Below, piece by piece: positions 1 to 64,000 of a DNA stretch of 64,000 nt. Under the pieces are notes generated by a model. It was not told the DNA's origin. It worked only from the letters and a program-made list of their open reading frames with translations, and searched no databases. Source of the DNA: Bifiguratus adelaidae (lineage: Eukaryota > Mucoromycota > Endogonomycetes > Endogonales); contig MVBO01000018.1 in the NCBI GenBank assembly GCA_002261195.1, forward strand, positions 117,797 through 181,796, read 5' to 3'. A program made the translations under genes and the position numbers. How positions within the stretch are numbered: position 1 is the stretch's first letter; every line of letters begins with the position of its first letter.

Positions 1-2
1 AC

Positions 3-95
3 AGTCGACTCATGACGACGTTGGAACAACAGGTGCAGCAGACGGGGCAAGTATCGGGAGGTGGATTCTTGTCTCGACTCTTTGGACGAGGGTAA
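3..95 (+). CDS. C-terminal fragment of an unidentified gene (cut by window start)
   Basis: An open frame runs from the window edge to a TAA at 93-95 and encodes about 30 residues, rich in Gln and ending in a Gly-rich stretch followed by FLSRLFGRG. It is convergent with the coatomer gene, whose stop lies 78 bp away; that spacing is usual for this block and is the main support. The family cannot be recognised from so few residues. Confidence 0.4.
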   Translation, partial: SRLMTTLEQQVQQTGQVSGGGFLSRLFGRG

Positions 96-172
96 AGAGG
101 GAACATGCACGGGCGCGCAAAATGTGTATATAGAGATGCGCATATATATGTATACGTTTCTTTTGGATCAGC

Positions 173-1307
173 CTAGGCAGATACAGTGTATTTGGCTGCG
201 GCTCGATCAAAGAGGTTAGCCTTTTGATCGAGATCGTGTACAAAGGGGTGCTCGGGAGCGACTTGCTTGAGTTGACTTGGAGAGGTGAGAGGAGGATGAG
301 TAAAGATGAGAATGAGCCAGTGCGCGAATTACCTTGTGTACTTGCTTGTGATCTCCTCCGACTTGTTGGTCAAAGTGGCAAGGACAAGCGAATTAATGAG
401 GGTGTCGGGATCATTGGAGTTCTAGCGCATGCATGATGAGTCAACGAGCGCAAGAGCAGAACAACATAGCTCGCTGACCATACTCACCAAGCGAAGGGCT
501 TCTTGGAGACAGCTTTCGGCCTCCGGATATTGAGCAAGGGCAAGATAATTGACCGCTTGGCTGTTCAGCACCTTGAGCGTGTTGGCATTATTGGATTGGG
601 CAAATTCCTCAAAGATGTAAAAGGCTTGTTGGTATTTATCGCCGCCCTAAGCAGGCTGAGTATTGGGTGATGCGCGCGCGTCATTTTGCTTGCAACTTAC
701 CAGTCGCAGATAGACCCAAGCGTCCAACATCTGTGCTGGCATGGCGTCTTCCGCCCAATGTTTCAGGTCGCTCATCTCCTTGCGCGCAAGATCCAGGCGA
801 TCGAGTTGCAGGTATAATTGAACAGCCAAGGCCGAGCTAAAGCCATATGAGCAAACACACACTACTGTAGACGACTCACCTCTCCAAATGCTTGGATCGC
901 TTGTGAATGGCGGCAAGAGCATCATCGACAAGTCCATGATTTAACAAGACGGTCGCTAGCACCACCTGAGCATTGGGAAACTCCTCCAAGGCTTCATCCT
1001 GCGCCAGTTCCTGGGCCTTTTCCACCTCTGCCTCCATTGTCGCTGCCACATGGGAGGCCTTTGCCTTTTCATAGGTCGCCAACGCCTTGATGGCCTGCTG
1101 TTCCAAACTCGTGCCTGTCGCTACATCCTGTAGCACCTTGTCGAATTCTCCTAGAGCTACCAGTGAACGGTATTGAAACACCATGGCTTCTTGTTGAGCT
1201 GCATCGGATAGCGTTGACCGTAATGAAGCGATTTCATTGATGACGGCCCTGTAAGAACCTAGGGCGAATAAGTTGCGCACTGCAAACAGCTCATCGACCG
1301 ACTCCAT
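173..1307 (-). CDS. SEC28: Coatomer epsilon subunit (epsilon-COP)
   Basis: Structural subunit of the COPI coat, which carries Golgi-to-ER and intra-Golgi vesicles; it is a TPR-like solenoid that stabilises alpha-COP. The first exon begins MESVDELFAVRNLFALGSYR, matching the family opening in which helices follow an 'L-F-x-[VI]-[RK]-N' segment. Later exons give DAWVYLRL, then KYQQAFYIFEEFAQ and LNSQAVNYLALAQYPEAE, which are typical epsilon-COP TPR helices. The last exon reads APEHPFVHDLDQK and ends AAKYTVSA before TAG at 173-175. At least four short introns interrupt the gene (near 863-875, 640-700, 420-485 and 280-335). In-frame Met codons lie upstream, but MESVDELF at 1307 fits family length. 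It is divergent from the DAHP synthase gene. Confidence 0.92.
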
Positions 1308-1488
1308 CGCTGCCCTGTTCCAAAGGCAGCGCTTCCACCACGTTATTGAAGAGCGTGACGTCATTGCGTAATATGTGTGGTCTCTGCTAGACTGACTCAG
1401 ATCACGTGGTTGGATCTGCTTCGCTTTTTTGTATTTAACATCTTGACACTTTGCTCGCTTCACTCTTTCACACTCTTAACATCACAGG
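1308..1488. promoter_or_regulatory. Divergent promoter with CRE and E-box
   Basis: A 181-bp region separates the start codons of epsilon-COP (minus) and DAHP synthase (plus). It contains a perfect palindromic TGACGTCA at 1356-1363, the consensus CRE bound by ATF/CREB-type bZIP factors, and a CACGTG E-box at 1403-1408. Use of the sites is inferred from position only. Confidence 0.5.
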
Positions 1489-2915
<1,427 letters not shown>

Positions 2916-2975
2916 GTGTTCAAAATAGTGTCGTGATTATGAGCTATATAATACAATGTGTGAATGACATCGGCT

Positions 2976-3437
2976 CTAGTTTTCTCTCCATTGCGTTCCA
3001 CATTCGCAGCATTTGTAAAACGTCGTCATGGGTTCGTCTGCTGAACGGATCTGGATCTGCATAAAGTAGGCCTTGTTATGCTCGCATTTTGGACAAACGG
3101 CTATCGAATAGGATGTAAGTGACAAGCTATGAAGGCTATCCATGTGGGTTGACTCTCGAGAGACTGTACCTTCTGTTGAATCGACATTTTCCCATGCAGC
3201 CGCTCCACCTAATACATCGTCGACTTCTTTGCGTTTCAGCGCGTGACGATCAGAGAGCTAGAGCGAGAATGGGAGAAATATTATAAGCGAGCGGTGATGA
3301 CTGACCTACAATGTCAAGGCACTCACCTTGGTCGATATAGGGTAAATGTAGGGACACGAGTTGCAGGCAAAGTAGTTTCCTTCTCCCTTATCGTTCTTGA
3401 CAAGGAGAATGTTGGCACATGAAGGACAAAAGAGCAT
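2976..3437 (-). CDS. RPC11: RNA polymerase III subunit RPC11 (POLR3K)
   Basis: Small zinc-ribbon subunit of RNA polymerase III that drives intrinsic RNA cleavage and termination/reinitiation. The N-terminal ribbon is MLFCPSCANILLVK followed by YFACNSCPYIYPI (CxxC...CxxC). After one intron comes LSDRHALKRKEVDDVLGG, and after a second intron the TFIIS-like ribbon with CPKCEHNKAYFMQIQ, RSADEPMTTFYKC and CECGTQWREN, including the acidic DE pair of the TFIIS/RPC11 active hairpin. Stop TAG is at 2976-2978. The start lies 31 bp downstream of the preceding minus-strand gene's stop and the 3' end converges with DAHP synthase 60 bp away. It was missed by simple ORF scanning because its exons are short. 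Confidence 0.93.
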
Positions 3438-3468
3438 GTCGCAGGCAACCGCGTCCCCTAAAAATTAT

Positions 3469-6400
3469 TCACAGTGATCCGCTTTTGGCTTGTTGCTTCA
3501 AGAATTGATTCAAGGCAGCGGCGGTGGCTGTGAAGCGCTCTTGCAGTTGGGTGGTGGTGATAGACATACCTAATCCAGGGATCACGGATGTGGGTTGAGT
3601 GATCAAGGAGAGAAGACCTAATTGAATCATGGGGCCCACTTCATAGGCGAGCAGCTGTGGTAGTAAGGGCTCAATATTCCAATCTTGTGGAATGAATTGA
3701 CCGGCCTTGGCGATATCCACAAGGCGAAACAAGGCTGTTGCATCGTACTTGCAGCGAGGATCGGTGGCGCTGACGAATTGTTGGCCATGGCGTTTCCATG
3801 CTTCAACATTGACTTTAAGCAATGCTTGGAGCATGGCTCTGGCATTGGCAGTGGGGGCTACGTGACGATCAGCGTGACTTCAACTTTGTGAGTGCATGCC
3901 TACCGTATACAACAAGCTTGAGCACATCCCACAATACAGGGTGACGCTGAAAATAGAGATACAACAAGAATTCACTACGAAATGTCATCATCTTCGTTAG
4001 ATGCTGCTGTAATGCATTGACGATAATCCACACTTACGCTGACGCCGTTCTGTCGTAATGTTCCCTCATCAAGGTGGCCTTGTCATTGTAGGTCGTATGC
4101 ACAAGGTGTTGCAGCACAGCTTCCTTGACAGCATTTCCATCTAAGATGAAAAGTTAGCCTTCTGTCGGCAACAATATATCTTTGCAATGTAGATACGAAC
4201 CTGGTGCTCTTTCCAACACTTGACGAAATATCTGTATATAGTTTTCTCGGTTCAATGTCATCGCCTCGTTGTAGGCTTCGTAATTGGATGTGTGGCAAAA
4301 CCTGTCGCTCGATTGCATTGGTGAGTGTAAGCAATACGCAGACAGGGAAGAAAAGGTGGCTCCATGGTCGTCGATGACAGAATCAGAAGACAGTCGTGTT
4401 CCATCGGAGAGCTCCAGCCTGCGCCTGATACACATTTGATCTAGCATATCTTGCGCAAGGATCAGACAATGATCCTGTGCTGTTGCCATGGACAGAGCTA
4501 AACGAGTCAGCACAGGAAACGTAAGGTAAGGCAAGACAACACTTACTCATGTCGCCTAATTTCTGAATTGTGTCGCTTGTCGCCGTCTCTTGATCCGTGC
4601 CTTGACCTGTCAAAGCGGCAGTCGCGCGTTCCATCCAACACCGGGCAAATATATCATTCATCAAGGCGATGCTGTACTTGCACTCGTCCACGGACAATAC
4701 CTTCTTGTCTTTGGCATTGTAAAGTACATTGACTCCATCGATGATGGCGGAGAACTGGGATTGAGAGGAAAGCATGGTCAAGAATGGCATCCAGCTTCGA
4801 CATACAGAGTCATCAATGGCGTCTGATAATGCCGAAGGAATGCTGCCATGGTTGGTACATTGTCGCAAACAATCAAGGTTGCGATAGAACCGAGACAAAT
4901 CAGTACCGGCGGCAGTGAGTTTCAAGCCGTTGAGAGCTTCATCGACAGCGGAGCTGACGACGTAAGAGGTGAGAACAATGCGAACATGTAATGGATGTGC
5001 TTACCGAAACACGTCGAGTCGCTTATCTATTGCGACTGCACCAGCAATTGACTCGCATAACGTGATAAACGCCTTTTGCCTCATCACGTTCTTAAAAGCT
5101 TTACTTGTGGATCCCAAGGTATCGAGTCGCACGATCAATGCTCTCAAAATGCTACTCGAGGTGTGTGAGCTGTCACCATGAAAGGTGAGCAAGTGCAGCA
5201 AGAGAAAAGGAATCTGAAGCTTTTGTCCAGAACGAACTTGGTCGTCCGACAATTCAAAGAGAGAAAGCACCCAGTCCATGGCGTCAATTGAAGGTGGTGA
5301 AAGATTGGGGACATTCATATAGGACCTCAATGATTCAACGATTGATGCTCCCTCAGCCTGAAGGTCAATGTCATCAGTATTTGGGTGATCCGCATAACAA
5401 ATATGGCACCACTTACCGGAAGCAGCCAACTCATACGCAGAGGTTCATAGTTTGCAATCTTATCCAACATGATCAAGACGTCGGCAGCATGAAGTAGCAC
5501 AGGTCCATTGGGTTTGAAGGCAATGGTTTGCATCCATTCTGCAAATGCGTCCCGCAAATACACTGGCTCTCCACTGTGGAGTGAGAGAACATGAGCGCGT
5601 GTATACGTAGGCTTGTACACTTACTTGCTTCGGAGTGCACCGCATGAAAATGGCTCGTTCTGCTCATGCGCAAACATCTCTTCAAAGGCAAAATCTTGAT
5701 ATAATCGACGAAAGATGACTGGCCAAATGTCTACGAGTATATGTTGCGTGAGCTAAGTATATCGAATTCAGAGTAGCTTACCGTGAAAGTAGTCGACGTC
5801 CAAGTGCGGCATGATCATAAGGTAGACGGCGACAAACCTTCGCCAATCTGAGAAACCGCAAAATAAGAACAAGGTAGGTTTCGTTGAGTCATTACTGACC
5901 ATCCACTGAGGCGATCTTACGGTCGACTTCCGACATTGATAGAAAGCATTCGCACATGAGGGCATCCGCATCCAATAAAAGGCCAACATCCGATGATTTC
6001 ACGCCGTCATTAAAGGCCTTGACAAAGGCCTTGAAACTGCGGTAGCAATGTCAGATCCTGCTATCATAAGATCCCCGTGACAATTGAGCTTACCTGTTAG
6101 AAACACGCCATATCGATTCCCGCGGTGTCTTGAGTTCGTGTGCAAGCCAGGCTCGAAAACTGGTGAGCAGCATGTTCGGTCGTTGCATACACAAGGCTAC
6201 CAAAACGGCCATGGATGCTTCCTGTCGGTCAGACGCTTCGAAGCGTTTCCGACAAGTCTGCCGAAAGGACCAGAGTCAATTTTCTGAGCGCCATGTAGGT
6301 TTTATGTTATACCTCAAATAACACGCGCAATTCGGCATGTCGATAAATGGGACCATCTGTATGTCTACAGCAAGTTTTAGTGGACAATTGCCATTAAAGC

Positions 6401-6850
6401 ACAATCAGACTCACTTGGCATCCACGCATTCCTCAACGACGCTTCTGACAAGTTGTAATAGGGATGCATTCACATCCTGCTCAAGGCTATCTCGTGTGAC
6501 TTTGCTGGGTCAAATCACACGTCTTGAGAGCGTCCCATGGCCTACCTTGTGGACGCGCGTTCGAATGCACGCGCTCGGTGACAAACTCGTACGCCCACTT
6601 GTCATTGTCAGCGTAATTAGTTGGAAAAGACGGCAATAGTCACCTCTACTAAGCGAACGCCGTGGTCAGGAGCAAGACGGTGCAATCGTTGAATAGTCGA
6701 CAGTAATGCGGACTTTTTGAGTCGGATCGCGTCGTTTTGTTCGTCCTTGGCATCAAGCTCACTAACATACTTTCTCAAGTTCTCCAAGAGAAGTTCTCTC
6801 TGTTCGGGATAGAGTTCAATGAGATCGACAATGCTTTCGAGCGTTTGCAT
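3469..6850 (-). CDS. Unidentified large helical-repeat protein
   Basis: Multi-exon gene of roughly 900 codons, read through about ten short introns. Exons are Leu-rich and almost entirely helical (for example SIVDLIELYPEQRELLLENL, LTSFRAWLAHELKTPRESIW, LLHAADVLIMLDKIANYE, VLWDVLKLVVY), consistent with a HEAT/ARM-type solenoid; no catalytic motif, signal peptide or membrane segment is seen. TGA is at 3469-3471. Start choice is open: MQTLESIV at 6850 leaves 34 bp after the NDUFA9 stop, whereas the upstream in-frame Met at 6898 would overlap the end of NDUFA9 by 14 bp. Scaffold subunits of transcription or trafficking complexes look like this, but I could not assign a family. Expression is probably linked to its tightly spaced neighbours. 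Confidence 0.7.
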
Positions 6851-6884
6851 AGCATTTCCTAACTTGGCAGTTCTGCTATATTCT

Positions 6885-8586
6885 CTAGTCAATGACATGA
6901 TAAACACCCTTCTTGATCTGACCATCGCCCTTTTCATAGGGTTGATCAAAGTATGCTGTGCTTCTAAATCGTCTTAGGAACTGGATGGCAACATCTTCAA
7001 GGTTTACAGGGTCGATATATAGATCGGCGAAGGTATGTGCTCCGGGAGTGAGTTTGTCATCTAACGAGTACTGAAAAGGCAGAGTTAGTGTCGTGCGACG
7101 AATATTCATGGTTTTTACATACTCTTTCGATTTCGTCAGGCGAAACATAGGCGAATGGCATTTTGTCGAGAGCTGTTGCCATCAGTCTGAGAGCATGAAG
7201 TCATCAATGAATGACTATCCATCTACATGCGCGAATGAATACTCACTTTACGACTGGTTTGGGAATATTGAAGTTTTTGAGAGGTTGGCGTGTAATGTCG
7301 CGAGCCAGCTCAAAGATATCTGCATAGGTCATCTCTTTGGGTCTATGTGGAAGGTGAATACAGAAATGCTGATCAAAGAATATCGACATACCCATACAAC
7401 TCATAGGTCTTGCCCATTGTGCTTTCGGCTGTTTGCATGATTTCAAGGGCTTGAGCTACGTCCATGACGTGCACAGGGCGAATCTTCGCCTTGCCTTCGT
7501 TCACGTAGAATGGCCAGCCTTTGCCGCCTGCACGATTGCGCGGATGTGATTAATCATCTGAAAGCAGGTCCGATAAGATTTACTTACTTCCAATCACATT
7601 CAAAAACTTGTCTTCATGGCCATACATCATAGCCGGTCGGACAATGGTGGCATCCGGGAATACATCTTTGACAGCCTTCTCACCTGCAGCCTTTTGACGA
7701 GCAGTCAGTCTCTGTTAGGCCTCGCATGTCTAGCACAAGCTCTACCTTGGATCTTAGATAAGCCGACGGTGAGTCCTCAGATGCGTTCAAGGCAGACACG
7801 TGAACAAAACGAGGCACACCGGCTTCAGCGCAAATTTCAGCCAAGCGTTGCGCGCCTTCGGCGTTCACTTGGTTGAAGTTAAAGTTCCTGAAGAATTTCA
7901 ATGTCAATCAGCGGTGTCTTCATCGGCATCTCAATGCATACTTTGTCTCAAAGGTGCGACCAACCAGGTTGTAGACAATGTCCGAATGTCTGACGGCTTC
8001 CAATATCTGTTCTCTGTCTCTCAAGTCAAATTCCTGCAAAAGAGAACCATGAAAAGGTGAGTGCGATTAGTCGGTGCGAGAACAAAACCAGTTCCGATAC
8101 AAACCAGGGCAACCACTTGACCTAAGTCTCCAGTAACCTTTAGGTGTCTCTTGGAGTCTTCATCTCGGAACGGAGTAATCACCTGTGTACCTTGCTTGGC
8201 TATCCCATGCATTAGACGTGAACATGCCTCCCGTGACCAGCGACTGTATCATACCTAGCTTGCTAACAATGTAACGTCCAAGGAAACCAGTGCATCCAAA
8301 CACAGTCGCAACATGTCCACTGGCGGATGACCGCCCACCAGGCCCATAGCGTACAATGGGCTTGCCATTCCCGTGCTTTCTGAGCATGAGATCATGGTTG
8401 AATCGCTAGACCAGTATAGCGTCAGCAGCATGACCTGAACCCGGACGCATCTCTGGCCTCGTTACCTTTTGAGCGACATTAGCCAAGGGAGACCCCAACA
8501 CCTTGGGCGCTATTATCATAAACGTCAATCAACTAACCTATATGCGCGCCTTGTATACACTCACCTGACCGTAATGCCAACACCAT
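6885..8586 (-). CDS. NDUFA9: NADH:ubiquinone oxidoreductase 39-40 kDa subunit (NDUFA9 type), mitochondrial
   Basis: Accessory complex I subunit of the atypical short-chain dehydrogenase fold, at the matrix side of the inner membrane. A short basic N-terminus beginning [16 protein letters not shown] serves as a likely presequence. Next comes [20 protein letters not shown] with the Rossmann GxxGxxG, then [62 protein letters not shown] (active-site Y-x3-K position), and [19 protein letters not shown], all family hallmarks. The C-terminal end [17 protein letters not shown] stops at TAG 6885-6887. It is divergent from PHO8 across 111 bp and abuts or overlaps the next minus-strand gene. About eight short introns. 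Confidence 0.93.
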
Positions 8587-8697
8587 GACGAGCAAAAGAC
8601 AACTCAGCGTCTTGCTCCCTTCAACTGTTATTGATTTCGGTGACGTCACTCATTCTCTTGTCAACCCATTGAGTGGTGAGCGTTAAGCGTGTGAGGC
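8587..8697. promoter_or_regulatory. 111-bp bidirectional promoter with CRE
   Basis: Shared upstream region of NDUFA9 (minus) and PHO8 (plus). A perfect TGACGTCA palindrome lies at 8641-8648, near the midpoint. Regulation by a bZIP factor is inferred from the site alone. Confidence 0.5.
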
Positions 8698-10666
8698 ATG
8701 TCCGAGCCGCTGTTGCAGAGCGGAGGGCAAAACTATGGCACTGACCCTCAATTGGGTCAGGAAAGGGAGCATAAACATAGACGGGTATGCTTTATCAGCA
8801 TCGGTGTTGTAGATCCTGACCTTTAGTCTTGTCCTTAGTGGATATCGGCAACCTTTATCTTGGCTGCCCTTGTGGGCGCCGCTGTCTCTTTTGCAGCTAC
8901 CTTTGCCGCCTTCAAGGTGCGAGGTATGTTTCTACCTTATTTCCGTAACCCGAACCCTGACGTTTTCATCCAGAAAAAGGACATCCCTGGCATAGCACGA
9001 CAGCGCCTCGCAATGTGGTTATGATGATATCCGATGGCTTCGGTCCTGCTTCGGAAACATACTCACGACAATATTATCAATATATCAACAAGCTTACGCC
9101 TGCTCATCAACTTCCTCTGGATACCATTCTTGTTGGACAATCGCGGACACAGAGCTCGGATAGCTTTGTGACCGACAGTGCGGCTGGAGCTACTGCATTC
9201 AGTTGCGGTCTCAAGACATACAATGGAGCTATTGGAGGTATGTTTGCAATGCGACCAATCAATCTTGTATCGGTCTAGGCCTTGAATGATTTCTAGTGGA
9301 TCCCGAGAAGGTACCCTGTGCGACCGTGTTAGAATCTGCGAAACAAAAGCAGGGCATGACTACCGGACTTGTTGTCACTTCCCGCATTACACATGCGACG
9401 CCAGCTTCCTTCAGCGCCCACGTCGTACATAGAGATATGGAGGACCTTATTGCAGAACATCAGATTGGGGAAAATCCGCTGGGCCGGAGCGTCGATCTCA
9501 TGTTTGGAGGTGGATCATGCCACTTTTTGCCCGCCGATACGAACGGTAGTTGCCGTGCGGACAACCGTGACCTGTTTGCGGACGCTCGCGAGTCCTATGG
9601 ATGGACGGTCCTGCGCACACGTTCCGAGTTTGATGCGATTGACACTGCCTCGCCTGGACTACCATTGATGTCGCTCTTTACACCTGACGTGAGTGTTATA
9701 GCTACCGCCATCGTTATCTTTCAATCTCATCCTTGTCTCAGCACATGAACTACGACATTGATCGGGATCCCTCCAAAGAGCCTTCCTTGTCTGAAATGGC
9801 GAAGGCGGCGCTCGATATACTCAAGCGAGCCACTTCAGACACCGACAAGGGATTCTTTTTGATGATTGAGGGCAGTCGTATTGGTAGGCTCAACGCAGAT
9901 GCGCGATGAGGGCGCCGTTAACGTAAAGTCTGAAACTAGACATGGCCGCTCATACCAATGATCCTGGTGCACACGTTCATGAGATTTTGCAATACCACAA
10001 GACTATCCAAGTAGTCAAAGATTTTGTCGACGCCAATCCAGACACCGTCCTCATTTCCACGTCTGACCATGAAACGGGCGGTTTCACGCTTGCCCGCCAG
10101 GTCTCGCCGGATTATCCAGAATATCTTTGGCATCCTGAAGCTATCGCTCGTGTACGCAATTCGACGAGTGCGCTCAGCAAAAAGTGGGCTTCTTTTAGCG
10201 CTTCCTCCAAGAGGGAGCAAGAACAAGTCATTCGTGAAGAGATCGTTCGGGATGGATGCGGTATTGATGATTCGGCCGACGAAGATATCGCCTTTTTGAT
10301 GAATGCCACCAACCGCTTTGACGTGGAGAATTACCTCGCTTACATGATTAGCGTTCGAGCACAACTTGGGGTGAGTTGGGATCAAATTGAAGTATCACTG
10401 CGGCTTACTCACGGTTTTGCGCTTACTTCTAGTGGACCACCCATGGACATTCGGCTGTGGATGTCAACCTCTATGCCTACGGCGCCAATTTTCACCAACT
10501 GGTTGGTAATCATGAAAACACGGACATTGGCGACTTTATTGTCCGTAATCTGGATCTCGATTTAGTCGACTTGACCAAGAAGCTTAAACATACCAAGACC
10601 GTCCAAGAATCTGTGCGTGCGCTAGATTTGCATAGAGACAGTGACAGGTATCATCCTCATCTTTAG
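8698..10666 (+). CDS. PHO8: Vacuolar-type alkaline phosphatase
   Basis: Metal-dependent phosphomonoesterase of the vacuole or lysosome-like compartment, a type II membrane protein. MSEPLLQSGGQNYG gives a short cytosolic tail. WISATFILAALVGAAVSFAA is the signal anchor. NVVMMISDGFGPAS carries the first metal Asp; DSFVTDSAAGATAFSCG holds the nucleophilic Ser. Further conserved pieces are TRITHATPASFSAHV-like (seen as SRITHATPASFSAHV), LMFGGGSCHFLP, LMIEGSRIDMAAHTNDP, STSDHETGGFTLA and WTTHGHSAVDVNLYAYG, together supplying the remaining Zn/Mg ligands. It ends DRYHPHL with TAG at 10664-10666. Introns are short and frame-consistent (near 8782, 8925, 9238, 9688, 9885 and 10370). Convergent with the GNAT gene. 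Confidence 0.93.
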
Positions 10667-10773
10667 TGATGTGATATAAACAGGGTACATGTCTATGGAA
10701 TATAGTACAAGATATACGTTGCGAAGTATTCTTGCCATCTCTTTGATTGGTTCAAGTCTTCTCTCCCACCGTT

Positions 10774-11340
10774 CTATACCGATTGGTTTGCCCAATCTTG
10801 CGGACGCAACGAGTAAAAGACTTCGTCACCAAACTCAGACTCCCTTGTCGTGCCCACCAGACTCAATTTCTTGTCGAGCAAATTGCGCATCGGCACATTC
10901 TTGGCCAGTATGGTCGCCGTCACCTTGTCGAGTTTCAACACGTCAAAGGCATAGTTGATCGCCAATGTCATTGCTTCCACGCCATATCCCTTGCCTCGGA
11001 CCTCCGGATCCAACATGACACCCACATCACCGATCCGTTCACCGTTTTCGTGTCCGATATGACCGAATCCACCCAGACCGACCACCTTGTCCAACGAGGT
11101 ATCCACCACCACCAAGTTGACCCGATCCGGGACTTCCAACGCAGCCGATGCCCGCATTCGAGTGATCATGCTTTCGATCTGAGAGAGCGCCAGACTTCCC
11201 TTCGCCGCATGTGGATCATATTCGGTATTGCGAGGATCAGTGAGGATGTTCAAGAGTGCTTGACCGTCCTCCGCTTGTGGAACACGTAGTAGGATAGGAA
11301 GCGTAGCGGACCGTAAGGTCACGTCGAGTTGACCAGCCAT
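10774..11340 (-). CDS. GNAT-family N-acetyltransferase
   Basis: Intronless 188-residue protein of the RimJ/RimL-like GNAT group, which transfers acetyl from acetyl-CoA to an amine. The core is LVVVDTSLDKVVGLGGFG (beta4), followed by DVGVMLDPEVRGKGYGVEA, where RGKGYG is the acetyl-CoA pyrophosphate-binding loop (R/Q-x-x-G-x-G/A), and ILAKNVPMRNLLDK, matching the 'N-x-x-S/M-x-x-x-L' helix of the family. Substrate unknown. It starts MAGQLDVTLR at 11340 and ends WANQSV, TAG at 10774-10776. Confidence 0.85.
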   Translation of the reverse strand: MAGQLDVTLRSATLPILLRVPQAEDGQALLNILTDPRNTEYDPHAAKGSLALSQIESMITRMRASAALEVPDRVNLVVVDTSLDKVVGLGGFGHIGHENGERIGDVGVMLDPEVRGKGYGVEAMTLAINYAFDVLKLDKVTATILAKNVPMRNLLDKKLSLVGTTRESEFGDEVFYSLRPQDWANQSV

Positions 11341-11795
11341 GATAGAGTGAGGTCGAGTGAGAGAAAGCGCTTTTAGGATTCAGTGCTTTTATATCTCCCT
11401 TCTCTCGTGGCGCAGTCAGGGCCGTTTCTACGCTTTTGGCGATTTCGTCCTTAGATGTAAAAGACAGTCAGCAAGGTCTACCGGTGGGCTGGGTATGGAC
11501 CGTTGCAAAGAGCGGTGGATCCGTTTGTATAATGCTCAATGATGAGTATGAGGCATCAGCTATCGTGAATCCATCAGAGCCTCTTGAATAGAGCATGCGG
11601 TAAACACCATTCATTCCAACAAGCGTGATATATCCCACCTCATTGTTAAGTCTATCTCTCTCTCTCTTCCCTTACTCTCCACTTCTTTTCACTCTCCCAC
11701 TCTCTCGCTTTTAACGTTTTCTCTCAACTTTTTCTTCCAATCGCAATTTTCGACTCGTATTATCCCTCGAAGACCCTTGGGGTTGGGTGGGAAGG
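11341..11795. other. Divergent intergenic region with pyrimidine-rich tract
   Basis: 455 bp between the GNAT (minus) and SERF (plus) starts. From about 11650 to 11745 the plus strand is strongly C/T-rich, including an uninterrupted CT run near 11655-11667, a common fungal core-promoter feature just upstream of transcription starts. No gene seen. Confidence 0.4.
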
Positions 11796-12079
11796 ATGAC
11801 TCGTAAGTGGAATGGTAGACTGATTACGCCTTAATGACAGTAATCTAGGTGGTAATCAACGGGAATTGGCTCGCCAAAAGAACCAAAAGAAGCAAGCAGA
11901 ACAAAACAAGGGTAAAAAGATGGAGGGCAACAGCTTTCAGAAACAAAAGGAAACGTGAGTGATGCACGCATTCATTGCATTGGCTCACGCCTCTCCCTAG
12001 TGATGCGGACCGAATGAGGCAAAAGCAAGCTGCTGCGGAGGCTAGGAAAGCAGCGCAGGCAGCGGGCGGTGGGAAATGA
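11796..12079 (+). CDS. SERF/4F5-family protein (modifier of protein aggregation)
   Basis: Three-exon gene for a 63-residue, highly charged protein: MTRGNQRELARQKNQKK, then KGKKMEGNSFQKQKETDAD and RKAAQAAGGGK. The MTRGNQRELARxKNxKK opening and the Lys/Gln-rich disordered remainder define the SERF (MOAG-4/4F5) family, small RNA- and amyloid-binding proteins that modulate aggregation. Introns are 11803-11848 (phase 1) and about 11955-12000; both have GTRAGT donors and keep the frame. TGA is at 12077-12079. Too short and split to appear in an ORF scan. Convergent with SMN, 50 bp away. Confidence 0.92.
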
Positions 12080-12129
12080 CACTTGTTATCTCACATGGTA
12101 TGCAATACATGTCTATTGACCTCTTGCAC

Positions 12130-13477
12130 CTAGCATCGCCATGACAGTAAGCCAGCTAATATGCGAGTTATTTCTTGTAGGTGATGTGAGCAGTTGGTTG
12201 CCTTAGCCTTGATGACGAGCCTAGTGGATAGACGTTCAGGATGTGCTTGTTTGTGCATGCAATATAAACTTGCCTGATATAAGCCCGTGTAGTAGCCTGA
12301 ATAGTACCATGCCATGAGGAGATTAGTTAAGCCTTCTTGGTCTATAGGGATGCTGGGATGAGATGGTTGCTCCGGTGGCATGTCTGTATACTTGCCTATC
12401 GGTTTGCTCTTGGCGTCAGATTTCGGCATCTGATATGCAAAAGAGCGTTTGTGAGATCTATGAAAGCAACGGTATCATGATGGACTTACTGGAGCTGGGG
12501 GAGGAGGGTAGTAGGGTGTGGAGGGAGGATACATGTAATGTGCAAGGGGAGGATAAGGTGGATAATGAAACATTGGTGGAAAGACGAGAGGGATCGGCGG
12601 TTGCGGGACTTGGGAGGGCGGATAATGGGCTGAATGAGGATAATACGAATAATAGTCGGGATGCTGTTGCGCCCAAGACGTTTCTGGTGCTTCGTCTGCT
12701 TTTTCAATCGGCTCCTCTGTTGGAGATGCATCCTCCTACGCTTTCATGTCAAAGGCTTGCCGTGCTTTTCGCAAATCTTACCTCTTGTGCGTCCAGAACA
12801 GTGTCTGTCTTTTCCTCTTCCATAACCTCGATCGTCTCTGTCACTTGCGTTGTCGCTGTCACTGGCTCACTCTGTGTCGTCTCTGTCAAAAGATATGTGC
12901 GTAAGGAGACCATACCATATATATCATGCAGCATCCACTTCTATCTCACCTTCATAATCGTCGACTGAAGGCCCTTGACTGGTTGGAGCAACATGTTGCT
13001 TTTTCGGTGTATTGGCATTGTTGGTATTGCCCGTAGACTTTCGTTTTCTGAAAAAGAAGTAGATCAGTAAACGTAACTTTACCTTTGCACGATGCGATAC
13101 TCACTTGCCGATACTCTTGATCTCTACTGCCTCTGGAGGCTTGGATTTATCTCTGTATGGACTGTGATATTGCTAGACGCGGACAACACGTCAGTAGAAT
13201 TAGGTGCTATGGATTTAACTCACCTGATATTCCTTGACAGCCGCATCCCATGCATCAATGAGCTCGGTATCATCCCATACATCATCGTACGATAGGGTCT
13301 AGATAGCTACAGTTGAGCTCTACATTCACCTCGTTGCGCTCACCTCACACACAATCGGCCTACCTGTCGCTCAGTCGATTTCCCTTTCCCTCGACCGTTG
13401 GCTGCCTTTTTACCTTTTGGCACGTTCTTGTCCTTATGCTGCGTCTCACCGACCTCTGAGGCGTCGAGATCTGTCAT
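12130..13477 (-). CDS. SMN1: Survival motor neuron (SMN) homologue without Tudor domain
   Basis: Core of the SMN-Gemin2 complex that assembles Sm rings on spliceosomal snRNAs. The first exon starts MTDLDASEVGETQH. The next segment is SYDDVWDDTELIDAWDAAV, the Gemin2-binding motif with its conserved WDD-(ST)-x-LIxAWD pattern. Then comes a spliced linker ending in a Pro/Tyr-rich tract (for example SWAQQHPDYYSYYPHSAHYP and PPMFHYPPYPPLAHYMYPP), comparable to the polyproline region of SMN. The C-terminal exon carries GLTNLLMAWYYSGYYTGLYQ, the YG-box oligomerisation helix (LMAWYxSGYxTGxY). No Tudor domain is visible between, as in S. pombe Smn1. A possible GC-AG intron after YYTGLYQ leaves the frame unchanged, so the exact C-terminus is uncertain; TAG is at 12130-12132. 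Confidence 0.9.
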
Positions 13478-13880
13478 GGCAGGAGAACAGCAGAGTGACC
13501 TTAAAAGGAAAGTGGATTCCTTTTTGCGCGAGAACGAAAGAGTGAACGAGTGAACACCATGAAAAAAGAAGAAAATGAGAACGGAAGGTGAAGGTGAGGG
13601 AATGCAGATCCCATTAAGAGGAGATCCATGAAATGACATGCCATCCATGGATCGAACATCCATCGTGGAATATCATCAGCGAGGATAGAAGTGATACATT
13701 CTTGTCACTGTGTCAATGGTATGGAAATGCTTATCTCTATCGTTTTCTAGGGCATTAAGTCGATATTGTAATTGCCTAAAGCAATTCAAATAACATCTAT
13801 CCCTGCCAATGCCTTGTTCCTTTATTCCTCGTTTTGTCTTTTCCGTCATTTGTGTGACTTGCATTCACTCTTGACAATAC
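13478..13880. other. Divergent intergenic region, no gene seen
   Basis: 403 bp between the SMN start (minus) and the bestrophin-like start (plus). Short ORFs here are low-complexity and lack family features. It presumably contains both promoters. Confidence 0.4.
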
Positions 13881-15134
13881 ATGGCAAGCCAACGCAAAAC
13901 GACGCACGTCCAGAGCGCTTCAAACCTGGGTCAGGAGATTAGCACAACACTACAGCGTGATATCAACAATGCGCTCACGTCACCTCCCGTCTTTTTTCGG
14001 TATGTGTGGAGTGTTCTCTAGGTATTTTAAGCTCAGGCGTCGGCAGTATCCATGGCAGTGTCTGGCCACGTATCGTCACACCGGTGGCTCTGTTTGCATC
14101 CTATGCCTTTGTCTTTGGTCTCTTGGAGAACTTGGGTACGTCATATAGCGTAGGATAGCCTTGGAATAGATACCAATGGATCGTCTCTTTGTCCAGGGAT
14201 TTTCCCTAATCTTGGCTCGGTTTTGGTGCCTATTCTTAGCATGGTGGTGGGTATGCTTGTCAGTTTCCGCACCTCGGGTGCTTATGGTGAGTCATTGGAC
14301 GAGTCCGCCCGTACTGGTCTATCTATACTGACGCCTGCTATGCTACAGATCGATGGTATGAAGGTAAGTCCGGAGCGACCGAACGAAGGCCGATTGGTTG
14401 ATTCTAATCGATGATGACCATTAACAGGTCGACGACTGTGGGCGGCTGTCACCGTCAGTATACGCAATTCCACCAGAAATATTTGGATCATGATGAAAGC
14501 ACCTAACGATGTAAAGCGCGAAATCATTAATCTCCTCTTGGCCTACGCTTTCGCCATCAAGCATCATTGTCGGAACGAACGTGGCATCAATTACGATGAC
14601 TTGAATGCCCTTTTACCTCCCAACTTTCGGCTTCAGTATAATTCCAACGAGACCGCTGCCAACAATTTGCCATTAGCCTTGGCCCAGGAAATGCAACTCC
14701 GACTACTTCAATATCAAGCCGATGGTGCGCTAGAAAGTACGACCTTTGGACTCTTGAACGGCACCATCTCGAGCCTAGTGGAAAATTTGACCGCCTTTGA
14801 GCGGATCGGGACGACACCTATCCCTCTTGCCTATAATATTCATCTCAAACAAGTCATTACGCTCTATTGTTTGGCACTGCCGCCTCAATTGGCCGGCAAC
14901 GTTGGCTGGTGGGTCGTACCAGTGACGTCGATTGCCGTGTTTGTGTTCTTTGGTACCGATAGCATCGCGACTGAAATTGAGAATCCTTTTGGCTACGATG
15001 CGAACGATTTGTAAGTCGTGCGGAATTGTCTTGCCTTTGTGATTAAGTCGTCTTTGTTGGACAGGCCGGTTGACAAGTACTGCTCTGACCTGGTACGCGA
15101 GACAGAGAACATGATCACGACATTGAGTCGATAG
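13881..15134 (+). CDS. Bestrophin-like (RFP-TM/UPF0187) anion channel
   Basis: Membrane protein of the bestrophin/YneE family, probably a chloride or other anion channel. After a basic N-terminus (MASQRKTTHVQS) comes GSVWPRIVTPVALFASYAFV (first membrane helix), then LVSFRTSGAYDRWYEGRRLW, the family signature around the FRxNxAYxRWWEGRxxW motif. The domain between is helical (REIINLLLAYAFAIKHHC). The distal part is GTTPIPLAYNIHLKQVITLY, LALPPQLAGNVGWWVVPVTS (membrane), and ENPFGYDANDLPVDKYC, matching the conserved IPxxYxxHL and ENPFGxDxNDL motifs. It ends ITTLSR with TAG at 15132-15134. About five short introns. Location (mitochondrial, vacuolar or plasma membrane) cannot be told. Confidence 0.9.
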
Positions 15135-15223
15135 AGTATCACATTGAAAGGATTCGCGTATATTTATTTTCATTCCTATGTTCATAACCTTGCATCTTTT
15201 CATCCGAAACCTCCATACATGTC

Positions 15224-15571
15224 TTATCCCCAGACAGTGCCCGTACCCCATCCATTGCCTCCCGAATAGCCGTATCCACCGTTACTCACAATGCCACCAA
15301 CTGGATACCCGGTTCCATCCACATATTTGACACCTGAACCTTGCGATACCGCTTGATTGGCGCCCGAGACAATATTGGATCCCGAGGTGTAGGAGCTTCC
15401 CGTCAAGGAGCTCGAACCATTGGGTCCGACGAGGTTATAGCCGTAGGATTGAGGTGGTGCATTGAAATAGGTGTATTGGCGTCTGTAAACAAAATGCGCC
15501 TGGACGAAATGCAAGACAAAGAAGAGGACGAGGATCCCCCCTCGCATACCGTGGTGGCGCAAGAGTATCAT
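15224..15571 (-). CDS. Small Gly/Ser-rich secreted protein
   Basis: 115-residue intronless protein. The start MILLRHHGMRGG begins a clear signal peptide whose hydrophobic core is ILVLFFVLHFVQA, with likely cleavage after VQA. The mature part HFVYRRQYTYFNAPPQSYGY is followed by a Gly/Ser/Asn/Tyr-rich tail (GSSYTSGSNIVSGANQAVSQ, then GYGYSGGNGWGTGTVWG). No cysteine and no catalytic motif; it could be a wall-associated or matrix protein. An in-frame upstream Met at 15640 exists but would place the signal sequence internally. Convergent with the bestrophin-like gene. Confidence 0.65.
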   Translation of the reverse strand: MILLRHHGMRGGILVLFFVLHFVQAHFVYRRQYTYFNAPPQSYGYNLVGPNGSSSLTGSSYTSGSNIVSGANQAVSQGSGVKYVDGTGYPVGGIVSNGGYGYSGGNGWGTGTVWG

Positions 15572-15709
15572 GCTTACAAGAGCAAAAAGGCAAGGCGGTT
15601 CAAAGACCAGCTGCGGTCCGTTTGCTGTATTGGCGGTCAATTTATCACCTACTGATGCATCGGTATCAGGGACTCATTTACGGTAGTCTATCTCGACAGT
15701 TTATCTACA

Positions 15710-17153
15710 CTAGTCCTCATCCATGGCAACGTCCTCAGATTGCGTCTGTCGTTGACGCGCTTGGTCCTCGAGTGCCGTTAAAAAATGTTCAATGCCTGAT
15801 AAGCCGTGAATCGGGTGGACTTTTCGGTGTGGGCCATTGCTTACCATATTCACCCGATTCAGCTTCAAGGTTCAAGAGAGAAGTGTAGCGGTCAAGACGA
15901 CCTTGACGAAGGCCCAAATGTATCCTTCGCAGACGGTCCTTGAAAATGTCTGCACTCGTCAGCTGTCGAACGTTGTCTTCGCTGCTGAGGTTCATGTCGG
16001 CGGGAATGGCGTCAGGGAACAAGGCTTTTTCCGAAGGTTAGCATGGCTGGTTGGAAAACGCTCCAGGAGACACCACGTACCTCGTGCGAGCTTCCCATCG
16101 CGCAAAAGGGGTCCTATGGCCGCAGGCTGAAGAACAGCATGCAGTCGCTCTTCTTCATCTTGGGGTATAGATTCTGCCGCTATATGACCATCAACATGCT
16201 GTTTAGCGACCACGGTATTAGGAACATACACGACATATCGACGCCGTTCAAGGCCTCGCCCAAGTCCTGAATGACACTATCGTTAAGGACGGCGTGTTCA
16301 GTAGTCGTCGGGCGCCCTTGAGAAGGGATTGAAGATTGCCGTCGGGGTCCATCGCCTCCGGTGGTTGTAGGTGCCGCCACGGCTCCACTGAAGCACGGTG
16401 CGTTAACAGAAAATAACGCATGATGAGCAGAACGCATACCCGAATCCACCCACAGTTTGTAGATATTGAAACAATTGATCCTGGTCAATCCCTACAGGTG
16501 ACACGACATGTTAATATCAACGATAACCTGATCATGCCAGCCATTGACGTACCCTGTTCTCCGCCAAGCATGTTCAAGACTTGAGCTGGAGATGGCCCTT
16601 CAGTGTTCGTTTCGCCTCTCTCGGCCATGGCAGATTCGGGATCATTAATGAGACGATTCACCTTCTCGACCACTTCCGCATCTTTGGCATCCGAGCTGTC
16701 TTGCATCCAAAAGAACAACTTTTGGTTGGATGACTTGAATCTGAGTAGATATACCCTGCCGGTGGTACATTCGTCAACCTTCACGAAATCTGCCTCGTCT
16801 GGAAAGATAATCAAGTCCTGCAATGGGCGGTTCAGCGTCTAATCCGTGGCGTCCACCAACTTACTTCTTCTGGTTGACCTGCCGTGCGCTCCTTCCAGTA
16901 AAAGTGCAAAAGCGAAGTGTCGTCCTGTGACGGATCAGGTCAGCAGGGTGTAAAGACACCGCGGCTGTCTATTCAAGCTTACTTGGTCCATGTAAATGAG
17001 TCTAAACACCGTTAGCCACTTGTCATGACCCGGCATTCCAACAACTCACCCCTTCCTCACATCAGGCTTCAACATGTTGCCTTCCCTAACGCACTTTCCT
17101 GCTTTGAAATGCACCAAGTGCGAAGGCGGTGTCGGCGTTGCGAACAAGCTCAT
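15710..17153 (-). CDS. RPN13: Proteasome ubiquitin receptor Rpn13 (ADRM1)
   Basis: Ubiquitin receptor of the 19S proteasome particle that also recruits the deubiquitinase UCH37. The N-terminal Pru domain begins MSLFATPTPPSHLVHFKAG, followed by KCVREGNMLKPDVRKGLIYM, SLLHFYWKERTAG, LIIFPDEADFVKVDECTTGR and VYLLRFKSSNQKLFFWMQD, the characteristic PH-like strands. A Ser/Pro/Gly-rich linker follows. The C-terminal DEUBAD-type region includes EEERLHAVLQPAAI, NVRQLTSADIFKDRLRRI and SLLNLEAESGEYG, ending IEHFLTALEDQARQRQ and VAMDED, TAG at 15710-15712. The last exon follows a 49-bp intron. Divergent from the PXA-domain gene. Confidence 0.92.
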
Positions 17154-17282
17154 GGTATGCTAATGCGTCAGTGAGAGAACAGAAACGTTGACTCGACACG
17201 TTAATGGTAGGTTGATCACGTGACCATGACTTTCCAAGAGCAACCCGCGCCAAAGGTAATGTCGAAGTGTCAAGTGTGAGGA
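17154..17282. promoter_or_regulatory. Divergent promoter with E-box
   Basis: 129 bp between the Rpn13 and PXA gene starts. A CACGTG E-box at 17217-17222 sits within GATCACGTGACC. An alternative PXA-gene Met at 17226 opens only a short frame, so the start at 17283 is preferred. Confidence 0.4.
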
Positions 17283-19222
17283 ATGCCACATCCTCTGCTT
17301 GGACGGACGACATACGCTCCAAAGCAGTCCTTGTACAAGGCCATCTTGTTTCCTGGTATCAAGTCTGCCAGGGACGATGCTTTGACAGAACACTGCCCCA
17401 GAGATAGAAAGAGTGGACGACGCACGGGTGACTCTTTTACTCAAGTGCCTCGTATCACTGCAAGTTCGCCAAAACTAGATGCGGAGCTGTATACGATTGT
17501 CGCCTTGATTGTCAGAGACTTCATATTGACATGGTATAATGGCATATCACAGGATCGCGAGTTTATCAACCGTCTTGTCTCTACGACGGTCGTGGTTCTA
17601 CAACGACTGGAGGAGCGGTTACAAAAGGCAAGTAGACAGATCCCGCATCATGATCAATGTGTGACTTTGCCATCCAGGTGGACTGGGTGGAATTGACATG
17701 CATCGATATACCCGCCATCTTGAGCCAACATATCGCAGACTATCGAACATGCACCTCAAAGATCAAATCAGATTACGCCGGTCATGCATCGTTGGAGAGT
17801 CTATTTCACGGTATACAGCCCCATTGGGCTTTGGAAGGAGAAAACGAGTCCGAATACTTTCGCCGTTTGGCGGAAAATTTGCTCGAGTGCTTGCTGGACA
17901 CAGAAGAATACAATAGCGATGGCATGCGAACGCTTTTAAGAGAGATTGTGGGAGTACTCATATTGCAAAATGCCATCAACAAGTTGTCGGAACCCTTTAT
18001 GATTTATAACATTATCTGTCAGGTACGTTACATTATTTGCCTAGAGAGTGCAAGACTCATCTGCCAACCACAGCTTCTTCCAAATCTTGAGCAAGCTTCC
18101 AACGATCTTGTGAAATCGGAACTTGATTTTCGACACTTATACAAGGAGGAAGTGATTCGTAGTTTGACTTCTCGCGGCTCAAAGAGCAAGTCTAATCACG
18201 AAAAGATCAAGCATCTAGTACGTGAAATGGAACGAACCGACTATACCTTTCAGCCAAGGTCACCAAGCAAGCAAACAACAGCACAGCGCACACATATCAC
18301 TCATCATTCTACCTCGTCCGTATCACGACCATCGTGGGCTTTGAATAGCATGCACGAGCAAGTCAAATCGCAACCTGTGACAGGGCTGAGCGGTACCAAC
18401 AATTCAGCATCAGATCGGGTTTTTGAAAGTCGCGTCACGCCTATCAGCTCACCTCCTCCGCCATCTCGTCCATCTTCTGCCGAACCAGAGATTGACGTAC
18501 CACCACCGTCAATCACAGTCCCTCCGAGGTCATTTCCCCAACTAGGGCATCTGACCTTGGCCGTATTCGTTGCCTATTTTCGATCACTATATCTATCAAT
18601 GCTAAAACTCTTTTCGCAATCCTCTGAAACCGTCCGAAGACTGCAAGCTATGCCCAAGATGACAAGGCATGATAATTTAGAGCTCGGCTGGTTTCATTTC
18701 GCCGAAGTTGTCTTTGGTGGTTGGATGGAACTATACATCATCTGGCCTATCATACGCATCATTGCTGGTAGCCTTGTGGACAAGTGAGTGTTCGATGGGT
18801 TGGTCGAGGCATCCCTAAATCTGCTTTCCAGGGCCATTGAAACTATTGTATATTATTATCTGTCGCAACAGCGCGTCCTCTACTACGTCACGCAGGTTCG
18901 AATCATCCTCTGGCCGAAAGGAGTATGGAATGCCGGCGCACTTGAGCTAACCGAATCTGAAAAGTTTCGAAAACGATGGGACACTGAACGCCGTGTCTAC
19001 CTTCTCTTGCCCTGTAAGTGCCATATTATTCCTGGCTCATACCCCATTGACCGTCCAGCAGCACCTATTAGGCCCTTTCTCCTGGGTAAAATGTCCAAAG
19101 TCGACCAGTATCGCCAGATTCAAGACATTCTCCGAGTGCTCAACCATACCACTTGTAACAAACACCTCCTCTTTTTCTTGCTAGACTTGCTCGTGTCGAC
19201 GATCTTTCCAGAGCTTGTATGA
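17283..19222 (+). CDS. PXA-domain (sorting-nexin-associated) membrane-trafficking protein
   Basis: Contains an N-terminal PXA domain: SPKLDAELYTIVALIVRDFI followed by TWYNGISQDREFINRL, then VELTCIDIPAILSQHIADY, ALEGENESEYFRRLAENLLE and LLREIVGVLILQNAINKLSE, which matches PXA (PX-associated) domains of SNX13/SNX14/Mdm1-like proteins. A Ser/Pro-rich disordered linker (about 18250-18530) follows. The C-terminal part (LTLAVFVAYFRSLYLSML, then YRQIQDILRVLNHTTCNKH and LLDLLVSTIFPEL) resembles the sorting-nexin C-terminal (nexin-C) domain. No PX domain is seen between them. Such proteins act at endosome or ER contact sites. TGA is at 19220-19222; the VPS9-domain gene starts 30 bp later on the same strand. 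Confidence 0.8.
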
Positions 19223-19252
19223 ATCCCACCCTCAACACATCCCATAAAAGGA

Positions 19253-22200
19253 ATGCACGCAAGCTTTGGCGGGCAGACCTTTGACATGTTCAACTTTGAC
19301 TTCTCTAGGCGCTCTAGAGGCAGTACACAGACGAGTCTAAACGATGGACAGTCTATGGACTTTGAAGCAGAGCCAAGAGTGTCCACATCCACCACCACGT
19401 TCACGGAGTCGCTGTCGGCTACGTTTAAAGACAACTTGATGAGACGACCGCGGCTCTCTAGCTTTGGTAGCTGGACATCCAACAACTCTAGCTCGATACC
19501 CATTCCAACCAATAGCTGGGGTATGCTTGCACTTAATACGCTCAGAGACTCTGAAGAGATGGACGATTTGGTGGAATTGCTGACTGGAAATGACAAGGTA
19601 GACGTCTGCCAGGACAAGGTTGCGGAAAGGAGGAGCTTACCAAGGGTATGCTTTTAGGCTACATTGTTCTGTCCAGTTGCACAACCGCATCATCCGGCGA
19701 CCATCATCGACCGCGAGTTCCTGGACGATCATATCGTCATAAGGAACGACTCAGATCCACGTCAGGCGACTACGCTTAGTGGCATCCGTGGTCTCTTTGA
19801 ACAGTATGTGTCGATTGTCTCGAGCTGAAACCAAAGACACAGACTCAACGATGCATTGCATTACAGAGACCGATTTGTCATGCTTGGCTTTGTGGAACGC
19901 AAGTCCACAGGCATCAACAGCGAAACCAGCTCTGTCAAGAGGTAAGCCGGCGTATGACCACTTTAAGTATCTGACGAATAGGAACAGTCTTCCTCCATTT
20001 GAGATTGATGCGTCCTCTTTGCATCCCACCCATCCATCAGTGACCATACTGGCAACGCATGTCGGCGTCTCGTTAAAAGGGCAAACGATCGCTGTCAACG
20101 TCGTTCAAAAGCCCGTGTCCAAGAAGGATGTTGAGCTGCGGCTGACACAACTCGGTGAATTTAACCTGTCACAGCGGAACTCTATGATAGATGAGCTTTC
20201 CGCTGCTTCAGCGGATGATATGACTGCTTCTGATATGAGCCCAAAGCTCGTGCAAAATTTACGAACGTAAGCATGAATGCATGGCCATCATCTTTGATGT
20301 TGACCCCCGTCCAGCTTCGTCGACAACTTTCGCGCTAAGCCGCCATCTAACCCTGAAACTGCATCGCATACATTTCAACAATACATGGATCACATACAAG
20401 ACACTCTGTCCACTTACTTTGATGGAAACGTGCTGACCGAAGCACAAATCGAGGAGAAGATGGAATGGGTCGAGCGGTACCTGTGTACAGAACTGTATAC
20501 CTTGTAAGTAGTGGATCCCTGTCGAAGCTCTTGAACTAATGATGCGCAGCTTCTTCTCCCCATCCAATTCAGATGATATTCTTCATGATGAGGCGTTAGA
20601 GTCGCGTATTGCTGCTCTCAACCTCCTGGAGCTGTCCCTTGAGAATCTCGGCGTCAAGGTGGAGAGTCGGAGACACGCAAATAACATTCACTTAGCCGTG
20701 AAAAAGGGAGGTGAAGCGTTGCAGATGATGACGCAGCGACGGAGTCCTCGCGATAAGGTGGAAGTACTGGTCATATGTCATCGAATCATTGTTGGTAAGT
20801 TGCCGTCGCGGGATAACTTTGAGCGATTGACTGAAGTCATCATGTTGCAGACACAATCGACGATCTAGCAGAGCATATGGAATCCAAGAAAGCCCTGTCA
20901 GAGGACTTAGCTCTACTAGATAACATTTCGAAGCTAAAGATCGATGTTCTTGAGCATTGGCAGGATGAAGACGACAATGAACTGGAAACGCCAACGCAAG
21001 CGCGTCGCGATACGAAAGCTGTTGACGCGGGAGTACTACAAGCAAATGACATTGAAAATCAATCAGATGCGGTTGTATCACAACAGCAGCCAGCAGAAGG
21101 CGAACGCACCGATCCAGACACAACTGCTGCTGAGCAGAATGAAGACGACAATAATTCCCGAAAGCCATCCATCACCATCATTGAACCATCCCAAGACGAA
21201 ACGGAATCATCACCTACAGCCGTAGACACGGATCCTACACTACAGGAATATCAATCGACAAAAACGCCATCGCACATGAGAGCCGAAGAAGCAGAGTCAG
21301 TGTCAGCAGACGCGACAAACACAGTAGAGGACAAGCCGGACGTAGACAATGACGACGATATGCCTGACATCAGTTCTAGTGCTGATTTACTTTTACCGCT
21401 GCTTATATTTACCATTGTCAAGTCTAATCCACCCAAATTCATCTCCAATCTCAAGTTCATTCACCGATTCCGCATGCATGAAGGGCTGATAGGCGAAGCC
21501 AGCTTTTGCCTTACTAATATGGTGTGTTTTGAATATCATTCTCATCTTCTTTTTACTCATGTCGCTGATTTTGCTCTTCTAGATGGCTGCCGTGTCCTAC
21601 CTAGAAACTACGAATCTCATAGGGCTAGGTCTCGCAAGTGGAAAAGTCTACAGCAATGTCACCGATCTCGATGCATCTGACTCCACCTCTTCAGTATCCC
21701 ATATGCCAAACATCACTCCCATGTCGTTCACTACTGCACCTGTCGCCAATGGCAATAATCCATCTTCGCGCGTTCCTCTCACCAGAGCCTTCTCAAGCAC
21801 TCCTGATATAGTAGGAGTAGCAGGCGGTGGTCTAAAGGCATTATCAGGTGCCGTGGAGGGAGCAGGAAAAGTGCTTGGCGGGCTCGGCAAATTTTGGCAA
21901 GGACCTGATCTTCCACCTCCAGGCCATGCTCATGCCCATCCATCCTACCATCTCCCTCGTTCCATCGCCACCTCGGCTACCGATAGTTTATCCAACATTA
22001 TGGAACGCGCAACCGTTCTCAAACGAGGCGACCCGCGTTCCAAGGAACTCAAAGAGATGGGCGCGGAAGAAACAGGGTCTGTTGCCGACACGCCCGTCGT
22101 GCCCGCGCTTATAGAAGGGCGCTTTAGTACTCCACGCAGACCGGGATCGATCCGTACACCCTCCAGTGGCTCGGTGTCCATTGGCCATATACCTGTAGAG

Positions 22201-22308
22201 CGATTTCTTCATGTGCAAGCTTCAGACCTGAGAGTAGGCGAAGTAGAGGAGCTCCTCGAGGCTTACAAACAGTTGGTCAAGGCTTACAAGCAGAAAACCG
22301 CATCCTAG
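19253..22308 (+). CDS. VPS9-domain Rab5-type guanine nucleotide exchange factor
   Basis: Predicted GEF for Rab5/Vps21-type GTPases on endosomes. The N-terminus (MHASFGGQTFDMFNFDFSRR) is Ser/Thr-rich. After several exons comes a helical segment (FQQYMDHIQDTLSTYF, EEKMEWVERYLCTELYTLFF). The VPS9 core is split by a long acidic insertion (about 20950-21360, e.g. DEDDNELETPTQAR). Its conserved C-terminal half reads SADLLLPLLIFTIVKSNPP, KFISNLKFIHRFR and GEASFCLTNMMAAVSYLE, matching the 'D.LLP.L.Y.+..+NPP.L.SN...I..F......GE..Y.+T....A+.++' signature. The C-terminal end LLEAYKQLVKAYKQKTAS is coiled; TAG is at 22306-22308. The PXA gene 30 bp upstream points to a shared endosomal role. Confidence 0.8.
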
Positions 22309-22549
22309 GACGCACAAAGGCACAGTTGGATCGTATTTAGTGTTTCCATGTCTTTATATGTGAAAAACAACCCAAATAGATAGAGTTGCATGTTGAATGC
22401 GAGAATGATGTAACCTATCGTACAAGATGTAAAGTGTATAGTTTCTGTTGCGATGAGGAGGACGGGAAGGCGTGAATAGCTTTGTACCCAAAAACAGTTG
22501 ATGTTCTTTCAAAACCCTATCTTGGTGGATTCCAAGTGGTGAAATTGGC

Positions 22550-24046
22550 CTAGTGTCCGTTCACCTGAATGGTCTTGGGGTCAAAACCAGGCATGGGGAA
22601 GGAACGGGCAAATTCTTGCACTTCCTTCTTCAATTGAGCAATGTCTTGATTGCCTTCAAGAGCAGCGACGAAGTCCTTCATCATCTTGGATCCGCATTTT
22701 GTCTGAACATCGGAGGCGATTTGAACGGTGCGGTGCAAGAATTCGCCGACCTTGACCATGTCTTCCTCCTTGAAAGAGCGGGAGGTAAGAGCGGCCGTAC
22801 CGAGACGGACACCACCAGGAGTGACGGCAGATTTGTCACCGGCGATGGAGTTCTTGTTAATGGTAATGTCGACTATCTCGCAGATACGCTCGACCTTGGA
22901 GCCAGTCAATTTTTGAGGCTTAAGATCCCAAAGAATAAGGTGATTCTCGGTGCCATCGGTAGCCATCTTGTAGCCATAGTTGCGCAAAGTCTTTGCGAGG
23001 GTCTTTGCGTTAGCACGAACTTGAATGGCGTATTGTTTGAATTCGGGAGTGGCGACTTGCTTCAAGGCGACGGCGATTGCGGCAATCGTGTTATTGTGAG
23101 GTCCACCTTGGCAAGAGGGGAAGACGGCTTGGTTGACACGGCCCTCAAGGTCATCGCCCTTGTCGCGGCGGAAGAAGATGAGACCGGCACGAGGACCACG
23201 GAGAGTCTTGTGAGTGGTGGTGGTGACGACGTCGCAGAACTCGAACGGGTTGGCAGCCTCTTTGGAAGCGACGAGACCAGATATGTGAGCAATGTCGGCC
23301 ATCAAATAAGCGCCGTGTTGGTCAGCAACCTTGCGAAGACGAGCGTAATCCCATTCACGAGGATAAGCAGAAGCACCACAGATGAGAAGCTTGGGACGGA
23401 AAAGAGCTGCATTCTCCTCAAGGCGATCGTAGTCAATGTAGCCAGTGGTCTGATCAACTTGATACGGCATCGATTGGAAGTAGATGGAGGAAGAAGAGAT
23501 CTTCTTCTTGGCGGTTTGATAGCCGTGAGTCAAATGACCACCCGAAGGTAAATCCAAACCCATCAAGCGATCTTGAGGTTGGATTAAGGCAGTCAAAGCA
23601 GCAAAGTTGGCTGTGGAACCAGAGTAAGGTTGAACATTGACACCCCACTTCTCGGCATCAAGATGGAAAGCAGTCAAGGCGCGCTTCCGGCATAGGTTCT
23701 CCACTTGATCAATGTATTCGTTACCACCGTAGTAACGAGCACCGGGCAAACCTTCCGAGTACTTGTTGGTCAAGGCAGAACCGTTAGCCTCCATGACAGC
23801 TTGAGAGGTGAAGTTCTATGTTCAACATGAGTATCCATGCGTACAAACGTAAAATCCGCGACCTACTTCGGAAGCAATAAGCTCAAGACCAGAGAACTGA
23901 CGATACTTTTCTTGTTCAATTAGAGCATAGATCTCGCTATCCTCCTCTTGAAGAGGGGTGTTGAGACAGGTATTCTAGATGACAGATAAGCAAATAGTCT
24001 CCAGTTTACCAAGCATACATACCCAGGAATCGCAAGGTTTGGCCAT
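22550..24046 (-). CDS. SHM2: Serine hydroxymethyltransferase, cytosolic type
   Basis: PLP enzyme interconverting serine plus tetrahydrofolate with glycine plus 5,10-methylene-THF, the main entry to one-carbon metabolism. MAKPCDSW begins at 24046; after two introns come [20 protein letters not shown] and [55 protein letters not shown], and [20 protein letters not shown] with the PLP-binding Lys in [11 protein letters not shown]. The C-terminus is [15 protein letters not shown]. There is no presequence, so it is assigned to the cytosol (inference). Most of the protein lies in one 414-codon exon. The strong codon bias of this exon creates a long spurious antisense ORF. Confidence 0.96.
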
Positions 24047-24365
24047 GATGAACTAGAGAGAGCAAGAAACGTACATAAGCTGACAACGAAACACAAATTT
24101 TGAGATGATCTTGCTGTGGCTTAGCTTCGACTCAGAGATCGAGCCTGATTTATTGGGCTTTAGGACAATACATGGATACATGAATGAATGTCGAGATGAA
24201 GATAATAAAGAATATTGTGTGATGATGCCAGGCGCAGTGTAGCGGTTGAGCATGCGTCTCCTGTAGCGTCTTGTAGATGCGTTTCTTTGAAAAGATCCAA
24301 TCACTGAATGTCAACCTTATTTGGCAATCATTCATGGTGTGTTTACGCCAATCATAATTGCAGAC
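24047..24365. other. SHMT upstream region, no gene seen
   Basis: 319 bp between the SHMT start and the COP1 stop on the same strand. It must hold the SHMT promoter and the COP1 terminator; no recognisable motif was noticed. Confidence 0.35.
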
Positions 24366-27324
24366 TCAGTAGAGGTGGTAGGCATGAATATGTCCTTGAC
24401 TGTTGGCAGCAACCAAAGCATTACTGTGGGGTCTCCAATCCAAAGCGCTTACAAAGAGTTGCTTAGCATCCTCTGGGGAGTCATCGTGCTGCAGGCAAAA
24501 AATCGATATGGGTCTCATCATGATACTGGACAACTTACCATGATCACGCCAAAGTCACGGTGCAAGATAGGTGCCGAGATGTCCTTGTGATAAATGTAGG
24601 TCGTGTTATCTTCACTTCCACAAGCAATCCAGTCTCCTTTGTTAGCCAGTCCAACAAAAAACTTGTTGTTCACATGTCCTGAAAATGTTCGTGTGCAAAC
24701 TCCTTGATTTACATCCCATAGCTTAAGCGAGCCATCGATGGAGCTAGATGTGTCTGTAAGTCATCAACACTATATGCTTGTCATGATACCTACGCTGAAA
24801 GTAACTCTTGGCTAGACTGCCATTGGACAAGGGAGACTGATTGGTTGTGTCCAACGAGCAAAGCGGAAGGTCTTTTAGTCATTCGGATGTCGTATAAATG
24901 AATATGGTGATCTACTGATTATCAGTACTGTTCCACAACTTACAGTAAACTAGTATACAATACCTGCGCCACCGACTGCCACTTGCTTCTCTTTGTATGG
25001 ACTGAAAGTTGCCGACGATGCAATCGCATGGATATCTATGGTATGAATAGAGTGACGAGAATTGGTACTCCAGATCTTGACTCGATGGTCCTCACTAGCA
25101 GTTATGAGTTGTCTTGGTTGAATGGCATTATAGTGCACACTCCAAGTACGCCGCTCGTGTTCGTCAAGGGCCAGAATGGATCGGCCGGCTTCTGTGTCCC
25201 AGATGCGAACGAGGCCTTCATAATCTACGCTAGCAAGTTGCGATTTGTAGCATGGACTGTAGTCAAGACAGCTAATAGGCTGTTAGATCGCATGGAGGCG
25301 TCGTATAGCCCGAGTCATACTTGCCTAATCTTCGTAGCGCAATTCAGTTGGCGAATAGGAAAGGTAAATGACCGGCAAGAATCTGAAGGGACTCGAGAGA
25401 TCGAGTCTTCCCTAAGAAAGTGTAAAGAGTGAGTGCTGTGTAACACAGTTTGCAAGTTTGCGTCAGAAACCCGCCCGTACATGTCCAGAGAGCTGTAATC
25501 ATACAGCTTAATCTTCCTATTAACACCGCCGACCGCAAAAAACTCGCCATCTTTGTCAAACTTCAAAGAGCTGATAAGATTTGACTCGTTGCTTATATGA
25601 TAGCAGGGGATTGTGTGCATCAAGACCAGTTGCGCGTGTCGTGTAAAGTCGCCGATAGTGCTGGCAATTTTTTTCAGGTACGCTGATGGTTGGCGACCTG
25701 GAGGCCCAAGTCAGCACTCTCTCAGTCACAATTGAATCGTTGCCTTGCTTACATGCGAGTCTCCGTGCAATGTATGTCTGTCCAAACTCTTGGAAATGGG
25801 GAAGTATTCTTCTTTCCTTCTCCTTGATAGAGTGACTTCGACGTAAAAGCGAGATTGGCGTGGACTGGCTTCGTCCAAGAGGCTTGACGTTTTCATCGGC
25901 CCCACATACTATCCCTGTGGTGTACTGCCGCCTAAAGTAAGTTGAGCTCGCAGGACAATCCGAGTCTTCTTGCCCTTACCTAAGGGCAATTTTGCTTGAT
26001 CTGTGAGGTAGATCATTGTCATCATTTTCCTACAAGTGAGCAATGTCCAGAATGATTAGATCATGTACGAAACCATAACTTACACCGTGAGGTCGCTTCC
26101 GCGCAAAGGACATCACTTTGTCTTGAACAGGTACGTCGGTTGCTAAAGATGTGACTTTTTCTTCCGTGCTCGCCTCAACTTGACGATCTTCATTATGGTC
26201 AACGGAATCGTCGAGTGCCTCAAGCGAATCCTCTGTCAATCGTATATCATCCTCAATCATTGCGATCTCCGACAGGAGTTGCATCATTGCCTAGCGAAGG
26301 TCAAAATTGGTGCTCTTTGGAGAAGCGGGCATACCATTTCCTTCTCTCCTTTAAGCTTTGTGAGAAATTGCGCCAGAACTCCATAGTTAACATGCTCCTC
26401 CTCCTTTTGCTTTTCGTCTTCATCACTCGGTGATATTTGAGCAGACTGCTGTACTGCAAAGACGTTGTGAGTTCTACACACAGATCAAACTGTCCTACCC
26501 TTCTTCATTGCTGCGTTAGACCCCAAGGGCTCAAGTAGTCCGTCTCCTGGATTGGGTTCTCTTAGCATCTCTGCTTTGCCTTCTTGGAGACATTGAGATC
26601 GTGTTTTAGTGCCATCCTCGTCCGACTCACCCATGCCTTGCACTTTGGTTAAAGATTTGCGCACTATAGAAGTGGTGACTAAGCTGAAAGATGGCAGATT
26701 GATCGAGACAGCATCTATCTCACCTGCAACCATTGGCGTGATGATGTCTTTGAAGAGATACTGTGAGCAGCAAGGACAAGTCTTGGCATACTTAAAGTGC
26801 TGAAAGATGCAGTATTGACTATTTAAAGGTCTAGTTTACCGCATTGAAGGAAAAGCGATGATATCCATTGACCCACCAGAAGAAATGCCCGCATTGAGTG
26901 ACAATTGGATCTGTCATTGTACTCAAACAGATCGGACTGAAACCATCAAAAGCTGATTAGCCCAGCAAGGTCTCCATTAAAATGCTCTTAAGCCATACCA
27001 GTCGCCTATTGAAGATGGCATATCCGCAGTCGTTGGCATATACTGGACGGTAGCGGCTGACGCTTCGGACCGATGTTCTCCCTGTCCCGCTGGAGTAGGA
27101 TGTCCCAGGTCATCTCTACGGGGCTCAATGCACCGCTGCTCACACTCCTTTGCATCGATCTGCTCCAGCTCTTTGGCGGACATGAACACTCCTATCGATC
27201 GCCGGGAGAGCGAGTGTTCTACAGAGTTGTTCTCGGTGGATGTTTGTGCGGAGCAATCCGCCAAATCGTCCAATTGCCTTGTTTCATGGACTCCATGCAT
27301 GTCAAGGTGTCCCTGAACGACCAT
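24366..27324 (-). CDS. COP1: COP1-type RING/coiled-coil/WD40 E3 ubiquitin ligase
   Basis: Substrate-receptor ubiquitin ligase known from plants and animals. A disordered N-terminus (MVVQGHLDMHGVHE...) leads to a RING: splicing 26,990 to 26,9xx restores CPICLSTMTDPIVTQCGH, and an acceptor about 40 bp further in gives FFCQYCIFQH then KYAKTCPCCSQYLF, a complete C3HC4 finger. A charged region with predicted coiled coil follows (MMQLLSEIAMIEDDIRLTED). The C-terminal WD40 propeller matches COP1 closely: LDEHERRTWSVHYNAIQP, HRVKIWSTNSRHSIHTID, VAVGGADHHIHLYDIR, LVGHNQSVSLVQWQ, DGSLKLWDVNQGVCTRTFSG, HVNNKFFVGLANKGDWIACG and SEDNTTYIYHK. TGA is at 24366-24368. About twelve short introns. COP1 is uncommon in fungi. 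Divergent from MIX23. Confidence 0.9.
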
Positions 27325-27439
27325 ATATGCTTTCCTTTCGGACAAGTCCTGCAACCGAACCACAACACAAGAGAAAAGAACAAGTGAGAGAAAACCGGCA
27401 TTGACCAAATTTGGACGTTTTATTTCACTCGAGTTCACT
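27325..27439. promoter_or_regulatory. 115-bp bidirectional promoter
   Basis: Region between the inferred COP1 (minus) and MIX23 (plus) start codons. No consensus element stands out. Both starts are inferred from family alignment, so limits may shift by tens of bases. Confidence 0.35.
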
Positions 27440-28064
27440 ATGGCTGCTTCAATGACGCCCAACATGTGCTACAATCTTTCCTACTTTAAAGGTAAGCAGA
27501 CAGAAATAGTATGCCTTGTCGTCAATCGCCGCAAGTCGCGGCTCGACACCACTCTTGCCGTAACTCACGCCTCCATTTCAGAGCTCATGCGCGAATATCG
27601 CAAAGTAGACGACAATATCATGCTTCGAATGAACACGACGGATACCCACAGCGAAGCAGCATGCGCTGCCTTCTTTATACAACTGGCAGAAGCCTATCAT
27701 CAACGCGAGGATGTCGTCAATTATTGCCTTAAAGTACGTACATCCGAGCAGCGCGTCCATTCGCTTACCTGTACGTTTATTTACCAGGTCATGGACGAAG
27801 AGCTGGATCGGAAGCAAAAGCTGATAGATCAAGATCCATTCAATACGCAGGTCAAGGACAAGATATACTCCGAGGAGTCAAAGGTAAATCCGTGTCCAAA
27901 TGGTGCCATTGTCATCTCATATTCATCCGTAGCGTCGAATGGTCTCCAATGAATTAACCGTCGAGGATATCGTAAGGGAGCGTTCTCTACAAGTGTTTAG
28001 AACAAAGTGTAGGATATTCAATATTCCCACCGACTTTGAGGATTTCGTGAGCAGGCGCAAGTAA
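27440..28064 (+). CDS. MIX23: MIX23/CCDC58 (Cid2) mitochondrial intermembrane-space protein
   Basis: Small helical protein of the mitochondrial intermembrane space that supports protein import (MIX23 in yeast, CCDC58 in animals; S. pombe Cid2). MAASMTPNMCYNLSYFKELM joins over a 1st intron to MREYRKVDDNIMLRMNT (family 'R..DD.I...LN' motif), then AACAAFFIQLAEAYHQRE and VVNYCLK with the conserved spaced Cys residues. After a second intron come MDEELDRKQKLIDQDPF, then RRMVSNELTVEDIVRERSL and VFRTKCRIF, matching the 'EL.VE.+V..RS...F...CR' C-terminal block. TAA is at 28062-28064. Confidence 0.88.
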
Positions 28065-28098
28065 AAACGTTCTTCCTCGCGACGGCTCTTTCCGAAGT

Positions 28099-28104
28099 CA
28101 CGTG
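28099..28104. promoter_or_regulatory. E-box CACGTG
   Basis: Perfect CACGTG within AAGTCACGTGC, 69 bp upstream of the next plus-strand start. A candidate bHLH (Cbf1/USF-like) site, supported only by sequence and position. Confidence 0.35.
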
Positions 28105-28172
28105 CATTGCTTTGGTCTTTAAAGGCGCGCTGCGGTTCACTTCAACCTTGCTGTTTACTTTTTGTTTACAAC

Positions 28173-28555
28173 ATGAGACTTGCCACACGAATAGAGCAGG
28201 AGGAAGCGTCTAAATATGCCATGAAAGGTTTTGCTATTGGGGCTGCCAAGTGGGGAGCCGTCGGAGTCATCGCTGCTTCTGGTTTAAATATCGTCAATCC
28301 ATGGTTTCGAAGGACCGGTCTGCAATACAAGGTGAGTCTGCACGTATTCCCTCGGAACGTATTGACATCTATTAGTTTTATCTCGTCATGGCTGCGGCAC
28401 TCGGAGGAGGGGCCCATAGTGCTGATCGCTATTTGGTCAACTTTGAGCGACGAGGACGAAGAAAGCAACTTGAAGCAACAAAACGGGCTCGATATGACGC
28501 TTTCTACGGCAAAGAGGTGTTTGCTACGGAGGCAACTCAACCTACAACTGCTTGA
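28173..28555 (+). CDS. Small conserved-looking membrane protein, likely mitochondrial
   Basis: Two exons encode a protein of about 111 residues. MRLATRIEQEEASKYAMKG leads into a hydrophobic stretch GFAIGAAKWGAVGVIAAS. WFRRTGLQYKFYLVMAAALG spans the splice junction, after a 45-bp intron, and forms a second hydrophobic stretch. A basic C-terminal tail follows (DRYLVNFERRGRRKQLEATK) and ends QPTTA, TGA at 28553-28555. The 'MRLAT...A..G...G' opening with two short membrane segments resembles small conserved fungal inner-membrane proteins, but no named family is claimed. It sits in a run of mitochondrial genes. Confidence 0.7.
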
Positions 28556-28737
28556 TCCAAGCTCCCTTGTACCATACATACATAGACGTCAGAATTGCGA
28601 CATGAAAATCAGTTGCCTGTATTTTCGAAGCCAATATATGGAAGCTCAAAAGTATCCGTTGTCAAGCCAAGGCCCATCCCGCTACCCAGCAAGGAGAGCA
28701 AACTGTGTATATTGCTACTGCTTCTGTTTTGACAACC

Positions 28738-29397
28738 TTATTCCATATTCTTTGCTCCCATTTCAGACTCGTGCAAGAACCAGATCCGCTTCTCGGTCTC
28801 ATTGATGAAATCCTCCAGCAAGGACGTCGTCGCCACATCCCCTTTGGAGCTACAAATCTCATGAACCTTGCGTTGCTCTTTAAGCAACGTCATGTTATCG
28901 TTGATGAGGTTCTGAAACATGTCTTCCGGCTTGACGTACATGTCGTTATCATCCTTGATGGATTGCAAGGAGGCGATATGCGACACAGATCGGATCGTCG
29001 TACCGCCAATACGACGCACTCGTTCAGCGAGTGGATCGACCGATCCCAAGACTGAATCACTTTGTTCATCCAGCAATAAGTGATAGTCGCGAAAGTGACT
29101 GCCGGATACTAGAGACGAGGTTAGCGTCAATGGTGATATGGACATGGACTACTTGCAATGCCAGTGATAGTTTTTGTTCTTGATGAATAAGGCAAAGGTA
29201 TCGGCAATCAATCCATTCACTGCATTCGATATCTCTTGCACATTACTGGCATTCAAATCGGTGGGTGTGGCCAATTGACGGGGTGGCTTCTGAGTATGAA
29301 CATTGACCTTGGGAGCAGACATGACGGAGGCAATAAATGGGCGGTAAACGAGAGGAACTGTCGTTGTTCGCTTCAAGAGTGTAGTTGAAAAGAACAT
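28738..29397 (-). CDS. Dps-family mini-ferritin with probable mitochondrial presequence
   Basis: 203-residue protein. MFFSTTLLKRTTTVPLVYRP is basic, Ser/Thr-rich and lacks acidic residues, as expected of a mitochondrial presequence. The Dps domain follows: NAVNGLIADTFALFIKNKNY, then HWHLSGSHFRDYHLLLDEQS and DPLAERVRRIGGTTIRS, with the spaced His-x11-His-x3-Asp pattern that forms the inter-subunit ferroxidase centre, and LLEDFINETEKRIWFLHES at the C-terminus. Dps dodecamers oxidise and store iron and remove peroxide. The single intron (29109-29156) uses a GC donor; a GT donor 4 bp further would break the frame, so the GC-AG junction is supported. A shorter product starting at the internal Met 'MSAPKVNVHTQ' would be cytosolic. 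Dps is mainly bacterial. Confidence 0.88.
29109..29156 (-). other. GC-AG intron in the Dps gene
   Basis: Donor GCAAGT, acceptor CTCTAG, 48 bp. Only this junction joins the two conserved halves in frame (HWH to SGSHFRDYH), giving 612 coding bases. Confidence 0.7.
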
Positions 29398-29722
29398 GGT
29401 CAATTCAAGCATAAATGACACTTTCCCCAATACGAGGTGAGACACATACAAGGGGTGCATCGGATGCAAATGATCATGGATTGCAACATACCTACCATAT
29501 TTGGGGATCACCGATTTCTGGTACGCTGCCACACATCGCATTGCTGGATTATGACGTTGAAAACGAACGTTTGAATCAAGGGATGCTTTTATTCCATGAC
29601 CCTGTGCATATCGACAATGTATAATACAACAGAAAAAAATCTACGATCTATGAAGAGCTTTTGAGGGAAAACGGAATCAGATACGTGCACGGTGATGGTT
29701 GTGAATGGAAATAGATGTGCTT
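29398..29722. other. Dps upstream region, no gene seen
   Basis: 325 bp between the Dps start and the Hsp70 stop, both minus strand. The Hsp70 3' untranslated region and Dps promoter must lie here. No heat-shock or CRE site noticed. Confidence 0.35.
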
Positions 29723-31751
29723 CTATTGCTTGTTGGAACCTTGGTTATCGTGATCAACCACATTTTCATCCTTGGGTTGTTCAGCACCGCTGTTGGCGGC
29801 GTTTTGGCGGTAGACAGCCTCGAACAATTTGAGAGACGCTTGTTGCAAATCATAAGTCTCCTTCTTCATCACCTCAGGGTCGGCGTTTTCGCCCTGGCCG
29901 ATGACCTCACGCAACTTGCTGATTTGTTGGCGAATCTTTTCAGATTCGGCCATGTCCAATTGCTTCTCGAAATCAGACATATTCTTCTCCGTCTCTTGGA
30001 TGATGCTCTCAGAAGTGTTGGTTTGCTCAATTACAGCCTTACGCTTGGCGTCAGACTCGGCAAATTGTTCGGCTTGCTTGAGCATGTCCTCAATCTCGTT
30101 GTTGGAAAGACCACCGCTGGCAACAATAGACATGGATTGATCGCGACCGGTAGCCTTATCCTTGGCTCCGACATTGACAATACCATCGGCATCAATGTCA
30201 AATGACACCTCGATTTGAGGAACGCCCTTAGGGGCAGGGGCGATGCCGGTCAAGTTGAACTCACCGAGCAACTTGTTGTCCCGGACAAGTTCACGTTCAC
30301 CTTGGAAGACCTTGACTTGAACTTGAGTTTGGCCATCAGCAGCAGTGGAAAACACTTGAGACTTCTTGGTGGGAATGGTAGTGTTGCGGTTGATCAATCG
30401 GGTGAAGACACCTCCGAGGGTCTCAATACCCAAGGAAAGAGGGGTAACATCCAACAAGAGAATGTCAGTTACGGAACCAGCGAGGACACCACCTTGAATA
30501 GCAGCGCCAATTGCAACAGCCTCATCGGGGTTCACACTTTTACCAGGCTCGCGACCAAAGACAGACTTGACAGTTTCGACGACCTTGGGCATACGGGACA
30601 TACCTCCGACCAAAACAACGTCTCCGATCTCACTAGTGGTGACACCAGCATCCTTGATGGCCTTTTGACAGGGAGAGATGGTGCGCTTGATGAGACCGTC
30701 GACAAGTTGCTCATACTTGGCACGAGTCAACTTCATGTTGATGTGCTTAGGGCCAGTGGCGTCAGCGGTGATGTAAGGAAGGTTGATATCAGTTTGAACG
30801 GTGGAAGACAATTCAATCTTGGCCTTCTCGCAGGCTTCACGGATACGTTGAATGGCCATGCGGTCCTTGCCCAAATCGAGACCTGACTCCTTCTTGAACT
30901 CGGCGACCACGTGCCCGACCAAAGTACCGTCGAAATCCTCGCCACCGAGAGCGGTATCACCGTTGGTAGACTTGACTTCGAAAACTCCATTCTGAATTTC
31001 GAGAATGGAGATATCAAAGGTACCACCTCCCAAATCGTAGACAGCGACAACCTTGTCACCAGCCTTATCCAGACCGTAGGCGAGAGCCGCGGCGGTAGGT
31101 TCGTTGATGACACGGAGCACCTCCAAACCGGCGATCTTACCGGCGTCCTTGGTTGCCTGACGTTGAGCGTCGTTGAAGTAAGCGGGAACAGTGATGACGG
31201 CGTGGTTAGCCTTCTTACCGAGGTAGCCTTCGGCTGTCTCCTTCATCTTTCCGAGGACAAAAGCACCTATCTGAGAAGGCGAGTATTTCTGACCACGAGC
31301 TTCCACCCAAGCGTCACCGTTAGTGTGCTCGATGATCTTGAATGGTACTGACTTTTGATCGTGTTGAACAGCGGGATCCTTGTATTGACGACCAATCAAA
31401 CGCTTCGCCGCGTAAATGGTATTTTCGGGGTTGACGACAGCCTGACGTTTAGCGGCTTGACCGACCAACAACTCTCCATCTTTGGTGAAAGCGACAATAG
31501 AAGGTGTCGTACGCGCGCCTTCAGCGTTTTCAATCACACGAGCAGACTTGCCCTCCATGACGGATACACACGAGTTGGTGGTACCCAAATCAATACCAAT
31601 GACCGGGCCATTGATGTTTTGGCTGTACGCCCGTCTAAGACCAAGAGCACCTCGCTACAACAAGAGTAAATATTGTTTCATTATATAAGGCAGATCCACT
31701 TACGTTAGCATACAGCGACGTCCTCGTAGCAAGTCTAGCAACCTTATACAT
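29723..31751 (-). CDS. SSC1: Mitochondrial Hsp70 (Ssc1/mortalin)
   Basis: ATP-driven chaperone and import motor of the mitochondrial matrix. Exon 1 encodes a presequence start [16 protein letters not shown]; one intron later [20 protein letters not shown] leads into the ATPase domain with [17 protein letters not shown], the Hsp70 phosphate-1 motif. Other signatures: [36 protein letters not shown] and [18 protein letters not shown]. The substrate domain includes [19 protein letters not shown] and ends in a polar tail GSNKQ, unlike the EEVD of cytosolic Hsp70. TAG is at 29723-29725. Large antisense ORFs here are by-products of codon bias. Confidence 0.96.
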
Positions 31752-31811
31752 GGCAAAAGAGAAGAGTTCCGATCGAAAACGAGAAAACAAAATTTTTGAG
31801 TCAAAGAATGA

Positions 31812-31836
31812 TGACGTCACTTGACATAGAAGGTTC
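31812..31836. promoter_or_regulatory. CRE and heat-shock-element half-pair upstream of SSC1
   Basis: TGACGTCA at 31812-31819 and AGAAGGTTC at 31828-31836 (GAA-N2-TTC, two inverted HSE units) lie 61-85 bp before the Hsp70 start. The HSE fits a heat-shock gene; a full three-unit HSE is not present. Confidence 0.5.
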
Positions 31837-31902
31837 GAGTATGATTTGAACCGTTTATCCAACGTATGATACGAGCATAACGGTTGCAAAGAGTACACTC
31901 AA

Positions 31903-32434
31903 TCAGCCTACGCCATGAGCCATGAGAGCAATGTATGTTCTCATGCATTTGTTTTTCAACATAACCACCTCAATACCTGTGGCAAACATCTTTAACCAAA
32001 AGGTTGACGGCAGCGTCTTAAGTTGCCCATAATTGGAAGTCAAGAGACTCAGGGCCGCATTCGATGTAATGAAAAGGTCCTTGAGTCGTTTGGATATGGT
32101 AGGGATTTTACTCGTTATATGGGACTATGACGAGCGATGATCAGTCAGAGAGGTGGCTATCTAGAATTGGTGAGACTTGTCGACGTACGGTGACAATGGG
32201 GTCATATGCAGCTGTTGACGTTCTAGGTTGAGTTCGCAAGTCGTTTTCAAGCCTCCTCTTGCGTTCTCTGTAGCTGTGTCCTCAAGCGCGCATTCTCTGA
32301 AATAGAGCGTTTAATATACATCAAAGCGCAATATAGTGGTTCGTACCTTCACTAACTCTGTATAAGCCAAACGCGCCCGGTCGACCTTCGGCTAAATGGA
32401 TCTTTTTGACCGTCTGCAATTTTTTTGCGGCCAT
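31903..32434 (-). CDS. Unidentified small spliced gene, frame partly uncertain
   Basis: A candidate first exon MAAKKLQTVKKIHLAEGRPG continues to GAFGLYRVSE before a GTACGA donor. The next exon (about 32187-32290) and, after a GTACGT donor, a last exon reading SHITSKIPTISKRLKDLFIT and SNAALSLLTSNYGQLKTLPS. The last two exons are in one frame (RRLENDLRTQPRTSTAAYDP precedes the junction). Joining exon 1 to them in frame needs the less obvious acceptor at about 32279; the stronger TTTCAG acceptor gives ENARLRTQLQRTQEEA then TGA. TGA for the long version is at 31903-31905. The protein is basic and helical; family not recognised. Confidence 0.4.
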
Positions 32435-33060
32435 TTCCCCCGAACCGATGGACTATGCTTTCATTGAGCAGCTGTTGAGCGGATAGAATGGCCACCCAAG
32501 TTGAGAAATGCTGGGTGTATATGGTTGTGAAGACAAAGGTCCGCGGTGGTACACAAGCCCCTTTGCGCCCTATTTTTATGTTTTACTCATTTTTTTTGCA
32601 CGACATTTTCCCACTCTTGTGAGACCAGTGCTTACGACATCGAATCTCGAGGATGCCAGGAATGCTTGGGTTAATCCAATGCCCTTCGTTCCTGTTATCG
32701 GACTTGCTTTGTCATGTTCGGCATGAAGAGATGATCTGAACTGTAACGCTATTCGTGGCAATTCGAAAGAGGGCATTGGGAAATCAGTCCTCCAATTTAG
32801 CCACCACGACAGCCCTCCACTTCGGAGCTGATGCCCAAAAATGGTAAGCAGTGGGAATACGAAGGACACCGGGAGTTGAGCGGGGTTCCAAAACATGGTC
32901 GTTTGCCAAGATCCCAGACGAAACTGAGACGCGTGCAGGGCGCAGGTCACATGCAGAGTGTAATAGGAGATCTAGGAGATCCCGTTAATTGAGGCTAAGC
33001 ACCACTATAAAATGCGGGGAAGTGACATTTTACACCTTGGTTCTTTTTGTTATCAAAAAT
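32435..33060. other. Intergenic region upstream of the transporter, no gene seen
   Basis: 626 bp, with only short ORFs lacking family features. It probably holds the transporter promoter; this is also where gene density starts to fall. Confidence 0.35.
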
Positions 33061-34984
33061 ATGAAACAACCTTTGCCGCCGACTGTGGCCCATAATGCCA
33101 CGAGCCAGGAGTTTCCTGCAGAAAGAGAGAAGGCATTGGAGACGCCAAAGGCTATTCACAAGAGCTTTATGCAACAGATACGTGAAGTAGTGCTAGGAGA
33201 ACAGTGGTATGTCACGCCTGAGGGTGACCGTGTTTATGGTGTCCCACCCAAGCCTCCTCGCACACCTTTGGCCAACCCATTCCGTCTGATGGCTATGCTC
33301 ACAGCCAAACAGTGGTTGTTCTTCCTCGTGGGTTGGGCTGCATGGACGATGGACGGTTATGACTGTAAGTCGGTTTATCCTCTTTGGGCAGTATACTCAC
33401 GGTTGCTTAGACTTTAGCGTGTCCTTGTCGGTGACGGCGTTGTCAGCACAGTTCAATGTCAGCACGAAGGAAGTCACCCAATCTATTACCTTGACGCTTC
33501 TCTTCCGATCTCTCGGCGCTGTGATTTTTGGTATCGCCTCCGATTTGTATGGCCGAAAGTGGCCGCTCGTGGTGAACTTGGTCATTGTGTCTCTATTGCA
33601 ACTCGGAACTGGATTTACAAATACGTACTCCGCCTTCCTCGGACTGCGTAGTCTCTTCGGTATCGGTATGGGAGGTATCTGGGGTCTCTCTGCCAGTATG
33701 TCACTGGAGAACATGCCTGTCGAACCTAGAGGTCTATTTTCTGGTATCCTGCAGCAAGGTTACGCCCTCGGTTACCTGCTCGCTGCTATTGTCAACCTCT
33801 TCTTGGTTCCTGCTGTTCCTAGTACCTGGCGTGCGCTGTTCTGGTTCGGCTCTGGCCTCACCATGCTGGTGGCCATCGTTCGTGTCTTCATTCCTGAATC
33901 GCCATTGTACATCGCCAAAAAAGAAGCTGGGCAGATCAAGCGTGGTGCGACTACTCATGCGTTTATGAAGGAGTTCCGATTGATGATCATGAGTGAATAC
34001 GTCAGGATCATCTACGCCGTATTGTTGATGACGGGTGAGTTCAAAGAAACTTTGGAGTGGATACGTGCCGAGACTGATGCCCGATCGTGTATAGGCTTCA
34101 ACTTCATGTCTCACGGCAGTCAAGATCTCTTCCCAACATACTTGCAGGTCACCAAAGGTTTCAGTTCCCGATTGTCCACCATTGCAACTATTATCTCTAA
34201 TTGTGGTGCCATTGTCGGTGGTACTGTGTGTGGTAAGTGAATCTGACTTCGCAAAGTTTGATCCATGCTGACGTACCCGTCTCCAGGTTACCTGTCTCAA
34301 TCTTATGGTCGCCGTACCTTGATCGTAGCCATGTGTGTCGTTGGTGGTGCACTTATCCCGCTCTGGATTTTGCCTTCCAACTGGGCTGCCCTCACTGCTG
34401 GTGCTTGCTTGCTCCAATTCTGCGTTCAAGGCGCGTGGGGTATCATTCCTATTCATCTCGCCGAACTTTCTCCACCTGCTTTCCGTGCCGCTTTCCCCGG
34501 TGTATCCTATCAACTCGGCAATATGATCTCATCCTCTGCCAGTCAAATTGAAGCGACATTCGGCGCTCAAGTCAGTACGACCACGCCCGCGGGCCAGGTC
34601 GTACCAGACTATGGCAAGGTCCAAGGCACGCTGATGGGCGTCATTTTCGCCTACGTCATCATTCTCACCTTGATCGGCAAGGCCAGAAAGGGATATGCGT
34701 TCGAAACCTATGGCCGTGCTGGTGAAGTCGATGAACATGGTAACCTCGTTGCCGAGCACGTATTTGAATATGGTGATGCAGCTGCTGTCACAGGTCATGT
34801 TGGCACGGAGCTCGAGCCAGTGTATAACGAAAAGGGCGGAGCCCATTTCGATGGTTATCAAGATCCGGAATTGGGTCTCGAGAAGGGGAACAATGCCGCT
34901 CCAGTTAGATCAGAGAACGCTTCTGCTCACACCGGCGATGCCGTGACCACCGCCGCGAACCATGGTCCGACCACAACCAATTGA
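33061..34984 (+). CDS. JEN1: Jen1-type monocarboxylate/proton symporter (MFS)
   Basis: Plasma-membrane MFS transporter of the sialate:H+ symporter branch that takes up lactate, pyruvate or dicarboxylates. A cytosolic N-terminus (MKQPLPPTVAHNATSQEF) precedes TAKQWLFFLVGWAAWTMDGY, the first helix with the conserved WTMDGYD. ASDLYGRKWPLVVNLVIVSL holds the MFS loop-2 motif; FGIGMGGIWGLSASMSLENM and PVEPRGLFSGILQQGYALGY are typical of Jen1. FNFMSHGSQDLFPTYL is the Jen signature (N-x-x-S/T-H-x-S/N-Q-D-x-x-x-T) needed for substrate binding. Introns lie near 33365-33414, 34034-34094 and 34232-34286. The acidic C-terminal tail ends HGPTTTN, TGA at 34982-34984. Exact substrate unknown. Confidence 0.9.
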
Positions 34985-35590
34985 ACGGTTATGTATTCAT
35001 GTTCGTCATCCTAATGTTAGCCGTGCCAGTCATGATTATTCGTAACTGTAATAAGGATTCACTGTAAAAAACGATCAAGTCTTCTCCGTCTTCATACCGA
35101 AGAATTGTGCGGTACAGAGTGGCGTTCCCACAAATTCCGTGTTTTCTCGTCTGATGATCTACGAGTACAACCTTCGAGGATGGAAATTCCCAGGAAAAGC
35201 ACTAAAAATCCTGGTTGCAAACCGGGTACTTTCCATGATCTAAATCCACAACGGCGGATATTCCGCGTCGAAGCGCCAGTTGGTCCCTGACCCCACAATT
35301 TTGGGCTATTGCCATTGCCTTTATTTGGGCGCGCGACGGCTTTCCCGCTGTTGGATGACCCTTTAAACAATGTTGCACACACTCTCAGGGTTCACCTATC
35401 TTTGATCAGCGCACGCGTGATGAGGCAGGACGGAACGATCACCGCTATATCGCTCACGGCGTTCCTGGACGACCACGCCTGTCATTCTCCGAACTGAGGT
35501 GTTTTATGTTTGTGCGACCGCGCTGAGAATCCACTTGAAGACGCGTTCGCAGTATATAACGTGTTCAATCGCAATAATCGAAGCCGCGCC
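34985..35590. other. Intergenic region upstream of the GH81 gene
   Basis: 606 bp without a supported gene. It carries the inverted repeat listed at 35254-35266 and should contain the GH81 promoter. Confidence 0.35.
35254..35266. promoter_or_regulatory. CGG-N5-CCG inverted repeat
   Basis: GCGGA-TAT-TCCGC is a perfect 5-bp inverted repeat with a 3-bp spacer, equivalent to CGG-N5-CCG. Zn2Cys6 fungal activators bind inverted CGG triplets with defined spacing. It lies 325 bp before the GH81 start. Function is inferred. Confidence 0.3.
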
Positions 35591-38500
35591 ATGTTGACAG
35601 GATTACGAGCTTTGGTGTTGCTCGGTGCAGGTAGATGTCTGGATGACAATGCCATATCTAAACGAGCACTTTGTAGCTGTGCTGCCCTTTGTTGGTGCGA
35701 CGTATGGACCAAGTGATACTCCTATTGCTACGGATGCTCCTAATTTGCCCGGAGGCAAGGTTGCCGTTCAAGCTCCACCTGGGCCCCTCTTTCAGGGCAT
35801 GAAGCCTCCGTATCCAACCGATTCGTGTATGTGTTTTCATTGTATAGTACTGATGATTACTGATGCTGATTGGTGATCAATAGGGTGGGCTGGTTATGGA
35901 GTCAGCACACAAGACGCGTAAGTGGTTGATGAAGTAAGCATGGACATGGCCCGACATTAATCTGGCATCTGGCAGAACTGTGGCGGGACCCTTCCCCTTT
36001 GAATCATCCACCACCAACACGAGCATTATCTTTGGCATCTCGAACACTCGCCAATTTGATGGCACGTCCATCAAGCAACCTACTGCGAAGGATTGGGCCA
36101 TCGGCATTGCCGAGTCACCCAATAACATCAATTCGCACAAGGTGACTTCCTGGGACACTCAAACCGTGTGCTTGCAGTATTTTACCAGCTCGAGTGCGTC
36201 TATGTCTTCTTGCATGATTCCTGGATCGCCTTACATGACATTTACCTTCAAGAGTGCTACCGTGCAATTGACATCCATGAATGGCGCCATCTCGAGCTTT
36301 CAATGGGTCAATCAAGGTAGCTATAAAGGGAAACATCTTTCTGGAGACTCACAGCTCAGGTATTGTTTAGGAACCAAGGCCAAGGTTGTCAACGGTGCCG
36401 GCACTTACATCATCTATTCTTTGGGCGGTTCAATCAGCTTAACTCAGAACCAGAATGTGATTTCTTCCCCAGCTGGCTTCACGGGCACTCTTCGGATGGC
36501 TTTGCTCAATGACACTAGCCAAGAGGCTGTTTTAGATCAATACGTTGGCAACTACGCAACTGGCTTGACCATGACTTACAATGTCGCCAACGATGTCTCT
36601 ACGCAGACCTGGACTTGGTCCGTGACCGGTAATGCAAACCAACTCTTGCTGCTCTGCTGGCCTCATCACAGGTAAGTCAAGCAAATCAGTCCGAAGCCGA
36701 TTGGCTCACCCATAGATCGATTGCAGAAAGCATTTGGTCAGTCCCAGTTATGCCAACATTCAGTATTTGACCATCAAAGGGTACATGAAGGGTGTTGTGG
36801 GAGGCACATGGAAACTGCAACACAATCTACCAACCATCTCTTGGTTCCCGAGCAATCCAGTTCAAGCATCCTGCAAAAGTCAGCTTATCCAGACTCTGGA
36901 ATACGATGTCAATGCTCTCAGTGTTCTTGTCCCGGGCGACTTTTACTACTGGGGAGGTGCCTTTGCCAGAATGGCCACACTTGCGTTGATCGCGGACAAT
37001 GTCGGTCGCCAGGACCTTATCCCAAAAGTCACCACCGTCCTTGCCCAAAGTTTTGCTTACTGGCTTGATCCCAAGCATCATCCCGCGGCCACCTACGAGA
37101 CTGGTTGGGGTGGATTTATCAATGGAGATGGCTACAATAACACCTGGGTCGACTTTGGAAACGTGAGTGATTGCTAGTTTCGAAACTGAATGTTCATTGA
37201 TGGTATTCATCAGGCCTACTACAATGACCATCACTTTCACTATGGTTACTTTTTATACGGCTCCGCTATCCTTGCCAAATACAACTCTACATGGCTCTCT
37301 CAGAACCAAGGCTTTGTCACACAGTAAGTGCAAAGTCGTCTGCGTGTGCCTTGATGAACATGTGTTTACAAACATGTTCTCCAGCGCTGCTCGGGATATT
37401 GGTAATCCGTCTCCGAACGATCCTTACTACACTGTCACGCGTCATATGGACTGGTTTGCCGGACATTCTTGGGCCAGTGGTATCGCCAACGGCGCTGGAT
37501 CACGCGATCAGGAAAGTACAGGAGAAGCTATTAACGGATACTATGGACTCAATCTCTGGGCACGCGCCATCAACAATGCACCACTCATTGATTACTCGAG
37601 AATGTTGATTGCCATTGAACAAGCTGGAGCCCAAACCTACTGGCATCTGTACCCGAACACCAACGACCCAGATACACCATACCCTGAGCAATCGCTTCGT
37701 GCGCTTACCACGATCGGTAATGTCGAGGATACGCAAGCAGGTGCATGGCTCTTCTGGGGTAGTCAACGCATTGAAATCGCGGCAATCCAAATGTTGCCGG
37801 TTACTGCCATTGGTGAACTAACTTACGATAAGCAGTGGATGCAAGGCGTCCTACCGTACTGCATGGGAGAACTGAATGACCCTACCCTTGGAGATGATTT
37901 CAAATCTGGCAAGTGTCCATTAAGTGGATCTTCTTAGCCTTGGCTAATACAACGTTATAGTCATCTACGCAGCCTATGCGCCCGTCAATCCCCAAGCGGC
38001 TTACAATTACTCCTTGGCATTGTCCAGTTGGGGTTCAGGCAACTCAGCCTCGAACGAATTGTACTTTATTGCAACCCAGCCCTCCAGCACTGACATTTGT
38101 TCTTCGCAACAGCAGACCCCGCAAGGCACTTATTATATCCAAGACGTAAATTCTGGAAACTATGTAACCGTCTCTTCGTCTGGTACTTTGGCGGCAACAG
38201 TGGGCACGAGCTTGTTGGCAACTCAATTCCAGCTCGCTTTCGTGCCAGGTGGTGGGTCTATAATGTCCTTATCAAATAATCAATACGTTACGGCGGATCC
38301 GAACGGCGCTGCTCCTCTTGCAGCCGCACGAGCGACTGCTTCCACTTATGAAATTTTCCGATGGATCATTCAGTCGGATGGGTCCTATCTTTTGGAAGCT
38401 CTGGTCAACAAGTATGAGGTGTCGACCACGTCGAGTGGTTTGGTCAATAATGCAAACTCTACCAACCATGTGACGCCGTCCAAGTACAAGCTGGTGGCTC

Positions 38501-38949
38501 CCACTGCTTCTACGTACAATAATCCTGTCCCATCGTCTGGTGTGCTTCAAAATGTCGGCAATAGTAAGTATGTGGTTGCTACCGCTGCCAACCCCACCCT
38601 GGTTGCCAATCAAGCCTCGGCTTCGACAGCCACAACCTGGTACTTTGACAAGCTCTCCACCAGTACCAATACCACTACCTATTATGATCTTCGCAGTAGC
38701 ACAACCCAACAAATCGTCACTGGTGATAACGCTGGCGCCTCACCCTTGGCTGCTGCACGTGCCGTCGCTTCTGCCTGGGAGACGTTCAAGATCTTGCCAT
38801 ATAACTGCAATTTTGTAATCATTGACAATACCAACGGTCTTGTAGTCAAGCTGCAACCCGACGGCACGCTCATTGCCAACGGCAACACGGTAGACGGTAC
38901 GACAACCTGGAATATTGTCGGATCGGGTACAAGCTGCACGCCTAAATGA
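35591..38949 (+). CDS. Secreted GH81 endo-beta-1,3-glucanase with C-terminal fascin-like domain
   Basis: Signal peptide MLTGLRALVLLGAAVLPFVG joins across the first intron. The GH81 part begins GPLFQGMKPPYPTDS and includes TISWFPSNPVQASC, GDFYYWGGAFARM, YETGWGGFINGDGYNNTWVD and YYNDHHFHYGYFLYGSAILA. WFAGHSWASGIANGAGSRDQ followed by ESTGEAINGYYGLNLWARAI carries the family's conserved catalytic Glu residues. After a GC-AG intron (37909-37960) a further ~330 residues form a beta-trefoil-like module with two fascin-type repeats: NNQYVTADPNGAAPLAAARA and STTQQIVTGDNAGASPLAAA, each followed by an ALA-TA/VA...E-x-F segment. It would cleave beta-1,3-glucan, with the tail as a probable carbohydrate binder. 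TGA is at 38947-38949. No break found in the long frame. Confidence 0.88.
37909..37960 (+). other. GC-AG intron in the GH81 gene
   Basis: Donor GCAAGT after AAATCTG, acceptor TTATAG, 52 bp. The next GT would shift the frame; the GC-AG junction alone joins the GH81 and C-terminal parts. Confidence 0.7.
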
Positions 38950-39311
38950 TCCATGTTTGTCTATGCAATTGTACTTGTCTCGTGGAATACATTAAGAGCC
39001 TTCTAGCTAAGTGGACTATGATGCGGTATCCCGTTGGCCGTTGGAGAAGATGAGAACAAATGCTATCATAAAGTTTGTCGATCATTTCCTTGTATGGGAA
39101 AACGTGCGCCAACTTGAGCTGGCGAGCGTCAGAACTGCCATCCAAAGGCGCCTTGTCTTGCCTATCGGCCGCGCGTGCGGTGTTACGCGATATTGGTTAG
39201 TCTCGACCGCAGGCTGTGAATGCTCTTTCTCTTGCGGTTGATATCGGGAGCGGCTATCGCTGGTATACAAGGTTGTTCCACTGGTTTAGATTGATAAGCC
39301 AAAGGTTGCGT
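38950..39311. other. Intergenic region before the GH89 gene
   Basis: 362 bp between same-strand genes. In-frame upstream Met at 39216 could extend GH89, but the hydrophobic signal sequence begins at 39312. No other element seen. Confidence 0.35.
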
Positions 39312-41558
39312 ATGACCTGGTTAAGACGGTTCGGTGTCTTGGCGCTCTTATGGTTTGCGGGTACTGCCGTGTCGCTGTCTACTGCGGGGATCGAGGCGTT
39401 GGTAGCTCGTCGCCTACCCCAGCTTGCCGGCAAGTTTCAGTTTAAACTCACGAGCTTCTCTGCACGGAACACGTCCGGCTACGATGCGTACATCGTCTCC
39501 TCGGTGGGCGACAAAGTCAAGGTGTCTGCCGAGACCCTATCAGGACTAAACCGCGGCTTGTACGCCTATCTTACGGAAGTGGCGGGTGGAGACATCTACT
39601 GGACCGGGAGCTACCTGGATGTGGCTAATGCTCCTCCGGTCCACCATACTCTGACGGGATCGAGTATCGTCAAGTGGAGATACTACTTCAATACGGTGAC
39701 CTTTTCTTATACGGCAGCGTTTTGGGACTGGCAAGACTGGGAGCTTCAACTGGACTGGCTCGCGCTTCGAGGCGTCAACTTGCCGCTCGCATGGGTAGGA
39801 TATGAAAAGACGCTCGTAGACACCTATCGCTCGGTGGGATTGACCGATACTCAAATCTCGACTTTTCTCAGCGGGCCAGCTTTCCAAGCTTGGAATCGGT
39901 TCGGCAATATCCAAGGGTCTTGGAACGGAACATTGCCCATGTCTTGGGTCAACGATCAATTTACACTGGGCAAGCAGATTGTCAATCGTATGGTCGAACT
40001 CGGAATGACACCAGTGATGCCTGCTTTCACCGGATTCGTTCCGAGAGCGTTCCACGAGTTCATCAATTCGACCAACCTGGTCAACAGCAGTCAATGGAAT
40101 GGATTTCCCGCCGAAAACACATACGATACCCTCTTGGAGCCACAGGATGCTCACTTTGCAAAGATGCAGCATTTCTTCGTTACACGGCAAAAGGAGGATT
40201 TCGGCAACGTCTCGAACATTTATACCATTGATCAGTTCAACGAGTTGACACCCGCGTCCGGAAACCTTACATACTTGGCCACCGTCTCCAACTCGACCCT
40301 CGAATCTCTGAAATGTGTTGATCCGAACGCGATATGGATGATGCAAGGATGGCTCTTTTTCAACGAAGAAACGTTCTGGACGAACGAACGAATCCAAGCG
40401 TTCCTTGGTGGCGTATCCAACAACAGTGACATGTTGATCTTGGATTTGTATAGCGAGGTCCAACCACAATGGCAACGTACCCAATCATACTTTGGCAAGA
40501 ATTGGATCTGGTGCTACTTGCACGATTACGGAGGCAACATTGGACTTTATGGGAATGTGCACAACGAAACGGTGAATCCTGTGCAGGCGCACGCTGCGAG
40601 TCCAAGCATGGTGGGAATGGGCATCACCATGGAAAGCCAGGAAGGCAATGAGATGACTTACGACTTGTTCCTCGATCAAGCATGGTCAACGACACCCATT
40701 GACACGGTTGCCTTTGTGCAGGAGTGGGCTCAGCGACGATACAAAGGACAGGCTCCGGCATCTGTATTGGAAGCGTGGGAAATTCTTCGTACCTCGGTCT
40801 ACAGCAACAACAATACCAATATTCCTGCAGTGTCGAGGAGCATACTGGAATTGGCGCCGGATGTCTCGGGCCTCATCACCTCAGGTCCGAGGAATACGCA
40901 GCCAACTGCACTGAGCTACGATCCGCAAGTACTGATCAAAGCCTGGCGACTGCTAGCCAACGCTGCGTCTGCTCAAAGGGATCTGCTCGAGATTGAAACC
41001 TTCCACCATGATCTCACCGATGTCACTCGACAAGTCGTAGCCAATGCTTTCATCCCTGCGTATGAGCACCTAATATCGATCTGGAGCGCGACCGGCGCAA
41101 CAAGTGCGAGCATCCGCAAGGCGGGCCAGAATTTGACCGATATCCTGACCACGTTGGACAATGTCCTGTATACCAGCCCCGACTTTTTGCTCTCTCGATG
41201 GATCTCAAAAGCTGTGGCCTGGGCTAAGGGATCAAGCCAAACTGAAGCCTACTATGAGTACAATGCTCGCAATCAAATTACGCTTTGGGGTCCCGAAGGA
41301 CAAATCAATGACTACGCTTCCAAGGAATGGGCTGGTCTGGTGGGACAGTATTACAAGAGGCGCTGGGAGCTCTTCATCAGGTATCTGGCTACTACCACGC
41401 CGCAGACGTACAATGCTACTGTGTTCGGTGCCACGGTGTACCAGTTTGAGCAAGCTTGGAATAGGCAACGATGGTCAGGACCCATATCGACCAAGGGCAA
41501 TTTATTGCACATTATTCACAGTGATCCCTTGTTAAAGTCATTGATAACTTTAATATAG
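39312..41558 (+). CDS. GH89 alpha-N-acetylglucosaminidase (NAGLU type), secreted
   Basis: Single-exon, 748-residue enzyme. MTWLRRFGVLALLWFAGTAV is a signal peptide. The GH89 fold is visible in SSVGDKVKVSAETLSGLNRG, YFNTVTFSYTAAFWDWQDWE and LDWLALRGVNLPLAWVGYEK, FGNIQGSWNGTLPMSWV, and GMTPVMPAFTGFVP. Catalytic Glu positions lie in YTIDQFNELTPASG and GITMESQEGNEMTYDLFLDQ (human NAGLU has matching acid/base and nucleophile Glu). It releases terminal alpha-linked GlcNAc. Unlike its neighbours it has no intron. It stops at TAG 41556-41558 with no disabling change. Compared with human NAGLU (743 residues) length is normal. Confidence 0.92.
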   Translation: MTWLRRFGVLALLWFAGTAVSLSTAGIEALVARRLPQLAGKFQFKLTSFSARNTSGYDAYIVSSVGDKVKVSAETLSGLNRGLYAYLTEVAGGDIYWTGSYLDVANAPPVHHTLTGSSIVKWRYYFNTVTFSYTAAFWDWQDWELQLDWLALRGVNLPLAWVGYEKTLVDTYRSVGLTDTQISTFLSGPAFQAWNRFGNIQGSWNGTLPMSWVNDQFTLGKQIVNRMVELGMTPVMPAFTGFVPRAFHEFINSTNLVNSSQWNGFPAENTYDTLLEPQDAHFAKMQHFFVTRQKEDFGNVSNIYTIDQFNELTPASGNLTYLATVSNSTLESLKCVDPNAIWMMQGWLFFNEETFWTNERIQAFLGGVSNNSDMLILDLYSEVQPQWQRTQSYFGKNWIWCYLHDYGGNIGLYGNVHNETVNPVQAHAASPSMVGMGITMESQEGNEMTYDLFLDQAWSTTPIDTVAFVQEWAQRRYKGQAPASVLEAWEILRTSVYSNNNTNIPAVSRSILELAPDVSGLITSGPRNTQPTALSYDPQVLIKAWRLLANAASAQRDLLEIETFHHDLTDVTRQVVANAFIPAYEHLISIWSATGATSASIRKAGQNLTDILTTLDNVLYTSPDFLLSRWISKAVAWAKGSSQTEAYYEYNARNQITLWGPEGQINDYASKEWAGLVGQYYKRRWELFIRYLATTTPQTYNATVFGATVYQFEQAWNRQRWSGPISTKGNLLHIIHSDPLLKSLITLI

Positions 41559-42727
41559 ATACATTGCCGAGTTGGAGTAGATTAGGCACTTGGCCGTTGC
41601 TCAGGAACCACGAAACGAGGGACATGTGTGACCCAAAAAAGTGACAACGTCACCTTACAAATCAAGCTTCTTTCTTCCTGCTGCGTACCACTCAAACACT
41701 CTTTGCATAGCGACCTTCAGCCTTACCATTTTGTCACGATGGCTAATGGACTTCCACACACGTCTGCTCGATGCGAAACTGTAGACGTTTGGTCATCGAA
41801 GGCCTCGCTGCGCTTAAGAAAAAAGAATGCCTGCGCGCTGAATAACCTTCAGGCTAGTGATCTGTCTCTATAGAAAGCGGACCTAAGCACAAATTACAGC
41901 GAGGAGCTGCTACGAGCGGCCATTAATTGTTCGTCCTGGAAGCGATCAAATGACACAACACAGGAAGCCAGAGAAGATAGTGGCCAGTAAGATCAAATCA
42001 GTGGCTGAGCCAACTTACTTGAACGTCACTGCTCGGCCTATGTTTTGGTTCCCGATTTCCAAGAAATCAAACTTAGCTTATACAGTCAGCCTGTGCAAGA
42101 AACCAGGCAACGGTGGATGCACTTAGTCCATCCGACGTTCTTGGAATATTCGCCTACTTCAATGCGTGACAGCCCATCGGCATCGGCATGAATGTCATAA
42201 GGCTACAATAACCGTGATGAAAATCAATTTATGGGAGGATCATCCTTTGGCAGCGCAATATTAGCTGCGCAAAAGGGATTTAAAACTCCAGCATGTGAGA
42301 CACAAATAGTCGAACGTCGGTTTCGATACACTATGTACACGTATCCTTAGCACTCGCCAAGTGGACCACCTGAATTACCTGTGCTCGCTATCTCTGTCGT
42401 TCGATCCAACCGGCAAGCGTGATACATTTTCTATGCATTCAAGAAATCGACGAGGTTGGTGGAGTCATACACATTTGGTGGGCAGGTCGACACTTTGAGC
42501 TCACGGTCACTGATGGACGAACGAATGTGGTGCTGCTTATTGCCCTACAGGCATGGTGGAAGTAGAATCATGGATATTTTATAGATAATTGAGTCAGGCA
42601 GACGGGCTCAGCATTTTCAAACAACTAGCCAAAGACAAGAAATAGGGACAGTCAGGCACCAACGAGATGAATGCTTATTTTCTGGCAACACAGAGAATAA
42701 AGTGCGTTAACATATCTGGGTCAAGCC
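41559..42727. other. Long intergenic region, no supported gene
   Basis: 1.17 kb with only short ORFs without family features. It lies between the GH89 stop and the 3' end of the GH71 pseudogene. No tRNA-like structure or terminal repeats noticed. Confidence 0.35.
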
Positions 42728-43935
42728 TTAGAAACTGCCAACCCAGGCATTGTAGTTGGTACATCCGTTCGACAAGGTCGTAGAGGAGGTGATAGACGCT
42801 CCCTTTCCGCTCTTTACCGTGGCTCCATTACGGACAACGGAAAAGGTCACGACGCCGGTTTGTCCGTTGAAGGGCTGCGACAAGTGGTTGATGCCCTAGT
42901 TGCCAGTGTACGAGACGGGCGCGTTGTTGCCAATCTGTACCAGTACTGCATCTGGTCGCGGTTAATGTTAAAGGAGCTTTGTTTGTACTTGGCAATGTAG
43001 TAGGGGAGGAAGTCTCGCCAGCTTTCGTGAGGCATGTTGTTTACGTAGATGCTGGATCCGGCTGCAATTTCGCTGTTTGTGTAAATCGGACCAATGTAAT
43101 GGGATTCACCAAAGTCATTCCAGGTTACGATCCTATCAGGCAAGAGTCAGCCATATTCAAAGAGAAGTAAAGATAAGCAGAGGTACGTACTCGACAAAGT
43201 CTGGGTTGATTTGAAGAACTTGTTGCCAACGCTCGGCCCACATGTCATCCCCACGCCACACCCAGTCAGTGCCACCAGAAGCACTGTGGAAGAACCAAGG
43301 AGAGACGCCCATCATGTAAGACTTTCCAGGTAGTGCGCTAACCCATTGCTGATCAGGCGAGTCACTAATATCGTTGGCGCCTTCGGGCCACATGTTCCAG
43401 CTGACTGGAGGGACGGATGAGCTTAAATTCTTCGCATAATGATCGACGGCCTCTTGGCGTAATACTTACAGGCTCCTTGGATGTTGGCCGAGTGGAAGGC
43501 GACTCCACTTGGGCCAAGGCTAGTCCAATCTGGAAAAAAGTATACGTCTCCAGCACCACTTCGGATGGCTCCTCCGGGCGCCCAGTCATTGATGTTGTTG
43601 ACACCCTCAAAGGTGGACACGAACGGTAGACAGACCATTGTAGTGGAAGTAGACTCCAGAATCCTTGTATTGTGTCAAATATGACACCACCGAGTTCGAG
43701 CCAGTAGCCGGCCACGGCTGTCCTCCACCGAGGTAGTCAAAGGAAAAGAAAAGCTTGAAACCATTATTGAGGGCAAAGGCATCGATACCGACATTGTGAG
43801 CAAGTGTGATATCGTTCTGCCAAGTGGACTGACTATGAGCCGCAGTATTGCCGACGACGACGTGAGCAAACACGTAACGGGCCGAGACCCCTGGGCAAAA
43901 GCAGCAGCCGCGACAACGAGCGATAACAGTCTCAT
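42728..43935 (-). pseudogene. GH71 alpha-1,3-glucanase (mutanase) pseudogene
   Basis: Once a secreted alpha-1,3-glucanase: MRLLSLVVAAAAFAQG is a signal peptide, and YVFAHVVVGNTAAHSQSTWQ, GIDAFALNN, GFKLFFSFDYLGGGQPWP, PFVSTFEGVNNINDWAPGG, VYFFPDWTSLGPSG, SWNMWPEGANDISDSPDQQW and VTWNDFGESHYIGPI are GH71 motifs. Disabling changes: the signal peptide and mature domain are in different frames around a C4 run at 43888-43891; a second shift near 43627 before PFVSTFEG; the ~25 residues usually between DAFALN and GFKLF are missing; a third shift near 42930-42936 after QYWYR; and an in-frame TAG at 42896-42898. Past the TAG the frame continues INHLSQPFNGQTGVVTFSVV to GCTNYNAWVGSF and the original stop. 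Two real introns remain recognisable. Confidence 0.88.
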
Positions 43936-45313
43936 CGTGGGAAGCCTCTGTGCGGGAAGTGACAAGGATGGCACGGTCTTTTATATCACTTGCAGCATGC
44001 TTACACCCGGAATCTCTTACAGGGTCTTTACAATTTATTTGAACATTACTTGCTGTTGAAATGCCATTGTTCAAGAGAACCACCGGGCCCATATATGTTT
44101 AGCGGCAATATTGGACCCTCGTCTGGAACCCTGTGATCACCATTGATAATCTAAGCCTAACCATGTCGAAAGCATCTAACCTAAATGAGCGAGCGGTGGA
44201 GACATTCCGATTCGCGCCATGTCCTGCGCCAGACTCTCGGAGTTTGGATCGATCAGTGTTGATCGAAGGGGTGTGGGTCCATCTTTTTGGGTGTTGGACG
44301 ATGATGCTCTTCCACCGGGGGTTCCTCTTCGAGTAAATTCCCAGACTGAACGGTTAATTCAGCAGAGTTGTCCATGGGTGTACTGTATGCAATAGATGAG
44401 CAAAAAAGGTCAAGCCTAGTGGAAAAGTGATTGGGATGTGACCTGGAGTTCCGGCTGGCCTAAGCAACCAGTTCAATTCCACCTCAATGTTCCTCTTTGC
44501 AAAATTAGAGGGTCGGAGCTTGAGCATAACACTACTGAGGTTCACAAAAGGACGGTGAACAGTCAGCATTCCGTTGCTTGTGCTTGAACGATGGGCATAC
44601 TTGACGCCGACGCCGAATCCAAATTGAGGCGTCGCAATGCAACGCGGAGCTGGAGGAAGCATCGACCGGATGACATGGCATTTTGCAAGTTCAGACTCTG
44701 GTGCAGGTTATAAATCAGGCGGTTGTGTACCTTACCATGGTCGGGAGCTTCACGACGTCTGCAAATGTCAGGCATAACGGGAGCTGACACCAAACCTTTC
44801 CCCATGGTCCGACAGGCAACCTGTTGGTGCTACATTGAACGGGGGAAGGCGGAAGTACTTCGAACCATCCTAGTTGTGGTCACCTCATGATCTGTAGCCA
44901 ATCAAAGCATTCGACCCGTTGGAGATAAACATAGGCGCTGGATTTTGCGTATCTTCCAGAGACGTTACAATGCACTGAGCTACATGAAAGGGTTCAATCT
45001 TGGCTTTCTTTCGCCTGGGTCACAGTAGGTAATCACAAATATCGCATAAGCGCAAAAAGACGGATGCTGCTCCAGGAATGACCGCTTTGGTATTTAGCGT
45101 TGAAGTGGAACGAATAGAGGGTCGCATAACAAGGAATTGCCGGCTTGGTGTACCCTCAATCGAAACAATGATTCTGCCCAGCGGGTCACAGAAAAGAATC
45201 CACATATGGATTGCCTTGGGTATGGTGGCGCAAGTTTGCTTACTGCTTACAACTGGCTCTATGATAGGAGAGGAAAGATATACATACAACGGTTTTACCA
45301 GAATCGCTTCAAA
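43936..45313. other. Long intergenic region, no supported gene
   Basis: 1.38 kb between two pseudogenes. A 102-codon minus ORF at 44354-44662 has no recognisable family and no start context; it may be a chance frame or an old relic. Confidence 0.35.
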
Positions 45314-46427
45314 CTATTTCCGGGTATCGACAGTTGGATCCTCAAAATTAACATAATTGATACCGAGCATCTCCTTTGCCTTTTCACCTGAAGATTGACA
45401 GGCTGTTGTATAGTCCTTACCAGGCTCTCCCTTGGGGATACGGTCTGGAAACTGAGGGAAGCGCTTGTGTAAAAAATTCGAGAATCTGTTGAAAGGTGAA
45501 ACTGCTACTGACGGCAAGAAATTTCTCTCCCTCAGTAACAGTACCATTCTCAGCTCGAATGTGCGCCTCAATGAAGACAGACATGAAAACTCTGAAGTAG
45601 AAATAGAGCACCGTACAACTTATCGTAGCTACGTCTCGAACGTCAACGAAACTCGAATGTTTTGCGAGAGCAGGTACGTCCGTCTTCCCTTTGAAGAAAT
45701 CAAATAGTAGACCGACCGAGGTAGGGATATCTCTTGCCTGTTCAATATAATGGATACATGGCCCAAATACAAATCCGGGCTAAGATGGAGGATACATGAG
45801 AATAATTCAATCCAACGGACATCTTGCTCACTTACATTGATGGTAGATATTCCGAATTTTGGTGTCTTTATCATTACGAAATTCCCAGACTGCACGCTCC
45901 GCAGCATTTTCCGACGCTCGGTAAGCCACGACTACATTGAAACCGTCACCTTGCTTCCAAGCAAGCATCTCATTCATGGCTTTATCGTTCCAATCTGTTT
46001 CGGTAATAATTTTTCTGTCCTCGGCACCCATCGTAGGCAATAGCCGCTACACTGGACGTAACAACCACGTGCTTGATTTTGTTTCCGTACTGACGTGCTG
46101 CATTCAAAATGTTCAAAGTACCGCTAACAGCTGGTTCCGTCATCTCTTTGAGGGGATCAATGGTGTCGTAATGAAATGGGGAGGCAATGTGATAAACAAC
46201 ATCCAGACATCCTTGACTTGAGCAAACTGAAAGTTGTCACCGTATTGCGCAAATTGCTCCTTCTTCATATACTCAGCTTTATACATCGTCCGGGCAGTAC
46301 CAATGACGGTATTGCCTTGTTCGAGCAATTGTTTTGAAGGCAGCTGTTGGCAGCCTTTCTCGAACGATCTTACAAATGGTTTCGCATCCAAAATCAATCG
46401 AGAAATTATCAAATAGACCATATTCAT
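45314..46427 (-). pseudogene. Gre2-type (extended SDR) ketoreductase pseudogene, 5' truncated
   Basis: Fragments in different frames match NADPH-dependent methylglyoxal/ketone reductases: KQLLEQGNTVIGTARTMYKA, DVVYHIASPFHYDTIDPLKE, PAVSGTLNILNAARQYGNKI, KHVVVTSSVAAIA, AYRASENAAERAVWEF, PGFVFGPCIHYIEQ and GKTDVPALAKHSSFVDVRDV. The TGxxGxxG cofactor loop expected just before LLEQGNTV is absent and only ~50 bp separate this end from the next gene, so the 5' end is lost. Frame changes occur near 46211 (before VVYHI), near 46035 (after AAIAYDG), near 45850 (an A4 run before FGISTIN) and near 45465; TAG interrupts near 45314. Clearly non-functional. Confidence 0.82.
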
Positions 46428-46477
46428 GACTTCTTTGTTACCGAAATGTATTCAAACATGCACTTTATTCACTGCGA

Positions 46478-47455
46478 TCAGGGCAAAACCACAATCTTTC
46501 CTCCCGCCTTGTTACTATCCATCAATCGATGCGCCTCGACAATCTCATCCAGACGAAACGTTTTGCCGACCGTGCCCCGCATGGTACCCGCCTTGATCTG
46601 TTGAGCCAATTCCTCAAGAGGCGTTTCCATGAAGTCAGGTGATTCACCTTGATAAGTCGTGAAGTAGACAGCGGTGGGCAAGGCTTCGAACGGAGAAAAG
46701 TCTTTAAGCGACCAAGAGTTGCCTACAATCCCGGTCATGCAAGCAATACCCCCGGTTTTGACGCACTTGAGCGAGTCCAGAAGCGTGGTTGTGCCTACAA
46801 GCTCCAATACCTTTTCAAATCCATCCGGAAACTCCTTGCGAACTTGTTCAGCAATTGACCTTGTGTCGATTATCACCTTGTCCGCTCCGGTGCTGCGTAA
46901 CATGTCCTCTCGATCAGCTCGACGCGTGGTTGATGCGACAAAGGCACCGTGATTCTTGGCGATAGCGGCCGCTGCCATGCCAACTGACGTAGTACCCCCG
47001 CGAATCAAGAGACGCTCTCCCTTGGCAAGGCGAAGGGCCTTGAACAGCGATCCATAGGCAGTCTGAAGCATTTCCGGGATAGCACCGAGGATCTCCCACG
47101 GAAGTTCTGTCTTGATCACTTGAGCTTGTGAGGCAGGTACACAGGTGTATTCTGCATAACCGCCATCGAATTCTCGGCCCATACCGCCCATGGCAGTAGC
47201 TACAGTATCGCCCTTGTGGAACCTGTTGCTTGTCGTTTCCTCCACGATACCAACCGCTTCAATACCAAGAACCCGGGGGAACTTGACACCAGGAGAGTGC
47301 CCTTGTCGAGTAAACATCTCGGAACGGTTCAGTCCGAAAGCCTTTACACGGATAAGCACTTGGTCTTGTCTGGGAACGGGTTTGGGGATAGTCTCAACCT
47401 TGAGAACCTCTGGACCACCTGGTTCACGGATAACGGCTGCTTTCATCGTCGCCAT
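46478..47455 (-). CDS. MDR-superfamily quinone oxidoreductase-like enzyme
   Basis: Intact, intronless 325-residue NADPH-dependent oxidoreductase of the quinone-reductase branch of medium-chain dehydrogenases. It starts MATMKAAVIREPGGPEVLKV, the family opening. PRVLGIEAVGIVEETTSN is the conserved GxEAVGxV segment. LLIRGGTTSVGMAAAAIAKN holds the nucleotide-binding loop (normally GxxxGxG; here GGTTSVG). The catalytic-Zn cysteines of alcohol dehydrogenases are absent, as in quinone reductases. It ends LMDSNKAGGKIVVLP. An upstream Met at 47485 is in frame but non-homologous. Absence of introns and bacterial-looking sequence suggest possible transfer. Substrate unknown. Confidence 0.85.
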   Translation of the reverse strand: MATMKAAVIREPGGPEVLKVETIPKPVPRQDQVLIRVKAFGLNRSEMFTRQGHSPGVKFPRVLGIEAVGIVEETTSNRFHKGDTVATAMGGMGREFDGGYAEYTCVPASQAQVIKTELPWEILGAIPEMLQTAYGSLFKALRLAKGERLLIRGGTTSVGMAAAAIAKNHGAFVASTTRRADREDMLRSTGADKVIIDTRSIAEQVRKEFPDGFEKVLELVGTTTLLDSLKCVKTGGIACMTGIVGNSWSLKDFSPFEALPTAVYFTTYQGESPDFMETPLEELAQQIKAGTMRGTVGKTFRLDEIVEAHRLMDSNKAGGKIVVLP

Positions 47456-48193
47456 CCTTGTACTATATGACTTGAGGTGCTGCAAGTACCAAATGGTGAA
47501 CGGGGCAAGTATCCACTGACCCTGTCAAACCGCCGATCATTTTATAGCCGATCCAAAATACCGGATTTCTGTGCGTTGATTCAGAAATTGCTCACTTGCT
47601 ATCCCATGGTGAATCTGCGGCTGACTGAATCTGATGGATGTCAATGCTCCGAACGACCAGGAACAAACCGGGGGTGAGGGAAGGGAGAGGACCGCTGCGA
47701 GAATGGAATTGCAACGGAAGGATATAGATTAGATTCATGACCTTCGTATAAGAACGGAGGGTTTTGAGGAGAGAAATGCTTCAGATTTGCATCGGTTACG
47801 GCAAATGTAGGTAATAACGCGAGGTTACTTTTAAGCTTGCTCTTGTATTCTTGGCATAATACTGCGGACTTGGAAGCCCAGTGTGGAGATCCACTGTCGC
47901 TGGGACCTGTAGGGACAATGTAGGAAACGCCCATCCTGAACAGAATTTTGTATTCGCTTCGAAAGCGTTTGCATGTTCCAAAGGGCTCTAATCAGACCGA
48001 TCGATCTAGGGACACGCAAAGAAAGCTGGATCACGATGTGTTTGCTCTAGTTCATGTAGCCGCGCACAGGTTGCCAATGTGAATGATTTGTTCCGAGACG
48101 TGCTAGGCTGCTTAGCATCGTAAGGATGACAGTCGATTCACCATCAAAATAGTCTATCCTAGCTGTTATTCATTCTCGATGGCTCAACGCTGT
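47456..48193. other. Intergenic region, no supported gene
   Basis: 738 bp between two minus-strand genes. Only short ORFs without family features. Confidence 0.35.
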
Positions 48194-50168
48194 TCAGCCT
48201 CCGCTTACTCCCCAGACTCCTAGAGGGTCCCAATGTTCACCTTGATCTCGACGTTGAGCCTGCAGTCTCCTCACCCGCTTCACCAAGATACCCACGTTCA
48301 CTGGTCCCAGGATAGTGCAGAGCACTATTGCCCAGACCACAATGAGGTAGATGGAAGAAGTTTCCGCAGACGAATCGCTTCTATTCGTGTCTTTGAAGAT
48401 TCCGGTGCTCTCGGCCACGGATGCGATCAAGAAACCAATCTCGCCACGTGCGGTCATGGCTGCTCCCAATATAGCCGAAGGGTAAAGTGACTTTGGCTTC
48501 GCCGGAAAAGATGGACGCGCACTCCGGCTCCGCACTTCATTGCATGGTCGCTCTCCATTGGCGTTCAGCGAAGAGGCGGATTGCGATGGGAATGCTAGCA
48601 TCGGGTCTTGCATCTGTTTCGAAGTGACGGAGGTGGGATCTGTTGGCTCCTGCTTACGCCTCGAAATATGGCCGTTCTGCATTGGTTCCTGTCTCTGGCT
48701 TGGGATTGACCGTGACAATTTAAAGAGTGATGGTATGGACGGCAACGATACGGAGATACGCACAAGCCAGAGTCCAGTGACAAGCTTCCCGAAAGCCATC
48801 AAAATAGCATAGACAATACCACGCCAAACAACTGGACCGGTGAACATTTGAGTAATTGGTATGGAAAATCCAATGGACGCCTGTGTCGTATTTTCTGTTA
48901 GTTTCGTTATCCCCGGAATGATCAAGAATGGATAGCACTCACAAAGAAGAAGGGCTTGAGTATTCGCTCAACCGCCTCGCGAAAAAAGTCATTATATATG
49001 GTAATGCCAGATACGGAATCGGGAGAGAGTGTTGCGGTAGAGACTTGATCATCAGTTGAACTTTCTGGGATCGGATGATTCGCTGGCGCGGAGGCTTCTC
49101 TAGACTTCAGAGGTCCACATTGTCCTGAATCGGACATTGCATCCGCTTGCTGAATCGCTTCCTGCTTTCCCTTGTCCTCAACAACTTCTTCCGGCACATT
49201 TTCACGCTGTCCGTCGGACAACGATACGCGCGCTACCTCACTGTCCCACCAGCTGACCAAAACACCCGCTAGATAAGCGGCAAAGAGTCCGGAGGTTCCT
49301 GCATAAGTTGCACCAGTGACCAGACCCAAAAGGATACCGGTGTGAAAGACCAGTGGGAATTGCTTATAGGATGTGATGCGATAAAATGTACCTAGAGGTC
49401 TCTGTTGTCTTCGGGAATAGAGGTATTTTCCGACCGGCCGGACGACGTAACGGCAAACGACCACCAAAGCAATGACCAGACCTATTGACACTACAACAGG
49501 ACGCACAACGACAAGACTGTCAAAGTTTGTATCGGAGACGCCTAGATTAGAAATCACTTGAACCATGATTAGGCCCACTACATCATCCATCATCGCAGCG
49601 CTTGTGAGTACAGTCCCTAATCGTGTAGTCGTGAGGCCACTTGTCCCTATAACGGTAAAGGTGGTTCCGAGACTTGTAGAGCATAACGCAGCGCCTGCGA
49701 CAAATGCTTGTAAAGGTGTTGCCAATCCATTCATTCTCCACGCAAACGAGAGCACAATAGGGACGATGATTCCCGTCATAGCCACAGCAATCGAGAGAAG
49801 AGCATTGGCTTTGACAGAGGAGAACGAGGTCGACAGGCCACCTGCAGGCAGCGCTTAGGTGTTAGGTCCAGCCACGCAAAGTGAAAGCACTTCCAGCACC
49901 TACCTTCATACACGAGCAATATAAGGCCAAGGTAGCCGATTTGGACCACGACATGTTCGACTCCATCGCTGAGCCATCTAGCACCTGGCGTACCAAAGGC
50001 CACTCCTACAAGCACTTGACCAAGGAGTCCACAATAGATGAGATTGTCTAGCACGTAGTTGACAATGTTTAGCAACAAAAGAAATGACGCTTGAACGAGG
50101 ACGAGGTTGACTCCAGGCTCTTCGTAAGGTAGAGCCGCCGCGGTAGATACTGCCATTACCGAGATCAT
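48194..50168 (-). CDS. CPA2-family cation/proton antiporter
   Basis: Multi-span membrane antiporter exchanging Na+ or K+ for H+. Exon 1 gives MISVMAVSTAAALPYEEPGV and LLNIVNYVLDNLIYCGLLGQ, with GVAFGTPGARWL. Exon 2 gives VAMTGIIVPIVLSFAWRMNG, FVAGAALCSTSLGTTFTVIG and TVLTSAAMMDDVVGLIMVQV, where the Asp-Asp pair of the MMDDVVGL helix is the conserved ion-binding site of CPA transporters. TSGLFAAYLAGVLVSWW follows. A long polar cytosolic insertion (about 49050-49230 in DNA) precedes ILKPFFF and the final membrane block SIGFSIPITQMFTGPVVWRG, with AAMTARGEIGFLIASVA. TGA is at 48194-48196. Two introns. Ion preference cannot be told. Confidence 0.85.
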
Positions 50169-52277
50169 GAGCCGGCCCGACTCGTCACGCACGCGCGAGT
50201 GCTTGGCGATACATGAATTGCGCCTATATTCGAAACCTTTTTGATAATGGAGTTGACAGGATAGCAATGGACTCGATTCTTGAGCCTATCGCTTGTATTT
50301 TGGACCGGAGAGCGCATGCAGAGGATCGACAGTGGCGGGTGCGCTTGAACCTACCATGACGATTGACCATCCAGGGGGAGATTGAGCACGTGTATGTGTC
50401 GCCTCGAGTGTTGGCCATAAGGAGAGCCAGCCTGCATCCTGACGGACAGACGGACGATGGCTCCTATCGGATACCTAAAAAAAACCATGCCTCTCTCCTT
50501 GTGAGAGAACGTGAATACTCCTCGAACACCATGCATAGCCATGTGGGGCGGGGGCACGTGCGCAATGTCAATCTCTTTGATGTCTTTTCTTCCCTCGCAC
50601 AGTGACCAACAAGAGCGAGGCCAATTGGGGTCCATGATCTATGAAGACTGACAAGACGTATGTGAGATACTTTTATGAGCGGAGATCACAACCACCAATG
50701 TCTTTCAACGCCAGCCTGGAATCGATGTAAAAGAAGCATGTTGTTGGTGTCGAGATAAACGTTTCGCTAGATACATTGACAGTATCAGTCTTAGAGATGG
50801 TAAGTTGCCAAGCATTGACAGACTTCGCGACAGCACAATGTTTACAGTATGTGTAATGTGTCGACGGCTGACACAATCAACACGTTTCATCCGACTGGCA
50901 CTTTTAGCAGCTCTGGAAGCATTTCGGGCGCGCGCCGGCAAGCGCGTGCGCCCGACGTGCCATTTGGCAAAATCTAAGGCGGCAGCCATCGCTGGTTTGC
51001 TTGTCCGCGACCATGACATTGATCATGTGCAATACCTCACCGAACCTCATCCTGATGACGTGATGCGCACTCGAAGCCCGCCATGCATGACCGGCCCCTG
51101 GTAATGAGTCTATGTCTTGGTGGCGTTAGGATACAGTCGGTTTCACCCTTCGCAAGGAGGGGGACTAGCAGGCAGGCATATCATTCGGTGATAGCCGACG
51201 CCACCGTGATCCTAGACGGAGTCTAAATGGAAGTGAAACATTTCTCGAGGTTAACAACCTATATCCTGGGGAAGAAGGACTTTGCGCGCGATTTAGGCGT
51301 AGGCATGACCTAGACGTTCTGGTACATCCAAAACGAGCGAGGAGTCCCAACTCCTGGATGTCTAGTTATTCACGCAAGGTACAAATACCGAGCAGGAATG
51401 TACGCCAGTTGCGTATCTCGGACGATCGCCACTTGTACAACATGTCGACGCCACTCAATACGCGCGGGGCTAGAACGTGGGAAGAAGGAGGACGCTCAAG
51501 AATTTCGGACCGGAGCTGAAGAGATTCCAAATAAAGTCCATCCTGCTTTTCCACCGATGATTCCAAGCCACACGTACAGCGAATGTCGCAAAATGGTGCA
51601 TACCGGCAGGGCCGGGCCGCGTAGTCTACTTCTCGCGTCGCCCGAGGTATAATCGTCCCATGAGCCTGCTATTTGGCGAGGTGCTCGCTTAGCAATGTAC
51701 AGCCGCTCATACAATCCGAGGGTGTTATGCTGCCAAGGCTATGATTGATTACATAAGAAGAGTTTACATTGTCCTTGCATGGAGCGTTCCGGATCGCGTC
51801 TCTTAACCGTTCCATGTTTGGAATTTTCGCTTGGCGAGCGTGATGCCCAAATATAGGCAAAAGGGAAGATGTAAAAGTCATTTGCGCTGATCAGAAATCG
51901 ATATGATTCGAGCGCGACAGGCAGCTAACTTTAGCCACATGGTTACACAGTACATACGTGTCACAACGGCACCACCGGCACCACAAAGGTTGGATCAGAT
52001 TCAAATTCTCGCGTGTCTCTTGGGCGGATGCGAGTTTTGCGATTGGTCGAACGACGGGAATTGGTGAGCTGGCGGGCGCAATCTTTGACAATTACATTAT
52101 AAGAGCTTGCCAAAGACGCGTCTTGTACGTACGCACTTCAGAAGAAAATAAGTTACTCTTTGAGCGATATTTTGACTTCGTCTCACAACCCGATCGGCTT
52201 GGCCTCTGGTAATTCGTAGCGCTCACTTTTGACAAGCAGAGCGTGCACGTCTGTGATTCCGAAATCCATTCGTCGCC
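50169..52277. other. 2.1-kb intergenic region, no supported gene
   Basis: Only short unrelated ORFs in all frames; none has a signal peptide plus domain or a recognisable motif. CACGTG occurs at 50555-50560, roughly 390 bp upstream of the antiporter. It contains the promoters of the divergent antiporter and GT2 genes. Confidence 0.35.
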
Positions 52278-54307
52278 ATGTCAGACTTGCAGACGCAAAC
52301 CGATAATTTCACAGCTTCTACAACTTACAAGTTTACCGAAGGCATCGTCATCATCGTTGCAGTCCTCGAGCTTCTCACCGCTTTCGTCTACTATTATTTC
52401 TTGGGACTTTTACAAGCTTTTCGACACCCCGAGCCACATGTGCCTAAGAGTAAAAAGCGTATTATCATCCTCTGCATCATTCCATTCCTTCGAATCTTCT
52501 TCGTTCCAGTCCTTTTGGCATTCGCCCCAATCTATAACGTCCCGTCTTTCTTCAAATGGATCTATAGCTCGGCCTTTTGGTAAGTATGACTTCGTTATCG
52601 CTAATAGATATATACTAAACGAGATTTACACACATATGAAGGGTTGTCACCGTCTGGTTTACTCTCTTTCTCGTCATGCCAGCCGTGCTCATGGTCGTAT
52701 GTGTGGTGTTTTATGGTCTCGGTGATTCACGTTTACCCAGTCGATATTGGCATATCCCTGGCAAAGTCTTTTGCATTTTGCCAGTATATAATGAGGAGCT
52801 ATTGCGCCTAATCGAAGGCGTAGATTCCCTTTTGAAATCTCAGTACTCCGGAGTACTCGAATGCCACATCGCGTTTGATTCCGACGAGGATTCAGACTTG
52901 TACCGAGATCTCATTTCCTGGTTCGTGGAAAACGGTGCTAGGAATTCCATGGAGTGCTACAAGGGAGCCCCAAACACCGTTAGCTTCTTCTTCCGTGGTG
53001 GCAATGTTTTCGTTCACCGTTGGCCTCACGGTGGCAAACGTCTCACTCAAGCCAAAACTATGCATTTCATTCGACAGTACAATATTATTGACGATCCACG
53101 GAACACATATGCACTCTGGGTGGACTCCGACAATGTCATGAATCCGCACACCATTCACAACTTTGTTACTTGCTTCAACATGCATCCCGAAAAAGAAGCC
53201 TTTGCCGGATATATGTCTTGTATATCTTCGGGACAAAACGGATGGAACCCCATGAGGATCTTTCAGGATACAGAATATGTTACGAACGGTAGGTGCCAAG
53301 CGTCAGATCTGCTACCGTTGCCCTTTATTCATCGTTTTTCTCAATACAGAAATCAATCGAGCATTTGAGGTCATGCTGGGTAACATTATCTGCGCCCCTG
53401 GTGGTCTAGCCATGTATCGCTTCAGCTGTCTCTTGGATGTTGCGGATATTTATTTCGGCGATTTGCCCGACAGAAGGCTCATTGACTTTCATCGAAACCA
53501 TCTTGGCGAAGACCGTTACCTAACCCATCTCTTACATCAAACGCTGCCACCTCGATCAATTGGTTTCTGCCCTTCAGCTCGTTGCAAGACTGAGCCACCA
53601 ACCAACCTCAAGCAATTCATAAAGCAAAGAAGACGATGGTTGTTAGGCGCTTACAGCAACGACTCATACATGCTTATGGACATGAGGCTTTGGAAGAAAA
53701 TGCCTGCACTCCTTCTCTACAAATGCTTCCAGACTGCTTGGCGCTCCACAACCGTGTCACAGTACTTCATGCTTCTTAATGCTATGATCGGATTCCTTGG
53801 CATGGCGTCATCTCAATATTCCACGAATATCCCAAGCACTGTCGCTCCTTTCTGTGTCGCTTATGCGATATTAGTCTTCTTGGCAGTTCGATTGCATCGT
53901 TTCAAGGTCATATTTATTTGGCCCATTATGATGCTCGTGTGGCCACTGCTCCAGTTTTGCACGGATTGCTACACAATGTACTCATGGTAAGTCAATATGT
54001 CCATCGTCTTTCTTTTTGCTCAGGTCTCTAACAAGCACCTAGGTGGCAGCGTTCCTGGGGTGGGCCGAGACACGCTAAGAATACCCCGATGGATGCAGTA
54101 ACTATTCATGGCCCGTCAATGCTTGAGGATCAAACATTTGAAATCGACAAAAAGATGCGAGGCGGATCCAGCACAAGTTCACTCACCCTTGCGCCGAGCT
54201 TTAACGAGAGTGAACTCAGCTATAGCACTATCACCCTCGTAGATATCGAAAAAAGGGTTCTATTGAAACCAGAACGAGTTTTCTTGGGTTCGCTAGGCAG
54301 GAGTTGA
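52278..54307 (+). CDS. Chitin-synthase-related family 2 glycosyltransferase
   Basis: Intact, five-exon, membrane-bound GT2. The N-terminus MSDLQTQTDNFTASTTYK is followed by two membrane helices (EGIVIIVAVLELLTAFVYYY; IIILCIIPFLRIFFVPVLLA) and VWFTLFLVMPAVLMVVCVVF. The catalytic domain includes FCILPVYNEELLRLIEGVDS, HGGKRLTQAKTMHFIRQ, LWVDSDNVMNPHTI (DxD-like), CAPGGLAMYRFSCL, and NHLGEDRYLTHLL (ED pair). FIKQRRRWLLGAYSN is the processive Q-x-x-R-R-W motif. Further membrane helices follow and a polar Ser/Thr-rich tail. These motifs match chitin synthases, but it is shorter than classical chitin synthases, so a different polymer is possible. TGA is at 54305-54307. Confidence 0.85.
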
Positions 54308-56790
54308 TAAAATGAAGGTAATCGAGATAGAAGTCAGCAAGCATGGCGGAATGAGCGATGGTACTGCTAGACATTGTACAGGCTATTTTCAGCTATTTAC
54401 TTGTAGAAGAGCAGCTAATTTCTCGAAACCATAGATAGGCTTAGCATTCTAAGTCCTATTTTTCGATGATTTATTTGCTCTTAACTATAGTCTTCAATTT
54501 TGAATCTCTCCATTTCATTCCTGGATCGCTTAGCGACATAAGGAAATGCAAAGTATTATAGGAGAGATGTGAGCGGAGTCGGCTGTCGTACATATACTTT
54601 TCGCGCGCATTAGTCATTCACCGAGAGACTGGATGTCGTGTTTCTAAACGAATGTCCATGAGCAAAACCATTTTAGATCATTTTCAAAAGATGCGCTCCT
54701 TTGGAACAAATCAAGTTCACCGCTCATTGTAAACAATGGTTGAAGAATATGGTCAGTGTCACCATGTACTTCGCTCCATCGATTCGATGAATGTGCACAC
54801 TGGTATTGCTCCCGATCCTCCTACATCTTCCGTCGCTAGCTGGTGCTAGCTTAGGTCTCCAAACTCGCCTACGACAGGGCGTGCTAGCAGCCCAGTCTCC
54901 TCAGACTGGAGGAGGCAAGCTGCGTTGACAGAATGGACTGAGAATATAGATCACGACCCAGCGATAGGAGTGACCGACAGTGTTCGGATTCTTAGAACTA
55001 GTACAAAAGCGCATTGACGCTGGCAAAGTTCTCGCCGCGATTAGGAATTTTGGGTCAAAGACCGGGCTCAAGACAACGACGCGAGCCAAAAATCACACAT
55101 TGTATTGAAGGTTCGGAGTATGCTGCGTTGTCTGTTGAAAAAGGAGCCGATGTCAACATCCGCGTAATCTTGCTGGACAAGTTAAGATCTTTAGTCCTAA
55201 CTTCGCGCTCGCCTTGTTTGCCCGTGGTAAAATAGATGCCGTAATGGACGGAGAGGAGAGTGAGGCGCGTAGCCTATGGATGATTTGGCAGTACAGCATA
55301 CGCTGGCAAACTGCGACAATTCTCAATGAAATGAGGCTCTCAATCGAAATCGCAATTGAGAAGTCTCTTTGCTTCGTGAAAGACGTCATTCACCTTTGCA
55401 GAAGCGCGGATTGGTTGGCGTAGGCGAAGGTTCCCTTTAACATGGTGTGTTCAACTTTGAGCCCAATAGCGTTAATTCAACGTAAGGCATATTATCCATG
55501 CAACGATGCAACAACAAGCCTTACCTGCTGCTATACAGACAATGATGATGTGAAAGCAATATCCGTAGGGGAGTCCGCGTGGAAGGACTGGGAAATCGGA
55601 TTGAGCGGGCTGACGAGAGGAAGTCTCGACTTTGCTCGACGCTCAGGTCGACGTTATATGGATTCCCACTCCGCGCTCCAGGCAACAATGTCGAGACTGA
55701 GCCTGCACTTGAACTTGATCGCATTTCTAAGGTCCTCAAAGTCGTCATTCTCTGAGGTCTGGATAGTTTCCCTTCTCGCAGACCTGAAAGGTAAAACCCA
55801 CGAGCGAAGGTGACAAAATGCAAGGTCAATTCGTGCTCGTTCATCGCCTTTCTACATCATGGATGACCAAATGAGCCGTAAATGCAATGAACCGCGTCGA
55901 GAGCTTCTGACATTGATGATTGCTTCAATCTCCAGTTCCGATGGAAAAGTACTTTAGCTGCCGTAAGCACATGCGCTGCAGTGTTGCGCTAATGAAAGGT
56001 GGACATGAGCGTCTTTTACACGCGTGCGCATTGCTCTTGGAACATGGATCAATGATGGTCTACTTCCATAAGATGATCGCTTGTCCTTAAAGACATGGTG
56101 TTTCCAATTTGACCCCAACTCAGTAATCGCCTTCGATATGTGCGCGTTAGGGAAAGAAGAGCAAAAGCCGCCAGCGAAGGCACTGGGTATCAAAAGCGTG
56201 TCTACAAGCAGCAGGCTGAAGGCAAGGCATGATATTACAACATTATGAGAGTTGTGCGAAAGCTTCAATCAATGCCCTCTATGGCTCAAAGGTCAGTCAA
56301 TTATCAAATGGAAGCAAAACCGCACTGCGGCCGTTTGGCGACCTAGAAATGGCACGAATCCCAAGGTCCAGAAAGCCTCGCCCTTGAGAGGATTTGCTTG
56401 GCTTGACAGACATCCCGGAATTCCGCTTGCTATCCTTACGCCATCTTCTACATTTATACCTGATCTGATTGCTTCTACATTTGATCAGCAATACCCTGGT
56501 TTCGGACCCTGAAATGCACGTTCTTCACTATTGATAAGTAATGCTGATCAGCCAACATTAAGTTACCTCTTCACATTCCTGTGACACTGGACGATCTTGT
56601 TTCCGAATATGGACGTGAGCGCTGGGGGTGAAAGCAAGCGGTGTAAAGGAGATCGGGTCGCTTGCCACGCAAGGATCAGCGTGATATTTGTAACAGAGCT
56701 GCAATGACGCTGTCATACAAAAGCGCAAACTTTCGGGGGAACAGAAAACTCTGCACCTCTTCAAATTTGTTTTTTGAATCTAGGACAATC
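54308..56790. other. 2.5-kb intergenic region, possible old relics
   Basis: No supported gene. Several frames of 60-123 codons lie between 54900 and 56510, some weakly repeat-like (e.g. AALSVEKGADVNIR, LLEHGSM resemble ankyrin-type phrases) but with many stops. They may be remains of a decayed gene; they are not strong enough to name. Confidence 0.3.
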
Positions 56791-58096
56791 ATGGATAGCA
56801 CAGACACCCTCGTTGTGACCTCGTCAGTTCGTCGAAACGCCATCCAACGGTCAACATGGTCTTCTCAATCGTTGTCAGTAGCGAAACAAGAGGCCTTGCA
56901 GGAGCAGCAAGACGAGAAACCATGGTTACATTCCAAGCACCCAGGCGAGAAATGGCTCACAATCATTCCTGTCGCGGGAATCATTCTAGCAATTGCGATC
57001 AGTGGTGGTATTTGCTATTTGGGTCTTGCATCCATTCCCAAGACCAAGTTCTGCCTTGTACTCGACGAAAATTTCTCAACCTTTAATACCAGCATCTGGA
57101 GCCATGAAATACAGCTTGGCGGCTTTGGAAATGGAGAATTCGAATGGACCACTGATAGTAGTAACAACTCCTTTGTTTCGAATGGGATGCTTCATATTGT
57201 GCCTACACTGACGGAAGACAACATTGGCGTAAACAATCTACTGAACGCCTATACTCTCAATTTGACGGGAATTTGTACAGGCAGTTCCTGGTCCGACTGC
57301 GTGAGAACCAGCAACTCAACAAATGGAACTATCATCAATCCCGTCCAAAGTGCTCGCCTAACAACCCGAAATAGTGTTTCAATCAATCGAGGCAGGGTGG
57401 AAGTAGTCGCCAAGCTTCCGAAAGGGTGAGTGACTGTCAGCATATCGTGCGTGATCTAATTTGTTGCAAACGTGTAGTGACTGGCTCTGGCCGGGGATCT
57501 AGCTCATGCCAAAAAACAGCATTTACGGAGCATGGCCTGCAAGTGGAGAGATCGATATTGCAGAGAGCCGGGGCAATTCGCGCACATACTCACCAAGTGG
57601 CAACAACGTTGTCGGTAGTACACTTCACTGGGGTCCTTCGCCTGATCTCGATCGCTGGTGGTTGACCACGAATTCCTATAGTTATGAGCATGTAGACTTC
57701 ACTCAGGATTTTCACACCTTTGGCTTGGAATGGACGAACGACTACATTACGACTTGGATCGATTCTCCACTTCGCCAAAGCCTGTACATTAAATTCGACA
57801 AAGCTTTTTGGAATCGTGGTGGATTCCCGCTATCGTACCAAAATGGCACTGCGACCGTTAATCCCTGGGGTCCTAGTGGAAGCACTTCGACACCTTTTGA
57901 TCAAGACTTTTATCTCATTCTCGATGTAGCTGTTGGGGGGACAAACGGCTGGTTCCCTGACAGTCTCTCCAAGCCATGGGTGGACAGCTCGCCAAACGCT
58001 CAACTTGAATTCTACAACAATAAGGCAAAGTGGCTTCCTACTTGGAGGGACGGTTTATCAGTACGATCCGTGAAAATGTGGCAGATGTGCAACTAG
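56791..58096 (+). pseudogene. GH16 beta-glucanase/transglycosylase (Kre6/Skn1-like), interrupted by one TAG
   Basis: Type II membrane glucan-active enzyme. MDSTDTLVVTSSVRRN starts a cytosolic tail; WLTIIPVAGIILAIAISGGI is the single membrane helix. The GH16 domain includes LVLDENFSTFNTSIWSHEIQ, FGNGEFEWTTDSSNNSF and RGRVEVVAKLPKGDWLWPGI, then after the break LMPKNSIYGAWPASGEIDIA with the ExDxxE catalytic motif (GEIDIAES), VGSTLHWGPSPDLDRWW, HTFGLEWTNDYITTWID and VAVGGTNGWFPDS. One intron (57426-57477). The next exon reads GDWLWPGI then TAG at 57500-57502, where homologues have Trp (TGG), just upstream of the active site. No other defect was found. Either a very recent pseudogene, stop-codon readthrough, or a sequence error. 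Confidence 0.8.
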
Positions 58097-59133
58097 ACCG
58101 GCGACGTACCGATTCGGGACTTATGAAAACAGCACCTCTCCATAGATAAGATACCTTATGTAGACTCGTACACCGAGACCCAATATATGATATTGTCATA
58201 AGAACGGCGCCATTCAGTGTTCTAAAATCCTGAATTGACTACCATGCCATGAAGGCGAAAAGTGTCAAAATTGCAAGCAGAAGATGTATATCAAGTCAAC
58301 TGGAAGAGCATCCCAGTATGCACGGCGGGTTGATATGAGCGGCATCACATTTTATCTCGGACAGTACCATGGAATCCACACAGGTAGAGGCTTGAGTGGG
58401 ATCTAAGTCCGATATCCAAAGCTCAAATGAGGTGCGGCTAGCCACATACGCAAGTTCGGTCCGTTATTACTTTATTCAGGTTATATTTGGCCTTCGAATA
58501 AGTCATTTATCGCGCTCAACCGGCTAAGTCAAAGACGCAGTTGTCAATGTCATGTCCGCGGAACGTTGCTATCTCGTATACTTTACCACACAAAAAGGCG
58601 TACGAAAACAAACCATGGATTCCCTGCAGCCGATTTGGAGGCAGCGCCATCCCCCTTGATAGACAACAACAGTGGCGATGTTATTTCGTCCGGGACGTAG
58701 GAAAGTCTCTGGCATCTCTATCTCAAAACCCTTTTTGCAATCGGAATGTAACTCGTAATGCGTTGTGTCACTTCATGTCAAAATTCTGCTTCTCGTTTTC
58801 ACCTTATGCATTGTGCTCTCCCTGTACGGAATGCGTTGAAGCCACCCTCACGAGTTCATCATTGATCGTCCACGATTACCTGCGCCAAAAAATGAGTGGT
58901 GGTACAAGGTCACTAACGTCACGCCAGATTTGGTATGCAATGTCGTTTCGGGTTTGTGCAGCAGCTTCCCCCACGTACCTGCCGAGGTAGGCCACTCTAG
59001 GGGTATATCGAAATAATACAGTAAAGCCATGCGAGAGAAACCCTTATAAATATCTTTGGGAAATCACATACCCTTCGTCCTTGGATTCTTGGACAGACGT
59101 TTCGCCCTTTTGTTGAATTTCAGCTTCCGAGAC
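58097..59133. other. Intergenic region, no supported gene
   Basis: About 1.04 kb with short, unremarkable ORFs. A possible 5'-UTR acceptor (TTTCAG) lies just before the next gene's start. Confidence 0.35.
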
Positions 59134-62008
59134 ATGGCAAGCATGTACTCTTCGCGTAAAAATTCGTTTTCCACCTCGGGGATAGTTCGTCCATACAACG
59201 ACGAGATTGAGTCTACAGGCTCTCTTGCATATGAAACGGAAGATCCTGCAACCAAGAGCAAGTACGAGCTAATGGTGGAGCATCTATATAGCGGATGTCT
59301 TACCAAAAGGTTCTTTAACGCCAACACCGAAATCGGATGCGTTGCATTACGCATGAGCCATGGCAGCAATGTCTTCTTTCCCGCAATAATCGACGAGGTG
59401 TTTCGAGAGTCAATTACCGCCTTCAATGTTGAGGTGAGTGAGACAGACCAATGGATAGAGAAATCCATGTTCATAGTTATGTAGGTTGCTATCAAGATGA
59501 GTTCCAGGATTGTTAGATCCGTCTTTGAAAACCTTCCTTTGGACGCAAGAGATGTCTGCTTACCGGGTGGAATGAAGATACAAGTGCTGGAGAGCCCTCG
59601 CCATCTTTTGCGTGCTCGAAAGCATCAATGGGCGGCCTTTGTTCGTGACGATGAGACACTTATTCTTTGGGGAGACTCCTTCGATAGCATCATAGATGTC
59701 GCCGATATCATGCAAAAGAAGTTGGTACAACTGATCTGGTCAGAAATGCCACGAGCACTCATAGAAGAAGCTGTGGAGACGGAACTTGATTTGGAAAGCC
59801 TAGATAGCAAAAGGCGTCCATACATGTTCATTACGCCGATAGTCACCATTCTGGCCACTATGGCGGTCATCATCCTGCTGGGTAATGGTCTACGTAAGTG
59901 GATGAATGGGTGATTCGACTTGCTTACTTTCCGTGTAGGCGTTCTACTCATGGAATGGTAAATCGATCGGGATTGGACTCGGTTCTTTATCATGGTGACT
60001 TGCCCCATGATTGCTCTCGCTACTCAGGTAAAAGGCATTCAACACATGCACACTTTCTTTGCTAAGCATAACATACATGCAGTTCGTTCCTCAAGCTTTG
60101 CTTGGTTCATTGTTTGCTATGATTGGCCCAATCTGGCAATTGAATGAAAACACAATGTTCTACAGTGGAAAGACGCCTCGCCATCGCCTATCAGATGATA
60201 AGCTTCCGCATATAACTGTCCAGGTCCCCGTGTACAAGGAAAGCCTTAATGGTGTCATTGACCCTACAATTCAATCTATCAAGGCTGCCATTACCACCTA
60301 TGAACTTCAAGGCGGGACCGCTAACATCTTCGTCAACGATGATGGTATGCAGCTTTTGAACGAGCAGGACCGTGACATTCGGATTCAGTACTATCGTAAT
60401 CATTCGATCGGATGGGTATCACGTCCACCTCACGGCCAAAACGGTTTTGTTCGCGCTGGTCGTTTCAAGAAGGCTAGCAACATGAACTTTGCTCTCAACA
60501 TTAGCACAAAGGTGGAGGAAAGATTGAAGTCGTTGCGTGAACCTAGTTGGACCGCCGAAGATGAGGCTATCGGGTACGACAACGTCTTAAGAGCTGTCGT
60601 GAAAGAAGACGGGCGTGCATGGGCGGGAGGAAATATTCGTATTGGTGAACTCATCTTGCTCCTCGATTCGGATTCGCGCGTGCCCGAAGATTGTTTGCTT
60701 GACTCTGCCACTGAAATGGTGCAAAATCCGGAAGTTGCAATCCTCCAGCATTCGTCGGGTGTGATGCTTGTAGTGCACAACTATTGGGAGCATGGCATAG
60801 CTTGGTTCACTCGAATGATTTACAATGGTGAGTTCCCGCCTCTGCCAGTGACCTTAATACATCTCTAATGGCATGTTGGCAACAGCCATTCGCATTACTG
60901 TCGCTGGTGGAGATGGGGCTGCGTTCGTAGGGTACGTCACTAGATCACATACATTAGCTCATACTTATTATTTTTCGCAGACACAATGCGTTTTTGCGTT
61001 GGAAAGCCATTCAAGAGGTTGCTTTCGAAGAAGATGGTGTGCGCAATATATGGTCAGAGAGCCACGTATCCGAAGATTTTGACATGTCGCTTCGGCTTCA
61101 GATGGCTGGTTACATATCCCGATATGCTACCTACAGTAACAATATGTTCCAAGAAGGCGTATCGCTTACTGTATATGATGAAGTTGCTCGGTGGCAAAAG
61201 TATGCTTATGGATGCTCGTGAGTACATCATATTGTTGTTTCACGTATGCTGCCGCTATCTCTAACATTGCGATAGCGAACTGATTTTCCATCCAATCTAC
61301 AAATGGCCATACAAAGGTCCATTAACACCATTGTTCCGCCGCTTTCTCTTCTCCAACATGAAGCTTCACTGCAAGATCGGCATATTGGGCTACGTTGGCT
61401 CTTATTGTATGTGTTGACACTACTTTGTTTCCCTAACTAACTCCGGTGATATAGATGCGATATCATGCTCTATATGGCTTACTCTCTTCGGCTACTTTCT
61501 ATCTGGCTATTGGGCCTATGCGATCGATCAATTCTATGTCACCAACTTCCAAGTACTGGTCACTACTCTCTGTGTCTTCCCGTTCTTTGGCAACATTTCT
61601 CTCGCCATCATTCGCTATCGTCTCGGTGAAATAAGCTTAATCGGTGCATTTTTTGACAACATCAAATGGATCCCATTTTTTGCAATCTTCTTTGGGGGTC
61701 TCTCTTTCCACGTCTCCTTTGCATTGATGGCCCATTTGGTAGGATATAACATGCAATGGGGAGCGACTGCCAAGGAACTGGAAGAATCGAATTTCTTCCT
61801 TGAAGTCCCAAAAGTGATCAAAGGCTACAAGGCTATGTACCTGTTCATGTTCGCCATCATCGCAGGGATGATATATCTGGCATTCTTCGTTCCTCTGGAG
61901 TGGCGCATCACTGAACCCACGGTAGTCATTCCTCTTGCTATCATGATTGGGTCTCATATTCTATTACCTTTGGCACTTAACCCCTTCTTGATGAACTTTA
62001 CCTATTAG
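59134..62008 (+). pseudogene. Large family 2 glycosyltransferase, interrupted by one TAA
   Basis: Multi-exon GT2 (Glyco_trans_2_3 type) of fungal polysaccharide synthases. MASMYSSRKNSFSTSGIVRP begins a soluble N-terminal region; YMFITPIVTILATMAVIILL is the first helix. The catalytic part reads ITVQVPVYKESLNGVIDPTI, IFVNDDGMQLLNEQDRDIRI, GRFKKASNMNFALNIS, LILLLDSDSRVPEDCLLDSA (DxD), VAILQHSSGVMLV and HVSEDFDMSLRLQMAGY, followed by several membrane helices and NPFLMNFTY. In the exon starting at 59939 the frame is RVLLMEW, then TAA at 59959-59961, then IDRDWTRFFIMVTCP, which continues in frame to the next exon. No alternative donor or acceptor removes the stop without breaking the frame. Otherwise intact. 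Confidence 0.78.
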
Positions 62009-63862
62009 TTGCTTATAGACGTACATTTGTTAAATCGTCGCATTCTCGATCATTGAGCAATACAGTTCGAGCTTGAATGTCTGCAACTGCGCAATATAGA
62101 ATCGTTGCAAGTGTACTCCAAGCCCCGTAAACATCCGTAGTCTTGAGGAAATCAGAGACGGCTTGAAAGGACGGTGACAATAACGCGATCGACTCCGCCG
62201 CGACCCGAGCGTGTCCAAGTCTGTTGTTGCATGGCCAGTGCACGTAATACCCAAAATAAGGTTCTTTCTGGTTGGTTGTAAACAATCTCTTTATAGCCTT
62301 TATAGCGCTTGTTGTCGTCCTCGGTGTCTTGGAGTTACCATGACACTTGCTAAGCTCATGTTTATTGGAGATCATTGGCAATCGTTCCAGCCTGAGAGTG
62401 ACAATGAGCCCATACCTTGGTCACAACGGCCAAGAGAGCAGCCAAACCTGCAAGACAGCAGACAAGATTGTTATGGTAATGTTTTCATCCTAAAGATGAA
62501 CACGCTCGCCAATGCGCATTCGCGCTTATACTGATGTTAGCTTGCGAAATCTCTTCCTGACACGTGTTTGAAACGAGATACTGCAATGGCAGTCGCAAGT
62601 GCTGTCTGTGCGGAACCTGATGCGCCAATCCCCTTATAGATTGCCACGCTAAAAATACCATGTGGTCGAGGCCATTCCCGCGAAGGGGGGTCTCTTCAGG
62701 AGAATTAACCCCTGACCTTAAACTACCTGCAAATGTCCTTTGTTATAGCGCCATGGAATGTTGATACTTGATTATCGGATTCGAGAAGCCGTTTGAGAGT
62801 ACCCTAAACATTATACCATCCTGCATTGCAAGCATCTGTATTCCTCGCCCCAAAAATCCGTCAAGCGTTCTTTGGGCACCCTGGCTTCAAACAGCTGCAG
62901 ATCCGATGCGAAGGCAAGCTTGGAACGCATGAAGGACAAGCCGGGCGTAATGCTTTGAATACTGGTGGCCTGTGCATACCGAACACTTTATGGAATCCGT
63001 GCGCAGTTCGAGGTTATACGTCCGGTTGGAGTTATAACCGTGATAGCTTTAGAGTACCCAATGCATAATTGCTTAAAATAGGCACTGCCATCCAAATATA
63101 TCAAGTCAAAGCACGTTGATTGGAGGGCGAGCACTATCCCGAATGCTGTTCCAATGCATTCCCAAGCCATTCAAGCCAAATATCCTAATTATTGTGTGGC
63201 TGGCAGGCGCATCGTCAGTGTTCACCCCCATCAGAACCAATCTGTACTCTTTACGCCGACTCGAACCGCTTGCGACTAACAAATAAGAAATAAGAGGATT
63301 GACCGCATGCTCCTGATGGCGTCGTGGCCACGAAACGGCAAGCCACTATATCCAAAATAGGATATTTTGGCAGACCTTTGCGACCGTGTCCAGAGACGTG
63401 TCAGAAAACGCGAGTGAAATGACGATCCTTTCATCTTAAAACAGGTCAAGGCACGCCTAGCAAACATCAGCGTAAAGTGGAAGGAAAGTAAGTATGTCCA
63501 GCACATTCGGTTATACTCTGATCGCTCGTCGCACATCATGGGCCGACATGTCCAATAAAGGAGATCTGGCGTGCCGATGGCACATGGGCTTTACGAGTTA
63601 CCAGAGATAGGCTTACAAGGCGATCAATTTTTGCAAAATACTGGAGCGCTGGTGGAACCGGTAAGAGTCTGAAGATTTCACATCAACGTTATCGGCGCCA
63701 AAAATGTTGAAGCTTGAAAGAAATATTTTATGGATCGACCGGATTGACACACTATCGTACGAGTTGTACAACGCCGGTTTTTGGACACGGATGCTATATC
63801 TACGGTGCTGTCACTCTTCTTCAATCCCGTTCATGTTGCTTTGTGGTTGTGGAGGGGCGAGA
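62009..63862. other. 1.85-kb intergenic region, no supported gene
   Basis: A 122-codon minus ORF (62013-62381) lies just downstream of the GT2 stop and has no recognisable family. An imperfect-loop hairpin with a 7-bp stem (63012-63018 with 63033-63039) is present. Nothing else stands out. Confidence 0.35.
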
Positions 63863-64000
63863 ATGATGCGCTTATTTTATGCGCTAGTAGTACTAGCGCT
63901 GTGGTGCCTGCCAACAAGGGCAGATATTACAGACACCACAACAGCAAGTGGAGGCAACATGCGCTATTCTTATTTCCCGAATGCCGGGTTGGATCCTTCC
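63863..64000 (+). CDS. N-terminus of a secreted protein (cut by window end)
   Basis: 46 codons are open to the window edge. MMRLFYALVVLALWCLPTRA is a classic signal peptide with cleavage expected after TRA. The mature start DITDTTTASGGNMRYSYFPN ends NAGLDPS at the edge. Too little is present to name a family. It continues the trend of secreted or cell-surface genes in the right half. Confidence 0.6.
   Translation, partial: MMRLFYALVVLALWCLPTRADITDTTTASGGNMRYSYFPNAGLDPS

Follow-up and report, generated by a model that had tools for sequence, protein, structure and literature searches.

On balance we favor the view that a nuclear, intron-bearing gene of Bifiguratus adelaidae, a soil fungus (Mucoromycotina, Endogonales by taxonomy), encodes a Dps whose ancestor, a dps gene from bacteria, was acquired by Mucoromycotina and was also kept in Umbelopsis; judged by homology, its product would be a dodecameric detoxifier of Fe2+ and H2O2, part of which has about an even chance of reaching the mitochondria. 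The gene lies on the minus strand of the window (the whole 64,000-nucleotide stretch of DNA analyzed), where two exons running from the ATG at 29397 to the end of the stop codon at 28738 yield a Dps of 203 residues, in precisely the interval given by the preliminary description.

Exon 1 (29157..29397) holds codons 1–80 and the first base of codon 81; its frame passes H78-W-H80, meets a TAG and continues in a different frame. A scan for splices (GT or GC donors, an AG acceptor, introns of at least 40 nt) returned four open solutions, only one of which, a GC-AG pair at 29156..29109, preserves the HWHxSGSHFRDYH spacing; the joined product reads HWHLSGSHFRDYHLLLDEQ, spaced as in fungal and bacterial relatives alike. 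The other three (one GC and two GT donors, with the acceptor at GGCAG) shorten the interval between the two ferroxidase histidines, and were rejected because of the residues lost there. We therefore read the interruption as most probably an intron of 48 nt with GC-AG borders (29109..29156; donor GCAAGT, acceptor CTCTAG, and a branch-site-like GCTAAC picked out by eye), followed by exon 2 at 28738..29108, stop codon included; the preliminary description had mentioned one intron but no GC donor. A search of the B. adelaidae genome with P0003 (a relative from a JGI metagenome) found no Dps besides the window gene. Facing the 3′ end of the gene is a small two-exon reading on the plus strand (28174–28555, about 112 residues) that has no Pfam match.

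The product contains the four-helix ferritin-like domain of Pfam family PF00210 (Ferritin; residues 59–193, 92.8 bits against a cut-off of 24.5, E = 2.4e-26). In a sequence search of the PDB, the best 60 of 69 matches were Dps-type proteins or Dps-based chimeras (top match 3iq1, 5.2e-20), as judged by their names; NCBIfam yielded three Dps models, all below their own cut-offs. The five ferroxidase ligands, located by alignment with computed coordinates, are His78 (29164..29166), His90 (29080..29082) and Asp94 (29068..29070) together with two from the other subunit, Asp105 (29035..29037) and Glu109 (29023..29025), all on the minus strand; we take them to be equivalent to H51, H63, D67, D78 and E82 of the E. 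coli protein, and they are invariant across a six-row alignment of the window Dps and its five closest fungal-type relatives. Domain, PDB matches and retained ligands together bear out the preliminary description of this DNA, which had proposed a Dps domain with spaced His/Asp ferroxidase residues. The fold was judged on P0002, an Umbelopsis relative with which the spliced window protein aligns over the whole domain: its model, with a mean pLDDT of 82.1, is built of four long helices (23–54, 60–86, 115–142 and 146–174) and a short B–C helix (95–101, in a stretch with pLDDT of about 70), and lacks a fifth helix, and a Foldseek search with it returned Dps-type chains or a Dps derivative for the best 50 of 1034 PDB rows, led by Thermoleptolyngbya Dps1. 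A basic N-terminal tail that binds DNA is a trait of certain Dps proteins only; the 41 residues that precede the LATPTDL motif in the window Dps include six Lys/Arg and no acidic residue.

Iron storage and PF00210 are common to Dps and the eukaryotic 24-mer ferritins, which have an intra-subunit ferroxidase site and a fifth helix; in B. adelaidae the two kinds are separate genes. A Pfam search of the genome located four ferritin places, namely the window Dps, a bacterial FtnA-type gene on C113 (whose best PDB matches are bacterial and archaeal ferritins) and eukaryotic-type genes on C281 and C251 (L003 and L004), both multi-exon with exons read by eye, the joined C251 reading matching ferritin heavy chains at 1.9e-40. 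The FtnA-like gene (minus strand of C113, 1435–2103) is a second bacterial-type ferritin and apparently has an intron of its own. Three further ferritin genes rule out Dps as the sole ferritin of the fungus, and the preliminary expectation that the host would lack ferritin has to be given up; with ferritins of both FtnA and eukaryotic type in the genome, Dps supplements ferritin and does not replace it. Animal mitochondrial ferritin, an iron protein that does reside in mitochondria, is a 24-mer ferritin and not a Dps. It is named in a table of PMC11719527, a source that also cites David and Easterbrook (1971) on the ferritin of Phycomyces, so that fungal ferritin has long been known; two ferritin genes are described from Lichtheimia in PMC8065604.

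We weighed three further readings of the gene. Contamination of the assembly by a bacterium or endosymbiont, a reading to which the roughly 60% identity to bacterial Dps might lend color, deserves practically no credence: besides the intron in the gene itself, the contig carries as upstream neighbor a mitochondrial-type Hsp70 (29723..31654, minus strand), which marks it as eukaryotic and nuclear, and an SHMT frame (22550–23812) that is 100% identical to a B. adelaidae protein, with Phycomyces, Apophysomyces, Umbelopsis and others following at 85%; GC content is flat across the window (46–51%), and relatives occur in three Umbelopsis species on contigs of up to 1.88 Mb. On intron, SHMT and Hsp70 we reject contamination, and from intron and flanking genes the Dps gene sits integrated in the host chromosome, in agreement with the preliminary description of a nuclear gene split by one intron. 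It is scarcely more credible that a broadly inherited eukaryotic ferritin has been mistaken for Dps, the identical Pfam family notwithstanding, given the Dps ligand set, the Dps-type PDB and fold neighbors and the existence of eukaryotic-type ferritins as separate genes on other contigs; a grouping with broadly inherited ferritin, raised in the preliminary description, is not what the sequence, PDB and fold neighbors indicate. That the gene is a decaying, functionless copy we regard as very improbable: its branch is fairly long (0.67 in the 80-row tree and 0.79 in the 42-row tree described below) and no B. adelaidae protein appears among the best 120 of about 8000 Dps matches in either of two lists, from which the gene may simply be unannotated, but the frame is open and the five ligands and splice signals are intact. 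Elsewhere in the window (39201–41558, plus strand) lies an alpha-N-acetylglucosaminidase in one long open frame with all three NAGLU Pfam domains.

The closest relatives among the listed matches (best 120 of about 8000) are proteins of Umbelopsis isabellina, U. vinacea and U. nana, at 60–64% identity, together with P0003, followed by bacterial-type sequences at about 60%. The 177-residue Dps-like proteins of Umbelopsis (P0001, P0002 and P0005; also 60–64% identical to the window Dps) probably stem from the same acquisition as that of Bifiguratus, and P0002 is 82–86% identical to P0001, P0003 and P0005; a Dps private to B. adelaidae is excluded by their existence. P0003 was called as a single ORF and so is apparently intronless, unlike the window gene. 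One further close relative, the eukaryote-like protein P0019 (Logan assembly; 52–57% identity), differs by an insert of 28 residues, beginning with V and ending with K, which as far as the protein can tell would fit a retained 84-nt GT-AG intron at a position other than that of the window gene. P0121, of 363 residues, apparently comprises two Dps domains in a row, of which one is truncated and the other full. Bacterial Dps (for example from the uncultured cyanobacterium L005, Scytolyngbya P0018 and Ktedonobacterales L011) have the ferroxidase ligands and the LATPTDL and HFRDYHLLLDEQ motifs in common with the window Dps and are about 53–63% identical to it among the matches listed; the window Dps differs in being a nuclear eukaryotic gene with an intron. 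In a prokaryote collection, at least 577 of 599 pattern-matched stretches encode Dps relatives, of which 80 were retained (best identity 60%); they derive from cyanobacteria, Rokubacteria, Chloroflexota, many Alphaproteobacteria, one archaeal bin and others.

In all three trees that we built, the window Dps nests among bacterial sequences, which upholds the transfer from a bacterium already proposed and makes bacterial ancestry of the fungal Dps firm at the level of sequence. A FastTree analysis of 247 rows places the six fungal-type rows in one clade (support 87) and joins them with L005 and P0025 in a set of eight (support 97). The two careful trees are subsets of these rows, and the two-domain P0121 was excluded from every tree. 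With 80 rows, the window Dps falls inside a crown of 47 (six fungal-type and 41 other; support 100/98), where the fungal-type rows form part of an unresolved fan and not one clade, being united in 10% of 200 bootstraps; an AU test on the same set does not reject a single fungal-type clade (p = 0.325). The focused tree of 42 rows recovers a single fungal-type clade (97/77) and groups Bifiguratus with Umbelopsis (99/93), but this support is not independent of FastTree since the rows were chosen after the FastTree result was known. A single transfer is likely, though less firmly so than bacterial ancestry. As to the donor phylum, L005 and P0025 are nearest in the FastTree analysis, and neither careful tree fixes it. 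SHMT of Jimgerdemannia, Calcarisporiella, Mortierella, Rhizopus and Rhizophagus is present in the same database, while no protein named from these five genera stands in either Dps list (best 120 of about 8000 each, mostly unnamed rows), which suggests, short of proof, a patchy spread of Dps.

The predicted compartment of the protein depends on where translation begins. Residues M1–V25 (29323..29397, minus strand; MFFSTTLLKRTTTVPLVYRPFIASV) form a candidate mitochondrial presequence, both by composition (25 residues, none acidic and three basic, 28% Ser/Thr, 48% hydrophobic) and by virtue of a counterpart in P0019, and the end of this leader is overlapped by RPFIASVMSA (29314..29343, minus strand), an R-10-like cleavage motif under what we assume to be the definition of that motif. 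The leader is hydrophobic and basic where the bacterial Dps tail is hydrophilic: among 189 non-fungal tails (from 241 rows, presumed bacterial, after 52 with a tail shorter than 15 residues or a missing anchor motif were dropped; some locus tails are over-extended open frames, the longest of 316), 24 are acid-free and none combines the absence of acidic residues with at least 30% hydrophobic ones. Such a make-up is not special to the leader, because the Umbelopsis proteins, which unlike the window Dps have none, share it in their 14-residue tails (acid-free, 36–43% hydrophobic). The P0019 leader, of 42 residues, is likewise acid-free and basic. Neither leader gives evidence of an amphipathic helix, as the helical moment is reached by 762 of 2000 shuffles for the window Dps and by 1840 of 2000 for P0019. 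The basic, Ser/Thr-rich composition described preliminarily holds up, and the leader is in addition acid-free and rich in hydrophobic residues; its amphipathicity is not above chance.

Initiation might instead occur at M26, an internal in-frame Met (29320..29322, minus strand) adjoining the position of the P0019 Met before KVNV, in which case the leader would go untranslated and Dps would be cytosolic (or nuclear) like the leaderless Umbelopsis proteins, which begin at about the equivalent place; we consider this a serious contender, if somewhat short of an even chance. The M26 ATG (29322) has a G at −3, an acceptable context, and is preceded by 30 nt of which 77% are pyrimidine, compared with an A at −3 and 47% pyrimidine for the ATG at 29397. 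The codon score of the leader, lying between coding and non-coding, is non-committal, and of 1159 open stretches of 25 codons that begin with ATG in the window, 54 (about 5%) are equally leader-like; nor does the openness of the leader say much, because the same frame stays open before 29397 and contains three further ATGs there (29541, 29460 and 29412). An untranslated leader is harder to reconcile with its acid-free, basic and hydrophobic character over 25 residues, with the R-10-like motif, and with the comparable leader of P0019 that ends at a roughly homologous Met. Under leaky scanning, M1 would start a mitochondrial product and M26 a cytosolic one, as would be permitted by the purine at −3 of both in-frame ATGs and by the internal Met that P0019 also retains behind its leader (MSNTQKVNV; the window has MSAPKVNV); only two sequences bear a leader, however, and we think such a dual product rather unlikely. 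Translation from 29397 would provide the presequence-like leader, and whether at least some of the Dps product is imported into mitochondria is, from sequence, about an even bet.

By the account of Dps given in PMC7762939, the 12-mers use mainly H2O2 to oxidize Fe2+ where subunits meet and retain what is formed, and the DNA affinity of Dps is attributed to a basic N-terminal tail. By homology, a dps gene of bacterial origin, having entered Mucoromycotina and been retained in Bifiguratus and Umbelopsis, would specify a hollow 12-mer whose Fe2+-binding sites are shared by two subunits and in which the iron is oxidized, preferentially by H2O2, and kept in ferric form, such that both Fenton reagents would be removed together. 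The long form from 29397 would carry its presequence-like leader and some of it may enter mitochondria, and the in-frame Met after the leader could yield a short cytosolic form. A more ambitious picture, which we hold to be quite doubtful, is that a mini-ferritin protecting the bacterial nucleoid has been moved into fungal mitochondria, there to scavenge iron and peroxide beside the respiratory chain and perhaps to coat mtDNA, while initiation at the internal Met would provide another form for the cytosol.

A 2020 review describes this kind of Dps as known only from prokaryotes, and our full-text literature search (titles and abstract openings, with most subscription journals outside its scope) found no report of a fungal Dps. 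If the present reading is true, an intron-bearing eukaryotic Dps, present in both Endogonales and Umbelopsidales within Mucoromycotina, would mean that Dps is workable under eukaryotic control, as a peroxide-driven iron detoxifier in a fungus equipped with ordinary ferritin as well; for that very reason, a special role of Dps, be it in peroxide defense, in mitochondria or at DNA, would be directly testable.
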